From Nitrospira sp. Ga0074138 (GTDB lineage: Bacteria > Nitrospirota > Nitrospiria > Nitrospirales > Nitrospiraceae), in contig LNDU01000032.1 in NCBI GenBank assembly GCA_001464735.1, positions 1 to 64,000 on the forward strand: 64,000 nt of DNA, written 5' to 3'. Position 1 is the first letter of the stretch. Every line of letters starts with the position of its first letter. Positions 1 to 64,000 of the stretch are shown here, one piece after another. A program made the translations under genes and the position numbers. The notes beneath the pieces are model-generated. The model made no database searches and had not been told where the DNA came from. It worked only from the letters and a program-made list of their open reading frames with translations.

Positions 1-55
1 GGAGAACAGACCTGCACAGCCCACGGCTGCGTAGGCGGATACCGCCAGGCACCAC

Positions 56-397
56 TTATGAAGTGAAAGATTCTGTCCAAAGAACCGGAGCCACCTCTAA
101 GATGACCTGTTGTGTCTTGTTGAAGATGGCGACATAGGCGATCTCTGGTGTCGCACGGAGGCCGGCAACATTCCGTCGAAGGGCCTCTTGGTTTTCGGTG
201 TAGACCGCATACTCGCTGCTCTGAGCTACCATGGCCGCGATGGTGAGCCCTCGATTGACCAGGTCTTGATGGCGGGTGGTAATTTCTCGGTGAATCAGGA
301 AACCGGCAATGCCCACTGTCAGTACCACCAAACCGATGGTGAGAAGATTCAGTATGCTCCGTAATCCCATGTTGACTTTCATACGCCTGGCCCTCAT
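56..397 (-). pseudogene. N-terminal fragment of a membrane sensor protein (TM1 plus periplasmic sensor region), truncated or frameshifted
   Basis: ORF MKVNMGLRSILNLLTIGLVVLTVGIAGFLIHREITTRHQDLVNRGLTIAAMVAQSSEYAVY... looks like a sensor-kinase/GGDEF N-terminus but ends after about 110 aa; a second hydrophobic stretch (LHKWCLAVSAYAAVGCAGLFS) continues in another frame to the window edge. Confidence 0.5.
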
Positions 398-449
398 TGA
401 AAGACCTGCAACGCACCCCGGCTGAGATTCTCAGACAATTCCAGGTCGA

Positions 450-1007
450 TCAAGCTCGTACTGGCTCCATGAGCAACACAATGGCATCGTTCAGTCGATG
501 ATTATTGATCAGCAGCAGGACGCGTGAGGTATAGTCGCCGGGCCGGTTGAACCCTCGAATGCCCAGGTAGCCATAGTTGCGATCGGTGCTGGTGAATAGG
601 CCCGGGACGCTATCGAGAATCTGGGCGAAGTTGCGGTACCCGTACTTCCTGATTTGTTCAGCGGTAATAATGGTGACGGCGGCCGGCGCCTCGTGGACTT
701 TCTGGTCGTATTTGGCTGCCCCATAGACCGAGGGGATCTCGTCGAACAATGTGGTCTCGCTGTGTGGGGCACCCGAGGAGGACGGTTTTGCTGAAGAACT
801 TTCTGGTGAGGAAAGTTCGGAGGACAGGTCTAATGTTGCTTCTGTTTTGGTTGGAGGAGGTGGTTCGCTAAGGGGCGCTCCATGTGAAGGCCATTCCCAA
901 GCAGTGAACAGGACAATGGTCAGGACCAAGCGACTTCCTGTCCCAGATGCCCGATAGACAGACTTCCAGCCGGACGTCTCCATAGATACCCCCGTGAATA
1001 GAACCAT
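450..1007 (-). pseudogene. TonB-dependent receptor, plug-domain fragment (truncated)
   Basis: HEAPAAVTIITAEQIRKYGYRNFAQILDSVPGLFTSTDRNYGYLGIRGFNRPGDYTSRVLLLINNHRLNDAI is a canonical plug domain; the ORF stops right after it with no beta-barrel. Confidence 0.75.
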
Positions 1008-1343
1008 TCATCACGATATCGGCAGATGGGGTTGGTTTCTTGATGAAAATGCTGGTTATGCAGGGTCTTGTGCCTGAATATGGAGCTGCCAGATGGCTGG
1101 AGCGGAGAAGGAGTTCACTCGACTGCGTAGGAAGCCGCAGTTGTGAAGCTGGGGAGGAATGCGGAGTGAGTGTTCTCAAGTGTTGGCGAAGGCGGTTCTC
1201 GCTCAGGACACCGATTCAGAAAGCTGGGTCAGGTTGTGTCAGGCTGCAGGGCAGGGGGTTGTCGGTTTGGCTAACCACGATCTGTCATTGTCTGTCTGGG
1301 CAGCGATGCTCATGCTTCTTCGGGCATTGACGCTAGATCGCCA

Positions 1344-2759
1344 CTACGCGGCTTTTTCCGTTCGACGTTTTGCGACTTGCCCTAGAATATCGAGTGCAGC
1401 GATACGGTAGGCTTCGGCATAGGTCGGAAAGTTGAAGACATTGTCGATAAAGGATTCGATCGTTGAGGAGCCCTGAAGAGCTAATTGCCCCAGATGGACC
1501 AGTTCCGTGGCGGAATCCCCAACAACCTGTACCCCGAGTAGCCGCTCGCCCGCAGGATCAGCCACCATCTTAAGGAGGCCGTAGCCGGCTCCCGATATCT
1601 GCGCACGCGCGATTTCTTCAAACTTTGCCCGACCGATTAGCGGGTCTTTGTATCGCTCGCGAGCGCTCTTCTCATCAAGGCCGATACTGGCCATTTCAGG
1701 AATCGTATAGATGCCAAGCGGAATCGTTGACGCCGCATCACCGATCGGGAGGTTCAGGGCGTGACGGACAGCACGTCGACCCTGTTCCATAGCTTTGGAT
1801 GCGAGCGCGGGTCCACTGGCCATATCGCCGATTGCGTAAATGTGATCAATGTTGGTCTGGCAATATTGATTGATGGGAATCAGTCCCTTATCCGATACCG
1901 TGATATCGGCTGCAGAGAGAGCTATATCTTCAATGTTGGCTTGTCGCCCAAGGGCGACAAGCATTTTCTCACTCTTGATGACGGTGCCATCCTGCAAGGT
2001 TGTGACCACATGTGCGACATTGTCCCACCGCACTTCTGTAATCTGGCACCCACCCAAGTAGCGACCTCCGTGATGCTCAAGACCTTGTACAAACTGTTCA
2101 ACCAGTTCTCGATCCATGAACTGGAGCGGATAGGGTGCACGGTCGATCAGAACGACCTCAACCCCGAGCAAGGCAAAGATGGATGCATACTCACAACCGA
2201 TGACCCCACCACCGATGACCGTCAGCGATTGAGGTAGGTACATCATGGAGAGGAGTGAGTCGCTGTCGAGGATATGTTCATGGTCGACGGGAATCTCTTT
2301 GGGATTTCTGGGGCGTGATCCTGTGGCGACAACGATGGTCTTGGCCGTGAGTTGTTGACGCGCTCCATCGACGGTTTGCATTTCGATGAGATGTTCATTG
2401 AGGAAGTGTGCACGGCCATGCAGTAGGGAGATGCCATTGCGTCGAAGTTGCCGGCTCATGAAGGAATCATGGGCCTGAACGACCTGTTCGAGTCGGCTTA
2501 AGAGCGTGGCAATCTGCGTACCTGGTTTGAGGTTAAATTGGAATGCTTCACCGGCCCGCTTGAGTCGATCGAGATGGAGAGCGCTTTCTCGTAATGTTTT
2601 GCTTGGAATGGTTCCACGATAGACGCAGCTGCCTCCAATCCCGCGTTCTCGTTCGATGAGGGCAACCCGTTTACCGGCCTTGGCGCCCTGGACTGCCGCT
2701 TTCTGCCCAGCGGGACCTGCTCCGATCACAATGATGTCATACGTGCTTGGTGTACTCAT
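1344..2759 (-). CDS. sthA: Si-specific NAD(P)(+) transhydrogenase / pyridine nucleotide-disulfide oxidoreductase family
   Basis: GAGPAGQKAAVQGAKAGKRVALIERERGIGGSCVYRGTIPSKTLRESAL; one Cys of the usual CxxxxC replaced, as in SthA-type enzymes; C-terminal dimerisation domain present. Confidence 0.85.
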   Translation of the reverse strand: MSTPSTYDIIVIGAGPAGQKAAVQGAKAGKRVALIERERGIGGSCVYRGTIPSKTLRESALHLDRLKRAGEAFQFNLKPGTQIATLLSRLEQVVQAHDSFMSRQLRRNGISLLHGRAHFLNEHLIEMQTVDGARQQLTAKTIVVATGSRPRNPKEIPVDHEHILDSDSLLSMMYLPQSLTVIGGGVIGCEYASIFALLGVEVVLIDRAPYPLQFMDRELVEQFVQGLEHHGGRYLGGCQITEVRWDNVAHVVTTLQDGTVIKSEKMLVALGRQANIEDIALSAADITVSDKGLIPINQYCQTNIDHIYAIGDMASGPALASKAMEQGRRAVRHALNLPIGDAASTIPLGIYTIPEMASIGLDEKSARERYKDPLIGRAKFEEIARAQISGAGYGLLKMVADPAGERLLGVQVVGDSATELVHLGQLALQGSSTIESFIDNVFNFPTYAEAYRIAALDILGQVAKRRTEKAA

Positions 2760-3634
2760 AGGTTCATTGCATTCACAATGGTTAACACCTGATCTTTTGT
2801 CAGTAGGAGTTTATCGATGTCTTGAGGGTACAGGTTTAATTCAGCGAAGACGGAATGATCGCGAAGGGTGTCCTCCGGCATTTCGTCGGGTGTGAGAAGA
2901 TGACTGGCTAATCGATTGGCCACAAAGGTAAGCAGGCACTCCTGCCGGAATTCTGTCGCATGGTCGTAGTCTCCGCAATACTGAATGGCCACTGCGATTT
3001 GTTTGGGGAGGCCCCATTTATCGGCGATCATGGCCCCCACTTCGGTGTGATAGCCGGCCATCCAGGCAGACAGGACGGGTTTCTCAAGAGCGATGCGCTG
3101 TTGACTTGCGAGTGTCGTCGCAGTCCGCAAGACGACGGGTTTTCCGATGGCGTGCAAGAGACCGCATAGGTAGGCACTTTCGACGTTGACTCGCCTCATG
3201 CGCGCGACTTCCTTGGCGAAGGCTCCGCTTGCCAGCGAGTGGCGCCACAGTTGTTTTACATCGTCTTCGTATCCTGGTACTTTGAAGGCGCCGGATTTCA
3301 AGGATGCGGTAAAGGCGATTTCGGAGAGCAAGGTAATGCCCAACATGGCCACAGCGTGCTGGAGCGAGACGACCGGACTGCGGGGCATGTAGGCCGGAGA
3401 ATTGGCAATCCGGAGGACGTGTGCGGCGAGTGCTTGGTCTTGATGAATCAACGATGAGAGCTTGGCTGCATCGGCAGACGGATCCGATGCCAGGGCCATC
3501 ACCTGGCTGGCGGCTTGCGGGAGCAAGGGAAGTTCGACGTCGCCGGTTTTAATTTTCTGAACCAAGGCCTGTTCGAGCTGCTCAAGTTGACTTGCGGCCG
3601 GCTGTGTTTCAGAAGGCATGGAGGGGCTCCTCAA
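2756..3634 (-). CDS. HDOD-domain signalling protein
   Basis: LPLLPQAASQVMALASDPSADAAKLSSLIHQDQALAAHVLRIANSPAYMPR...LQHAVAMLGI typical of HDOD; ATGA overlap with the next gene. Confidence 0.85.
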   Translation of the reverse strand: MRSPSMPSETQPAASQLEQLEQALVQKIKTGDVELPLLPQAASQVMALASDPSADAAKLSSLIHQDQALAAHVLRIANSPAYMPRSPVVSLQHAVAMLGITLLSEIAFTASLKSGAFKVPGYEDDVKQLWRHSLASGAFAKEVARMRRVNVESAYLCGLLHAIGKPVVLRTATTLASQQRIALEKPVLSAWMAGYHTEVGAMIADKWGLPKQIAVAIQYCGDYDHATEFRQECLLTFVANRLASHLLTPDEMPEDTLRDHSVFAELNLYPQDIDKLLLTKDQVLTIVNAMNL

Positions 3635-3744
3635 TGAGGACTATCTATCGATGACCGTCCTTTGTCGGTTGCTTCCCGAGGAAAGTTGAGCGGTCGTGAC
3701 TTGGAAATGGTCGCCGACTATACAATTGTCTGTTTTGAGAGGGG

Positions 3745-4188
3745 ATGATGATGTATCAATATCCATTCATGATGGGGGTGTTGTGGGTGGCAATTGCCGG
3801 ATTAAGCATTCCGCAGGGCGTCGCCGCTGAGTCAAAGGTTGGGACCGAGAAGATCGTCAAAGAGGCCCGCGAGACGATCGAGGCGACCAAGGAGTATACC
3901 GTTCAGCAAAAGGAGGCGATTGAGCGGAAAGCGCATGACGAGTTGGTGGCGCTTCAACGGCAAATCGTCGAACTGCGTGGGAAGGTGACAAAAGCGTCTG
4001 AAACGACACGAGCGGAGCTACAGAAGTCACTGAATGAGCTAGAGAAGAAGAAAGATGGTGCCAAAGAGCGGTTGGACGAATTGAAGGGCGCCACGGATGC
4101 CAAATGGCATGAAGTGCAGGAGGGGATGTCGACGGCTCTGAACGAACTCAAGCAGTCATATCAGAAACTGCTGTCCCATCTCCCGTAA
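3745..4188 (+). CDS. Hypothetical exported coiled-coil protein
   Basis: Signal-peptide-like N-terminus then charged heptad-like helical sequence. Confidence 0.6.
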   Translation: MMMYQYPFMMGVLWVAIAGLSIPQGVAAESKVGTEKIVKEARETIEATKEYTVQQKEAIERKAHDELVALQRQIVELRGKVTKASETTRAELQKSLNELEKKKDGAKERLDELKGATDAKWHEVQEGMSTALNELKQSYQKLLSHLP

Positions 4189-4223
4189 ATGGCGTTGACG
4201 TGTTCAATCATGGAGTCTTGAGG

Positions 4224-4544
4224 ATGAAGGTGGTTACACTCGCCGACTATCAACAGTTCAGCAGTGACAAGATGAAGAAGAATAACCTGTTTCAAACGGA
4301 GCGGTTCTTCTGTGACATCTATTGCTTAGAGCCTGGTCAGGAGCAAAAAGGACATGTTCATGGCCATCAGGATAAGGTGTATTTCGTGATCGAGGGGCAA
4401 GGGACGTTTCAGGTCGGCACCGAGCAGCGAGTACTCGAAGTAGGGCAGGGCACGATGGCTTCAGCTGGGCAAGAGCATGGTGTGAGGAATCATACAAGCG
4501 GGCGGCTTAGCGTGCTGGTCTTTGTCGCACCGAATCCATCTTGA
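4224..4544 (+). CDS. Cupin domain protein
   Basis: GHVHGHQDKVYFVIEGQGTFQVGTEQRVLEVGQGTMASAGQEHGVRN cupin motifs; start at internal Met preferred over 4200. Confidence 0.8.
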   Translation: MKVVTLADYQQFSSDKMKKNNLFQTERFFCDIYCLEPGQEQKGHVHGHQDKVYFVIEGQGTFQVGTEQRVLEVGQGTMASAGQEHGVRNHTSGRLSVLVFVAPNPS

Positions 4545-4680
4545 TAGATTGAGGGGATTGTTGTTTGCTCTGAAAGACGAAGAGGAGAAGCGGTCTATCG
4601 CGTTCTCCCCCTTCGCCTGTCGGATCAGAATCGGATGATTATGGCTTGTAGTCCGTACGGTCGGTCGGCTTTCCGTCGTA

Positions 4681-4923
4681 TCAATACATGTGCTGAGAGG
4701 CGATGACTTGCGAAATTTGCTGCTCTGACAACAGTCTCTTCCAGGCCTTCATCTTTGTCTTGTGAACCCCTTCCGATACACGCCAGAACCGATAGCTATT
4801 CGATTACCGCATCGTATTCTTTGGGTCTCGGAGGTCGCGTGCACCCTTCTTGACCGGCTTGCCGTCCTTGCCGTGGCAACTGGTGCAGTTGATGTCCGTA
4901 TTGGACTCGCCCCAATAAATCAT
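4681..4923 (-). pseudogene. c-type cytochrome remnant with in-frame stop codon and no signal peptide
   Basis: One minus-strand frame reads MIYWGESNTDINCTSCHGKDGKPVKKGARDLRDPKNTMR*SNSYRFWRVSEGVHKTKMKAWKRLLSEQQISQVIASQHMY*: CxxCH heme motif, in-frame TAA at 4804-4806, then a cytochrome-like C-terminus in the same frame. Confidence 0.7.
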
Positions 4924-4946
4924 GGTCGCTCGTTCTGGAAGACCGG

Positions 4947-6812
4947 TTACTTGATGATCCGCTTCGCTGCCTCGACAATGGATCGCACGCCGATCCCGTA
5001 GTGATCCACGAGCTCTTCGGGTTTCCCGCTGTGGGGGATCTCTCGCACGGCGAGTTTGTGGACGGCGATGCCTTCGGTGCTCACCGCGCTGAGGACAGCA
5101 TCACCAAGGCCTCCGTGGGCATAGTGATCTTCTACCGTCAGGATTCGGCGTTGAGTTGCGCGTCCACTCTCTACCAAGGTTGTCCGGTCGATGGGCGCGA
5201 TACTATAGAGATCGATCACACGGACGGCGATCCCAGCTGCTTTAAGTTGATCATAGGCTTTCAGCGCTTCAAACAGCGTGACGCCTGCGGCCACAATGGT
5301 GAGGATATCTGATGTGCTCTCCCGGATGATTTTGCTGCCGCCGATGTGGAATCGTTCATCCTGTCCGTAAATCACCGGGGTCTTCGGTCTTCCCGCACGG
5401 ACATAGACCATCCCTTTGTGCTGCGCGGCGGCTTCGAGCAAGCGATAGGTCGAGTTGCCATCCGAGGGATAGAGCACGGTCACGTTCGGTTGCACAGCCA
5501 TCATCGCGATGTCTTCAAGCCCCATTTGTGACGGGCCGTCTTCACCGATGCTCACGCCGACGTGTGTGCCGACGAGTTTGATATTTGAGCCGCTGATGGC
5601 GGCCATGCGAATGAAATCGTACGCACGACTGAAAAAGCAGGCAAAGGTGGCGGCAAAAGGGATCTTGCCGCATGCAGCCAGGCCGGCAGCGGCTCCGACC
5701 ATGTTCTGTTCTGCAATGAAATTCTCAAAAAATCGATTGGGGAATTTCTTGCCGAACTTGTCCGTATAGGTCGAGTTTTTGACGTCAGCATCCAGTGCAA
5801 CGACCAGGGGATTGACCGATCCTAAGGCTTCCAGGGCGGCACCAAAGGCCTCACGTGTGGCGACGGCATCGCCGATCTTGTAAGGCGGTGGTGGGATCGT
5901 GCCGATGGTGACGGGAGCAGCGCTTGGAGCGGAAGGTGTGTGGATCTGAACGGCGGCACCATTCGGGCTCAATTGTTTGGTGAGCTCATCGATCGCCTTC
6001 TGAGTCTCTTCGCCTTTCTTGAGCGGTTTACCGTGCCAGTCTGGTCTGTCTTCCATGAACGAAATACCCTTGCCCTTAAATGTTTGGGCGAGTAACACGG
6101 TGGGCCGTCCTTTGGTGCGAGCGGCCTCATCGAAGGCCTTCAGGAGCGCTGAGAGATCATGACCATTGACGACCATCGCATGCCAACCGAATCCGGCCCA
6201 GCGGGAACGGTATGCGTCCATATCGTGCTGCAACATCGTGGGATCGCTCTGGCCAAGTCGGTTGATATCGACAATAGCGCAGAGATTATCTAACCCGTGC
6301 TGCCGTCCGACCTCGGCTGCTTCCCACACCGAGCCTTCGACAGATTCACCGTCTCCCATCAACACATAGGTGCGGTGATCCAGCTGGTCGACGAACTTGG
6401 CATTCAAGGCAATACCAACCCCAACCGAAAGTCCTTGCCCCAGTGAGCCGGTGGCCATATCAACAAATGGCAAGCGGGGAGTGGGATGTCCTTCGAGGTC
6501 AGACGTTAAGGTGCGTAACTTTAAGAGATCGCTTGTTGGAAAGAGCCCGGCTTCAGCCCACGCGGCATAGAGGAGTGGGGCTGCATGTCCTTTTGAGAGG
6601 ATGAAGCGATCGCTGTTGAGTGCTTTAGGATTCTGAGGATCGTAGCGCATGACGGAGAAAAACAAGGCGGCAACGATATCAGCAGCTGAAGCACAGCTCG
6701 AAGGGTGGCCGCTGCCAGCCTCACTGGTGGCCCGCACACTGTTAATGCGGAGTTGGGTTGCCTTGTTGTGTAAGGCGTTGAGTAATTCAGGCGAAGCAGC
6801 TAAACCGGCCAT
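4947..6812 (-). CDS. tkt: Transketolase
   Basis: MAGLAASPELLNALHNKATQLRINSVRATSEAGSGHPSSCASAADIVAALFF...; TPP-binding GDGESVEGSVWEA; start set at internal Met (ORF opens at 6899). Confidence 0.93.
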   Translation of the reverse strand: MAGLAASPELLNALHNKATQLRINSVRATSEAGSGHPSSCASAADIVAALFFSVMRYDPQNPKALNSDRFILSKGHAAPLLYAAWAEAGLFPTSDLLKLRTLTSDLEGHPTPRLPFVDMATGSLGQGLSVGVGIALNAKFVDQLDHRTYVLMGDGESVEGSVWEAAEVGRQHGLDNLCAIVDINRLGQSDPTMLQHDMDAYRSRWAGFGWHAMVVNGHDLSALLKAFDEAARTKGRPTVLLAQTFKGKGISFMEDRPDWHGKPLKKGEETQKAIDELTKQLSPNGAAVQIHTPSAPSAAPVTIGTIPPPPYKIGDAVATREAFGAALEALGSVNPLVVALDADVKNSTYTDKFGKKFPNRFFENFIAEQNMVGAAAGLAACGKIPFAATFACFFSRAYDFIRMAAISGSNIKLVGTHVGVSIGEDGPSQMGLEDIAMMAVQPNVTVLYPSDGNSTYRLLEAAAQHKGMVYVRAGRPKTPVIYGQDERFHIGGSKIIRESTSDILTIVAAGVTLFEALKAYDQLKAAGIAVRVIDLYSIAPIDRTTLVESGRATQRRILTVEDHYAHGGLGDAVLSAVSTEGIAVHKLAVREIPHSGKPEELVDHYGIGVRSIVEAAKRIIK

Positions 6813-6927
6813 GGAGGATCCTTTCAGGATAGAGATCACAACGCGCGTAGGTGTTGGTTGTACACTTCTGCAGAAGTTGCTAGGACGTGAGGCTAACAAA
6901 TCAGCGAGTAGAGGTCAATGAAGAGAT

Positions 6928-6957
6928 GCGCTCCCCTGGCAAGATCCAGGGGAGCGC
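6928..6957 (-). terminator. Strong hairpin, probable terminator after the FN3 lipoprotein gene
   Basis: Perfect 12-bp stem GCGCTCCCCTGG-caagat-CCAGGGGAGCGC, 6-nt loop, 32 bp past the stop of 6989..7618. Confidence 0.7.
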
Positions 6958-6988
6958 TGAAGTAGTGATGACTCAGTGAGCGGTGTGT

Positions 6989-7618
6989 TTAGCCTTGGGC
7001 TGGAGATGAGATCATGAGGACCTCATTTGAGCAGGGACTTTCTGCTTCGCCTTCTTCGCCTCCAAATGCACTGATGGCAAAGAAATAGGGCGTATTTGGC
7101 TCGAGCCCAGTAATAATAGCTGGTGGTGCCTCGACTGATTGACTTGTCTCATAGGAGCAGGAGCCTGGCTCTCCGGAAGATTCCTTCCCGTAATAGACAT
7201 GGTAACCGGTTACTGTGGGATCAGGGTTTACAGCCCAGGTCAACCGCGCGGTGGCCTCGGTTGGACTAAAGGGTGAGGAAATCATCGGGTTGTCCTCTCC
7301 CTCAAGGCCTGCCACAAGAGGTTCAGAATCTGCCTCTGCAACCTCACTCGGGAAGGGTTCGATTTCTGTAGGTGCTTCAGAAATCGTCGGATCGTCCTGT
7401 TCATTTGCATCGGTGTCGGTAGAGGTAGTGTCTGCCTCTGTGTTCTCACTCGGTTGATTGTCCGTCGGTGTAGAGAGGGAGGAAATGCTCGGTCCACCCT
7501 GTCCGTTGTCGCTACACCCGGCAAGTGGGAGGACGATGGTGCTCATAACTAACAAGGAGACCAATGCGATAGTGAGATTCTGGAGAACCGGAATGATCGA
7601 ACGGTTCGGTCTTATCAT
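6989..7618 (-). CDS. Lipoprotein with fibronectin type III domain
   Basis: Lipobox-like VLPLAGCSDNG; ATARLTWAVNPDPTVTGYHVYYG...ITGLEPNTPYFFAISAFGGEEGEAESPCSNEV. Confidence 0.8.
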   Translation of the reverse strand: MIRPNRSIIPVLQNLTIALVSLLVMSTIVLPLAGCSDNGQGGPSISSLSTPTDNQPSENTEADTTSTDTDANEQDDPTISEAPTEIEPFPSEVAEADSEPLVAGLEGEDNPMISSPFSPTEATARLTWAVNPDPTVTGYHVYYGKESSGEPGSCSYETSQSVEAPPAIITGLEPNTPYFFAISAFGGEEGEAESPCSNEVLMISSPAQG

Positions 7619-7886
7619 ATGAAATACTCCTCACTCATGAAGTGCGATGTGGCCAACTGGCTTCAGTCAACTAGCAATTCCACTAGGGACAATGTCCTGC
7701 GCATTAAGCAACTGTTGTGCCCGTGATAACTCTCTGGCAACATATTACTAATCAACTGGTTATATATTTTTCGAACAATAGAAAATGGTAGGTGTGAATG
7801 GTTCAACCTTCAAGTACCTACAGCAGTCATAGCCAGATAGGTTTTTCCAGTCACCGACTACTGTGACAAAAGACTAACGGGAGATA

Positions 7887-8735
7887 TCAAGAAGGGATGT
7901 GTCGGGATTCTGGGCGATCTCGGAAGAATCGAAACAGCAGGTAGCCGTTTATCAGGACTACGATCGACAAGATGCTGTAGGTAGTTAGGGTGGACGCAAG
8001 ATTTAACTCAACTAACACTCGAGACAGACCGAATCCTACTATCAGCCCGTCGAATGCCATGCAAATGCGCCGGAATGTCTCAGGGTCCATCAAGCGGATC
8101 AGATATGTACCGAGAGGGATTCCGATTATGACGCTGGGAACGATATAGGGGATTATTTCCATGCTGCCGGCACTGTAGAAACCGATAAACCCGTAAGCGA
8201 TGGCTGTGAGTGAAGACTCCGTTAGGCGAATGATCCCCAATGCCGCACGGAAGTCTTGTTTCGGATAGCCTTGATTGTTAAAGAGGAGAGCCAAGGGGGG
8301 GCCAGAAATCGTCGTGAGGGAATAGAGGGTGCCGAGCCCCATCCCAAATGGTACGCCTATAGCTTTTTCAGCGCGAATTGGTTTCCGGATGCCTGCTGCC
8401 TGGAGAAGAATCAAGGGCAGCAGAAAAAGATAGGTGACGAACTTGATCCATGCTGGCTGCACCAAAAAGAGCAGATAGCTGCCAATACCCACTCCGACCG
8501 CCAGACCGCCAAGAATTGGAGCGACGCGCCAGAAGATGTTGGGGATGCTCTTCCGGTTAATGAAGAGAACATACGCGTTGATGACCAGTTCGATGAGTAC
8601 GAGGGCCGGATTCAAAATACGATTGGTGAAAAAAAGGAGGGCGACAGGAACCGTGATGGAGGAAAAACCGTACCCTAGCGCGCCGTTCACTGTGGCGGCG
8701 ACAAATGTAATAAGGACAAGAACAATTGTGTCCAT
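7887..8735 (-). CDS. TSUP/TauE-SafE family membrane permease
   Basis: Multi-TM protein of about 280 aa with paired TauE/SafE-like repeats (VNGALGYGFSSITVPVALLFF). Confidence 0.8.
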   Translation of the reverse strand: MDTIVLVLITFVAATVNGALGYGFSSITVPVALLFFTNRILNPALVLIELVINAYVLFINRKSIPNIFWRVAPILGGLAVGVGIGSYLLFLVQPAWIKFVTYLFLLPLILLQAAGIRKPIRAEKAIGVPFGMGLGTLYSLTTISGPPLALLFNNQGYPKQDFRAALGIIRLTESSLTAIAYGFIGFYSAGSMEIIPYIVPSVIIGIPLGTYLIRLMDPETFRRICMAFDGLIVGFGLSRVLVELNLASTLTTYSILSIVVLINGYLLFRFFRDRPESRHIPS

Positions 8736-8741
8736 GAGGGA

Positions 8742-9176
8742 TTAGCCTTTGGGATGGCCGGCAGCAAAGTCGGCAAGTGAATAGTGATCGAGGACCCCAG
8801 CAATCGCATCGCGGACTTTGCCCATTACTTGCTGCACGGGACACTGCGGCTTGTTCGTGTATGGACAGTCGTTGCATTTTTGGTAGGCCGTCTTGCTGAC
8901 GCAGCTGATTGGCGCCAGCGGACCATCGAGGATGCGTATGACTTGACCGAGCGTGATCTCGTTCGGCTGTTTAATCAGGTCATATCCTCCGTTTACCCCA
9001 CGTCGACTGGAGACGAGCCCAGCTCGTTTGAGTGTGAGAAGAATCTGCTCCAAGAATTCAACAGGGATGTGCTGGCGATCGGCGATGTCGCGGCGTTGCA
9101 GCGTTGTCTTTCCGTGGACCAGCGCGAGCTCAAGCAATGCCCGGAGACCGTATTCACTTTTTTTCGAGAGTTTCAT
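8742..9176 (-). CDS. Rrf2 family transcriptional regulator, cysteine-containing
   Basis: MKLSKKSEYGLRALLELALVHGKTTLQRRDIADRQHIPVEFLEQILLTLKRAGLVSSRRGVNGGYDL; Cys cluster CVSKTAYQKCNDCPYTNKPQCPV. Confidence 0.9.
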   Translation of the reverse strand: MKLSKKSEYGLRALLELALVHGKTTLQRRDIADRQHIPVEFLEQILLTLKRAGLVSSRRGVNGGYDLIKQPNEITLGQVIRILDGPLAPISCVSKTAYQKCNDCPYTNKPQCPVQQVMGKVRDAIAGVLDHYSLADFAAGHPKG

Positions 9177-9365
9177 AATCTAGAGTTAGTTTATCAACAA
9201 TAGTTACAATAGGGTAAATCTTAAAGTCTCGTCAAGGTCAAAGTTTTTGAGATGGGCGATCTTCGGTAATCTCACATGTGTTCCAGTATCTACTCCCAGC
9301 TTTTATTCCCTCCCTGCATCCATTAAGATAGGCGTCGGTTATCTTCCTCCGCCACGAGGCCATTT

Positions 9366-10727
9366 TTGAAATCCAAGATTGTCTTTTCTTGCCAAACCTG
9401 TGGACATCAGGCGCCACGGTGGCTCGGCCGCTGTCCTGACTGCGGCGGCTGGAATACGATGAAAGAGGAGCGGCAAGCGGCGACAGGAAAGGGTCGTCCT
9501 GCTGCGATTAAGACAGCTGAGCCCAAGGCTACGCCCATCGGTGACATCGAAGTCGTGGGAGAGGATCGTCAGCTCACCGGTATTGGTGAATTCGATCGAG
9601 TCCTGGGAGGTGGAGTCATTCCTGGCTCGGTAATTTTGATCGGGGGCGATCCTGGAATTGGCAAGACGACGCTACTCTTGCAGGCCTTGCCACGGTTAGC
9701 GACAAAGGCAGCGCCGGTTCTGTACGTTTCCGGAGAAGAGTCTCCCCGGCAGATCAAGATGCGTGGGCAACGGCTGGGTATTGAACATCCACATCTGTTG
9801 ATCTTGGCCGAAACCTCCCTTGAACAGATTCTGAAAACGGTGCAGGAAATTGAGCCGGCCGCCGTGGTGGTCGATTCGATCCAAACGGTGTATACGGAAC
9901 AAATTACCTCCGCTCCCGGTAGCATCAGCCAAGTTCAGGAAGTGGCTGGACAACTCATGTGGTTTGCCAAGCGGGCTGGTGTGCCGGTCTTCATCATTGG
10001 GCATGTCACTAAAGAGGGGGCGATTGCAGGGCCACGGTTGCTGGAACATATTGTCGATACAGTGTTGTACTTTGAAGGAGATAAGGGACACAGCTACCGG
10101 ATTCTCCGCGCCGTCAAGAATCGTTTTGGATCGACCAATGAAATCGGGGTCTTCGAAATGAAGGATGTCGGGCTCGAAGAGGTGAATAATCCATCGGAAT
10201 TGTTTCTGGCGGAACGTCCTCAACGGAGTACCGGATCGGTGGTTGTGTCGAGCCTCGAAGGGACGAGGCCGATACTGGTTGAACTGCAAGCATTGGTTTC
10301 CTCAACCACCTATGCTATGCCCAAGAGAATGGCGAACGGGGTGGAGGTCAATCGAGTATCACTGCTGCTCGCGGTCATGGAGAAACGGCTGGGGGTGCAT
10401 CTTTCCGGACAGGATGTGTATGTGAATATCGTGGGAGGGATGCATGTCGACGAACCGGCGATTGACTTGGGGATCGTAGCCGCTGTCACATCGAGTTTAC
10501 GGGAAATGCCTGTCGAGCCGGGGACGTTACTGTTGGGGGAGGTCGGTTTGGGTGGAGAGGTACGTGCCGTCAGTCAGGCTGAACTGCGCATTCGTGAGGC
10601 CGCGAAGATGGGGTTCAAACGGTGCATTCTGCCTGAACGAAATCTGGCGAAGCTCGATCCCATCGACGGCATGGAGCTGATCGGTATTCAAGAAGTGCGA
10701 GAGGCATTGGATGTGATGTTGGCGTAG
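9366..10727 (+). CDS. radA: DNA repair protein RadA
   Basis: CxxC zinc motif FSCQTCGHQAPRWLGRCPDCGGWNT; Walker A GGDPGIGKTTLLLQ; KNRFGSTNEIGVF; TTG start. Confidence 0.95.
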   Translation: MKSKIVFSCQTCGHQAPRWLGRCPDCGGWNTMKEERQAATGKGRPAAIKTAEPKATPIGDIEVVGEDRQLTGIGEFDRVLGGGVIPGSVILIGGDPGIGKTTLLLQALPRLATKAAPVLYVSGEESPRQIKMRGQRLGIEHPHLLILAETSLEQILKTVQEIEPAAVVVDSIQTVYTEQITSAPGSISQVQEVAGQLMWFAKRAGVPVFIIGHVTKEGAIAGPRLLEHIVDTVLYFEGDKGHSYRILRAVKNRFGSTNEIGVFEMKDVGLEEVNNPSELFLAERPQRSTGSVVVSSLEGTRPILVELQALVSSTTYAMPKRMANGVEVNRVSLLLAVMEKRLGVHLSGQDVYVNIVGGMHVDEPAIDLGIVAAVTSSLREMPVEPGTLLLGEVGLGGEVRAVSQAELRIREAAKMGFKRCILPERNLAKLDPIDGMELIGIQEVREALDVMLA

Positions 10728-10791
10728 AAAGAGGGAAGTAAGCGGTAGGCAAGGCTCGATGCTCGCCCAACGCGCACAGAAAATTCATCGA

Positions 10792-11709
10792 ATGAGGATC
10801 ATAGTGGGCGGTGCTTCTTGCATGCGCGCAGTAGAGCCTTATCCGCCTCTGCTTCCCTGTAGAGGGGGGAACAGTAGAAAAACAAGGCTTGCGCACTTTA
10901 TTGGTATTTGCATCGCGATCTTCATGTTGGCTAGTTGTGCTCTCATCACACCAAAAGAAGAACTCCCGCTCCGGCAGGTGACGGCGCAGGAATTGACGGC
11001 TCTTTTGCGCCATCGTGAAGCGGCTATCCAATCCCTGAAGGGATTGTTCAGCGCGAAAGTGCGGGGTGGGCTCATTCCCATTGCGTCACGAATGGAGGGC
11101 ACGGTCTACTACCGTCGTCCGAACGCGTTGCGGCTGAGAGGATTTACTTCTCTTGGAAACGAGCTGTTCGACCTTGTTCAAGCGGATGATCTGTACAGGC
11201 TCCGCTTGCCTCTGGAGGGAAAGACCTATACTGGTCACCGGTCCGACATGAAAGATGCAGGGAAGCTGGCTCGATTCTCTCAGTTGAGTGTCTGGGCGGT
11301 CGGTGGCGTGTTGGGGACGAACGCCATTGCCAGGGATGAAGTGGTGAAGGTCGTGGAAGACAGAGGCCGATATCGTCTCGACGTCTATGCGCCAGCAACC
11401 GGGGGAACGAGCCCCTCGCGTCTGCCGATCCGCCACCTCTGGTTTGACCGCCGATTGCTCGTGGTACAGGAAGAGTGGCTTGGGTCGAGCGGGGAGGTCG
11501 AGGCGACGATTCAGTATGACGATTTTAGGCCGCTCGAGGAGTTGAAAAGTATTCCAGCAGAGGACATGGGCGATCAGGATCTTCGGCTATTTCGCCCGTT
11601 CAAGATTTCCCTCGAAGATGGTCGCGGACAAGGCTCCGTGCAAGTCATTTTTCACGAGATGCATCACAATCACGCGATACGGGCGGAAGACTTAGGTCAG
11701 ATCTCATAA
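10792..11709 (+). CDS. Lipoprotein, DUF4292/LolB-like
   Basis: Hydrophobic leader with LASCALITP lipobox; SRMEGTVYYRRPNALRLRGFTSLGNELFDLVQADDLYRLRLPLEG. Confidence 0.65.
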   Translation: MRIIVGGASCMRAVEPYPPLLPCRGGNSRKTRLAHFIGICIAIFMLASCALITPKEELPLRQVTAQELTALLRHREAAIQSLKGLFSAKVRGGLIPIASRMEGTVYYRRPNALRLRGFTSLGNELFDLVQADDLYRLRLPLEGKTYTGHRSDMKDAGKLARFSQLSVWAVGGVLGTNAIARDEVVKVVEDRGRYRLDVYAPATGGTSPSRLPIRHLWFDRRLLVVQEEWLGSSGEVEATIQYDDFRPLEELKSIPAEDMGDQDLRLFRPFKISLEDGRGQGSVQVIFHEMHHNHAIRAEDLGQIS

Positions 11710-11715
11710 TCGCCG

Positions 11716-12507
11716 ATGAAAATCCTTGCGGTTGAAACAGCCACGACGTGGCAGAGTGTCGCGATTCTTGAAGACGACCGCATTATAGCGATGCATGAGC
11801 AAGAGGCTGGTGGTGCGCAGGGCTCCCTCCTTTTGCCCACGATCGATCAATTGTTCTCTCAATCCGGATTGCGGCTTGGCGATCTCAGTGGTCTTGCTTG
11901 TTCGATCGGGCCAGGCTCGTTTACCGGTATCCGAGTGGGTATTGCAACGTGCCTAGGACTTCGGGGAGCCACTGGTCTTCCTCTCACACTGGTACCGACA
12001 CTGGAAGCCATGGCGAGGAATTTTGACGCGGCAACCGTTCCCGTCTGTCCAATGCTGGTCAGTCGTCGTGGGGAAGTGTACTGGGCGATTTTCCGTTGGA
12101 CAGGGGATGGGCGATTCGATCGTGTTGTCAGTGAACAGGTTGGACCCCCAGGAGCCCTCGCGCAGAGTCTCACCGAACCTACGTTGGTATTCGGGGCCGG
12201 CTGGTCGTCGATGGAATCGGAGATTCGAGCGGCATTGCCTGTGTCGGTCACCGTGACGGTGGGATCACACGAGGTCTTCACACCGTCGGCTATTCACGTC
12301 GCGCGCGTCGGGCTGGAACGACTTCGATGCGGTGAAATTGCCGGAGATGTGGTGATGCCGCTGTATGTCCAGCGGACCCAAGCAGAAATCCAATACGAAT
12401 GGTCCGGAGGTGTATCATCTGTTGCGAGACGTCGGCAGCGGGTTGAAACCAAAGTTGCCGAGCGGTTGGCTCGTGGGCGTCGGCGGTCGGATCGGCAGGA
12501 TATGTGA
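11716..12507 (+). CDS. tsaB: tRNA threonylcarbamoyladenosine biosynthesis protein TsaB
   Basis: MKILAVETATTWQSVAILEDD...GLACSIGPGSFTGIRVGIATCLGLRGATGLPLTLVPTLEAMA. Confidence 0.93.
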   Translation: MKILAVETATTWQSVAILEDDRIIAMHEQEAGGAQGSLLLPTIDQLFSQSGLRLGDLSGLACSIGPGSFTGIRVGIATCLGLRGATGLPLTLVPTLEAMARNFDAATVPVCPMLVSRRGEVYWAIFRWTGDGRFDRVVSEQVGPPGALAQSLTEPTLVFGAGWSSMESEIRAALPVSVTVTVGSHEVFTPSAIHVARVGLERLRCGEIAGDVVMPLYVQRTQAEIQYEWSGGVSSVARRRQRVETKVAERLARGRRRSDRQDM

Positions 12508-13034
12508 GCCGCGACATGGTGATGTCTGAATTTCAAATTGTCCCAGCGACACCGGATATGTTACCGGACATTCTTGCTTTGGAAGAGGCTTGCTTCTCAT
12601 CCCCTTGGACGCGCAAAATGGTGGAGGCTGAGTTAACGACCAATCATTTCGCACATTTTCTTGTTGCGAGGCGGCGAGAGGAGTCGATACCACAGGCCGA
12701 ACCCACGATTATTGGGTACCATTGCTTCTGGATTGTCTTTGAAGAGCTGCGATTGATGAATTTGGCGGTACGAGAGTCGATGCGGAGAAGAGGGGTTGGA
12801 AAAGCGCTTGTCACCGAAGCCCTTCGTCTGGGATTGGAACAAGCGGCTACTCGAGCAGTCCTCGAAGTCAGAGCCTCGAACGATCCAGCGTGTTCTCTCT
12901 ATGCTCGTCTAGGTTTTGTCCAGATTGGACGTCGCCCTCGTTACTACACGAATCCCGTCGAACATGCTGTGCTGATGGAAATGCATCCGCTCGTGATATC
13001 GAGTGGCCAGCAGCTGGCAAAGGTTTTGCCTTAG
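12504..13034 (+). CDS. rimI: Ribosomal protein S18 alanine N-acetyltransferase
   Basis: GNAT fold: LMNLAVRESMRRRGVGKALVTEALRLG...LEVRASNDPACSLYARLGFVQIGRRPRYY; overlaps tsaB. Confidence 0.92.
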   Translation: MSRDMVMSEFQIVPATPDMLPDILALEEACFSSPWTRKMVEAELTTNHFAHFLVARRREESIPQAEPTIIGYHCFWIVFEELRLMNLAVRESMRRRGVGKALVTEALRLGLEQAATRAVLEVRASNDPACSLYARLGFVQIGRRPRYYTNPVEHAVLMEMHPLVISSGQQLAKVLP

Positions 13035-13082
13035 GGAGGTGGATCAGCTTCAACAGAGTCAATTTAACCAGGAGGTGTCGTT

Positions 13083-13322
13083 ATGTTGACGGAAGATGCG
13101 ATTGTTGAACAACTTCGCCACTCCAACACCGAATTCCGGGAACTAGAAGCGTCGCATCATCGCCTGGACCTTGAACTGAACGAGCTGCAGAAGCGCCATG
13201 TCTTGACCCCGTCGGAAGAAATTGAGAAAAAACGGATGCAAAAGGAAAAATTGGTGAAGAAAGACAAGCTTGCAGAACTGATTCGTCTCTACCGTGAGCA
13301 CAGGCTCGAGCCGGCGCGGTAG
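13083..13322 (+). CDS. YdcH/DUF465 family protein
   Basis: Short charged helical protein: FRELEASHHRLDLELNELQKRHVLTPSEEIEKKRMQKEKLVKKDKLAELI. Confidence 0.85.
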   Translation: MLTEDAIVEQLRHSNTEFRELEASHHRLDLELNELQKRHVLTPSEEIEKKRMQKEKLVKKDKLAELIRLYREHRLEPAR

Positions 13323-13367
13323 CAGGTTGGTCGACCACCGATTCTACAGGCGGCTGAATTTGTCGAT

Positions 13368-14144
13368 ATGGAAAAGGCCACTCATCCGCTCGCTTCCCAC
13401 ATCCAAGGCGTCAAGAGACGACTGATCATTATTGGTGCGACGGTCTTGGGTGCGTTGGTGCTGACCTTCTCTTTTTCCGCTGAAATGGTGGCATGGCTCA
13501 ACCGACCCTTTTCAAACCAACTGGCCTTTTATGGTCCAACGGAGGCGCTGTTCGCTTCGATCAAGGTGTCGCTGTTGGCAGCCCTCATTCTTAGTTTGCC
13601 GGTCATTTTTTATCAGTGTTGGAAGTTTATAGAGCCCGCCTTGCTGCAGAAGGAACAGCGTTGGGCGATCCCGCTATTCATGGTGGCTGGGGGGCTGTTC
13701 GCGGTAGGGCTGTTCTTCTGCAATGTCGTGATTTTGCCGCTCGTGATCGATCTGTTCGTGAGTTTCGGACTCGATCGTGATATCACCCCGCAGCTGAGCG
13801 TTGGCACTTATATTGATTTTAATGTGAAATTTCTGCTCATCTTCGGCTGTGCGTTTGAGCTACCCTTAGTCATGACTCTTGTGGCAATGATTGGAGTGGT
13901 ATCAGCGGGGATGTTCGCTCGTTACCGCAAACATGCCATTTTGTTGTGTCTCATTGTCTCTGCCATCGTTACTCCTGATGCCACGCTCTTTACCATGCTT
14001 TTGATGGCAGTTCCCCTCATGGCGCTGTATGAGATCGGGATTCTCAGCGCTCGGCTGTTCGGGCGAAAACCGGACTCAGGGGGGATCGATTTGCCGCTCG
14101 ATCCGGATCTGCCGATGAATACTGCTGGAACGAGACTACGATGA
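13368..14144 (+). CDS. tatC: Sec-independent protein translocase TatC
   Basis: HPLASHIQGVKRRLIIIG...; LNRPFSNQLAFYGPTEALFASIKVSLLAAL; six-TM topology. Confidence 0.93.
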   Translation: MEKATHPLASHIQGVKRRLIIIGATVLGALVLTFSFSAEMVAWLNRPFSNQLAFYGPTEALFASIKVSLLAALILSLPVIFYQCWKFIEPALLQKEQRWAIPLFMVAGGLFAVGLFFCNVVILPLVIDLFVSFGLDRDITPQLSVGTYIDFNVKFLLIFGCAFELPLVMTLVAMIGVVSAGMFARYRKHAILLCLIVSAIVTPDATLFTMLLMAVPLMALYEIGILSARLFGRKPDSGGIDLPLDPDLPMNTAGTRLR

Positions 14145-15220
14145 GGCATCGGACTGTAAAGGCTCAGCGCATTCGCACGATTGCCTCTATGATCGTAATG
14201 TGGGGTGCTTTTCTCTGCTTGGGCGGCGGTGAGAGTCTCCAAGCTTCCGATCCGCTGAGGATTGCAGAGACCTCGACGGCCTCGGGGCCATCTGAACAAT
14301 CTGCAGCCAGCGTGCAGGCTCTTCTGATAGGGAGCGATGGAGTCCTCTATGCCGGATCCTTCGGGCATGGGATTTTTCGAACCGTGGATCGAGGCGCGAC
14401 GTGGGCTCCAGTAGGGGGTGGCATCACCGATCCCTTTATCTTGAGTTTGGCCTCCGTGAAAGACGGAGCCGTCTATGCCGGTACGTTTCGTGGTGGAGTG
14501 TTTCGCTCACGAGACAAAGGGAATAGCTGGCAGCCGGTCAATGTGGGGCTCAAGCGGCTTGAGGTCAAAGCCTTATTAGTGGTGGACCACGAACTGTTTG
14601 CCGGTACCGGAGATGGCGTGTATCGCCTGCATGACTCCGAGGATCGTTGGACGTCTGTGACGTCGGGGTTAGACGATATTCTGGTCCATGCACTCGCTCG
14701 CTCTGCCGATGGAACTTTATTCGCAGGGACTTCCGGTCAAGGCGTCTTTCGGTTCAGCCCTCGCTCAACCGGGTGGGTGCGTATGCGGCATGGGTTGAAG
14801 GATCACGAGGGAATGATCGAAAATTTCATTCGTGTTCTTGTCATCGATCAGGATCACAGTATTTTGGCAGGCACGTTTGACGGCGGGGTGTTTCGCAGTG
14901 CCGACAGCGGACTGACGTGGCGGCCAATCAGTCGGGCCCTACCTAACGACTCTATCCGGGGTATTGTATTTAGTGACGAAGGAGTAGTTGTGGCAACTGG
15001 GAACGGAATTTTTAAGACCGTCGATAAGGGCAAGCAATGGATTCCCCTCAACAAGGGTCTGGCGAGCCTTGCGGTGCAAGTGTTGATCGGATCGGGTGAT
15101 AAAGGTCTCTACGCCGGGACGAGTGCAGGGGTGTTTCGCAGCGATGATGGCGTCTCCTGGATGGCCGTCAATCAGGGGCTGGAGGTGGGAATCGCGCCCC
15201 CGCCATTTCTCTTTCGCTAA
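14141..15220 (+). CDS. Ycf48/BNR-like repeat protein (exported beta-propeller)
   Basis: Recurrent (Y/F)AG(T/S)xxxGVFRSxDxGxTWxP units; ATGA overlap with tatC. Confidence 0.8.
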   Translation: MRHRTVKAQRIRTIASMIVMWGAFLCLGGGESLQASDPLRIAETSTASGPSEQSAASVQALLIGSDGVLYAGSFGHGIFRTVDRGATWAPVGGGITDPFILSLASVKDGAVYAGTFRGGVFRSRDKGNSWQPVNVGLKRLEVKALLVVDHELFAGTGDGVYRLHDSEDRWTSVTSGLDDILVHALARSADGTLFAGTSGQGVFRFSPRSTGWVRMRHGLKDHEGMIENFIRVLVIDQDHSILAGTFDGGVFRSADSGLTWRPISRALPNDSIRGIVFSDEGVVVATGNGIFKTVDKGKQWIPLNKGLASLAVQVLIGSGDKGLYAGTSAGVFRSDDGVSWMAVNQGLEVGIAPPPFLFR

Positions 15221-15240
15221 ATCTAGAAAGGACGACTGTA

Positions 15241-15753
15241 ATGGTTGAGATAGGCGAGAAAACACGGGCAACAATAGCCGTGACAAGTAAGGGACAACCC
15301 ATGGGAGAAATTGTACTCAGGTTTTTCTCGGATGTGGCGCCTGGTCACGTTAATAACTTTGTGAAGCTTTCCAAGGATGGGTTTTACAATGGGACGACGT
15401 TTCACCGTGTCATTCCCGGGTTCATGATTCAGGGAGGGGATCCCAACAGTAAGAATTCCGACCGGTCCTCCCACGGAATGGGTGGACCTGGTCATAAAGT
15501 AAAGGCGGAGTTTAACAGTACGCCACACAAGCGAGGTATTGTCTCGATGGCCCGCGCGAACGATCCGGATAGCGCTGGGTCACAGTTCTTTATTTGTGTT
15601 GCAGATGCCAATTTTCTCGATTGGCAATACACGGCCTTTGGGGAGGTGGTCAGTGGAATGGAGGTAGCCGATAAGATCGTCACTATGAAGCGTGACGGGC
15701 GAGACAATCCGCTGGAGCGAGCCGAGATGACCGTCACGATCAGCGAGGGGTAA
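15241..15753 (+). CDS. Cyclophilin-type peptidyl-prolyl cis-trans isomerase
   Basis: FVKLSKDGFYNGTTFHRVIPGFMIQGGDPNSKN...GIVSMARANDPDSAGSQFFICV. Confidence 0.95.
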   Translation: MVEIGEKTRATIAVTSKGQPMGEIVLRFFSDVAPGHVNNFVKLSKDGFYNGTTFHRVIPGFMIQGGDPNSKNSDRSSHGMGGPGHKVKAEFNSTPHKRGIVSMARANDPDSAGSQFFICVADANFLDWQYTAFGEVVSGMEVADKIVTMKRDGRDNPLERAEMTVTISEG

Positions 15754-15770
15754 AAGGGGAGGAGTGAGAA

Positions 15771-16511
15771 GTGAGCTGCAAGGAAGCCCATAATCGGACA
15801 GGGTGGATTATTGCCGGCCTCCTCACTCTGTACTCCGTCCTGTCGGTCGGTTGTGCCGCTCCGCATGTGCCAGCGAGAATTATTTACGAGGATCCGGTCA
15901 ATTTTGTGCGATTGGAAGAGGATTCGGAAGTGCTCGCGGAATGGCCACCGAGTCACCATGCCCATCCGTTTACAATCGAACCGGATAAATTGCGAACGAT
16001 TTTGTCTGGCTTGAAGGTGCAAGAGCATTGGATTGCGCTGCAGCGGTGGATGCGAGGGGAGTCCCCCTTGGTTCCAGCCTTCACGGAGGAGGAGTTGACT
16101 CTCTTGTCTGTGCGTCTATCGGAGGCGCTGGCTGAGGCGAAAGACAACGAACGAGTGACCTTTTATTTGAGCCAGCCGCAGACCTTCGCCCGCCGAATTA
16201 TCACGACAGGTGGGTTCTACGTTCATGGGACGGAACTGCACATTATTCTAGGAAATTGGAGAATTATTTACGGCATCCCGGCCTATGGGATGATCTATGA
16301 TCGGCGTTATCCGATGCGACCGACCGCCGCGAAAGGCTTTGATTTAAAGTTTCAACCTGCTGAGGCCGTTGTTCCGATGAAGAGTAGCCTGCTGGATGGG
16401 ATTTTAGCTAATGCCAAGGACGAACTCATCATCGATCTGACCAAGCTCGACCCGCCCGATCCAGAGGTTTCTCTCATTCGATCGTGCTTGAATCATGAGT
16501 CTCTGTGTTAG
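15771..16511 (+). CDS. Hypothetical lipoprotein
   Basis: GTG start; lipobox-like SVGCAAP; no domain recognised. Confidence 0.65.
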   Translation: MSCKEAHNRTGWIIAGLLTLYSVLSVGCAAPHVPARIIYEDPVNFVRLEEDSEVLAEWPPSHHAHPFTIEPDKLRTILSGLKVQEHWIALQRWMRGESPLVPAFTEEELTLLSVRLSEALAEAKDNERVTFYLSQPQTFARRIITTGGFYVHGTELHIILGNWRIIYGIPAYGMIYDRRYPMRPTAAKGFDLKFQPAEAVVPMKSSLLDGILANAKDELIIDLTKLDPPDPEVSLIRSCLNHESLC

Positions 16512-16591
16512 GACCAGCGGGTGACACGGCTCACGCTCAATTTGATGCAAGTAGGGATTGCTGGAAGACTCGAAAAATGAAGCGAAATGTC

Positions 16592-17599
16592 TTATCGACT
16601 GCCTGGACCCAAAAGATACATACGGGGTACTTCCATTAGCGCTTCGGCGATGGACTGCCAGCCGAGCTTGCTTTGACCTTCAATGCGATCACAAAAACGG
16701 ATGGGTAGCTCATCCACATCCGCACCCAGCTGCATGGCCCGCCAGGCGAGCTCCACTTGAAAGATGTACCCTTTTGCTCGGACGGTGGCGAGGTTCATCC
16801 GTGCCAAGAGCTCACGACGATAGCAGCGGAATCCTCCTGTCCAGTCGTGGATGGTCGAGCCCAGGAAGAGGCTGACGTAGGTATTCCCGCATCGAGAGAC
16901 GAAACGACGGCGGGCGTTCCAGTTCTCGGTCCCGCCGCCAGGCACGTAGCGACTTCCGATCACCAGGTCGGCAGTGTGGCTTCGGTGTACCAGGCGCGGC
17001 AGATCCCAGGGCGCATGGCTGAAGTCACAGTCCATTTCAATGATGAGACTGTAATTCCGCTGCAGTGCCCACGTGAATCCCGCGAGATAGGCTGGCCCAA
17101 GTCCCTCTTTGTTTGGCCGGTGCAGGACGTGCACATGCCCATACCGACAACTGAGCTGATCGGCTAATTCTCCAGTCCCGTCAGGGGAGTTATCATCAAC
17201 GACCACGATATCAGCGACAAGATATTGGCTGATTGCCCGAACAAGCGCCTCAAGATTGGCGCGTTCATTATACGTTGGGAGGACAATGACGATCGATTGT
17301 TTGAAATCGAACGGCGAGGCGGGAATGAGCGGTGTACCTGCCTCCACTTGGGAATATCCTAGAGACCGGTTTTGAGTCGGATTATGAGGGCTGATGGCAA
17401 TCCGTGCGCTGTCAGCGCCACGGGCGATTAGCTCTTCAGCGAGTTCAAAGTTTGGTACAGCGTAGGCTTCATCCATGCCCAGCTTCCGGAGAGGCGTTGC
17501 ACCGTCCTCCTTGCCGATGTGATGGAAGTGTATGAACGGTGCGGGAGTTTCATCGAACAGCGGAGCGATTGATGGGCTACTGGACATGGCGTTGTTCAA
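16592..17599 (-). CDS. Glycosyltransferase family 2, polyprenol-monophosphomannose-synthase-like
   Basis: IVIVLPTYNERANLEALVRAIS...DIVVVDDNSPDGTGELAD...PNKEGLGPAYLAGFTWAL...MDCDFSH...GSRYVPGGG. Confidence 0.9.
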   Translation of the reverse strand: MNNAMSSSPSIAPLFDETPAPFIHFHHIGKEDGATPLRKLGMDEAYAVPNFELAEELIARGADSARIAISPHNPTQNRSLGYSQVEAGTPLIPASPFDFKQSIVIVLPTYNERANLEALVRAISQYLVADIVVVDDNSPDGTGELADQLSCRYGHVHVLHRPNKEGLGPAYLAGFTWALQRNYSLIIEMDCDFSHAPWDLPRLVHRSHTADLVIGSRYVPGGGTENWNARRRFVSRCGNTYVSLFLGSTIHDWTGGFRCYRRELLARMNLATVRAKGYIFQVELAWRAMQLGADVDELPIRFCDRIEGQSKLGWQSIAEALMEVPRMYLLGPGSR

Positions 17600-17904
17600 T
17601 GAATTGTTCGCCTAGGGCATGGCATAGCATGGTGAAGGTTGACCGGTCTGCACACGAAGGATGTGAGAAATAGTGGGTGTAAGATCCGTGACGCTAAAGA
17701 GGAAGTGGTGGAACGACAGAGGACTCTCCTTGTTGAAACCGGCGGTATTCTAGTCGAGAGCAGAGAGGTGCGCAAGAAGAGATTCAGTCAGCTATGTCAG
17801 AGCGCTGGTTGCGCGTTTTGACAGTGCGGGAACGGCTATGCTACAGTCCGCGATTCGTTGATATTGCAGGCTTTTCTATCACTTAACCTCTTAAGGAACA
17901 CTGT

Positions 17905-19257
17905 ATGAGCGGGACACAGACTCAAGTGATTGTTGTGGTGGGAGCAGGACCGGCTGGGATGGCTGTTGCCAGCACGCTCTCGAAAGCCGGCCACGAAATC
18001 ATTATTCTCAATCGTGATATCAAATTCGGTGGATTGGCTGAATACGGGATCTTCCCCTCTAAGCTGAAACTCCGTGGCGGGCTCAAGAAGCAGTACTGGG
18101 AACTTCTTCAGCAGAAGAACGTCCATTATTTTGGGAATGTCTCCATCGGGACCGGAAATGACCTCACGGTCGAAGATGTGCGCGAGCTGGGTGCGAACGC
18201 GGTGGTTTTCACGATCGGTGCGCAGGGGACCAAGGCCATCGGTGTCGAGGGGGACTCGGCTCAGGGTGTGTTTCACGCAAAAGATGTGGTCTACCACTTC
18301 AATCGTTTACCGGGCTTCGGCGACCGTCCATTTGAAATGGGACAACATGTCGCTGTGATCGGGGCGGGAGATGTGATGGTGGATATTGCCCACTGGTTGA
18401 TCCGCTACAAGAAAGTCGCGAGGGTCACGGCCATCGTAAGACGAGGCCCCGTGGAACGTAAGTACAATCCGAAAGAAATTCGCAGCATTTGTGCCAACAT
18501 GGACCTCGATGGGATCAACGCTGAGTTTGAGCGCATCAAGGACCGTCTCGCCAAGGTCGGCCAGAATCCCGATGAGGTCTTGAAGACATTCACCGACGAA
18601 TTTACCAAATGTGAGGCGAAGGTATCCGAGACAAAGATGGGGTTTCGTTTCCTTGCGTCCCCGAAGCGTATTCTGGTTGATGGACAGAATCGGGTTCGTG
18701 GACTTGAAATGGAAGACAACAGACTTGATCCGAAGGGCGAGGATACGGTCGCAGCGGGCTTGAAGGCGTATTACGAGTTTCCTTGTGATTCAGTTGTGTT
18801 TGCCGTCGGCGACAAGGTAGATGAGACGGTTGGTCTACCCTATAAGAATGGCATGTTTACTACCAACCCCAACAAGACTGGTAATGACCCTGATGATGCG
18901 CTCTTCCAGGCCTACGATGAATCTGCAGGGAAGGTGATGGACGGCGTATTTTTGGCCGGTTGGGCTCGAAAAGCCAGCGAGGGCCTCGTCGGCGTCGCGA
19001 AGCGCGACGGAGATTGGTGTGCGGAGGTGGTCGAACGGTACCTTGCAACCAAGGCGGGAGAGGGAGACGTCAAGATGGTTCTGGATCGATTGCACGCGCG
19101 CTTGCGACAACGTCAGAGTCGTCCGGTCGACGTGAATGGGTTGCGGGCGTTGGATGTGGCAGAACACTCATTCGTCGAGAAGTCCGATTGTATCGGGGAG
19201 TTCAAGTTTTCAGCCAATCAGGAGATGCTCAAATATATTGAGCAGAGGAAAGTGTGA
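17905..19257 (+). CDS. FAD-dependent oxidoreductase, ferredoxin-NADP reductase / GltD-like
   Basis: VVVGAGPAGMAVASTLSKAGHEIIILNRDIKFGGLAEYGIFPSK; second Rossmann motif VAVIGAGDVMVDIAHWL; ATG-like C-terminal VFLAGWARKASEGLVGVAKRDGD. Confidence 0.85.
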   Translation: MSGTQTQVIVVVGAGPAGMAVASTLSKAGHEIIILNRDIKFGGLAEYGIFPSKLKLRGGLKKQYWELLQQKNVHYFGNVSIGTGNDLTVEDVRELGANAVVFTIGAQGTKAIGVEGDSAQGVFHAKDVVYHFNRLPGFGDRPFEMGQHVAVIGAGDVMVDIAHWLIRYKKVARVTAIVRRGPVERKYNPKEIRSICANMDLDGINAEFERIKDRLAKVGQNPDEVLKTFTDEFTKCEAKVSETKMGFRFLASPKRILVDGQNRVRGLEMEDNRLDPKGEDTVAAGLKAYYEFPCDSVVFAVGDKVDETVGLPYKNGMFTTNPNKTGNDPDDALFQAYDESAGKVMDGVFLAGWARKASEGLVGVAKRDGDWCAEVVERYLATKAGEGDVKMVLDRLHARLRQRQSRPVDVNGLRALDVAEHSFVEKSDCIGEFKFSANQEMLKYIEQRKV

Positions 19258-19278
19258 AGTATCTGGAAGGCTTCATCT

Positions 19279-20139
19279 TCACGCATGTCCCCATTTGAGT
19301 TTTTCCCGCAATACTTCGTAGTAGTGACTTTCTGGAAATCTGATCAATTGGGTCCGATAGTCTGAAGTTTGAATGACTGCGGTATCTCCTTGTGTGATGG
19401 AGACGCCGACCTGCCCATCAAGCGTGGCCATCGATCCTTCATCCTTACTCGTCAACGTTGCTTCAATGACGACATTGCCCGGCACGATTAAGGGGCGATG
19501 TGTCAGTGTGTGTGGGCAGATTGGCGTCAGGATGAGCGCCTGTAGGGCGGGATTCATGATAGGCCCCCCAGCAGAGAGCGAGTAGGCCGTAGAGCCTGTC
19601 GGTGTGCCAATGATCAGGCCGTCCCCTCGCAGATTCGTCACGAACTGGCCATTAATGGCGATGTGGAGTTCAATCATGCGAGCCAGGGTCCCTTTGCTGA
19701 TGACGACATCGTTGAGTACGATGCCTCTCGCAACGGTTTCCCCATGCCGATGGACGTGGGTGGCCAGCATCAGTCGTTCATCAAGAGTAAAATCGTTGGC
19801 AAATACCCGTTCGAGGGAAGGATAGAGGTTGTCCAATCTGACTTCCGTCAAGAAGCCAAGGCCTCCCATATTGACACCCAAGATGGGAATGCTCCGCTCT
19901 GCTGCGAGCCGTGCGGCATTGAGAATAGTGCCGTCCCCTCCGAGCACCAAGAGAACATCGGCCTTCTGAGCTAGTTGAGTCTTGGGAATTCCTCCAACCT
20001 CGTTCAAGAGTGCTGCAGATGTTGTGTCGAGCAAGACATCAATGCTACGGGCTCGGAGCCAGGCAGCCACGCCGAGCAGCGTGTCTTTTACTTCGGGGAA
20101 CTTGGGCTTGGTCAAGATCCCAATGCTTTTACTTTTCAT
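19279..20139 (-). CDS. nadK: NAD kinase
   Basis: LLVLGGDGTILNAARLAAERSIPILGVNMGGLGFLTE...LRGDGLIIGTPTGSTAYSLSAGGPIM. Confidence 0.95.
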   Translation of the reverse strand: MKSKSIGILTKPKFPEVKDTLLGVAAWLRARSIDVLLDTTSAALLNEVGGIPKTQLAQKADVLLVLGGDGTILNAARLAAERSIPILGVNMGGLGFLTEVRLDNLYPSLERVFANDFTLDERLMLATHVHRHGETVARGIVLNDVVISKGTLARMIELHIAINGQFVTNLRGDGLIIGTPTGSTAYSLSAGGPIMNPALQALILTPICPHTLTHRPLIVPGNVVIEATLTSKDEGSMATLDGQVGVSITQGDTAVIQTSDYRTQLIRFPESHYYEVLREKLKWGHA

Positions 20140-20302
20140 GGATACCAGGCATATGGTTGGGTGAACGGGGAGCGTGATTGTATCGGGATGCTGATTTTCA
20201 TGTCAACGGAAAGTCCATTGAGGTTCTGGTCCTCTCGATAGGTTAAAACAAGAGAAGGGGGTGATGTGGTCTTCAACTCGCTGTCTTGTTCTCCGCTCAA
20301 TC

Positions 20303-20331
20303 TTGACTCTCACTCATACTGTGGTTAGAAT
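20303..20331 (+). promoter_or_regulatory. Sigma70-type promoter upstream of clpC
   Basis: TTGACT (20303-20308), 17-bp spacer, TAGAAT (20326-20331), about 70 bp upstream of the clpC ATG. Confidence 0.55.
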
Positions 20332-20401
20332 CACATCAAGGTTTTTCAAGGGTTTTGCTCGAACGCGGCCAGGAGTTTCTACTCTCTGAGAAGGAGGCAG
20401 G

Positions 20402-22828
20402 ATGTTCGAACGATTCACGGACAAAGGTCGAAAGATCATCATCCTCGCGCGCGAGGAGGCCGAGCGGCATCAAAACGACTATCTAGGGACTGAACATCTC
20501 GTCCTGGCCATCCTCCGCGAGTCTGATGGCATTGCCCTTATGATTTTGAAAAAGATGGGGCTTTCTACTGAACAGATTAGGCTGGAAATCGAGCGAAATC
20601 TGCCCGGCGGCGGAACGACGATGACGTTTGGGGAAATCCCATTTAGTCCACGGGTGAAGAAGGTCATTGAATATGGTGTTGAGGAGGCCCGTCTGCTGGG
20701 CCACAACCACATCGGTAGTGAGCACCTGCTTCTTGGACTGTTGCGGGAAGAAGAGGGGATCGGTGGGAAAATTCTTCGGAGTTTGGGTGCAAATCTTCTG
20801 ACCGCGCGTCAGCTGACCGTGACGTTTTTGCGGAAATCTGCTCCACGTGAACGTGATCGAAAGAGTAATACCCCGGCGCTGGATGAGTTTGGCCGTGATC
20901 TGACGCAGTTGGCTCAAGAAGGTCAATTGGACCCGGTGATCGGTCGAGCTGACGAAATCGAACGTGTGTTGCAAATTCTCAGTCGGAGAAGCAAGAACAA
21001 TCCCGTCCTTATCGGCGAGTCTGGTGTGGGAAAGACTGCCATTGTCGAGGGGCTAGCTCAACGCATCATTCAATCCGAAGTTCCTGACAACCTGCTCTCT
21101 CGTCGGGTCATCGCCTTGGATCTAGGGTCGCTCGTGGCAGGCACAAAGTATCGCGGACAGTTTGAAGAACGCCTCAAGGTGGTGATGAAGGAGATTGTCC
21201 AAGCGGGCAATATCATTATTTTCATCGATGAACTTCACACACTCGTTGGGGCTGGGGCTGCGGAAGGGTCCATTGATGCCTCCAATATGTTGAAGCCGGC
21301 CTTATCGCGCGGCGAGATTCAATGCATTGGGGCCACGACCTTGGATGAGTACCGAAAGCATATTGAAAAAGACGGTGCCTTAAAACGGCGATTCCAACCT
21401 ATCCACGTACAGCCGCCCAATCTCGACGAAACGGTCCGCATTATCCAAGGGCTTCGGGACCGATACGAAGAGCATCATGGAGTGGAAATCACGGAAGATG
21501 CCATTGTTGAGGCCGTGAAGTTGGCGGATCGGTATATCACCGACCGGTTCCTTCCTGACAAGGCGATCGATTTGATCGACGAAACGGGTTCGCGTGCCAA
21601 ACTCCAGACCTACGCCCTCCCTTCTGAATTGAAAGCGATGGAGCAGGAGCTGAAGAAGGTTTCGCGAGAGAAGGAACTCTCGATCTCCATGCAGAATTTC
21701 GAGGAGGCCGTACGGCATCGTGAGGAAGAAGAACGGCTACGCAAGCTGCTCGACGAATCTAAGCGAGAATGGAAGAAGAATCAGGAAAAGAACAAGCCTG
21801 TGATCGGTAAAGAGGATGTTGCCTATGTTGTCTCAAAAATGACTGGTATTCCGCTCTTTAAGCTAGAGGAAGAAGAGTCCAATAAGCTCTTGCGTATGGA
21901 AGAGTTTCTCCATAAACGAGTCATCGGTCAAAATGAGGCGATCTCCGCGGTCGCTCGTGCTATCCGTCGTTCTCGTGCCGGTTTGAAAGAGGCCAAGAAG
22001 CCGATTGGCTCGTTCATCTTCCTCGGGCCCACAGGTGTCGGAAAAACGGAACTGGCCAGGACATTGGCGGAGTTTCTGTTCAACAGCGAAGATGCGTTGA
22101 TTCGTGTCGACATGTCTGAATACCAAGAAAAATTTACAAGCTCGAGACTCTTCGGCGCGCCTCCCGGCTATGTGGGATACGAAGAAGGGGGGCAGCTGAC
22201 CGAGAAGGTCCGCCGTCGGCCTTATTCCGTCGTATTGTTCGATGAAATTGAGAAGGCGCATCCGGATGTGTTCAATGTTCTCCTTCAAGTATTAGACGAC
22301 GGCGTGCTGACTGATAGTCTTGGACGAAAGATTGATTTCAAAAATACGGTTGTCATTATGACGTCCAACATCGGGACGAAAATGATTCAGAAGGGTGTTT
22401 CTCTTGGTTTTCAGAGCACAGAGGGCGAAGCCGCGCGTCGGAAGAAGGAAGAAGTACTCGGAGAGCTTCGGAAGTCGTTTAGTCCAGAGTTTCTGAACCG
22501 GATCGATGAAATCGTGATCTTCCATCAGCTGGAAAAAGAGCAGCTCTATAGCATCTTGGATATCCTGCTCCGGGAGTTGAACCTCCGTCTGTTGGATAAA
22601 GGGATTGAGATTGAGGTCGACGATGAAGTCAAGCAATGGCTTATCAAAGAGGGTTATGAGCCGTTGTACGGAGCGAGGCCAATGCGTCGGGCGATCCAAC
22701 GTGCCATCGGTGACCCGCTCTCGGATGAGCTCATCAGAGGACGCTTCAAAGAAAGTCGCAAGGTGAAAGTGGTTCTGCGGGACGGAGCCCCAACTTTCAT
22801 CGAGCAGGAGGCTATGGCCGGAGTCTAG
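20402..22828 (+). CDS. clpC: ATP-dependent Clp protease ATP-binding subunit ClpC
   Basis: [40 protein letters not shown]; two Walker A motifs ([16 protein letters not shown]); UVR-like linker. Confidence 0.96.
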
Positions 22829-22936
22829 TGCCCTTTGTGAGCGTTCACGTCCCCAGGCAATCGTGAGCGGCCTCTGTGGCGGATCGCTGCAGGGGCCGTT
22901 TTGTTATTCAATGCCATCTGAGCCATTCGTAACGAG

Positions 22937-24040
22937 ATGTGTGCCTTTCCCAATCAGTCTGAATCTCAACCTGGGACTCAATGGCGTCCGGGCCCGGTTC
23001 TTGGAATCGAGTCTTCATGCGATGAAACAGCTGCCGCCGTGCTCAGTTGTGCAGGAGAGGTGCTTTCCAACGTCGTATCTTCACAAGTGACCGTCCATGA
23101 AAAGTTTGGTGGCGTCGTTCCAGAATTAGCCGCACGGGCCCACCTTGGGACGATCAATTTGGTTGTCGAGGAAGCCTTGGCGGCCGCCCGAGTCTCGAAG
23201 CATACTCTCGGTGCCGTGGCCGTCACCAAGGGACCCGGATTGGCTGGAGCGCTTTTGGTGGGAGTGAATTACGCCAAGGCCTTGAGTTATGGCTTAGGGA
23301 TTCCGATCATCGGGGTCAATCATCTGCAGGGCCATATCGCCTCTGCATGGCTCGCCGATCCGACGTTCCCACTATCCTGCATTGTGCTGGTTGTATCGGG
23401 TGGCCACACTCATCTCTATCGCCATGAAGTCGATGGTAAGTGTATCCTACTGGGACGCACTCGTGACGACGCCGCCGGTGAAGCGTTCGACAAGGGAGCC
23501 CAGATGCTTGGCTTGGGGTATCCGGGTGGACCGGCCGTTGATCGAATCGCACGTTCCGGAGATCCACAGGCCATTCAATTTCCAAGATTCCACCGGGCAA
23601 AGAACAGTCTTGAGTTCAGCTTCAGTGGGCTCAAGACGGCGTTGTTGTATAAGCTACGAGAAATGGATGATCCTCTGCGAGCTCATCAGACGGCCGACTT
23701 AGCGGCTGGCTATCAAGAGGCTATTGTGCAGGTTTTGGCCACGAAGGCGTTTGCTGCACTCAAGCAATCGAACCTGGCTGCGCTTGCCGTCGTGGGTGGG
23801 GTCTCAGCTAATTCACGGTTGAGGGCCTTACTGAGCGAGCGAGCGGCACGTGAAGGCATTCGCCTATCGTTGCCTCCTATCGAGTATTGCACCGACAACG
23901 CTGCCATGATTGCCTCGGCGGGGCGCCAGTTGCTGATGAACGGAGAACGACCGCAGGCAGATCTCGACATCAGCCCGGCTGAGAGATTCGAGACGATTCA
24001 TGACGAAAACCGATCGCATATCGGTTCCTCTAAGGGATAA
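22937..24040 (+). CDS. tsaD: tRNA N6-adenosine threonylcarbamoyltransferase TsaD
   Basis: VLGIESSCDETAAAVL...VPELAARAHL...GVNHLQGHIASAWL...VSGGHTHLY...GVSANSRLR. Confidence 0.95.
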   Translation: MCAFPNQSESQPGTQWRPGPVLGIESSCDETAAAVLSCAGEVLSNVVSSQVTVHEKFGGVVPELAARAHLGTINLVVEEALAAARVSKHTLGAVAVTKGPGLAGALLVGVNYAKALSYGLGIPIIGVNHLQGHIASAWLADPTFPLSCIVLVVSGGHTHLYRHEVDGKCILLGRTRDDAAGEAFDKGAQMLGLGYPGGPAVDRIARSGDPQAIQFPRFHRAKNSLEFSFSGLKTALLYKLREMDDPLRAHQTADLAAGYQEAIVQVLATKAFAALKQSNLAALAVVGGVSANSRLRALLSERAAREGIRLSLPPIEYCTDNAAMIASAGRQLLMNGERPQADLDISPAERFETIHDENRSHIGSSKG

Positions 24041-24081
24041 GGAGAACGCCCATTCCTGATATCCGAGGTCAGATCACAGGA

Positions 24082-25746
24082 TTGCGTACTAGCCAAGTCG
24101 CGTCGGTTGAACGACTCTACCGACGTCGTGTCTCACCCGACAAGGTCATGACCCCGGAGCTCGCAAAGGCAATGGCCCAACTGACCATTGAGCTTCGTCG
24201 CCCGATTGGCGTGCTGTTGACCAGGCGTGGACAAGTTCAGGACGTGATTGTGGGAACGGAATTGACGTTGTCTTCCACAACGCTGACGCTGTTCCGTACA
24301 GGCGCGAGATCGCTCCGTGGCTTGAGGTTCATTCGAACGCAACTGCACGATCAGCCCATCAGTCAAGAGGTGCTGACAGACCTCGCTTTCTTGCGACTTG
24401 ATCTGATCGGCCTGCTCTCTGTCACGGAGGAGGGGCAACTTGGCAATTTGTATCTCGCTCATCTGCTGGCACCCAATTCGACCGGGCAATTGTTCAAAGT
24501 GCTCAAGGCTGTTCCGTTCCACAATCTCACACTGATGTTCGACCAGTTCATCGAAGAGCTTGAGGCAGACCTTCAGCAGGCGCGAGCTCACTATGCGATT
24601 GAGAGCGGTAAGGAATCGGCAATCCTTGTCAGCGCCTCTATCAAGAGCCGGTCCGAGCAGGAAGAGCGTTTAGCCGAATTGGCGGAGCTGGCTACCTCCG
24701 CCGACGTCACGGTGGTCGACCGTGTTGTGCAAAGGACGCCGGACGGGCATCAGCGCTATCTCTTGGGCCGCGGCAAGATGAAGGACGTCCTGATTCAGAC
24801 CCTCCATCGGGGCGCCGACATGGTGATCTTTGATCAAACATTGTCACCGGCTCAATTGCGAGCCATTTCAGAGATGACTGATATCAAGGTGATCGACCGG
24901 ACACAACTGATCCTGGATATCTTTGCCCGCCGAGCCCACAGCCGCGAAGGCAAAGTGCAGGTGGAACTCGCGCAGTTGCGGTACCTGCTCCCACGGTTAT
25001 CCGGAAAAGGCACCCAACTCTCGCGTCTGGGTGGCGGGATCGGTACTCGGGGGCCGGGCGAAACCAAACTGGAGACTGATCGTCGCCGTGTGCGGGATCG
25101 CATCACGCATCTAGAACGAGAACTGACACAGTTTGGACGCCAGCAAGATCAACGTCGGTCCAGGCGAGATCGGCACGGACTCCCCGTCGTTTCTCTCGTG
25201 GGCTACACGAACGCCGGTAAGTCTACGTTGCTCAATGTGCTGACGAACAGTCAGGTATCAGCTCAAAACAGACTGTTCGAAACTCTGGACACGACGAGTC
25301 GACGCCTGCGGTTCCCGGAGGATCGCGAAGTCATCATCACCGATACGGTAGGATTTATCCGGGATCTTCCGCAAGAACTGGTCGGTGCCTTTCGGACAAC
25401 GCTCGAAGAACTACGAGAGGCTGATCTCCTGCTGCATGTTGTCGACGGCAGCGCCGCAGACATCGACATTCAGATTACCGCCGTCGTCGCCATTCTTGAG
25501 GACTTGCATTTGAACGCGATACCGAGATTGTTGGTGCTGAATAAGTGTGACCAGGTGTCCCCAGCGCGCGCTGAGTTGCTTTGCCGACGGTATGGAGCCA
25601 TTGGTATGTCGGCGCTCCAGCCCGAGACACTTCGTCCTCTCTTCGCTCAGCTAGAAGCACACGTGAGATCTCTGCTAATCGGTGAATGTCAGACTACTGG
25701 CCTGCCGCCGCAGGACGATGCGCTGGTGCTTGCATCTCGTCGGTAA
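24082..25746 (+). CDS. hflX: GTPase HflX
   Basis: LGRGKMKDVL...RLGGGIGTRGPGETKLETDRR...SLVGYTNAGKSTLLNVLT...ITDTVGFIRDLPQELVGAFRTTLEE. Confidence 0.95.
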   Translation: MRTSQVASVERLYRRRVSPDKVMTPELAKAMAQLTIELRRPIGVLLTRRGQVQDVIVGTELTLSSTTLTLFRTGARSLRGLRFIRTQLHDQPISQEVLTDLAFLRLDLIGLLSVTEEGQLGNLYLAHLLAPNSTGQLFKVLKAVPFHNLTLMFDQFIEELEADLQQARAHYAIESGKESAILVSASIKSRSEQEERLAELAELATSADVTVVDRVVQRTPDGHQRYLLGRGKMKDVLIQTLHRGADMVIFDQTLSPAQLRAISEMTDIKVIDRTQLILDIFARRAHSREGKVQVELAQLRYLLPRLSGKGTQLSRLGGGIGTRGPGETKLETDRRRVRDRITHLERELTQFGRQQDQRRSRRDRHGLPVVSLVGYTNAGKSTLLNVLTNSQVSAQNRLFETLDTTSRRLRFPEDREVIITDTVGFIRDLPQELVGAFRTTLEELREADLLLHVVDGSAADIDIQITAVVAILEDLHLNAIPRLLVLNKCDQVSPARAELLCRRYGAIGMSALQPETLRPLFAQLEAHVRSLLIGECQTTGLPPQDDALVLASRR

Positions 25747-25767
25747 CCTCTGCACAATCGGGCCGCT

Positions 25768-26433
25768 ATGAAGAAGGTCAACCGCACGAGGGCGCTGTCC
25801 GTTCTCGACCGGTCGGCGCAGATTGCTAGGAGTCTCCGTCATGCCATGCCGGTGGCTGTGGTGGAATTAACCCATCGTTCGCCGTGGGAGCTGCTGGTTG
25901 CCACCATTCTATCCGCACAGTGCACGGATCAGCGAGTGAATCTGGTCACGCCGGCGCTTTTCAAGCGGTATCGCACACCTCACGAGATGGCGAACGCATC
26001 GTCGACGGAACTGGAGGCGTTGATCAGATCAACTGGATTTTACAAGAGTAAGGCGAAAAACTTGATCGGTTGTGCGCAAGCCGTTGCTGCGCAGTTCAAG
26101 GGGCAAGTTCCCGATACCATGGAAGAACTCATCGCCATACCTGGTGTCGGGCGAAAAACAGCGAATGTACTCCTTGGGGCCGCATTTGGGAAACCGGGTA
26201 TTGTGGTCGATACACATGTGCGACGGGTGACCAACCGACTCGCCCTGACCCAGTCAAGTGACCCTGAGCGAATCGAACGCGACCTGCAATCGGTGTATCC
26301 GCAAACCCAGTGGACGGATGTGTCCCAACGGTTGCTCCTTCATGGTCGGTATGTGTGCCTCGCGCGGAAGCCTCGCTGCCTTATTTGCCCGATTTACGAT
26401 GTGTGTGAGTGGGAAGGAAAACTACCGACATGA
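25768..26433 (+). CDS. nth: Endonuclease III
   Basis: ILSAQCTDQRVNLVTPALF...IPGVGRKTANVLLGAAFGKPGIVVDTHVRRVTNRL; C-terminal 4Fe-4S cysteines CLARKPRCLICPIYDVC. Confidence 0.95.
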   Translation: MKKVNRTRALSVLDRSAQIARSLRHAMPVAVVELTHRSPWELLVATILSAQCTDQRVNLVTPALFKRYRTPHEMANASSTELEALIRSTGFYKSKAKNLIGCAQAVAAQFKGQVPDTMEELIAIPGVGRKTANVLLGAAFGKPGIVVDTHVRRVTNRLALTQSSDPERIERDLQSVYPQTQWTDVSQRLLLHGRYVCLARKPRCLICPIYDVCEWEGKLPT

Positions 26434-27308
26434 TTAAGAGTATGACAGGATTTGGCCGGCGACAGGGACTATGGTCCGACGGGACCGTCAGTGTTGAAGT
26501 GAGATCCGTGAACCATCGTTTCCTTGAAACCTCCATTCGCCTGCCGAAGTCGATGAGTGGGCTAGAAGAACGCTTCAAGAAGATGATCCAGCAACAGTGT
26601 GTACGTGGGCGAGTCGATCTTGCGGTGCTGCTTCAGGGGAGTCGGGGAAGTGCTCGCGAGGTGCAACTTGACCTTGGCCTAGCGAAGCAGTACCATCAGG
26701 CTCTCCGTACACTCCAGCGCACGCTGAAACTTAAAGGCTCCATTGACATCGGACTGATGGCTGGTTTTCGCGATATTGTTGCGCTTTCCGAGCAGACGGC
26801 CGACGATCCTAAGCTCACAAAAATGGTGGAAAAACTGGGGCTGCTCGCAGTGTCGGACATGGTAAAAATGCGGGAGAAAGAGGGAGCCTTGCTTTCGCAG
26901 GATATCCTGGATCGGCTCGACCACGTGCGTGAGTGCAGGAGCTCGGTATCGTCCCGTGCTCCCTTCATTGCGCAGGAAACTTTCGACCGTATGAAGCAGC
27001 GAGTGGAGAAGTTGTTGGCAGACGCTATCCCGGACCTCCCTCGGCTCAATCAAGAGTTGGCCCTGTATGCCGATCGGTGCGACATTACAGAAGAATTGGT
27101 CAGACTAGACACGCATATGATACAGTTTGAGCGTGCGCTCCAAGGGACCGAGTCGGTGGGAAAGACGTTGGATTTTCTTCTCCAGGAATTAGGCCGGGAG
27201 GTCAATACCATTGGATCGAAAGCCAACGACGCGGCGATCAGGGCCGACGTGGTGCGAATGAAAGCCGAGCTTGAGCGCATACGTGAACAGATACAGAATG
27301 TCGAATGA
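26430..27308 (+). CDS. YicC family endoribonuclease/stress protein
   Basis: MIKSMTGFGRRQG...VEVRSVNHRFLETSIRLP; C-terminal REVNTIGSKANDAAIRADVVRMKAELERIREQIQNVE. Confidence 0.95.
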   Translation: MIKSMTGFGRRQGLWSDGTVSVEVRSVNHRFLETSIRLPKSMSGLEERFKKMIQQQCVRGRVDLAVLLQGSRGSAREVQLDLGLAKQYHQALRTLQRTLKLKGSIDIGLMAGFRDIVALSEQTADDPKLTKMVEKLGLLAVSDMVKMREKEGALLSQDILDRLDHVRECRSSVSSRAPFIAQETFDRMKQRVEKLLADAIPDLPRLNQELALYADRCDITEELVRLDTHMIQFERALQGTESVGKTLDFLLQELGREVNTIGSKANDAAIRADVVRMKAELERIREQIQNVE

Positions 27309-28021
27309 GTACCGCGATGACCACAAGTAACCTTCCTTCTGGTGTGACGGGGGCTCGGCAAACTCCTGAACGTCGGGGAATTCTGTACATCATTTCAGCT
27401 CCTTCAGGCGCAGGGAAGACGACCTTGTGTAAACAGGTCGTGGCGTCGGTCCCAGAGCTGTGGCATTCGGTGTCGTTCACGACAAGAAAACCGCGTCCAG
27501 GAGAAGAACACGGACGCGAGTACTTCTTTATCGACGAGAATGTCTTCCACGATATGGTTGCCAGGAATGAGTTCTTGGAGTACGCCCACGTGTATTCCAA
27601 CTGGTATGGCACACCGCGGAAGCCCTTAATGGATAAGATGGAGCAGGGTATCGATGTCTTGCTGGAAATCGATGTCCAGGGTGCGCTTCAGATTAAAAAG
27701 AAATTTGGCGATGCTGTCTATATTTTCATCCTCCCTCCATCGATGGACATTCTGCGTGCTCGACTCCAAGGTCGGGGATCCGACTCTCAGGAGGAGATTG
27801 TCCGCCGATTGCAAAAGGTGAAAGAAGAAGTCTGGTGTTTCAGGGAATATTATTACATTGTCCGCAACGATGATCTGACGCAGTCTCTCCGTGAGCTGCA
27901 AAGCATTTTTATTGCGGAACGTCTGAAGACCAAACGGATGGACCTGCAATGGCTTGAACAAAGCTTTATTCTTGAGAAAGATGCAAAATCTCAGGAAACG
28001 GAACCGTCATCCACATTATAA
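27305..28021 (+). CDS. gmk: Guanylate kinase
   Basis: IISAPSGAGKTTLCKQVV...SVSFTTRKPRPGEEHGREYFFIDE...LLEIDVQGALQIKK. Confidence 0.95.
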   Translation: MSTAMTTSNLPSGVTGARQTPERRGILYIISAPSGAGKTTLCKQVVASVPELWHSVSFTTRKPRPGEEHGREYFFIDENVFHDMVARNEFLEYAHVYSNWYGTPRKPLMDKMEQGIDVLLEIDVQGALQIKKKFGDAVYIFILPPSMDILRARLQGRGSDSQEEIVRRLQKVKEEVWCFREYYYIVRNDDLTQSLRELQSIFIAERLKTKRMDLQWLEQSFILEKDAKSQETEPSSTL

Positions 28022-28040
28022 CGAGGGAGCTAGACCGACT

Positions 28041-28400
28041 ATGATCGACATGTTGAGTTTGTTACCGCAATACGCGTCCAATGAGTTCGATTCCCGTCAC
28101 CGCTTGGTGATCGTCGCTTCACAGCGCGCGAAGCACTTGACTCAAGGTGCGAAGTCAACCTGGTCCTCTCGCTTCACAAAAGAAACAACCATGGCGCTCG
28201 ACGAGGTGCTGAGAGGTCATGTCAAGTATCTGACCGGCAAGGAAGCCCGAGATGCCATGAAGGAAGCCAAACGAGGGAAAGAAGGTGAAACCGAGCGCAT
28301 CGCGATGATGACGGGAGAGGACGCCCGCGAAATCAAGAAGGAACTCAGTGTCTACGTCGATGATACGGTACCGCCGACGGTAGCTCCGGCTGAGGAGTAG
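28041..28400 (+). CDS. rpoZ: RNA polymerase omega subunit
   Basis: YASNEFDSRHRLVIVASQRAKHLTQGA...KETTMALDEVLRG; downstream of gmk; start at Met 28041. Confidence 0.85.
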   Translation: MIDMLSLLPQYASNEFDSRHRLVIVASQRAKHLTQGAKSTWSSRFTKETTMALDEVLRGHVKYLTGKEARDAMKEAKRGKEGETERIAMMTGEDAREIKKELSVYVDDTVPPTVAPAEE

Positions 28401-28402
28401 CA

Positions 28403-29647
28403 TTGGAGGAAGTACACGTGCCGACCAATCCGTGGGGCAAGAGGCTTGTCCTTGGAGTAACGGGCAGCATCGCTGCGTATAAAGCGGTCGGGTTGCTTCG
28501 ATCTCTTGCGCGTGACGGTGCCACCGTGTCAGTGGTCATGACTCAGGCTGCCACGAAATTTGTGACTCCTCTTACGTTTGAAGTGCTGTCAGGACAGCGA
28601 GTGGCAACGGACCTCTTTGAATCTCATGAAGAAATGGTCCATCTTGCTGTCCCAGAACAAGCCGATGCAATTATTGTGGCGCCGGCGACGGCCAATTTTC
28701 TGGCAAAAGCGGCACTTGGTCTGGCGGATGATCTGTTGAGCACGATGCTGTTGAACGCTCGGTGTCCCATGATTATCGCTCCGGCCATGGATGGGGACAT
28801 GTGGACACATCCCACGGTCGTTCAACATGTGCAGGTGCTCCGAGCTCGTGGCGTCGTCGTGCTTGATCCTGAAGTCGGTCCGCTGGCATCAGGACAAGTC
28901 GCACAAGGGAGGTTGCCGGCAGAGTCACGAATCATGGATGCAGTGTATGCCGCACTGAACCCTCGGCGGGATTGGCAAGGGCAGCGGGTGTTGGTCTCCG
29001 CGGGCCCGACTCAGGAACCCATTGATCCGGTTCGTTTTATTTCGAACCATTCCTCCGGGAAGATGGGGTATGCCATTGCAGAGGCCGCACGGGATCGAGG
29101 TGCGGAGGTGGTGTTGGTGACAGGGCCGTCCTCTCTAACGCCTCCTCCCGGAGTGACTGCTGTTTCGGTCAATACAGCGAGCGAGATGACCGATGCGTTG
29201 AGTCGGCATTTCCCTGCTGCTAAGGTTCTGATCATGGCTGCAGCGGTTGCAGACTTCCGTCCAAAAAATCAGGCCGCACAGAAGCTCAAGAAGCAGGGGA
29301 AATCTGAGCTCGTGCTTGAGTTGGAAGCGACCCCGGACATTCTCGCGATGCTGTCCGCGCGTCGGACATCGCAAATTGTGGTTGGGTTCGCGGCGGAAAC
29401 TGAACACGTATTGTCGCATGCGAAAGACAAGTTGAGAGGAAAAGGGCTGGATCTCATCATTGCGAATGATGTCACGCAAGCGGGAGGTGGGTTTGGCAGT
29501 GACGACAATGCGGTCGTCATTCTTTCGGCCACGGGTGAACAGAGAGTCCTGGGTCTGATGCCCAAGCGGCGTCTGGCCGACGAAATTTTGACCGCTGTGC
29601 ATGAGCTCTGTCTCATCTCGCCGCGTCGCGAGTCCCTGGTGGAGTGA
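28403..29647 (+). CDS. coaBC: Bifunctional phosphopantothenoylcysteine decarboxylase / phosphopantothenate-cysteine ligase
   Basis: LGVTGSIAAYKAVGLLRSLARDGATVSVVMTQAATKFV...PAMDGDMWTHP...VSAGPTQEPIDPVRFISNHSSGKMGYAIAEAA. Confidence 0.95.
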   Translation: MEEVHVPTNPWGKRLVLGVTGSIAAYKAVGLLRSLARDGATVSVVMTQAATKFVTPLTFEVLSGQRVATDLFESHEEMVHLAVPEQADAIIVAPATANFLAKAALGLADDLLSTMLLNARCPMIIAPAMDGDMWTHPTVVQHVQVLRARGVVVLDPEVGPLASGQVAQGRLPAESRIMDAVYAALNPRRDWQGQRVLVSAGPTQEPIDPVRFISNHSSGKMGYAIAEAARDRGAEVVLVTGPSSLTPPPGVTAVSVNTASEMTDALSRHFPAAKVLIMAAAVADFRPKNQAAQKLKKQGKSELVLELEATPDILAMLSARRTSQIVVGFAAETEHVLSHAKDKLRGKGLDLIIANDVTQAGGGFGSDDNAVVILSATGEQRVLGLMPKRRLADEILTAVHELCLISPRRESLVE

Positions 29648-30399
29648 CTGAATCTATGGCGTCAGAATCAAAAAAAGTAGGTAATGCCGCTGAAATTGAT
29701 CGGTTGGCCTTAGTCTTTGCTAAAGATCCAGGGTCTAAGGTGTTTATCCCTCTGGCAGAAGAGTACGGCAAAGCTGGAATGTGGGAAGAGGCGGTTGCTG
29801 TTCTTGAAGATGGGCTGAAGACCTATCCAGGTTTTATCACGGCCATGGTGGCGTTGGGTCGCGCCTATGAGCAGATGAACCAACCGGTCAAGGCGAAGGC
29901 TATTCTTGAAGAAACCATCAAGGTAAGCCCCGACAATCTTCGTGCGCATCGAATATTGGCCAAGCTCTACACGGCTCAAGGAGCCAAGGAATCGGCCATC
30001 CGGTCGTGCAACGTCATATTATCCATAAATCCACATGATCAAGAAGCTTTGTCGCTCTGTGCCGGGCTCAAGGTACCGACGGCTCAGGGAGTGGAAGCAT
30101 CATCCCAAAGAGAATTGTGTGAGAAACCGGTCAAAACCGCAAGCCTTGACGCCAGTCTTCCTCTCGGCGAGGGGATGATATCCGCCATAGACGATGCGAC
30201 GCTGGCAACCAAAGATGAGACCCATAGATTGCTGCGTAGCGTACCCCGCTCAGAAGAAATGGCTATTCCTACAACCGGATCCAGGGACCTGGCCGCACAG
30301 AAAGCCAGAAATCCAGTGATTGCGCAGCTTGAGCAGTGGCTCAACTTGATTCAGGATCGTCGCCGAGATCCTCAAGCCTCTTCTCGCCTCCACTCTTGA
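29644..30399 (+). CDS. Tetratricopeptide repeat protein
   Basis: FIPLAEEYGKAGMWEEAVAVLEDGLKTYPGFITAMVALGRAYEQMNQPVKAKAILEETIKVSPDNLRAHRILAKLY. Confidence 0.85.
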   Translation: MTESMASESKKVGNAAEIDRLALVFAKDPGSKVFIPLAEEYGKAGMWEEAVAVLEDGLKTYPGFITAMVALGRAYEQMNQPVKAKAILEETIKVSPDNLRAHRILAKLYTAQGAKESAIRSCNVILSINPHDQEALSLCAGLKVPTAQGVEASSQRELCEKPVKTASLDASLPLGEGMISAIDDATLATKDETHRLLRSVPRSEEMAIPTTGSRDLAAQKARNPVIAQLEQWLNLIQDRRRDPQASSRLHS

Positions 30400-30508
30400 A
30401 CTTCCCCATGACTTCAGCGGTTTGACCCTCTGAGAGGGGACTGCTAGAATGCCGCCCTTGACATGGTAGGGTGAGGCAGAGGTCTCTAGGGGAGGTATTG
30501 CACACGAT

Positions 30509-30982
30509 ATGCTGCAGATCCTGGTCCTTCACGGTCCCAATCTGAATCTGTTGGGTAATCGGGAGGCATCCATTTATGGGACCACGACGCTTGATATGAT
30601 CGATGCGTCACTCAAAAAGCTGGGTGGTGAACTTGGAGCTCAACTGGTTATTCGCCAGTCAAATCTTGAGGGGGAGTTGGTGAGCTGGATTCAGGAAGCA
30701 CAACACGGGTATCACGGCATTATCATCAATCCAGCGGCCTACACGCACACCAGCATCGCGATACGCGACGCCCTAGCCGCCGTTGAGTTGCCCACCATTG
30801 AGGTCCATCTGTCAAACATCTATCGGCGTGAAGAATTCAGGCAGCATTCATATGTATCGGGGGTCGCATTGGCACAGATCGCCGGGTTTGGTGCCATGGG
30901 GTATCTCTTGGCCTTGCGAGGACTGTGGGAGCACCTATCTGCTACCGGATCCAAGGGTTCTTCGGTGGCGGTACTTCAATAA
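30509..30982 (+). CDS. aroQ: 3-dehydroquinate dehydratase type II
   Basis: [21 protein letters not shown]...[18 protein letters not shown]...[31 protein letters not shown]. Confidence 0.96.
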
Positions 30983-31053
30983 GAGGGCCGAAGACAGAAG
31001 CGCATTGAGAATAGCACCGGGCTGGTTGTGTTCTTCATAGAAGGGAGTTGCGA

Positions 31054-31614
31054 GTGATTTCTACGGTGGATTTTCGTAGCGGGGTACGCTTGATGGTCGA
31101 AGGCGAGCCCTTTCATATCGTCGAATTTCAACACGTCAAGCCTGGCAAAGGCGGTGCCTTCGTAAGGACGAAGTTGAAAAGCTATCTCTCCGGAAATGTG
31201 TTGGACCGAACGTTTCGCTCAGGAGAACGGTTTGAAGAGCCCGATTTGGAAGAGCGTGACATGCAGTTCCTCTATGCGACCGGAGATTCCTATACGCTGA
31301 TGGATACTGAGACGTATGAGCAATTGACGTTTGAGAAGAGTCAGTTGGGAGAGAACGCCGATTTATTGAAAGAAAATATGGTCGCCAAGATCCTCGTCTA
31401 CGAGCATCGCCCGATCGCCGTTGAGTTGCCAAACTTCATTGAGCTCAAGGTCGTGGATGCGGATCCTGGTGTGCGGGGAGACACGGCATCTGGAGGAACC
31501 AAGCCGGCGGTCGTGGAAACAGGGGCGACGATCAAAGTTCCGCTTTACTTGGAGGTCGGCACCGTCATCCGGATCGATACTCGCACCAGATCCTATGTGG
31601 AGCGTGTTCGGTGA
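31054..31614 (+). CDS. efp: Elongation factor P
   Basis: ISTVDFRSGVRLMVEGEPFHIVEFQHVKPGKGGAFVRTKLKSYLSGNVLDRTFRSGE; GTG 31054 (with AGGGAG upstream) preferred over TTG 31048. Confidence 0.95.
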   Translation: MISTVDFRSGVRLMVEGEPFHIVEFQHVKPGKGGAFVRTKLKSYLSGNVLDRTFRSGERFEEPDLEERDMQFLYATGDSYTLMDTETYEQLTFEKSQLGENADLLKENMVAKILVYEHRPIAVELPNFIELKVVDADPGVRGDTASGGTKPAVVETGATIKVPLYLEVGTVIRIDTRTRSYVERVR

Positions 31615-32174
31615 GCCGTCGTCGATCCACTCATTCAAAGACCAAGGCTCGTCGGGTTGTGTTGCCGCAGACTGCGGAGGAGACCGGTCATGAGGTCTCA
31701 CTCACAGGGGGGTCGACCAAGCAAATCCAAGAACTGATCGACCTGCTTCGTCGTAATAATTTGACCGAGCTTGAGTTTGAACGACAGGGCATCCGCATCC
31801 GCGTCCGCCACGATCTCGCAGCCAGACCTCTCACGACATCAGTGCAGGAGTTTGTCTCTGCTCCGCCTCAACAACCGATGCATTCCGCTTCAGCCACGAC
31901 ATCCGTATCAGACGCAAACACGGGTTTCCTGACCGTCACGTCCCCCATCGTCGGCACATTTTACCGATCGCCCTCACCCGATGCTGATCCATACGTTGAA
32001 GAGGGTGACGCTGTGAAAAAGGGCCAAGTGTTGTGTGTCGTCGAAGCGATGAAACTCATGAATGAAATTGAGTCGGAAGTGGATGGTCGCCTTGTCAAGA
32101 TCTTGGTAGATAACACAAAGTCAGTGGAATATGGTCAGGCACTGTTTCTGATCGATCCCAAAGCCGCTTCATAG
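31611..32174 (+). CDS. accB: Acetyl-CoA carboxylase biotin carboxyl carrier protein
   Basis: C-terminal biotinyl motif VVEAMKLMNEIESEVDGRLVKILVDNTKSVEYGQALFLI. Confidence 0.95.
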   Translation: MSRRRSTHSKTKARRVVLPQTAEETGHEVSLTGGSTKQIQELIDLLRRNNLTELEFERQGIRIRVRHDLAARPLTTSVQEFVSAPPQQPMHSASATTSVSDANTGFLTVTSPIVGTFYRSPSPDADPYVEEGDAVKKGQVLCVVEAMKLMNEIESEVDGRLVKILVDNTKSVEYGQALFLIDPKAAS

Positions 32175-32217
32175 GTCATTCTAAAGGCGGTCCTCGCCAC
32201 CGTATTGGAGCCGAGAC

Positions 32218-33558
32218 GTGTTTAAGAAAGTTCTGGTAGCCAATCGCGGAGAAATCGCGCTGCGAGTGATCCGCGCCTGTAAAGAGCTTGGCATCAAGAC
32301 CGTGGCGATTCATTCTGAAGCGGATGCGCTTGCCCTACACGTTCGAGCGGCCGACGAAAAGGTGTGTGTGGGGCCGGCTGAATCGTCATTGAGCTACCGA
32401 AATATTCCCAATGTCTTGAGTGCCGCAGAGATTACGGGTGCCGATGCGATCCATCCCGGGTATGGATTTCTGTCGGAGAATGCCCATTTTGCTGAAGTCT
32501 GCGAGTCAATCGGCATCAAGTTTATCGGGCCGAGCTCGGAAAATATTGCTATGATGGGGGATAAGGCGAAGGCGCGTGAAATCGTGGCGAGTCGAGGCCT
32601 TCCAGTCACACCCGGGAGCCCAGGTGAATTGCGCAGTGAGGAGGATGCGTTGCAGGCGGCGCAGAAGATCGGCTTTCCCGTCATTATTAAAGCGACGGCT
32701 GGAGGGGGAGGTCGAGGCATGCGTGTCGTCAACAAGGCCGAAGACCTGGGCCGAGCCTTTCAGGCCGCACAGGCTGAAGCGAAATCGACCTTCGGTAACG
32801 ACGGGGTCTACCTCGAACGGTACTTTCTAGAGCCGCGCCATATCGAAGTGCAGATCCTGGCCGATCAACATGGTCGGGTGGTGCATCTCGGAGAGCGGGA
32901 CTGCTCGATTCAGCGACGGCATCAAAAACTGGTCGAAGAAACACCATCCCCGGTAGTCGATCATAAACTTCGTCGGGAAATCGGTCGGGTGGCTGTGGAG
33001 GCGGTCAAGGCTGCCCATTACCGAAACGTGGGCACCGTCGAATTTTTGCTCGATAAAGACCGAAATTTTTATTTCATGGAAGTGAATACCCGCATCCAGG
33101 TCGAGCACCCCATCACTGAAATGGTCACTGGCATCGATTTGATTAAGGAACAGATTCGTTTGGCCGCAGGTCATCCTCTCTCCATTCGACAACAGGATGT
33201 CGTGTTGACTGGACATAGCTTGGAGTGTCGAATTAATGCCGAAGATCCAGAGAAGTTTACGCCATCTCCCGGGATGATTACCAAGTACAGTCCCCCTGGA
33301 GGGTTCGGAGTGCGAGTCGATTCCGCGATGGAGTCAGGCTCGGTGGTCGCCCCGTACTACGACTCGATGATTGCCAAGCTCATTACTCATGGTCGTGATC
33401 GACAGGAATCACTGGCTCGTATGAAACGTGCACTCGGCGAGTTTGTCATCGAGGGGATTAAGACGACCCTTCCACTTCACCGTCGGATCCTCGATGATCC
33501 AGACTTTCAGAAGGGCCATGTGTCGACGACGTTCCTGGACCGGTTCTTGGCTGGATAA
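32218..33558 (+). CDS. accC: Acetyl-CoA carboxylase biotin carboxylase
   Basis: [35 protein letters not shown]...[12 protein letters not shown]...[25 protein letters not shown]. Confidence 0.96.
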
Positions 33559-33762
33559 TCCTACGAATCTTTCCCTCCCCACGTACTGTCTTGACAGCGG
33601 TTCGCCACCAAGAGATCTCATTCCTTGGTGGGCCGTTGGGCTTGTGTTAAGCTAAATACCTGGGTTTGAAAGTGAGAGCCGCTACTCTGGTGGACCGAGA
33701 GGTGCATCGTTTGTTGTCTTCCTGTTAGGATAGAGACACCTCTGGGACTACATGTAGGATAT

Positions 33763-35016
33763 ATGCGACGTATTGCCTTCATTGTCGGTGTTGTAGCCAT
33801 CGGACTTGCCATCGGTGGCTATGTGTTTTTTAACGGGGAGCGGAAGGCCCCTGTTCGATACCGAACAGCGGCGATTGAGTTAGGTCAGGTTATTTCTTCC
33901 GTCAGCGCCACGGGGACGATCAATCCAGTTGTGTCGGTTCAGGTAGGCACCCAAGTATCTGGGATGATCAAGAGCCTCCACGCGGATTTCAACTCGCGGG
34001 TGAAGGCCGGGGACACGGTTGCGGTCATTGATCCAGAACCCTTCAAGGCTCGCCGAGAACAGGCTGCCAGCAATCTGGAGATGGCGCGGTCTAACGTTGC
34101 ACGATCTAAAGCCGACCTGGCGCAGCGAAAACGCGAACTGGATCGCGTGGAGTCCTTGTTGCCTCAGCAGTTTGTCTCACAAAACGACGTCGATGTTGCA
34201 CTCACAAATTTCCAAAGCTCGGAAGCACAGTTAAAGGTTGCTGAGGCGCAGGTCAAGCAAGCGGAGGCAGCGTTGAATTCGGCTGAGCTGGAATTGAAAT
34301 ATACCGTCATTCGGTCGCCCGTTGATGGCATCGTTGTGGCGCGTAACGTAGAGGTTGGCCAGACGGTTGCGTCCAGCTTCGCCACGCCTAATCTGTTTCT
34401 GATCGCCCTCGATTTAACCAAAATGCAGGTCGATACCAATGTGAGCGAGTCGGACATTGGAGGGATGGCTGAAGGGAAGGAAGCCGTCTTCACAGTAGAC
34501 GCCTACCCTGGTGTGACCTTTACTGGCACCATCAGGCAGGTGCGACTCGCACCCATCAACGTTCAGAACGTCGTCACCTACAATGTGGTGGTCGGTGTGG
34601 ATAATAAGGACCTACGGCTCAAACCCGGCATGACGGCCAATGTGTCGATCATCGTGGCACAGAAAGACCAGGTCCTGAAGGTTCCTAATGCGGCTCTCAG
34701 ATTTTCGCCTCCGAAGGGTGAAGGGAGTCGTCGGGAGGCCGATGGGCACGTACCAAGCAGGCATGGAGGAAGTCTGACCAAACTAGATACTGGTACGTTG
34801 CCGTCGAAAGCTATTTGGAGGCTGAGCGAGAGCGGTGACCTCGCTTCTCTGACGGTCCAAACTGGTATTTCGGATGGCCTCACCACTGAATTACTCTCCG
34901 GCGGTCTCAGTGAAGGGGATCTCGTTGTTGTTGGTATTGAACAGCCGTTCGGCGAACGAAAAGGGAGTGACTTGCCGCCGGGGTTTGGGAACCAGCAACG
35001 CCCTCGCTCTCGATGA
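33763..35016 (+). CDS. macA: MacA-like periplasmic adaptor subunit
   Basis: HlyD/MFP fold with barrel-sandwich and coiled coil; followed by MacB-type ATPase and permease. Confidence 0.85.
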   Translation: MRRIAFIVGVVAIGLAIGGYVFFNGERKAPVRYRTAAIELGQVISSVSATGTINPVVSVQVGTQVSGMIKSLHADFNSRVKAGDTVAVIDPEPFKARREQAASNLEMARSNVARSKADLAQRKRELDRVESLLPQQFVSQNDVDVALTNFQSSEAQLKVAEAQVKQAEAALNSAELELKYTVIRSPVDGIVVARNVEVGQTVASSFATPNLFLIALDLTKMQVDTNVSESDIGGMAEGKEAVFTVDAYPGVTFTGTIRQVRLAPINVQNVVTYNVVVGVDNKDLRLKPGMTANVSIIVAQKDQVLKVPNAALRFSPPKGEGSRREADGHVPSRHGGSLTKLDTGTLPSKAIWRLSESGDLASLTVQTGISDGLTTELLSGGLSEGDLVVVGIEQPFGERKGSDLPPGFGNQQRPRSR

Positions 35017-35135
35017 GGCCGCTGACATCCCTCGATCGCGATGTTGAACGTTGCTCGTCGGCGGATAAGGCATATGTCACCCCAGCATTCCATTTTCATG
35101 ATTTGCGCCGGCGGCGCATAGGATGAGCTAGGTCT

Positions 35136-35846
35136 GTGAATCCACTGATCGTCGGCGAAGATATTTGGAAGGTCTATCGAGTAGGTGATGTTGAGGTGCA
35201 GGCTCTGCGTGGGGTGAGTGTCACCATCGAACGGGGTGAGTTCGTCGCGATCATGGGGTCGAGCGGATCCGGGAAGTCCACGTTAATGAATATTCTCGGT
35301 TGTCTGGATCAACCGACCAAGGGAGGGTACCGGTTGAACGGCGTCGAGGTCGGACAATTGCGGCCCGACCAGTTGGCGGAGATCCGGAATCAGCAAATCG
35401 GCTTTGTGTTCCAGAGCTTCAACCTCATTCCCCGCACCAGTGCCCTGGAAAACGCTCAGTTACCACTGTTCTACAGAGGACTGCCTCTGAAAGAACAGCG
35501 TACACTTGCCTCCGCTGCGCTCCAACGCGTCGGGTTGAAGGGGCGCGAGCATCATTCCCCCACGCAACTTTCAGGTGGCCAACAACAACGGGTGGCGATC
35601 GCTCGGGCGCTGGTGACCGCGCCCTCTTTGTTGCTGGCCGACGAGCCAACCGGAAATCTTGATACGGAGTCCAGTCAGGACATCATGGGGATTCTTGAAG
35701 GATTGAATCGTGACGGTATGACGGTGATCCTGGTCACGCACGAAGTCGACATCGCCGCCTATGCGTCGCGTGAAATTGTCGTCAAGGATGGTCAGATCCT
35801 CAGCGATCGAGCAACCAAGGGGCGGTCGCATGCAGTGGGTGCGTAA
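35136..35846 (+). CDS. MacB-type ABC transporter ATP-binding protein
   Basis: [26 protein letters not shown]...[33 protein letters not shown]. Confidence 0.95.
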
Positions 35847-37082
35847 ATGCTAGCGTTTGTGTGGCTAACCGTCATAACGGCGTTGAGAGTGCTCGGGCGA
35901 AACAGACTGCGCGCGGGTTTGACCATGCTTGGGATTATTATCGGAGTCGGAGCGGTCATTGCTATGGTCAGCATTGGAGAAGGGGCGAAACAGGCGGTGC
36001 AGAAGCAGATCGCCACGATGGGGACCAACGTCATTATGATCTGGCCCAGTTACATGACCATCGGCGGCGTGCGGGGTGCACAAGGCGGTGCCGTCACACT
36101 GACGGTTGCCGATGCACTGGAACTGAAGAAAAGGATTCCCCTTCTGTCTGAAACGGGGTGGCTTATACGAAGCACCATGCAAATTGTGAATGGGAGCCGC
36201 AACTGGAATGGTCCGGTTCACGGAGTATCACCCAGCTATGTCACGATCCGAGACTGGTCCTTCAGCAGCGGAGGATCCTTTACTCAAACAGATATGGAGA
36301 GTGCGGCCCGGGTCGCGCTCCTTGGACAAACCGTGGTCGAAAACATTTTTGAACCAGGTGAAGAACCAGTTGGCGCGATCATTCGGATTAAAAATGTCCC
36401 GTTCCGGGTCATCGGTGTCTTATCCCCGAAAGGCCAGTCTGTGCAGGGATCCGATCAGGACGATGTGGTCTTTATTCCCTTCACGACTGCCGAGCGAAAA
36501 GTCTTTGGAACATTGTTCCTTGGATCGGTCGGCGGAGTATTTGTTTCGACGGAACGAACCGAGGATCTGGCGGATGCCGCAGAACAGATCCGTCAGGTGA
36601 TGAGGGCTCGACATCGCTTACAGGGTGAGCAGCCGGATGATTTCACCATTCGTACGCAGGTCGAAATCGGAAAGGTGCAGGAAGGGACGAGCGAAACCTT
36701 GACGGTCATGTTGATGATTATCGCGTCGGTCTCATTACTTGTCGGCGGTATTGGGATTATGAACATTCTGCTTGTCTCCGTCACTGAGCGGACAAGAGAA
36801 ATTGGAATTCGGATGGCGGTCGGAGCCAAACGTTTCCACATTCTCATACAGTTTTTGATCGAGGCTCTGACGCTCAGTGTGGTCGGTGGCTGTATCGGCA
36901 TCCTGTTCGGAGTGCTTGCGGCGCGCTTGACGACAGTGATTGCCGGTTGGCCAACCATTATTTCAAGTGATACCGTCGCCGTTGCGTTTGTGTTTTCGGT
37001 TGTGGTGGGCCTATTCTTTGGCTTATATCCTGCCAATAAGGCTGCTCGGCTCAATCCCATCGAAGCGTTGCGCTACGAATAG
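35847..37082 (+). CDS. MacB-type ABC transporter permease (MacB_PCD + FtsX)
   Basis: LRVLGRNRLRAGLTMLGIIIGVGAVIAMVSIGEGAKQAV...GGIGIMNILLVSVTERTREIGIRMAVGAK. Confidence 0.93.
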   Translation: MLAFVWLTVITALRVLGRNRLRAGLTMLGIIIGVGAVIAMVSIGEGAKQAVQKQIATMGTNVIMIWPSYMTIGGVRGAQGGAVTLTVADALELKKRIPLLSETGWLIRSTMQIVNGSRNWNGPVHGVSPSYVTIRDWSFSSGGSFTQTDMESAARVALLGQTVVENIFEPGEEPVGAIIRIKNVPFRVIGVLSPKGQSVQGSDQDDVVFIPFTTAERKVFGTLFLGSVGGVFVSTERTEDLADAAEQIRQVMRARHRLQGEQPDDFTIRTQVEIGKVQEGTSETLTVMLMIIASVSLLVGGIGIMNILLVSVTERTREIGIRMAVGAKRFHILIQFLIEALTLSVVGGCIGILFGVLAARLTTVIAGWPTIISSDTVAVAFVFSVVVGLFFGLYPANKAARLNPIEALRYE

Positions 37083-37107
37083 GCGAATCACTCACCGGTG
37101 TCCCTTC

Positions 37108-38307
37108 CTACGCATTCATTTCTATTATTGTTTCAATGGCCCGGACCTGGGGATTGCCGGCCTGGTGCGCGAGATCGATGACAAACGGCGTTGGGTATTC
37201 AGTGCCCCCTGGCTGGTGGGTGATGGTGATGATCGGTTGGTGCAGTTTTTCTTGATGGAGTTTCGTGACTACTGCCAACTCTTGCGTATTCAGTCGCACA
37301 TGAGTATGGATGGGGTAGATACCGATTCGTGCGATGAATGACGATACAATTCGTTGATCAAGCTTGCCTTCCCGAGCCTCCTGATACAGGCGCTGAAATG
37401 TGTGGTGAGGAGTCAGTGGGGCAGTCCCGCCGAACCCAGTGATTAATTCATCGTATCGATCCACGACCATCAGAATGCGTGTGGGGTCGGAGGTAAAGTG
37501 TCCCCGTGACTCTTTGGGATAGCCGCTGTCATCAAGATAGGCATGATGATTCGCGATGAGATGAAGCGTGGCGGCTTCAATTCCCCTTTTCCCCTCCAAC
37601 ATCAGAACGGCACGGCGGGAATGGGTCTCGAATTCCTGTCGGTTGGCCTTGGAAAGGTCCGACGAGACATGAGTATGGCGGACAATGGCAGGTCGGATCT
37701 GTAAGAGACCGATGTCATGTAAGAGAGCGGCGGTCGCAAGCTCGTGCAGTTCCAGAGGGTTGAATTGGAAGGCCTGCCCGACCACGAGTGACAGCGTACA
37801 GGCGGCCAGTGCATGCTGGCTGAGCGTAGAGTCGTCGGCTCGGTTTTGACTCAAGGCCATGAAAATTGCAGAGTCGGTGAGCGTTCTCATGGCGATCGTG
37901 ATTTCTTGGACCGCTTCGGCTGCCTGCTCAGGGTTGACCGTCCCTGTCTTTGTAATGGTTGTAAAAACGGATTGTACGGCTTGATCCATCTGTTGCTTGG
38001 CCAGCTTTGCCTGAGCATATTCTTCGTTCAGTTGGGCCAATGGCTTGGAGTGCTTCATGCTCAAAGTCGTTGCTGCCGTGGGTGTAGCCTGCATGATATC
38101 CGTTGCGTGATGGGGCGGAGGAGTGATTCCACGATCGAGGTCAATGTCGACCATCTTCACTCCTGCACGCACTAATTTATCAATCTGGGAAGACTGTTCA
38201 ATCAGGAATGAATGGCGGAGTAACGGGGAGCGGAACCACGACAGGTCCAGGCGGGCGACGTACATTCCAATCTGAAGTTCACTGACGGAGATGCGTGTTG
38301 TCGCCAT
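37108..38307 (-). CDS. HD-GYP domain protein (putative c-di-GMP phosphodiesterase)
   Basis: DUF3391-like N-terminus; ATAALLHDIGLLQI, HSRRAVLMLEGKRGIEAATLHLIANHHAYLDDSGYP; GYP divergent (here SGYP). Confidence 0.8.
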   Translation of the reverse strand: MATTRISVSELQIGMYVARLDLSWFRSPLLRHSFLIEQSSQIDKLVRAGVKMVDIDLDRGITPPPHHATDIMQATPTAATTLSMKHSKPLAQLNEEYAQAKLAKQQMDQAVQSVFTTITKTGTVNPEQAAEAVQEITIAMRTLTDSAIFMALSQNRADDSTLSQHALAACTLSLVVGQAFQFNPLELHELATAALLHDIGLLQIRPAIVRHTHVSSDLSKANRQEFETHSRRAVLMLEGKRGIEAATLHLIANHHAYLDDSGYPKESRGHFTSDPTRILMVVDRYDELITGFGGTAPLTPHHTFQRLYQEAREGKLDQRIVSSFIARIGIYPIHTHVRLNTQELAVVTKLHQEKLHQPIITITHQPGGTEYPTPFVIDLAHQAGNPQVRAIETIIEMNA

Positions 38308-38409
38308 CAGAAGGTCCGTCTATTGGTAAGCAGGGCTGTAGACATAGCTCTCTCAGGTATCGGCATGAACCAGAAATAACTGTAGCCGAGCGAGTGCTGG
38401 AGTGAGTGG

Positions 38410-39006
38410 TCAGCCTAAGTGACAAGGAGGGGAAATGAACGAGAGACAGACTTCGATGCGAGGGTTGGCTTTGTCAACATGCTTATACAGATGAGTTTCG
38501 ATGATGCGATTATCGTTTAAGCCAAGCCCTTCGCAGACCGCATCTTGGGCGATCTTCAGACCGCCATCAAGGTCGCGCCGTAAGGCGGATGCGAAAAAGA
38601 ATCGGATAGAGAGCGCGAGCGGCCCAGATCGAAGTCGATTGTGCAAAGAGAATCTAGCGGGGGACTGGGCTAATGCCAGACATACGTGCTGGCCGACGTA
38701 TGTCTTGTACGTCCGTCCGGCGGAGGATAGCAAACGACGTCCATTTACCGTTGCATATTGATGGTTGATGCTGGGAGGGACGGGCAATGTGACTTTGAAC
38801 GTGTCCGATGTGACGTCTGGGTGATGTGATGGTGTCCGAAGTGCAGTCTCTGGGTTCGATGGATCAGATTTCTGTGACAGAGTCGTACTGTTGATCCGCA
38901 GTAACTTTTTTGGGATGGATGGGTGTGTGGGATTACCACGGCTGGATATTGGGGGAAGGCGAAATCTTGATGAACGGAAGTTGTATCGAGGTCGGTCGGA
39001 TGGCAT
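38410..39006 (-). CDS. RusA-family crossover junction endodeoxyribonuclease
   Basis: RRDLDGGLKIAQDAVCEGLGLNDNRIIETHLYKHVDKANPRIEVCL matches the RusA Asp-containing core. Confidence 0.8.
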   Translation of the reverse strand: MPSDRPRYNFRSSRFRLPPISSRGNPTHPSIPKKLLRINSTTLSQKSDPSNPETALRTPSHHPDVTSDTFKVTLPVPPSINHQYATVNGRRLLSSAGRTYKTYVGQHVCLALAQSPARFSLHNRLRSGPLALSIRFFFASALRRDLDGGLKIAQDAVCEGLGLNDNRIIETHLYKHVDKANPRIEVCLSFISPPCHLG

Positions 39007-39015
39007 GGAGCCGAG

Positions 39016-39456
39016 CTAGAGGAGATTCACGATCTTTGCCATATTCTGTTCAAAGCGATCTTCCGTACGGGCAAGATACCGACGCCATTCGCTTGGGTTC
39101 CAAATTTCCATGCGGTGATACAGGCCGACGAGTATGATTTCTTGATCCTCATCGACAGGAACCAGTTTTCTTAAGCGACCAGGAATCAGAATCCGCCCGG
39201 TTTTATCGATATCCGATGAGCCTGCCTCGGACACGACAAAGTGCATAAACAGGCGACTCTGGTCTTCGTCCAGAGACGTCCGGGTCCGTTCAAGGACCTT
39301 CTCCCACTCTCTCGTGGAATAGATCAGCAAGGACTGTTCCGGACCCTTCAGGAACATGACGGTCTGACCATCAGCTTCGATCTGTTCACGGATCGGTGAG
39401 GGGACGATGAAACGCCCTTTCTCATCAACCTTGCAAAGGTATTCACCAGCAAACAT
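39016..39456 (-). CDS. mraZ: Division/cell wall cluster transcriptional regulator MraZ
   Basis: MFAGEYLCKVDEKGRFIVPSPIREQI; second repeat DIDKTGRILIPGRLRKLVPVDEDQEIILVGLYHRMEIWN. Confidence 0.9.
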   Translation of the reverse strand: MFAGEYLCKVDEKGRFIVPSPIREQIEADGQTVMFLKGPEQSLLIYSTREWEKVLERTRTSLDEDQSRLFMHFVVSEAGSSDIDKTGRILIPGRLRKLVPVDEDQEIILVGLYHRMEIWNPSEWRRYLARTEDRFEQNMAKIVNLL

Positions 39457-39471
39457 TGTGATGTCCTGTAT

Positions 39472-39669
39472 TTAGGAATTCACGGCAGTTCTGGTTCGGT
39501 CGCGGATCCATTGCTCTAGATCCGAACGGACAAACCGCCATTCCTTGCCCAGCTTGAAGGCGGGAATCTGTCGACTCTGAAGATAGCGATAGAGGGTGCG
39601 TTGAGTAATCTTGAGATACTGGCATGTTTCCAGCGTGGTCATCAGTTCGCTCTTCGGAGCCCTGCTCAT
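39472..39669 (-). CDS. Small excisionase-family HTH DNA-binding protein
   Basis: MTTLETCQYLKITQRTLYRYLQSRQIPAFKLGKEWRFVRSDLEQWIRDR; start moved to internal Met. Confidence 0.8.
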   Translation of the reverse strand: MSRAPKSELMTTLETCQYLKITQRTLYRYLQSRQIPAFKLGKEWRFVRSDLEQWIRDRTRTAVNS

Positions 39670-39775
39670 CACTCCACCTGTGGTCAGATCGAAAAATCCG
39701 CATTCTGCCTCCAGCACTCTCGTTATTCTAGAGGCGACCCTGAGAATGTCAAGCGAAAATATATGACAGTGCATG

Positions 39776-40117
39776 TCAAAGGCCGTCAGTGCCCTCTGGC
39801 ACTCCCGCACCGTCATCGGATTGGTCCATCATCGCTTCGATATCGTCGACGTCCTCGCCCATTTCCTGTCCCATTTTCTTCATCAAACGGGCGACGCTCC
39901 GAGGATCATTCTCATCAATTCCTCCGAGGTTCGCTGGATCTGCCAGCGATTCGAGTCGAGCTTCCTCGGACTTGGGAGCGGCAAATCGAGACAGAAGACG
40001 CTCCATCCGCGAGCTGCCGCAATGCCGGCAGGTGGCCACGCTGGGATTGCGTGGATTCAGTACCAAGACCGAGGATTTCCTGCCACATGCCTGACAAGAG
40101 TACTCATAAATCGGCAT
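39776..40117 (-). CDS. FmdB family zinc ribbon protein
   Basis: MPIYEYSCQACGRKSSVLVLNPRNPSVATCRHCGS. Confidence 0.85.
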   Translation of the reverse strand: MPIYEYSCQACGRKSSVLVLNPRNPSVATCRHCGSSRMERLLSRFAAPKSEEARLESLADPANLGGIDENDPRSVARLMKKMGQEMGEDVDDIEAMMDQSDDGAGVPEGTDGL

Positions 40118-40120
40118 CGA

Positions 40121-40936
40121 TCAACCTCCCAGGAGCTCCAGCGACGGTGGGCGCTGAGCGATGATGCGGTCGGGAATCATAGTGGGATCCATCGTGCGCC
40201 CTAACGTTATCACAAACACGTCGCCAGACCCGGCCTTACGGAGTGTTTTGGCGCACTCATTCACCGTCGTGCCGGTCGTGAAGACGTCGTCGATCAGAAG
40301 AATGCGTTTCTTCACAATGGCATTGGGGTGTCGGACGGCAAATGCACGACGAAGGTTTTTTAGACGGCTTTTGCGGGATAGTGTGGTCTGGGCTGGAGTA
40401 GAGATGGCTCGGATCAAATTTGTGTAAGCGACGGGAAGATCGAGGGTCCGTCCGATGTCATCGGCAAGAAGCAGGGACTGATTGAATTCTCGTTGACGGA
40501 GTCTCTCAATGTGCAGAGGCACTGGCATGATTACATCAATGGAATCGAGTGGAGGGAGTCGGGCAATCATGAGGGCGGCCAGTGGAGCCGCCAGGGAAAC
40601 TTTGCCCTGATACTTGAAGAGGCGGATCGCATGTTGGAGTGGAGGCGTGTACGGGTACAGAGTCCAGGCTTTCGTATACGAAGGCGGACGTTCAGCGCAG
40701 GGTTGGCAAACATGGTTTGGGCTGTAGGTCGTGGCAATAGAAGAAGGGAAGGGGTGGTCACAGCGGGTGCATCGAGAGTCAGGCATGAGGGAAATCTTAC
40801 TCCAGCATTGAGAACAAAAATGGGGGATCGGATCATCTGCCAGAAGCGAACTGCAGTGTGAACAATGAACGGGAAGAAAGAACCTGAGCGCGCGGCGCAG
40901 GAGACCTGAGGCCGATTCTGTGACAGGATTGGCCAT
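40121..40936 (-). CDS. ComF family phosphoribosyltransferase
   Basis: CxxC zinc site HCSHCSSLL...FCSQCWSKI; PRPP-binding ILLIDDVFTTGTTVNECAKTLRKAGS. Confidence 0.9.
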   Translation of the reverse strand: MANPVTESASGLLRRALRFFLPVHCSHCSSLLADDPIPHFCSQCWSKISLMPDSRCTRCDHPFPSSIATTYSPNHVCQPCAERPPSYTKAWTLYPYTPPLQHAIRLFKYQGKVSLAAPLAALMIARLPPLDSIDVIMPVPLHIERLRQREFNQSLLLADDIGRTLDLPVAYTNLIRAISTPAQTTLSRKSRLKNLRRAFAVRHPNAIVKKRILLIDDVFTTGTTVNECAKTLRKAGSGDVFVITLGRTMDPTMIPDRIIAQRPPSLELLGG

Positions 40937-41083
40937 GGATAGCCTTTCATCTCTGTGTGTCTCACCTCTCTTTATGGCGGCGAGCCTGCCGGTGTCAAGG
41001 TTGTCGGCCTCCGATTTATTGTGCTATACGAATACGAATGACCGTACACCGGTCGACCAGTCATTGGAGAGAGCGGACCACAG

Positions 41084-41782
41084 ATGGTGACATTGAGACA
41101 ACTCTCCAAGACCCATTCGCGTGGAGAAGCCATGGTCACGGCTTTGCGCGATGTCAATTTAGAGATTCAACCTGGTGAATTCTGTGCGTTCGTAGGCCCA
41201 AGTGGCTGCGGGAAAAGTACTCTGCTGAACCTCGTCGCGGGTTTGGACCTGCCCACTTCTGGAGAGATCGTGCTCGATGGGCGATCCACCCACAACCTGA
41301 CCAGCTACGAATGGACGAAGATCAGGCGTGAAACGATCGGGATTGTTTTTCAAGCCTTCCACTTGGTGCATGGTTTGACGGCTGAAGAGAACATTGCACT
41401 GCCTCTGATGTTGCGCGGAGAGAACGGGCGGGAGATAACAAAACGGGTCGGGGATATGTTGGAGAGCGTGGGCATGAGTCACCGGCGCCGACATCGACCA
41501 GCCGAATTGTCCGGTGGAGAGCAACAACGAATTGCGATCGCGCGCGCGTTAGCACATGGGCCTCGTCTCCTCTTGGCCGACGAGCCGACGGGCAATATCG
41601 ACTCTCAGCAAGGAGCTGGGATTATGGCGCTTATTCGTGAGCTCGCGATGGTTGAAGGGCAGACGGTCCTGCTGGTGACTCACAGCCTACAGGCCGCGCA
41701 AGCCGCCGACTATGTGTGGACCATGCGAGATGGACAGCTGATTGCGCGCACCGAACGTATGACCGAACTGGCAACTTCGTGA
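41084..41782 (+). CDS. LolD-like ABC transporter ATP-binding protein
   Basis: [30 protein letters not shown]...[33 protein letters not shown]. Confidence 0.93.
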
Positions 41783-42708
41783 TTGATCTTTCCACAACCA
41801 TCGCCGGCGTCACCTTTCCCAGCTGTTTCATGAATGCGTCGGGAGCGCTCTGTGTCACACGGGACGAACTCGAGGCTCTGGGGAAATCCGGTGCGGGGGC
41901 GATCGTCACGAAGTCGATGACCATTGAGTCGCGCCAAGGCAATCCCACGCCACGGTATTATGGATTTCCCGGAGGATCGATCAACTCGATGGGCCTTCCC
42001 AACCTCGGCTATCGTGCCTACGCCGAGTTGATCCCTCATCTCAAGCGTTTTGGAAAGCCCGTGATCGCCAGTGTGGCCGGACTTGGGGAGGAAGATTTTC
42101 CGACCATCGCAGAAGCGATCAATGCCGCTAAGCCGGACCTCATTGAGGTCAATCTCTCTTGCCCGAATATTCCAGGGAAGCCCCAAATTGGGTACGATCC
42201 GGAAACGTCTGAGCGCGTGCTCAAAAAGGTTCGGCGCCTCATCACGGTTCCGATGGGCGTGAAGTTGCCACCGTACTTCGACCCGGCCCACCATGAGGCC
42301 ATGGGGAAGGTCCTTGGGCGTTGCGGAGTCGACTTTCTCAATATGATCAATTCGGTGGGTAACGGCCTGGTTGTGGATCCGGAACGCGAAGCCGTCGTCA
42401 TTAAACCGAAAGGCGGGTTTGGCGGGTTGGGCGGGCGACTGATCAAGCCCGTGGCCTTAGCGAACGTTCGCGCCTTCTACAAGTTGTTTGATGGGAAGAT
42501 GCCGATCATTGGAACCGGAGGAATCGTTGAGGGGATGGATGTGTTCGAACATTTCCTGTGCGGTGCGTCGGCAGTCCAAATCGGGACGGTGTTGGTGGAG
42601 GAAGGGTTGGATGTGTTCGGACGACTGGAAACGGAATTGACCGCGGTCTTGTCACGAAAAGGATACCAGTCGATTGTGGAATGTCAGGGACGGCTCAAGG
42701 AATTATAA
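41779..42708 (+). CDS. pyrD: Dihydroorotate dehydrogenase, class 1A-like
   Basis: MNASGALCVTRDEL...KSMTIESRQGNPTPRYYGFPGGSINSMGLPN...EVNLSCPNIPGKPQIGYD; GTG start overlapping the ATPase stop. Confidence 0.88.
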   Translation: MIDLSTTIAGVTFPSCFMNASGALCVTRDELEALGKSGAGAIVTKSMTIESRQGNPTPRYYGFPGGSINSMGLPNLGYRAYAELIPHLKRFGKPVIASVAGLGEEDFPTIAEAINAAKPDLIEVNLSCPNIPGKPQIGYDPETSERVLKKVRRLITVPMGVKLPPYFDPAHHEAMGKVLGRCGVDFLNMINSVGNGLVVDPEREAVVIKPKGGFGGLGGRLIKPVALANVRAFYKLFDGKMPIIGTGGIVEGMDVFEHFLCGASAVQIGTVLVEEGLDVFGRLETELTAVLSRKGYQSIVECQGRLKEL

Positions 42709-42710
42709 GC

Positions 42711-42989
42711 CTATTTCGTGCCGAAGCTGCGAGGCAGCATGTTTTGTTGCAGCGCCTGACGCAGGAGCTGAGCGACGTTCCGAACATTGAGTCGGCGCAT
42801 CAAGTTGAAACGATGGACTTCGACCGTCCGGACGCTGATATCCAGTGTCGCGCCGATCTCACGATTGGTATGGCCCAGCGCGACCAATCGAAGAATCTCG
42901 CGTTGACGGGGCGTAATATGCAGAGAAGGTTTGGAGCGGTGTCCCACCCGATGGAGCGGGAGTGCGGTGGTGTGTTTGCTTCTGGCCAT
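42711..42989 (-). CDS. Stand-alone LuxR/GerE-type HTH regulator
   Basis: SLHITPRQREILRLVALGHTNREIGATLDISVRTVEVHRFNLMRRLNVRNVAQLLRQAL. Confidence 0.85.
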   Translation of the reverse strand: MARSKHTTALPLHRVGHRSKPSLHITPRQREILRLVALGHTNREIGATLDISVRTVEVHRFNLMRRLNVRNVAQLLRQALQQNMLPRSFGTK

Positions 42990-43132
42990 CTGTCCTCCTC
43001 TGGAAATGTCTGAGGTCAGTCTAGCAAACGACTGGATGCGTGTAAACGAAATGACTGATTTGTGCCGAGCGCGCGGATGTGTATAGCGGAACCGATGAGA
43101 CGTTTCCCAGCAGAAAGCTTATCTCACGTTCA

Positions 43133-45748
43133 ATGCCTGCCTTTGTAAGGGTCTTACTCCTTCTTCTCACCGCGCATGTCCGGCAATGGCCGTTACGCAC
43201 GCTGCTGACGATCGTCGGAGTGGCGCTCGGCGTGTCGGCCTCCGTCGCCGTGCGGACTGCCAACGTCGACGTGCTGCGGTCCTTTGAAGAGGCGGTCCTG
43301 ACGGTGGCTGGTCCCACGACCTTGGAAGTGTCAGGAGGGGAGACCGGGCTTGATGAACAGGTCATTAGACAGGTCAGAACCATCGCCAGCGTAACGTCTG
43401 CATCGCCCGTGATTCTACAGACGGCCGTTCGCATGAGAGGAGAGCACGTCGACCAAGCGGTGCAAGTGGTGGGGCTGGATCTTCTGGCCGAATTTAATAC
43501 ACGCGGGTTCCGCATGAGCCAGCCGTCAACGGAAAGTCAGTTGATGGGGATGATCCAGCCACAGGCGGTGTTCTTGGGAGCCCAATTGGCCACGGAGTGG
43601 AATCTGTCGGTCGATGAGCAGGTTGATCTTCTCCTTGGATCCAGGCGTCTCACCTGTCGGGTTGCAGGGATTCTTCAAAATGGATCGGACCGACCTTCAT
43701 CATGGGAACGCATGGCCGTGATGGATATCGCTGCGGCACAAATTGCGTTCGGGATGGTTGGGAAGTTGGATCGAATCGATATCGTGACCGACGAACACAA
43801 GACCGTCGATGAGGTCGCACAGGACCTACGGGCTGTTCTGCCTCCCTATTTGACGGTGGAACGGCCGGCCAACAGGACGAGGCAGGTTGAGCAAATGGTA
43901 CGCGCCTTCCGTCTCAATCTGACGGTGTTGAGCTGGGTTGGCCTGTTAGTCGGGATGTTCCTGATCTACAACACGATGGCATTCGCCGTCGCCCAGAGGA
44001 GACGAGAAATAGGAATCTATCGAGCCATTGGGATGACTCAGTCTCGGGTGGCAGTATTGTTTTTGATGGAAGCCGGGTTCTTTGGATTGTTGGGAGGAAT
44101 CGCCGGAAGTACAACCGGAATGGTGCTCGCGCAAGAGCTGGTGGCGCTGCTTAGTCAAACGATTTCGGATCTCTATGCTCCAGTCGGTGCTGGCGAAGGA
44201 GGGCTATTCCAGACCGGCCAATTCTGGAGCATGATGCTCGAAGGCATTGTGATCGGGTGCGTCATGTCCATGATCGGGGCCGTCGGTCCAAGCCTGGATG
44301 CCAGTCGCACCGCGACCGTACGAGCGTTGGCTCCTGGTGACTATGAAGCGAGCCAGCAGCTACGAGTGGGGATGCTCGCCATCATGGGACTGAGTTTGCT
44401 CGCCGTTGCTGGGCTCTTGAGTTTGCTAGGCCCCATCAATGGGATTCCTATCATGGGGTACGCGGCAACGCTCTGTCTGCTGGCCGGTCTGGCCTGTCTG
44501 GCCCCGATCTGTGTCACTGGATGGCGGCGTCCGCGGCAATATGTGGGACGTGCAGGGGGAGCAGGGGGAGTCATGAGGGGGATTGCCGTGGAGCATGCCT
44601 CGCGCAGTCCAGGCCGAAACGGAGTGACCGTCTCTGCCTTGATGGTGGGATTAGCAATCATGATCGGCGTGCTGGTTATGGTGCGAAGTTTTCGACATAC
44701 GGTCGAACTCTGGGTCACCGATACGGTCTTGGCCGATCTGGTCGTGGCACCCTCACTGTGGCTGCGGGGAACGGAGATCGGAGGCGCAGGCCGGAGTCTC
44801 CCGCCAACATGGTTGACCGTCTTGTCTTCCATCCCTGAAGTCGCAGCAGTCGATAGTTATCGCGATGTCCGAGTGGAGGTGAACGGCCAACGGGTGGCTA
44901 TCGTCTCACGAGATCTGCGATTACATGCCCAATGGAGCCGGTATCTTGTTCGCCAGGGCGATTCTTCAGAACAGCTCGTACGGGCAGCCGATACCCGTGG
45001 TCTCCTCGTCTCTGAGGTATTGGCTAATCGGCTTGGGGTGGAAGAGGGGTCGACGCTTGACATTCTGACGCCGAGCGGCCCCGCGCGATTCCCGATCGTG
45101 GCCGTGTTTTATGACTATTCGACGGACGGGGGGAAGCTGCTCATGGATCGGGCGCTGTACCAGTCGCTCTGGCACGATGATTTGGTCACGGTATTCCCCG
45201 TGTACATGAGCGCTGGGTCAAGTATTGATCGTGTGAGAGAACGGATCCTAGAACAACTGAGCGGCGCAGCCGGCGGAGGGCTTCCGCCGCTTGTGATCAG
45301 CAACACTGAGTTACGGAAAGAAATTCTCGACATTTTCGATCGCACATTTCTGCTAACCTACGTGCTGGAGGCCATCGCGATCGTGATTGCCATGCTGGGG
45401 ATCGTCAATACACTGGTCACGTCTGTCCTTGAACGTCGCCGGGAATTTGCGACGCTACGGGCCATTGGTGGCAGTGCGGAACAAATTCAACAGCTCGTGT
45501 TATGGGAGGCGGCCTACCTCGGCGTAGTGGGGATTGTCTTGGGTCTCATTGGTGGCGGGCTGCTGTCGCTGTTACTGATTAAGGTCATCAATAAGCAATC
45601 ATTCGGTTGGACGATTCAGATGATTGTTCCGATCGGCGCACTGGCCCAGGCCGTGCTGCTTGCGGCATTTGCCACCTTGGTGGCGGGCTACTTCCCAGCC
45701 CGTTGGGCGGCACGACAACCGGTGGTGGAAGGCTTGCGGGAGGAATAA
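43133..45748 (+). CDS. FtsX-type ABC transporter permease (two FtsX modules)
   Basis: MPAFVRVLLLLLTAHVRQWPLRTLLTIVGVALGVSASVAVRTANVD...YNTMAFAVAQRRREIGIYRAIGMTQSRV...TLVTSVLERRREFATLRAIGGS. Confidence 0.9.
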   Translation: MPAFVRVLLLLLTAHVRQWPLRTLLTIVGVALGVSASVAVRTANVDVLRSFEEAVLTVAGPTTLEVSGGETGLDEQVIRQVRTIASVTSASPVILQTAVRMRGEHVDQAVQVVGLDLLAEFNTRGFRMSQPSTESQLMGMIQPQAVFLGAQLATEWNLSVDEQVDLLLGSRRLTCRVAGILQNGSDRPSSWERMAVMDIAAAQIAFGMVGKLDRIDIVTDEHKTVDEVAQDLRAVLPPYLTVERPANRTRQVEQMVRAFRLNLTVLSWVGLLVGMFLIYNTMAFAVAQRRREIGIYRAIGMTQSRVAVLFLMEAGFFGLLGGIAGSTTGMVLAQELVALLSQTISDLYAPVGAGEGGLFQTGQFWSMMLEGIVIGCVMSMIGAVGPSLDASRTATVRALAPGDYEASQQLRVGMLAIMGLSLLAVAGLLSLLGPINGIPIMGYAATLCLLAGLACLAPICVTGWRRPRQYVGRAGGAGGVMRGIAVEHASRSPGRNGVTVSALMVGLAIMIGVLVMVRSFRHTVELWVTDTVLADLVVAPSLWLRGTEIGGAGRSLPPTWLTVLSSIPEVAAVDSYRDVRVEVNGQRVAIVSRDLRLHAQWSRYLVRQGDSSEQLVRAADTRGLLVSEVLANRLGVEEGSTLDILTPSGPARFPIVAVFYDYSTDGGKLLMDRALYQSLWHDDLVTVFPVYMSAGSSIDRVRERILEQLSGAAGGGLPPLVISNTELRKEILDIFDRTFLLTYVLEAIAIVIAMLGIVNTLVTSVLERRREFATLRAIGGSAEQIQQLVLWEAAYLGVVGIVLGLIGGGLLSLLLIKVINKQSFGWTIQMIVPIGALAQAVLLAAFATLVAGYFPARWAARQPVVEGLREE

Positions 45749-45784
45749 GGGCTGCGACCATGTTGCGTGATCAGCAGGGACTGC

Positions 45785-46144
45785 TCACGTGTTGGAGCCC
45801 CGTCCGTATTTATCCAAGAGGGTTTGAAGGTCTTCAGGAATGGGCATGGACTGAAACGGCGGGACGCGAGCCCCGCCAGTATTGCCTATCGGCACCCAAA
45901 TTCGTGAAAACAGCAGAGCTCCCAGGATCCGAGGCAGTTGACCGGCTATTTCTACGAAATCTCGGCGCCTCCAACCGACCTTCAGCATCCACCAGTGGGT
46001 TCGCGCATGCTCAATCGGAAACGATTGCCCCAAGATATGCGCCCGCTCAAGATGGGTAAATGCGAGTTGCAGATCGCCAGCATCATACTGACCGACTGCT
46101 GCCGTCATTTCGGCATCATAGGCTTGTCGGAGCACGGGGTGCAC
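45785..46144 (-). CDS. DUF3703 family protein
   Basis: YDAGDLQLAFTHLERAHILGQSFPIEHARTHWWMLKVGWRRRDFVEIAGQLPRILGALLFSRIWVPIGNTGGARV. Confidence 0.8.
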   Translation of the reverse strand: MHPVLRQAYDAEMTAAVGQYDAGDLQLAFTHLERAHILGQSFPIEHARTHWWMLKVGWRRRDFVEIAGQLPRILGALLFSRIWVPIGNTGGARVPPFQSMPIPEDLQTLLDKYGRGSNT

Positions 46145-46320
46145 AATTACCTCTCAGTAGAGAGACTTCTTTACTCTACGTGACGAATGGATCACAACCC
46201 AGTGTGTTGAGGAATAACAACACAAAATCGAAGCTGGTGGTTTTCGTTTGAGCCAACGGGAACCCGGTACGATCATTCACAATAGTGGGCCCACCACATG
46301 AATAAATGCGAGGAGCGGTC

Positions 46321-49300
46321 TCATCTCTTTTGATTAACCAGTTCCTCGATTGGAAGATCCTTGCAGGTTGGACGATACGAATCTTCTGTTAAGTATTCCA
46401 ACCACTCAGTCCGACGTAGATTTCGATTGGCAATGCGACAAGCTTTGTCAGATAGGGATTCAAAATTCACATCCCAGAGCGTCAGCACGCCCTGAGGGCT
46501 TCCGGCAGCTAAGAATCTGCCGTCAGGACTGAAAGAAAGAGCCTTCACGTTACGTTGGTCATGAGATAGAGTGATACTCTTCGGGGGATTAACCGTAACG
46601 TCCCAGAGCAGCAGTAACCCTTCCTCATTGCTTGACGCCAACACCTTGCTAGTTGGATTGAAGACTAATTTACCCATCCATGAACCACCGCGTGAACCTC
46701 CCCGATATGTTGGTAGGCGGGCAAGCAGAGTGGGATGAGTTTTCATATCCCAGAGAATCACTGTACCGCTGAGATCAGTGGATGCCATCAGATGGCCGTT
46801 GGGACTGAATACAATTTGGCTACAGTTACCGCTAATCCCCTCTAGGGATACTGCGGAAGAAGAGGGTACAGTTAGATCAATAAGTTGTAATAAGTTATCC
46901 TCGCAGCCAATAACCAGCTTTGCACTATTGGGACTGAAGACGGGTCGCCTTAGATAGCCTTTACGCGATGGAAGTGCTATTGGCCGAGGTTCTCGCTCAC
47001 TTAAATCCCACAGCCACACATCGCGTTGACGATCCGTAGAAACAAAACTTTTTCCATCGGGACTATAGGTGACAGTTTCCATCTCATTCTGCTGATGGCC
47101 TGTAAGGAAAGTGGTTCGAGGTGGGTTCACGGCCAGGTCCCGGAAGACTAATGTCCCCTCCATTCCGGCCGAAATGAAGCTTTGACCATCTGGGCTAAAA
47201 GTGAAATCTCGCACATGCCCATGGTGATCCACTGCCGGAAACAGCTTTGACGACTTTAGCCTCAAGTCCGAAAGGATGATGTCTTCACCATCGCTTGAGG
47301 CTATGAACCGGCCATCCGAGCTGAATCTAATTCTCCAGACAGAGACCCGATGATCATGAAGTTTAGTGGACGTTGGCGGCGATTTGGAGAGATCCCAGAG
47401 GCGGACGGTCTTAAAATCCCCTGAGGCTAATAGCTTCCCATCCGAGCTTAGCTCAAGTGTGCCGACAGCTCCATGATGCCTTACAAGGGAAATGGAGCGA
47501 GGCGGGGTCGTGCTCAAGTCCCAAACTAATGGGGTGGCGTCCGACGCGTGGACTGCGAGCACCCTTCCACTTGAGTCAAAATAGATGTCCTCCACTTCGC
47601 CACGATGACCGTGTAACGGTAACCGTACGGCTCCTGGACCTTCGAGATCCCATATCGAGAACGTACCAACTGAATTAACCGAAGCCAACATTCTGCCATC
47701 GTTGCTAAAGGCCTTGGGCCCATCCTGAAACCCCGGTAGGTTAACTACCACTGGGCGGTCCTCATGCAAATGCCACACGCTAAAAGTTCCTAAGCCAGAT
47801 CTGAGCACTAGATGCCGTCCATCAGGGCTAAAAACTTGTCCATCGATGGCGGCGTCTAGATGGTAGCCTTCCAATACAACTGCTCTGGGTGGAGTAGCTT
47901 TGAGATCCCATAGCTGAAGTAGACCTTGACCAGGCCCCGATACCAAAGACTTGCTATCCGGGCTAAATGCTAAACTCCAAATACCATTCGCAAGAGCTGG
48001 AAGAGAAATGGAACGAACTGGTTGTACACTTAGATCCCAGAGCAGCAGCGTCCCCACGCTGTCACCCGCTGCAAGCCACTTTCCATCCTGGCTAAAAGCA
48101 AGAGTCCTGACATAGTCGCGATAGCCATCAAGGTATACCGGGGTTGGGGGCTTTACAGTTAAATCCCAAAGCACAAGGTTTCCTTTTGAATCACTCAGTG
48201 AATAGAGCTTCCCGGTCGGACTCATAGCATATGCTCGTACAGTTCCCTCGTAACCGAGGAGAGGACTGGACCGAGGCGGCGCCATAGTTAAATCCCAAAG
48301 CATAAATATCCCTTGATTGGGATTTTCTGAAACTAAGGACTTTCCGTCAGGGCTGAACGCAAGGCCCCATACACCAACTTCAAGATGAGTGAATTCATTT
48401 GTTGTGGATTCGACATTCCATATAAACACGCCATCGCCACTCCCGGAGGCAAGGAGTTTTCCATTGGAACTGAAACGTAAGTCGCTGACGTAGGATTTAT
48501 GACCGAGGAGCGACCGCGAACGAGGTGGAGTCTGATTGAAATCCCAAAGCAACACCGTGCCTTTGTCATCGCTTGAGGCAAGGGCTTTGCCATCAGGACT
48601 AAAAACCATCTTCGTCACTTCCCCTTGGTGGCCGGGAAGAATTACGGATGTAGAAGGGCTGACACTTAAATCCCACAGCCGCAATCTGCCACCATGACTC
48701 ATAGATGCAAGAAACCGATTGTCCTTGCTAAATGCTAGTATTCTTCCATCGCCATAACGCCCGTGCAGTAAGACAGTAGGCCCAGCCGAATCTAATGTGG
48801 TGTAAAGGGCTTGCAGGGCTTCTGCTGTTCCAGCTTTCCTATAAGCTTCCACACTGAGAAGCAATGCTAAATCAGGTTGTTTTTCCAAATGCTTGCCAGC
48901 TTCATTAGCCAAATGACGCGAGACGGCCACCTTATATCGCTCATCGGCCACATAGGCCTTCCAAATTGCAACACAAGCGGCGACTAGAATCACACAAACA
49001 AATGCCCATCCCACGGTTTTTAACCTTCGGTGTTGCCGGACATCTTCACCGTCGAGTTCGTCTTTTGGTCTTCCAATCAGTGGAGCGGCAATATCGAGGA
49101 CGGCTGCACGAAACCGAGAATGGCTCAGTGTGAGATTATCCACATTCCTCGCCCATCGCAGATCCACATACTTGGGCTCGCTCGTGAACTTGCCAATCAG
49201 GTTGGAAGGAAGTGCGGTTCTCTCTGTCGGGTCAAAATCGCCTATATTGTCGTTCCAGCGAAGAGTGCCTTCTGTGACGAGAAGGAATAATGTCTTACAT

Positions 49301-49668
49301 GAACGATGTGTTAACCACCACTCAATCTCTTTCTGGACCCACTTGGACTCGGCCGCCTTGGGTGATGCCATCAGTAGAAAATATTCCGACTCCTCCAGAG
49401 CCTTTTGAATGGAGGGCCACAATTCCGGTGTCAGGGCGAGGCTAGTTTCATCCCGGAATACACGCATCGCCCTCAATCGATTCCAGGGCTTGGCGAACCG
49501 ATGCAGGGCAACTTGCAGCGATGGAGCCAACATACCATCGGCCGCATGGCTATAGGAGATAAACGCCTTATACTTGAATGCAAGAGTTCTCGGACTTGAA
49601 AGGGTGGGGTTGTCAGCAATGATCGGAGAGGACTCAGCCATGGTAAGTTCTACTGCTTGCCAGGTCAA
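46321..49668 (-). CDS. TIR domain - TM helix - WD40 repeat protein (about 18 WD repeats)
   Basis: TIR: FKYKAFISYSHAADGMLAPSLQVALHRFAKPWNRLRAMRVFRDETSLALTPELWPSIQKALEESEYFLLMASPKAAESKWVQKEIEWWL; TM: GWAFVCVILVAACVAIWKAYV; linker LANEAGKHLEKQPDLALLLSVEAYRKA; repeated FSPDGKxLASxxxxGTVxLWDL. Confidence 0.92.
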   Translation of the reverse strand: MTWQAVELTMAESSPIIADNPTLSSPRTLAFKYKAFISYSHAADGMLAPSLQVALHRFAKPWNRLRAMRVFRDETSLALTPELWPSIQKALEESEYFLLMASPKAAESKWVQKEIEWWLTHRSCKTLFLLVTEGTLRWNDNIGDFDPTERTALPSNLIGKFTSEPKYVDLRWARNVDNLTLSHSRFRAAVLDIAAPLIGRPKDELDGEDVRQHRRLKTVGWAFVCVILVAACVAIWKAYVADERYKVAVSRHLANEAGKHLEKQPDLALLLSVEAYRKAGTAEALQALYTTLDSAGPTVLLHGRYGDGRILAFSKDNRFLASMSHGGRLRLWDLSVSPSTSVILPGHQGEVTKMVFSPDGKALASSDDKGTVLLWDFNQTPPRSRSLLGHKSYVSDLRFSSNGKLLASGSGDGVFIWNVESTTNEFTHLEVGVWGLAFSPDGKSLVSENPNQGIFMLWDLTMAPPRSSPLLGYEGTVRAYAMSPTGKLYSLSDSKGNLVLWDLTVKPPTPVYLDGYRDYVRTLAFSQDGKWLAAGDSVGTLLLWDLSVQPVRSISLPALANGIWSLAFSPDSKSLVSGPGQGLLQLWDLKATPPRAVVLEGYHLDAAIDGQVFSPDGRHLVLRSGLGTFSVWHLHEDRPVVVNLPGFQDGPKAFSNDGRMLASVNSVGTFSIWDLEGPGAVRLPLHGHRGEVEDIYFDSSGRVLAVHASDATPLVWDLSTTPPRSISLVRHHGAVGTLELSSDGKLLASGDFKTVRLWDLSKSPPTSTKLHDHRVSVWRIRFSSDGRFIASSDGEDIILSDLRLKSSKLFPAVDHHGHVRDFTFSPDGQSFISAGMEGTLVFRDLAVNPPRTTFLTGHQQNEMETVTYSPDGKSFVSTDRQRDVWLWDLSEREPRPIALPSRKGYLRRPVFSPNSAKLVIGCEDNLLQLIDLTVPSSSAVSLEGISGNCSQIVFSPNGHLMASTDLSGTVILWDMKTHPTLLARLPTYRGGSRGGSWMGKLVFNPTSKVLASSNEEGLLLLWDVTVNPPKSITLSHDQRNVKALSFSPDGRFLAAGSPQGVLTLWDVNFESLSDKACRIANRNLRRTEWLEYLTEDSYRPTCKDLPIEELVNQKR

Positions 49669-50336
49669 AAACTTGACTAGATAACCTGCGGGGCTGTGAT
49701 GTTAGGTTAGCATGCTGACGCTGTCAAGGTGCAAGGAGCCTAGAAAGATAGCGCCAGGTCTAATCTTGTTCTGTGCATACCCAGCTTCTGGTCTCCTTAC
49801 GACCCAGACAGCCTCCGATCCCTATATCGTGCGGGTTATTGCGGCCGTCTGGCTGGCCTATGCGCTCGGCTGGACACGCGAAGGCCCTTGCGGAGAATTC
49901 AAACCGTATCACAAAGCAAAAAATTCAAGGGGAAACGAGTGAGGCTCATAAAGAGTTGCTCATCAACTGCGGAAGCACTGGGCAGGTTTGATATTGAACT
50001 AGACGCTCCTGGAGGGGTTTATCCTGCGACGATAAATGAAGAGAGGCTGTACCTGATGAGGCGCCGGATGAGCAAGGTTTTGAGTAGAGGAAAGTCGAAA
50101 AGTTTCTTCGCCGAGAATGCTATAAAGCCATAATGTGACGGCGGTGCGAGCACATATAAGTTCGGAGGTGAAACATTGGGAGTGTTTACTCGGCGTCGAT
50201 AATACAGGAGGATTCTCCTGATGAGCCACTAGTACTTGCGGGCGAGGTTTATCGTGGAAGAAATATCGAAGAGGTATCCGCTCGCGTCAGGCATGATGCA
50301 TCGATAAAGAGCGAGCGGGTCGTACGAAGTGCGGTT

Positions 50337-50412
50337 TGGTGGCGGTGGGCCGGATTGAACGGCCGACCCGCGGCTTATAAGTCCGTTGCTCTGCCGACTG
50401 CACTACACCGCC
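50337..50412 (-). tRNA. Divergent tRNA with UAU anticodon (tRNA-Ile(UAU) candidate, or pseudo-tRNA derived from tRNA(CAU))
   Basis: Minus: GGCGGTG TA GTGC AGTCGGCA GAGC A ACGGA CTTATAA GCCGC GGGTC GGCCG TTCAATC CGGCC CACCGCC A CCA (76 nt); acceptor and T stems pair fully, CCA encoded; mismatches in D and anticodon stems. Confidence 0.65.
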
Positions 50413-50502
50413 ATGGCAATATTAAGGGGTCGGATAACTTTGTATGGTCTGAAATGTTTCGCCTGCGGTCGGCAAGAGGGCAAGCGATTCGAGCACTTCA
50501 GA

Positions 50503-50646
50503 TCAATGTTTCATGTTGCCACAAGCTAAGTCTCCAATGATAAGCGGGTGACAGACAACCAGCTCTTCATCCAGCAGTCGGTGAAGAGCAGGGGAGTTGG
50601 TACGCAGATGATCGATCCACATGGAAGTATCGACGAGTGTAGGCAT
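50503..50646 (-). pseudogene. VapC-type PIN-domain toxin fragment
   Basis: MPTLVDTSMWIDHLRTNSPALHRLLDEELVVCHPLIIGDLACGNMKH* is a canonical PIN/VapC N-terminus, truncated at about 48 aa. Confidence 0.75.
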
Positions 50647-50653
50647 GACTAGG

Positions 50654-50790
50654 TAGGCAGGCCCCGGCGGATGTCTTTCAGAAGGGTTCAGTGCCGCCCA
50701 GTCGAGCGAGACGCTTGGCTGCTTCGCGAGAAACGAGGGATTCAAGTCCCAAGCGCACGAGCTGGGTCTTTCCCTGAACGCCAGCGGGTC
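50654..50790 (-). pseudogene. VapB-type antitoxin C-terminal fragment
   Basis: Minus-strand frame ...AGVQGKTQLVRLGLESLVSREAAKRLARLGGTEPF* resembles VapB C-termini; N-terminus missing; immediately upstream of the VapC fragment; boundaries approximate. Confidence 0.65.
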
Positions 50791-50805
50791 AACCGAAGGT
50801 TGGTT

Positions 50806-50823
50806 TGGTGGCGGTGACCCGGT
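50806..50823 (-). repeat. 18-bp 3'-terminal fragment of tRNA(CAU), att-like direct repeat
   Basis: TTGGTGGCGGTGACCCGG identical to 54592-54609 (3' end plus CCA of the intact tRNA), same orientation. Confidence 0.75.
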
Positions 50824-50873
50824 TTAAGTTTTACCGCACGATGCACCGATCGTAGAGGGGACTCATCGCCCTC

Positions 50874-51266
50874 CTAGCTAGGACCTGGTGGATCCTCACG
50901 ATCTTCTCCGGTTAGGAGATCGGCCTCTTGCATTTCAAGTCCCTGCAGCTCGGTTAGGATACTTTGTAGTGCCTGGCGGCGTTGCTGTAGTCCCTTCTTG
51001 GGGATGTCTCGCGTCAGTGGTTCCTGAGCTGATTCCGGCAAATTTACCAGCGCTTCAGCCTCCCCCACCGTGGCATATTTGTAAGATTCCACATACTGGT
51101 GATTGGCGCCGTATATGTTGATTAAGATGTCTTCGGTTTCGGCGTCAAACTGATCGAAGGTGGGATTTACGGCCGTGTGGTGGGCCAGGCTTTTGAGCTT
51201 ATCGATCTGAGACTTGAGTGTATCGCTTCGGGATTGTGCATGATACATGGAGTTCACGTCAGCCAT
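50874..51266 (-). CDS. Hypothetical protein
   Basis: 130-aa ORF with coherent helical/charged composition; no family recognised. Confidence 0.55.
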   Translation of the reverse strand: MADVNSMYHAQSRSDTLKSQIDKLKSLAHHTAVNPTFDQFDAETEDILINIYGANHQYVESYKYATVGEAEALVNLPESAQEPLTRDIPKKGLQQRRQALQSILTELQGLEMQEADLLTGEDREDPPGPS

Positions 51267-51480
51267 AACTTAATCTCCTTCCCTGTTAGTCTTCGTATAC
51301 ATTTCTTTCATGGGGCGGAGTAGCTAGGCATTCCCCTGGGAAGGGAGCCTCTGATGCATTATCTCTCCAGATCCATCTAAACCAGGGCGTTGCCTAGGCC
51401 ATGCCATATCAGCAATCATGCTAGGGATATGAACATGACTGCATTTCTTGCAACGGAATCCATCATCCCAGGAGGATAGT

Positions 51481-51912
51481 ATGAAAACCACCGCGGCCCT
51501 TTTCATTATTCCGATGCTTGTAGTGGGCGGAGTTTCTTGCGGGCCGACCACCGATACTATTCGAGCCCCATTTGACATTACGTCCAGCACATCCCCCGGT
51601 AACAGCGCGCCCACCGGTCCTGCCAAGGCTCGTCAGCAATTGGAGCGCTTCGTGGCATTTGCCTTTGATAGCGTGAGCGGCGATATTGCTCATGGCCATG
51701 GCGAATATCTGACCTCGCTGGCTGTTTTGGCCGGCATTCCGACCGACTCGCAGGCCGCCTTTCGGGCGGAGATGCAGAGACGCTATGCCTTAATGTCCGA
51801 TCCTAACTTGTCCCGCAAAGAGGCGTGGACGCTGGTTGTGAACGATGCCTGGTCGGCCGGCTACGGAAGGAGCGAGAACGGGCACAACCTTTCCGCGGCG
51901 AGTGGCTCATGA
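51481..51912 (+). CDS. DUF3015-like lipoprotein
   Basis: Lipobox GGVSCGP; TSSTSPGNSAP...ERFVAFAFDSVSGDIAHGHGEYLTSLAVLAGIPTDSQAAFRAEMQRRYALM. Confidence 0.7.
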   Translation: MKTTAALFIIPMLVVGGVSCGPTTDTIRAPFDITSSTSPGNSAPTGPAKARQQLERFVAFAFDSVSGDIAHGHGEYLTSLAVLAGIPTDSQAAFRAEMQRRYALMSDPNLSRKEAWTLVVNDAWSAGYGRSENGHNLSAASGS

Positions 51913-51971
51913 ACAAGCTAAAAGGGCGTCGCGCAGATCAGCTCCCACCAATGATCAGGAAGAGGCGGGCC

Positions 51972-52640
51972 TCATCGAAACTGCGCAAACTCTCGTGCAG
52001 CGATGGTTCCAAGGCGGGCGTCACCAAGAATTTGACCCTGGATCTCTTGCACGGCTTCAGAAAGTGCCTGGTTGAGGCGCGTACCAGGGGACATCTCCCC
52101 AGTTGTATTAAATCGTTCGTTGAATGAGGAGGAGCCCCGGTATGTACCGACCAGTTTGCCGCGGTAGGTTAAGAGGAATACAGTGAGGTCCGCTTCCCCG
52201 CTGCTGACATGCGTTTTCAGATCCAACACAGTGGCTATGGTTCCGGCATACGGGAGTTTTGTCCATACCTGCGGTCGGTAGTGCTTGTGCAGTGAATTGA
52301 TACGAGCCGTCAGAACAAGGTCGGGGTGCGGATCGAACGTGACGAGTTTTGAGAACACTCCAGCCTGATCGAATGAGTTGAGTAATGCCTGCTCCACTTG
52401 CTTGGTAAGCACCGACGGCGCAACCTTCGCGGTATTCGGTTCGATCAGGCCAAAGCTCTCCTTGCCGGAGACTAGCGCGAGTGCCGGGTATACGTCATGA
52501 AATTCGGCGGTCGCGTCGATGATGCGATGAGTTTGGACCACGCGGATGTCCGGCACATACTCTGGTTTACCGCAGCCGAGCACCGCCGCAGCAAGCACTG
52601 AGCACACCAGCATGCATATTGGACCATTACGTCTTAGCAT
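51972..52640 (-). CDS. Hypothetical lipoprotein
   Basis: Leader with AAAVLGCGKPE lipobox; no domain recognised. Confidence 0.65.
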   Translation of the reverse strand: MLRRNGPICMLVCSVLAAAVLGCGKPEYVPDIRVVQTHRIIDATAEFHDVYPALALVSGKESFGLIEPNTAKVAPSVLTKQVEQALLNSFDQAGVFSKLVTFDPHPDLVLTARINSLHKHYRPQVWTKLPYAGTIATVLDLKTHVSSGEADLTVFLLTYRGKLVGTYRGSSSFNERFNTTGEMSPGTRLNQALSEAVQEIQGQILGDARLGTIAAREFAQFR

Positions 52641-52944
52641 CGATGCCTGAACATTCGTGGACTGTGTGACAAGAGTCTTCCTGTAGTCTACCCAACGAGG
52701 AAAGAGAGGAACACTGGGGATAGCCCGGGGTTCAGAATGTCATGAGAGTTTGGATTTTCACAGAATCCCTTAAGCGCAAGCCGTTCATTTCAAAGCGATG
52801 AGCCGAGTTATTCAGAGGGTATTTCAGACGAAGATTTGGGACTTGAAATACGTTGAGAAGGCGGTATGTGATGGGGGCTTCGCGGCGATTTAGGAACAAA
52901 CTAGCGTTCGAGGTGGGGACATCGTTATAGAATCGGCCCGACCG

Positions 52945-54483
52945 TTATGTCTCAATCGGAGAAAGATCGGCCTTCGCAGGACCGTTCAGTACTTTCCCAT
53001 ACGCACTAAATCGAGAACCGTGACAGGGACAGTTCCAGCTGTGTTCTATGGCATCCCACGCGACAATGCATTTGAGATGCGGGCACACGGCTGAGCAGCG
53101 ATGTAATTCTCCTCCTTCGTCCCGATAGACGGCTATCTTCTGGATACCGTGCCGAAGTATCGCCCCCGTTCCCTTCGGAATGTGATCTTCAGATTCGACG
53201 TCGCCTGGCGACAGCCAGTCTCCATACTGCGCGGCCACATTCAGGTTCTCTTGAACAAAGGTTCCCGCCGCTTTCAGCGACTTCCGAGCCGGATCGTACA
53301 ATGTGGTCCAGGCATTCGTACGACCCAGAATGAGATCGGTGATGAGGATGGCGGCAATCGTGCCATGCGTCATACCCATGCCGGAATCACCGGTGGCTAT
53401 GTACACATTGGACTCATCACTGGGATTCCGACCGAGTAATCCTAGACCATCGATCGGTTCCATGACCTGTCCCGACCAGCGGTACTCGATGTGCGTGATC
53501 AACGGAAATCGTGCCCGGGCCCACTGTTCCAATTGTCGATGGCGAGCTTCTCCATCGTCCGCCTGACCCGTCTTGTGATCTTCACCACCGACAATCAAGA
53601 GATCGTGGCCGTCGGCTGCTGCTCCCTTTTGGATTCTGACGTAATGGTAGGGGTCAGCCCGATCCCAGTACAATGCGGTTGGCACAGAATTCTTCGGCAC
53701 ACTCGCTCCGATGACATAGGTGGTATAGGGTGCTTGTTTGGTGTGCACAACGACCATATCGTTGATGGGGGTATTCGTAGCCACGACAACCGACTGAGCC
53801 ATGATGACATGACCGGATCGGGTTTCAATTCGCGATGGTTTCCCGCCCTTCACGGTTTCTACATGGCAGCCGGTGAAGATCCGCCCGCCGCGCCTTTCAA
53901 TCGCCTGCGCCAGACCGGTCATATACTTCAATGGATGGAATTGAGCCTGCCGTGGAAATCGAAGGCATACTCCAGGTTCCAGGGCGGGAAGGGAGGGATT
54001 CACGACCTGTACGACATCGACGCCCGCGCGAAGCGCCGCCAGCCGCTCTTCTTCCAATTCTTCCGCTGACGGTTCCGGCGCTTGGAAAAGGTAACCGTCG
54101 GTTCGCTCAAAATCGCAGGCAATACGTTCCGTCGTCACAATAGTTTCGATGCGATCGATCGCTGCAGTATGGCTGGCGGCCGCCAGGCGAGCGCCTAGTT
54201 CGCCGTGCAGGCGTTCGATTTCAACATAGCCGTCGTCGATGACGTTCGACAAATGTGCCGTCGTCCGTTCGGTCATCCCTCCACCGATCGGACCGTCGTC
54301 AAGGACCACCACCGATTTGCCCTCACGAGACAGACAATAGGCGGTCGACAGTCCGGCTATTCCGGCTCCGACAATACAGACATCCGTATTTAAAGATTGA
54401 TTCAATGAATGCGAAGAGAACTCTGGCTTGGAAGCGGTCCAGACAGACTGGGTCCCGTTTGTATTGTCTTTCATGATTGCCAT
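52945..54483 (-). CDS. FAD-dependent oxidoreductase with C-terminal Rieske [2Fe-2S] domain
   Basis: VCIVGAGIAGLSTAYCLSREGKSVVVLDDG (DAO fold); Rieske ligands CPHLKC and CPCHGSRF. Confidence 0.93.
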   Translation of the reverse strand: MAIMKDNTNGTQSVWTASKPEFSSHSLNQSLNTDVCIVGAGIAGLSTAYCLSREGKSVVVLDDGPIGGGMTERTTAHLSNVIDDGYVEIERLHGELGARLAAASHTAAIDRIETIVTTERIACDFERTDGYLFQAPEPSAEELEEERLAALRAGVDVVQVVNPSLPALEPGVCLRFPRQAQFHPLKYMTGLAQAIERRGGRIFTGCHVETVKGGKPSRIETRSGHVIMAQSVVVATNTPINDMVVVHTKQAPYTTYVIGASVPKNSVPTALYWDRADPYHYVRIQKGAAADGHDLLIVGGEDHKTGQADDGEARHRQLEQWARARFPLITHIEYRWSGQVMEPIDGLGLLGRNPSDESNVYIATGDSGMGMTHGTIAAILITDLILGRTNAWTTLYDPARKSLKAAGTFVQENLNVAAQYGDWLSPGDVESEDHIPKGTGAILRHGIQKIAVYRDEGGELHRCSAVCPHLKCIVAWDAIEHSWNCPCHGSRFSAYGKVLNGPAKADLSPIET

Positions 54484-54592
54484 TAGTACCCGTATGGTCT
54501 GAATACAGCAACAAGGGAAACCTCTAGGGAGGGTGCCTCAACAGAGCCGTCCGGGATCTATGAGCAGCTGAGTGATAAGTTGCGGGAATTAT

Positions 54593-54668
54593 TGGTGGCG
54601 GTGACCCGGATTGAACGGGTGACCCGCGGCTTATGAGTCCGCTGCTCTACCAACTGAGCTACACCGCC
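54593..54668 (-). tRNA. tRNA with CAU anticodon (probably elongator Met)
   Basis: GGCGGTG TA GCTC AGTTGGTA GAGC A GCGGA CTCATAA GCCGC GGGTC ACCCG TTCAATC CGGGT CACCGCC A CCA, 76 nt, CCA encoded. Confidence 0.93.
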
Positions 54669-54803
54669 ACGTTGAAGAACGCAGATGATAGCCGAAGACA
54701 ACGGTCACTGTCCACCGACTGAATAGAGCACAGCCGTGCCATGTCTAGATGAAAGTGTTCAAAACCTGTTATGGTCCTGCGGCTTTGACTCAAAAGGAGC
54801 GAG

Positions 54804-55667
54804 ATGTCGATCGGAGATAATCGTGCGGTGGTTATTACCGGAGCCTCCACTGGAATTGGAGCGTCCTGCGCGCTGCATCTTGATCGATTGGGGTTTGCCG
54901 TGTTTGCAGGAGTACGGAAATCGGAAGATGGTGTGGCCCTTCAAACGGCCGGTTCCGATCGGCTGGTCCCGGTGGAGCTCGATGTGACAGATCTGGTAGC
55001 TATTCAGAAGTCTTACGCAGTAGTTTTGGAAGCGACGAGAGATCGTGGACTCTTTGGACTCATTAACAATGCCGGGATTGCAGTCGTGGCGCCACTTGAA
55101 GCCGTACCGATCGCCGACCTCCGCCAGCAGCTTGAAGTGAATGTTATCGGGCAGGTGGCCGTCACCCAAGCGTTTCTTCCGTTAGTCCGACAGGCACGGG
55201 GACGCATCATTAACATGGGTTCTATTGCAGGCCTCTCAACGATACCGCTGATGGGCCCCTATTCGGCTTCGAAGTTCGCGCTGGAAGCCATTACAGACGC
55301 CTTGCGCCTCGAGGTCCAGCAATGGGGGATCCATGTCTCGATTATCGAGCCGGGTGCGATCACGACACCTATTTGGAACAAATCGGCGATCGAGGCAGCT
55401 GAGCGAGAGGCTGCCATCGAGACGGAAATTCGAACCCTCTATAAGCCTGTTGTGGCTGCGGTGAGGAAGGTCGTGGGAGAAGCTTCAAAGCGAGCGATCG
55501 CGCCTGATGCTGTTGCAAGAGTGGTTGAAGAAGCCCTGACTGCTCCGACTCCGAAAACGCGGTATCTCGTTGGGACTGATGCCAAGCTCCGCGCGCTGAT
55601 GGTGAAACTGCTTCCCGATCGGATCTCCGATCGGCTGTTGACATGGATCCTCAAGTTGCCTCATTGA
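54804..55667 (+). CDS. SDR family oxidoreductase
   Basis: VVITGASTGIGASCALHLDRLGF...NNAGIAVVAPLEAV...GSIAGLSTIPLMGPYSASKFALEAITDALR. Confidence 0.93.
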   Translation: MSIGDNRAVVITGASTGIGASCALHLDRLGFAVFAGVRKSEDGVALQTAGSDRLVPVELDVTDLVAIQKSYAVVLEATRDRGLFGLINNAGIAVVAPLEAVPIADLRQQLEVNVIGQVAVTQAFLPLVRQARGRIINMGSIAGLSTIPLMGPYSASKFALEAITDALRLEVQQWGIHVSIIEPGAITTPIWNKSAIEAAEREAAIETEIRTLYKPVVAAVRKVVGEASKRAIAPDAVARVVEEALTAPTPKTRYLVGTDAKLRALMVKLLPDRISDRLLTWILKLPH

Positions 55668-55787
55668 CCCGCTACGGTCGGTTTCGCCACTCCGATGCCA
55701 AGATCCTGTTTCGAAAAGTCGAATGGAGGAAAAGTAACGGTTTATGGGTTCGTCGTTCAATGCAAAACCTGAAGTGGCTGGGAGTGA

Positions 55788-56231
55788 TTAGCCGACGAGG
55801 TCTGGATTGAGACGATTCAGCGGTTTGACTGACAGGGCCTTGATCTCGTTGTAGACAATCGTGCGGCCGACTTGTCTGAGGCGACTGAAGACACCCTCGA
55901 CAATCACTTGATCACCTTCGTGGACTTCCAGCTGCCCAAGGCTCACCACCTTCAATGTGCCAGCCTGGTCTTGGAGCAGGAATCCATAGGCCGGATGCCC
56001 TTGACGATTGGTGGCCAACTGCACGTTCATGACCTTTCCAGTGACCATGATGTCTTGATGATCGTACTGCTCCGGATGGGCCAAAAGCTCCGAGATCTCA
56101 ATCAGGCTAGCGGCTGTTGCCGGGGTAGGCGTGCCCAGGAATCCTGGCAGGTATGGGCAGATGAAGAGGACCAGGAGGAAGACAGCCACTGACGTGATAA
56201 ATGGTGAGGGAGTGGAGGATTGTGGTGTCAT
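55788..56231 (-). CDS. Membrane-anchored OB-fold-like protein
   Basis: N-terminal TM; HPEQYDHQDIMVTGKVMNVQ...YGFLLQDQAGTLKVVSLGQLEVHEGDQVIVEGVFSRLRQ. Confidence 0.65.
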   Translation of the reverse strand: MTPQSSTPSPFITSVAVFLLVLFICPYLPGFLGTPTPATAASLIEISELLAHPEQYDHQDIMVTGKVMNVQLATNRQGHPAYGFLLQDQAGTLKVVSLGQLEVHEGDQVIVEGVFSRLRQVGRTIVYNEIKALSVKPLNRLNPDLVG

Positions 56232-56280
56232 TGTTGAACGTAATTATACCGAACTGCTGGTAATTGGCAACTGTGAAAGT

Positions 56281-57462
56281 TTACCATTTGTCGGAGGCTC
56301 GACCGCTGACATCCTCTCCGATGAAATTGTTAAGAATGTGGTGCTGCAGCTCCGTGAGTTCTGTAGGGCTGGCCTCGTTTGGCGGTGCGAGCAACTCCGG
56401 ATCTTTCGATCTTGGCGCCGTACGTGTGAGGAGCTCTTCATCCAGTGCCTCGTCGCTGGCGTCTACGTCCTTCTGTATAGCGACCAGCCGTTGGAGTCCG
56501 AACAAGGTACGGGTCGATTCACTGTGCATGGCGTTGGAACTGGCTCCATACACAAGCGAATTCCAAAATTTCGTTTCAGTGGCCTCCGGTATTCGAATCA
56601 CGGCATAGGCCGCCAGTTTCTCAAGTAAAGCTGACTCAGTCTGCTCGAGCCCATCGTAGGTCGCGATCGATCGTTCGATGGGGGTACGAGAAAGCATCTG
56701 CAGGGTGTCCTTCCAGAGCTCCAGGGAGGGGGTGCTTCCTGGCGCTGGACTGGTTCCTGAGCCTTTGGCCTGGAGTGCGGTGAGATACTGAGACAAGAAC
56801 TTGACCTTGCGAGCGGCCAACGTACTGGCTGGAATTCCCCAAATATGGCCGATTTCATGATCAAGTAAGATTGTCTGATCCGATGTCCGTTGCTCGCGCT
56901 CAGCCAGGTCGAGACGTTTTTTGAACCGTTCGGCAAACCGGAGCAGTGTTTGCATTTCAATGGCCAGCCGCTGCCGTTGATATTCTTCCGCTGTGATCTC
57001 GTTGTGTTCCCAACGCTCTTCCAGCAACCGGAGCGTCGCCGTGGGGACGGCGGATCGAGCCTGGGATTTGAGAGTGTCGATTGTTTCGGCAGACACACCA
57101 CGGTCAGCGAGCAGGAGGGCGGCTCGAGAGACTAAGGTCTCCGCCATGTGGGCCTGATGTTTTAGGACGACACATTGAAGCCACGTTCGTTCTCGTCGAA
57201 GCCGAGCCCGCCTGCGGTATTCGTTCCGGCGATCGATCATCGCCGTGATCGATTCCTGGGTCATTGTGGTGACGGGCTTCTTGCCGGAGACACATCGAGG
57301 GTCCGGCCGGTCCGCCACCATATACAAGATTTCCTCGTGAGTGACGTCGAGATACTGGATCAGCAACAGTCTGAGGATGATGCGACCTTGGATCGGCAAG
57401 CCGGCGACGACGTCTTCAATCATCTCGGCGGTCAGCGGCGATGCCATGACTGTTTGCGTCAT
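56281..57462 (-). CDS. Hypothetical helical protein with HExxH-like motif
   Basis: 393-aa ORF; LLDHEIGHIWGI; no family recognised. Confidence 0.6.
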   Translation of the reverse strand: MTQTVMASPLTAEMIEDVVAGLPIQGRIILRLLLIQYLDVTHEEILYMVADRPDPRCVSGKKPVTTMTQESITAMIDRRNEYRRRARLRRERTWLQCVVLKHQAHMAETLVSRAALLLADRGVSAETIDTLKSQARSAVPTATLRLLEERWEHNEITAEEYQRQRLAIEMQTLLRFAERFKKRLDLAEREQRTSDQTILLDHEIGHIWGIPASTLAARKVKFLSQYLTALQAKGSGTSPAPGSTPSLELWKDTLQMLSRTPIERSIATYDGLEQTESALLEKLAAYAVIRIPEATETKFWNSLVYGASSNAMHSESTRTLFGLQRLVAIQKDVDASDEALDEELLTRTAPRSKDPELLAPPNEASPTELTELQHHILNNFIGEDVSGRASDKW

Positions 57463-57542
57463 ATGTTTCTTTCAGGCGGTGAAGGCCATGGTTCTACGGT
57501 GTACGCAGGGGTGAGACGGTACGACTCGCATCTGATGGCTGA

Positions 57543-57833
57543 CTACGCTGTGCCCGTCCGTTGCTCACGTTGTTCGAGTTGAAGGGCGACATATTCACGG
57601 ATGTCTTGTATGCTGCCGCTAAGGAACATTTCCCGTGGGATTTCTACCCGCACAAGCTGGGAGGGGTCGATCCCTCGGTCTTGGGCATAGAGTTCATCGA
57701 TATACAGGCTCACTGAGCCATCAGGAAAACGCAAGGCATAGAGCGCGGTGGTATCAGCCATGAGATCCCAGCGAGTGACAGTGTAGAGGTAACACAGGCC
57801 TTGTCGGACTGTCAAAGCCGTGGACAGGTACAT
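57543..57833 (-). CDS. Hypothetical protein
   Basis: 96-aa ORF (possible start at internal Met, about 57761); just upstream of 56281..57462 in the same orientation. Confidence 0.5.
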   Translation of the reverse strand: MYLSTALTVRQGLCYLYTVTRWDLMADTTALYALRFPDGSVSLYIDELYAQDRGIDPSQLVRVEIPREMFLSGSIQDIREYVALQLEQREQRTGTA

Positions 57834-58064
57834 GAGTGGTCAGCGGTCAGCGGGAAACATTCTCTATTTTAAGGGACTTTCCGCAGTACCCGGCTTCGCC
57901 TGAGAACAGAGATCGTGGAGTGGATCATGACAGTCCGCAGGGTGTTTCTGATGTGAGAAGCCTTGAGCAATAAGCCCTAGCGAGAGCCGGCAGGGCCCTG
58001 GGAGGGCTGTCGAACGCCGTAGGGCACAGGCGTGCCCTGAGGACTACTTTTCCAATCAAAACAA

Positions 58065-58095
58065 AGGGCCTTCGATCCTAACAATCGAAGGCCCT
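58065..58095 (-). terminator. Rho-independent terminator of the HemQ-like gene
   Basis: 12-bp perfect stem AGGGCCTTCGAT-cctaaca-ATCGAAGGCCCT; minus-strand T-rich tail TTTGTTTTGATT. Confidence 0.85.
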
Positions 58096-58118
58096 AGGAC
58101 GCACTCTGATCCGGATCT

Positions 58119-58841
58119 CTAGCCGCCGAGGGTGTCGAGGGTTTCCTTGAGACTCTTGCGAATGCACGTGAAGATCGGGGTATCCCGCAGCGTATAGCGT
58201 GAGCCCTCTGTCTCCCGTAGTGCCATTACTAAGTCCAGGAAGTCCTCTGGCTTGTCGCTTTCAAACGCCACGACCCATTCCTGATCGTCCAACCCAAACG
58301 AATACGTCGTGTTCAGCTTCACGGAGGGGAATCGATGTCCCACTTCTATGTGCTCGTCCATCATGCCCTGCCGCGCCGCCTTCGTAAGCAAAAACCATTC
58401 CCTGGTCTTCAAGAACGGATACACGAAGATGTACTTGCTTTTCCCTGGGACCACGGTCAACCGTTTGCCTTCCTGGCCTGCATGCGAGTGATGATCGACG
58501 TATACGGATCGTTTGGTGATCGCCAGGTAGGAATATGGGGTCGTGAGATACTGCCCAAGGCCGGAGGTCAGGATCTTGGTAGTCATGTCCTGGAACAGGT
58601 CGAGATCATAGCTGATACGCCAGAGCATGAAGTCGCAGTCGCCGCGAATACCAATGGTCGAATAGGGGACCAGTAGGACTTGTCCGTTATACTCCTCCAC
58701 CGCGCGGATGAATTCCTGCTTGCCCTGCGTCCGCACATCTTCCGGCAACCGCCGCCAAGCGGGATCGACTTTATAGAATGCAAAGTTGACGTACTGACGC
58801 CGAGGGGCTGACGGGATAGAGGGTGTTTCAGGGGTCGACAT
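58119..58841 (-). CDS. hemQ: Chlorite dismutase-family heme protein, most like coproheme decarboxylase (HemQ/ChdC)
   Basis: RQYVNFAFYKVDPAWRRLP...EYNGQVLLVPYSTIGIRGDCDFMLWR...MMDEHIEVGHRFPSVKLNTTYSFGLDDQEWVVAFESDKPEDFLDLVMALRETEGSRYTLRDTPIFTCI. Confidence 0.8.
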   Translation of the reverse strand: MSTPETPSIPSAPRRQYVNFAFYKVDPAWRRLPEDVRTQGKQEFIRAVEEYNGQVLLVPYSTIGIRGDCDFMLWRISYDLDLFQDMTTKILTSGLGQYLTTPYSYLAITKRSVYVDHHSHAGQEGKRLTVVPGKSKYIFVYPFLKTREWFLLTKAARQGMMDEHIEVGHRFPSVKLNTTYSFGLDDQEWVVAFESDKPEDFLDLVMALRETEGSRYTLRDTPIFTCIRKSLKETLDTLGG

Positions 58842-58992
58842 TACCTAACTCCTTTAGTATCAATTAGCATCAATAGAGGAGAGCCTCTCCTCAAGTCTTC
58901 TTCGTTTAGCACTTCCCCTTCTGTCTTGTCAACGGGAGGCCAGACCTGAACTGTCATTGACAGGATGCCGAGCTTCTGTTAGTGGCAACCAC

Positions 58993-59592
58993 ATGAAAAG
59001 TGCTCACTATACAGCATCCATCTTGACTGCCGTTGGCTCGGCGGTTGGGATTGCCTGTCCATCTGGGGCGATTGAAACCAGTCCGACGCAAGAGCAAATT
59101 TCGAGGGCTTTGGAACGAGGGAAAGAGGTGGCGGTACAACATCGTTCACCTGATACATTGTACCTGCGTTTTGGACCGAATGATGGCGCGCATCCCAGTG
59201 GGTTCTTCATCACGAAGCTCCGTGGGATATCCGTTATGGCCGCTCACATGGCGTTACGTGGCCTTGAACCGAGCGGGGAGGACATTGCTCGCGTGATCGA
59301 AGTATCCACGCTGCAGATCAGTACCGTGATTTTCGGAGACAGCCCATCTTTTGCCGTCAATAGTTATATGGCACTTGACCAAGGGAGTCGGATCATTAAA
59401 CCCATCGCGGTTCGTGTCGATGGCCAAGCCGGTCGGACGGCAACCTGGCCGGATGCGCCTCGATTTCAGGCGAAAGTCGTGGCCTCGTTCAACTATACGG
59501 ACTTTGATCCGAAGGCGCAGACAACGATCACTGTGTTTCCTGCAATCGGTGGAGAGGTCCGTTTTACGATCAACCTTGCTCAGATTGAATAA
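58993..59592 (+). CDS. Hypothetical exported protein
   Basis: MKSAHYTASILTAVGSAVGIACPSGAIET leader; no domain recognised. Confidence 0.6.
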   Translation: MKSAHYTASILTAVGSAVGIACPSGAIETSPTQEQISRALERGKEVAVQHRSPDTLYLRFGPNDGAHPSGFFITKLRGISVMAAHMALRGLEPSGEDIARVIEVSTLQISTVIFGDSPSFAVNSYMALDQGSRIIKPIAVRVDGQAGRTATWPDAPRFQAKVVASFNYTDFDPKAQTTITVFPAIGGEVRFTINLAQIE

Positions 59593-59605
59593 GTCCTCAT
59601 CGCGT

Positions 59606-60895
59606 ATGGCAGCAGCATCGCCGCATAGGTATCTCGCAGAAACAATCGCCATCGGGTCAGAACTGCTGGTGGGTGGACGGACCGACAGCAATTCTCTGCT
59701 CATTGCAGACGCACTGGCCACGATCGGTGTTGAAGTCAGGGTCAAAACCATCGTCGGAGATGATGAAGTTGATATTGCGGACGCATTGAAGACCGCCTGC
59801 CGTCGGGCCGGGATCGTCATCATCACTGGAGGGCTAGGCCCCACGGTAGACGATTGCACGAGGGAAGCGGTTGCGGCCGTGACGGGGTGCCGACTCGCAC
59901 GCCGCAAGGAAGCCTTTGAGAACATGAGGGCCAGGTTGGCTCAATGGGGGCGAACACCAAACAAGGGGCAATTACGACAAGCGTTGATTCCGTCCAAGGC
60001 GACCGTGTTGCCGAATCCAGTGGGGTCGGCACCGGGGTTTGCGATCACCTGGCGAGGGACTCACATGATTGCATTGCCTGGTGTTCCCAACGAAATGAAA
60101 GCGATGACGGCGCAATCGGTTGTTCCACTTTTGGTTGCTCAATTTGACCGATCGGGGCAGGCGCATCCCTCTCCCATCACACGATTGATCTTTCATACTT
60201 GGGGATTACCGGAGTCTGATGTGGATGCCAAGTTGAAGGGATTGATCCCGAAACGGACGCCGATTGCCCTGGGGCTGCTGGCCTCGCCGACAGGCGTGCT
60301 GGTGTCGCTGACGACCAAGGCTCATCGATCGATCAAGGAAGCCGTGCTTCAGTCATTGGCGGAAGGGGTTCGTACGAGATTGCGCGAGTGGATTTATGCC
60401 GAAGGACAGGAGACGTTGGAGGAAGTAGTCGGTCGTATGCTCAGACAACAGAAACTCACCGTTGCAGTCGCTGAATCGTGCACGGGGGGATTGATTGGGC
60501 ATCGACTCACACAGGTGCCGGGATCATCCGCCTATGTCGATCGTGGGGCGCTCTGCTACAGTAATCGATCCAAAACGGAGATGCTCGGAGTGTCAGCGGG
60601 TCTCTTTGAGCAGCATGGGGCGGTCAGTCGGGAAGTCGCGGCGGCGATGGCGCGAGGGATGAGGGAACGGGCAGGTGTGTCAGTGGCCGTGAGTGTCACG
60701 GGTATCGCTGGACCTGGCGGTGCGACTGAAACAAAACCAGTCGGACTGGTCTATATCGGACTCGACGGAGGCAACGGCGATACCGTGATAAAGGAGTGTC
60801 GGTTCCACGGAGACCGGTTTGTGATCAAACAGCGGGCTGCACAGGCAGCACTCGATCTGCTTCGACGTTGGCTGATCGGAAGGGGGAAAGTATGA
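59606..60895 (+). CDS. cinA: CinA family protein (nicotinamide-nucleotide amidohydrolase type)
   Basis: AETIAIGSELLVGGRTDSNSLLIADALATIGVEV...VIITGGLGPTVDDCTREAVA...VAESCTGGLIGHRLTQVPGSSAYVDRGALCYSN; start at Met 59606. Confidence 0.93.
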   Translation: MAAASPHRYLAETIAIGSELLVGGRTDSNSLLIADALATIGVEVRVKTIVGDDEVDIADALKTACRRAGIVIITGGLGPTVDDCTREAVAAVTGCRLARRKEAFENMRARLAQWGRTPNKGQLRQALIPSKATVLPNPVGSAPGFAITWRGTHMIALPGVPNEMKAMTAQSVVPLLVAQFDRSGQAHPSPITRLIFHTWGLPESDVDAKLKGLIPKRTPIALGLLASPTGVLVSLTTKAHRSIKEAVLQSLAEGVRTRLREWIYAEGQETLEEVVGRMLRQQKLTVAVAESCTGGLIGHRLTQVPGSSAYVDRGALCYSNRSKTEMLGVSAGLFEQHGAVSREVAAAMARGMRERAGVSVAVSVTGIAGPGGATETKPVGLVYIGLDGGNGDTVIKECRFHGDRFVIKQRAAQAALDLLRRWLIGRGKV

Positions 60896-61491
60896 TCCGG
60901 ACCTTTTTAGCCGTCGAGGTCGGTGACGAGGTCCGTACCGCGATCTCCCAGGCACAGCACGATCTCAAGGAACGGCTCGCGGCCCATCTCTCCAAGGAGG
61001 TCCGCATCACCTGGGGACAAGTGAATTCGTTTCATCTCACGCTGAGGTTTCTCGGAGATACGGAGAGGCACCTCATCGACCAACTCCGTGAAGCGATGGC
61101 GAGTGTCAGGCAGTCTCATCCGATCATTCAGATCCCGATCGATCGGCTCCAGGCCTTCCCAAGTTTCGAGAAACCGCGGGTGCTGTGGATCGGTCCATCT
61201 GACGAGTGGCTTAAAAGTGAACCAGCCAAGCGGTTGGCGGCGTTGCATCGGGAGATAGAATCCTGCTGCCACTCGTTCGGTTTTCCACCAGACGAGAAAC
61301 CCTTCAACCCACATCTGACACTGGCGAGGATCAAACTAGGTGAACGACAGGTCGGGGAGCTGCTCGCCAAAAGTGGCGTCTGTGAGCAGGCACGGCCGTT
61401 AGGGTCGATGACAGTTGGGCCGATCGTGCTGATGAAAAGCCATTTGCGTCCAACTGGCCCCGTCTATACGAAACTCTGGGAAGTGGTGTGA
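60892..61491 (+). CDS. thpR: RNA 2',3'-cyclic phosphodiesterase
   Basis: MIRTFLAVEVGDEVRTAI...VNSFHLTLRFLGD...KPFNPHLTLAR: two HxT motifs. Confidence 0.93.
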   Translation: MIRTFLAVEVGDEVRTAISQAQHDLKERLAAHLSKEVRITWGQVNSFHLTLRFLGDTERHLIDQLREAMASVRQSHPIIQIPIDRLQAFPSFEKPRVLWIGPSDEWLKSEPAKRLAALHREIESCCHSFGFPPDEKPFNPHLTLARIKLGERQVGELLAKSGVCEQARPLGSMTVGPIVLMKSHLRPTGPVYTKLWEVV

Positions 61492-61529
61492 GGGGATAGC
61501 TGGTAGCGTCGAAAACAGCCAGGTGAATG

Positions 61530-62095
61530 TCATGGTTCGAGGAGCGGAATCAGTGCCGCGTGGCCTTGTGCCTGGGCCAAATCTACCGGACGTTCTCCGG
61601 ATGTCATTCTGGCATGCTTATTCGCTCCATTCTGCAGCAGGAGGGTGATGAGCTCCTGATCGCCTCGATAGGCCGCCACATGCAAGAGCGTGACTTCCCC
61701 GATTCCTGCCCGTGTGTTCACGTCCGCTCCGTTCTTCAATAATAGAGCCACTACCTCCCGCTGTCCTTCTTGTGCAGCGATGAAGATCGGGGTGACACCA
61801 TCCTGCCTCACGGGATTCATGGCTACTCCTCGTTCCAGTAGGACCGCCACCACGTCCGGATGTCCATTCTTTGCTGCCAGGAAGAGCGGGGTCACGCCGC
61901 GCCTATCTGCCGCCTGAGCGCTAATACCTTGTCCAAGGAAGTCTGTACTCGCAGCAGATTGCCCTCCGCAGCGGCCATTCGCAGCTTCTCTTCCGGCGCT
62001 GTCATGCAGCTGCTTAAGAGAACCAGTGGACAGAGGCCGAGTGCCCAGTGCGAGGCGACCGGCTTCATCCTACTGTCTCCTTTTTCTGTTGCCAC
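61530..62095 (-). pseudogene. Ankyrin-repeat lipoprotein with frameshift
   Basis: N-terminal ORF 61892..62095 (SSCMTAPEEKLRMAAAEGNLLRVQTSLDK) and ankyrin ORF 61530..61895 join as LDK-GISAQAADRRGVTPLFLAAKNGH if one G is restored. Confidence 0.75.
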
Positions 62096-62280
62096 AATTG
62101 ACGAATGTTGTGCCGAAGGATATTCGTGGTTTTCATGGCGTGTTCCATTACACTGCCGAAACCTCGCAGATTAACAGTGAGGTGAACTCTCGTTCTTTGA
62201 TAGACGATGGGTCTTCAATTGGGCTTATCTGGTTGGGATCCTTTGTCGTGTGTTCGAGAGGAAGGACATCGACGCAGCTC

Positions 62281-63519
62281 CTACGGTTTCAGTAGAGGAA
62301 AGAGTACGCGGTGGCTTTGTTGGCGAGCGAGGTCGATCGGACGTTCACCGGATAACGTTTTTGCCCGTTTCTTCCCTCCCTGCTTGAGTAAAAGTTTCAC
62401 GATTTCCAGATTGCCTTGATAGGCTCCCACGTGCAACGGGGTTTTGCCGTCTGCCGTCTGTGCGTTCACGTCTGCTCCTTTTTTCAGGAGGAGTGCCACC
62501 ATGTCTCGATGGCCTGCCGCCACCGCAATGTGGAGTGGTGTGGCACCATCAGGTGCTGATTGGTTGACTAGTGCACCCTGGGTGAGTAACAGCGCGGCCA
62601 CGTCCCGATGGTCATTTTGTGTGGCGAGCAAGAGCGGTGTGGCATGGTTTCGTGCTTTCTGATTGATCGCCGCGCCTTGCTTCAGAAGGAGCGCGACGAT
62701 TTCTCGATGACCGTTTTGGGCAGCGACATGGAGCGGGGTCACACCATTGTGGACGGCTTGGGTCACGAGGGCGCCCTTTTCGAGTAAAAGCCTCGCGACG
62801 TCAAGATGACCGTTCTGTGCGGCGACAAGCAGTGGTGTTGCCCCATCTGTCATGGTCTGGTTCACTACAGCGCCTGCATCCACGAGGAGCGACACGGTTG
62901 CGACATGACCATGCTGGGCTGCGACGAAGAGTGGCGTCGAACCATCAGGCAAGGTCAGATTCACGGCAGCTCCCTGTTGAAGAAGCAACTCGATCACACT
63001 GTGATGGCCTTTCTGTGCGGCCATGAACAGTGGCGTGACACCGTCTTCTGCAACGTGATTCGCATCGGCTTTGTGTTGGAGCAAGAGCGCCACGATCTCT
63101 CGATGGCCGTTCTGTGCGGCGATGAACAGCGGCGTCACACCAATGCTGGTGCCCTGATTCACCGCTGCTCCGTTATTCAGCAAGAGCGCGGCCACTGCCG
63201 AATGACCATTCTGCGCCGCAATGTAGAGCGGGGTGGCTCCGTCGCTGGTGGCGTGATTGACCGGAGCGGTTTTACGCAGCAAGAGCGTGACCACGTCGCG
63301 ATGCCCATTCCAGGCTGCAGCATGCAGCGCTGTCGTCCCCTGCTCATTGGCAGCTTGGACGTTCGCTCCTTCATCAAGCAGGGTCTTGAGCTGGCTGAGA
63401 TTACCATCTCTTGCGGCCATCAGAAGTTTCTCATCTACGGGGCGCATGGCCAGGAGCAGCGGCAATAGGGCACAGATGACGCAGAGTCTCATCCATCGTG
63501 AAATCATGTCAGTCTCCAA
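62281..63519 (-). CDS. Exported ankyrin-repeat protein (about 10-11 repeats)
   Basis: Repeated DGxTPLxIAAQNGHxxVxALLLxxGAxVN units of 33 aa after an N-terminal hydrophobic segment. Confidence 0.93.
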   Translation of the reverse strand: METDMISRWMRLCVICALLPLLLAMRPVDEKLLMAARDGNLSQLKTLLDEGANVQAANEQGTTALHAAAWNGHRDVVTLLLRKTAPVNHATSDGATPLYIAAQNGHSAVAALLLNNGAAVNQGTSIGVTPLFIAAQNGHREIVALLLQHKADANHVAEDGVTPLFMAAQKGHHSVIELLLQQGAAVNLTLPDGSTPLFVAAQHGHVATVSLLVDAGAVVNQTMTDGATPLLVAAQNGHLDVARLLLEKGALVTQAVHNGVTPLHVAAQNGHREIVALLLKQGAAINQKARNHATPLLLATQNDHRDVAALLLTQGALVNQSAPDGATPLHIAVAAGHRDMVALLLKKGADVNAQTADGKTPLHVGAYQGNLEIVKLLLKQGGKKRAKTLSGERPIDLARQQSHRVLFPLLKP

Positions 63520-63646
63520 TGTCGTGCGGGCACGGGAGGAGGATTATCAGCTAATCCGGTGGCTCCTTTCCACTCGTGCTCCTCCATCGTTGCGAGTAGG
63601 GTATGTCGTTACACAAACCAGACGTAATGGGATGGGCTGGTGGGTG

Positions 63647-64000
63647 TCATCCGGCCAACGCCGGATAGTCGCTGTAGCCGTCTGAGCCACCTCCGTAGAG
63701 TCGATCATAGTTGACGTCATTGAGCGGAGTCTGTTTGGCAAAGCGTTCGACCAGATCCGGATTCGCAATGTACGGCCGTCCGTAGACAATCGCATCAGCT
63801 GCTCCCTCTGTGACCGTCTTTTCGCCGCTCTCACGAGTGTAGCTTCCGTTGCTCATGAGCACACCCTGGAAATGTCTTCGGGCGATGTGCAAGATGGCTT
63901 GCTCATCGGGCAGCGCGTGATTCTCATGCCGGATCTCCAGGAACGCGATTGCGCGTCGGTTTAATTCCTGCGCCACATAGGCCACGAGCGTATCGGGTTC
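63647..64000 (-). CDS. Old yellow enzyme family NADH:flavin oxidoreductase (C-terminus; runs off window)
   Basis: GVLMSNGSYTRESGEKTVTEGAADAIVYGRPYIANPDLVERFAKQTPLNDVNYDRLYGGGSDGYSDYPAL is the OYE C-terminal FMN-binding region. Confidence 0.88.
   Translation of the reverse strand, partial: EPDTLVAYVAQELNRRAIAFLEIRHENHALPDEQAILHIARRHFQGVLMSNGSYTRESGEKTVTEGAADAIVYGRPYIANPDLVERFAKQTPLNDVNYDRLYGGGSDGYSDYPALAG

Follow-up and report, generated by a model that had tools for sequence, protein, structure and literature searches.

The UAU-anticodon sequence of Nitrospira sp. Ga0074138 is very probably a pseudogene of elongator tRNA-Met, a relic at a genomic-island junction that acquired its UAU anticodon by decay. 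It was studied in a window of 64,000 nucleotides, the whole stretch of DNA that was analysed (contig LNDU01000032.1, positions 1 to 64,000), and the features discussed below are collected in Table 1. The sequence itself is real, and its most likely cause is an ordinary one, namely a degenerate island at tRNA-Met with a pseudogene of that tRNA.

Detection and structure of the UAU sequence

Two tRNA genes were found in the window by ARAGORN, a tRNA-Ile(tat) and a tRNA-Met(cat). With the Rfam tRNA model, the covariance score proposed as a check in the earlier note was 47.3 bits (E = 5.7e-7) for the UAU copy, which is above the Rfam threshold, and 64.3 bits for the tRNA-Met(CAU). At this E value a chance match was excluded. 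Both programs thus agree with the earlier description of a tRNA-like sequence of 76 nt with a UAU anticodon and an encoded CCA, and its acceptor stem and T arm are intact.

The UAU copy was said to be a paralogue of the nearby tRNA(CAU), and the two indeed share 66 of 76 positions, the ten differences being at positions 11, 12, 17, 20, 27, 34, 49, 50, 64 and 65. The two compensated T-stem pair differences (49-65 and 50-64) were found as described, and so were the G12/A23 and A27/C43 mismatches of the UAU copy; in addition, C11 is changed to T, leaving a weaker D-stem pair, U11-G24. The uppermost pair of the anticodon stem, A31/G39, is mismatched too; all native tRNA-Met genes examined in the genus share this feature, which was therefore not regarded as decay.

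It is scarcely conceivable that the UAU copy is an assembly or sequencing artefact. The genome is a draft of 66 contigs (94.7% complete), but both tRNAs lie within one contig of 107 kb and their flanks differ; the UAU copy, moreover, has a 3' flank of its own and carries the native allele described below. Sequencing error, which had been named as an explanation that could overturn the finding, is unlikely on the same grounds, since the differences between the two copies are scattered along the gene.

The parent gene and the two tRNA-Met alleles

There are three CAU-anticodon tRNAs among those examined in the genome. From general knowledge of tRNA features, we take the one on contig C60 to be the initiator because of its C1-A72 mismatch, the one at C63:16109 to be tRNA-Ile2-like because of its C4-G69 pair, and the one in the window to be the elongator tRNA-Met. 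Judged by its sequence, the UAU copy is a paralogue of elongator tRNA-Met. An origin from tRNA-Ile2(CAU) was considered and ruled out, since the body is that of elongator tRNA-Met.

The tRNA-Met gene was searched for in 80 genomes of the genus, and 14 relatives with a native-type allele were fetched. Their tRNA-Met(CAU) is the same as the UAU copy except at positions 11, 12, 17, 27 and 34; C20 and both strands of the T stem are shared, and no difference was found from position 35 to 76. Among these relatives are G013, G015, G017, G018 and G079, whose neighbouring core genes on the side of the DUF3703 gene have 92-95% identity to the window. Since C20 and the T stem GGCCG/CGGCC occur in the closest relatives, they were taken as the native tRNA-Met allele of the lineage. 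The allele of the window's tRNA-Met(CAU), with T20 and ACCCG/CGGGT, was found exactly in seven other genomes of the genus (G006, G007, G010, G028, G035, G036 and G076).

On this comparison of alleles, it is the window's tRNA-Met(CAU) that has the foreign T stem, and not the UAU copy. The compensated pairs had been interpreted in the earlier note as a sign that pairing was maintained in the UAU copy. This interpretation was wrong, because they are simply the ordinary tRNA-Met allele of the closest relatives; for the same reason, it was ruled out that the UAU copy had been under selection in its T stem.

The insert at the tRNA-Met site

In the relatives, tRNA-Met lies between a DUF3703 gene and an SDR gene. 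The site is empty in G018, G002, G063 and G075, where tRNA-Met and the DUF3703 gene are 60-145 bp apart and the SDR gene flanks the tRNA on the opposite side; in the window about 8.4 kb separates the tRNA-Met from the DUF3703 gene. The insert encodes a WD40-repeat protein, a DUF3015 protein, two ORFs without a family and a DAO-Rieske oxidoreductase. No intact integrase ORF was found within 46145-54592; all that is left of such a gene there is a 3'-end remnant, and the island was therefore called degenerate. The protein of the corresponding G015 integrase gene matches Phage_integrase. No homology with the right end of the G015 island was found, a plasmid search gave no match, and a phage search gave one unannotated record (84% over 56 nt).

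From the promoter inward, the order is the foreign tRNA-Met, the integrase remnant, the cargo genes, the displaced 3'-terminal fragment with its tail, the UAU copy with its older tail, the WD40-repeat protein and the DUF3703 gene. This layering suggests two successive insertions, and it is from the layers that we infer the order of events.

Two further observations were made in the insert. At 46321-49668 (-) is the gene of the WD40-repeat protein, which has 1115 amino acids, many repeats and an N-terminal region that looks TIR-like by eye; it is possibly a defence or signalling gene of the island. At 50520-50770 (-) there are two short frames resembling, by eye, a truncated VapB C-terminus and a VapC N-terminus, without a Pfam match.

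Table 1 Features of the tRNA-Met locus in the window
Feature	Position	Strand	Remarks
Insert	46145..54592	.	Between the DUF3703 gene (45785-46144) and the SDR gene (54804-55667)
3' flank (tail) of the UAU copy	50270..50336	-	As found directly behind the tRNA-Met of relatives; G013 95.5% over 67 nt, G017 92.5%
UAU copy	50337..50412	-	Derived from tRNA-Met, full length, UAU anticodon; native allele (C20, T stem GGCCG/CGGCC) with private T11, G12, C17, A27 and T34
Tail behind the 3'-terminal fragment	50780..50808	-	96% over 26-28 nt to the tails behind T20/ACCCG tRNA-Met in G010 and G035
3'-terminal tRNA-Met fragment, second displaced piece	50806..50825	-	CCGGGTCACCGCCACCA; foreign ACCCG allele
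Integrase remnant	54488..54592	+	Matches the G015 tyrosine integrase gene at its 3' end; in G015 this gene abuts tRNA-Met
Elongator tRNA-Met(CAU)	54593..54668	-	T20 and T stem ACCCG/CGGGT (foreign allele); same sequence as tRNA-Met in other congeners
Native tRNA-Met 5' flank	54669..54760	-	Promoter-like TGGACA-18-TATCAT (54714-54685), conserved in relatives

The predicted native promoter would now drive the foreign tRNA-Met allele. Upstream of the UAU copy no promoter-like site was found; the conserved tRNA-Met promoter is missing, and the DNA there is unrelated to the native 5' flank. When this DNA was compared with known tRNA-Met promoter regions, the best shuffle p was about 0.025 in about 40 comparisons, and no homology is claimed. 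Behind the UAU copy lies a 3' flank of the kind that follows the tRNA-Met of relatives (the 67-nt alignment in Table 1 includes the last 4 tRNA bases). As the native promoter lies upstream of 54593 and the native allele and tail lie at 50337, the allele and its tail have been severed from their promoter. To regard this 3' flank as plain core DNA was too simple, because the empty-site genome G018 has another tail and tRNA-Met tails vary widely; possibly it represents the terminus of an older element.

Probable displacement of the native tRNA-Met

The tRNA-Met gene is a repeated insertion target in the genus. The 9.8-kb island of G015 encodes a tyrosine integrase and is accompanied by a displaced tRNA-Met 3' fragment (positions 31-76), and similar displaced 3' fragments are present in G027 (32-76) and G004 (22-76). 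A phage-like element of about 10 kb, IMGVR_UViG_3300036766_001483 (L081/L082), is inserted in the tRNA-Met of a related bacterium, its ends being a full tRNA and a fragment 25-76. In G065/G066 a 5' fragment (1-42) is found at one junction and a full tRNA-Met with another 5' flank 1.2 kb away. At this last locus a serine recombinase gene was also observed (L069, 1526-3247), the 3' end of which overlaps the tRNA-Met in antisense.

The favoured explanation for the window would run as follows. An element with a tRNA-Met sequence would have recombined into the native tRNA-Met gene, so that its own copy came under the native promoter. The native copy would have been shifted inward, entirely or at least in its 3' part beginning near position 35. 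The 3'-terminal fragment at 50806-50825 would be the trace of a later element that entered the new tRNA at its 3' end. The old copy, being promoterless, could mutate freely, and a change of C34 to T would have given the UAU anticodon. Against this explanation, the island has no intact integrase gene. The UAU copy also spans the entire tRNA, while the 3' fragments displaced elsewhere begin at tRNA position 22-32; the recombination step was therefore not the simple textbook one. The intact acceptor stem, T arm and CCA and the clustering of the private changes, both taken up below, count against it as well.

The origin of the 5' half can be explained in two ways. In the first, the whole native gene was displaced by a crossover before position 20. 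This fits the presence of C20 in the UAU copy and T20 in the promoter-linked copy, but leaves to chance the fact that all five private changes lie within positions 1-34 (chance about 0.02 if changes were uniform). In the second, the UAU copy is an attR hybrid that arose from a site-specific crossover in tRNA-Met, at a point between positions 35 and 48. Its 3' half would then be the displaced half of the host gene, and its 5' half (1-34), with all five odd bases, would have been brought by the element and never have been part of the host gene. The clustering of the private changes at or before position 34, with 35-76 identical to the native allele, fits a hybrid better than plain decay. Furthermore, the displaced fragments in G015, G027, G004 and the viral contig start in positions 22-32, and the G065/G066 locus indicates that elements supplying a 5' half exist here. 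However, a hybrid needs a coincidence or an extra change to account for the native C20 in the UAU copy and the foreign T20 in the promoter-linked copy, and the sequence upstream of the UAU copy has no clear resemblance to any tRNA-Met promoter region. Hybrid formation is thus a tentative possibility, somewhat to be doubted. Displacement of the whole gene and formation of a hybrid both end in a promoterless relic, and they differ only in the origin of the 5' half.

Signs of decay in the UAU copy

The stem mismatches had been considered a sign of decay, and this was borne out. The UAU copy scores 47.3 bits where the native allele in relatives scores 61.4 bits, it has five private changes (5/76, 6.6%) including two new stem mismatches, and it is without a promoter-like site. 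Its score is the lowest among the tRNAs of the genome without a long variable arm; the other tRNAs below 57 bits are all 84-92 nt, i.e. they have a long variable arm. Over the first 66 columns of its comparison with G013, the tail shows 3 substitutions and 2 gap columns, with more differences further out, so that the divergence of the UAU copy from the native gene resembles that of its flank, while the tRNA-Met is invariant across the same relatives. The exact UAU anticodon arm was found in this genome alone among 271 genomes of the class, and in none of the viral contigs.

Between the two options in the earlier note, the decaying duplicate is the one that was supported, as a native tRNA-Met allele displaced by mobile DNA; apart from a modest AUA excess of the island genes, nothing speaks for a working tRNA-Ile(UAU).

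AUA decoding and possible function

A search of the genome for tilS and tRNA-Ile2(CAU), which had been suggested earlier, found both outside the window locus: tilS is on contig C34 (190 bits, above the cut-off), and a close match to the tRNA-Ile2-like gene at C63:16109 is present in 20 of 20 genomes searched. Some bacteria are reported to have both tRNA-Ile(UAU) and tRNA-Ile2(CAU) with TilS. TilS and tRNA-Ile2 therefore make the UAU copy less needed, and a small chance of function is left.

The comparison of AUA usage between island and core genes was another earlier suggestion. Counted on window genes only, AUA makes up 15 of 90 Ile codons in island genes, about five times its share in the sampled core genes, where it accounts for 21 of 629 (p = 6e-6). 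However, GC3 is also lower in the island genes (0.53 vs 0.60 in core genes), and lower GC3 together with AUA excess is usual for acquired DNA. The genes of the G015 island, which has no UAU-type tRNA, use AUA for 5 of 85 Ile codons.

It was considered whether the UAU copy is a functional tRNA-Ile(UAU), or a Met-charged AUA reader, carried by the island as an aid to its own AUA-richer genes. The intact cloverleaf, T arm, acceptor stem and CCA, the score above the Rfam threshold and the modest AUA excess (15/90 vs 21/629) are in keeping with such a role. However, the AUA excess tracks the lower GC3, the upstream region is without a promoter-like site, the stems have the G12/A23 and A27/C43 mismatches and the U11-G24 wobble, tRNA-Ile2(CAU) and tilS are in the genome, and none of the other genomes among the 271 of the class has kept the sequence. 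The body is that of elongator tRNA-Met with five differences from the native allele, and not that of tRNA-Ile. TilS acts on C34. It has been reported that bacterial MetRS also uses C34 as a determinant (PMC9976931). Neither enzyme is thus expected to accept U34 well. A functional tRNA of either kind is therefore very improbable.

A processed RNA from the UAU copy is conceivable, given the intact acceptor stem, T arm and CCA. Very improbable, too, is that the displaced copy is expressed at a low level and that its U34 reads AUA as Met (mistranslation) or as Ile, favouring the AUA-richer island genes. If that were true, a new decoder would have come from an island insertion and one anticodon mutation. 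Most likely, the UAU copy does nothing in translation and AUA is read by TilS-modified tRNA-Ile2(CAU).

Comparison with known systems and implications

Pairs of a regenerated and a displaced tRNA are a known signature of tRNA islands (PMC4383910). Like islands of the Islander type (PMC4383910), the window has a regenerated tRNA at one end of the island and a displaced tRNA further in, both on the (-) strand, with the core gene order outside and empty-site relatives (G018, G002, G063 and G075); junctions in the anticodon region, in both 3'- and 5'-fragment forms, are found in the genus. Unlike them, the displaced sequence in the window is a full-length tRNA instead of a fragment, and the integrase is a remnant of a 3' end. 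In tRNA-dependent lysogeny, as outlined in PMC10865867, the broken host gene is complemented by a phage tRNA gene at another place in the phage genome, whereas the incoming tRNA of the window lies exactly behind the native promoter. The tRNA-Ile(UAU) of Mycoplasma mobile and Lactobacillus plantarum have been reported as real isoleucine tRNAs, according to the works that cite them (PMC11938285, PMC9976931). On those accounts, the window copy resembles them in its UAU anticodon and differs in its elongator tRNA-Met body and its signs of decay.

In the genus, tRNA-Met alleles and 3' flanks have been reshuffled between lineages. A compensated stem change between tRNA copies can reflect an allele swap by a mobile element, and does not have to point to selection acting on the odd copy. 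Gene callers label the window sequence as tRNA-Ile(UAU), a rare class, and a displaced tRNA-Met in a tRNA-targeted island can mimic that class.
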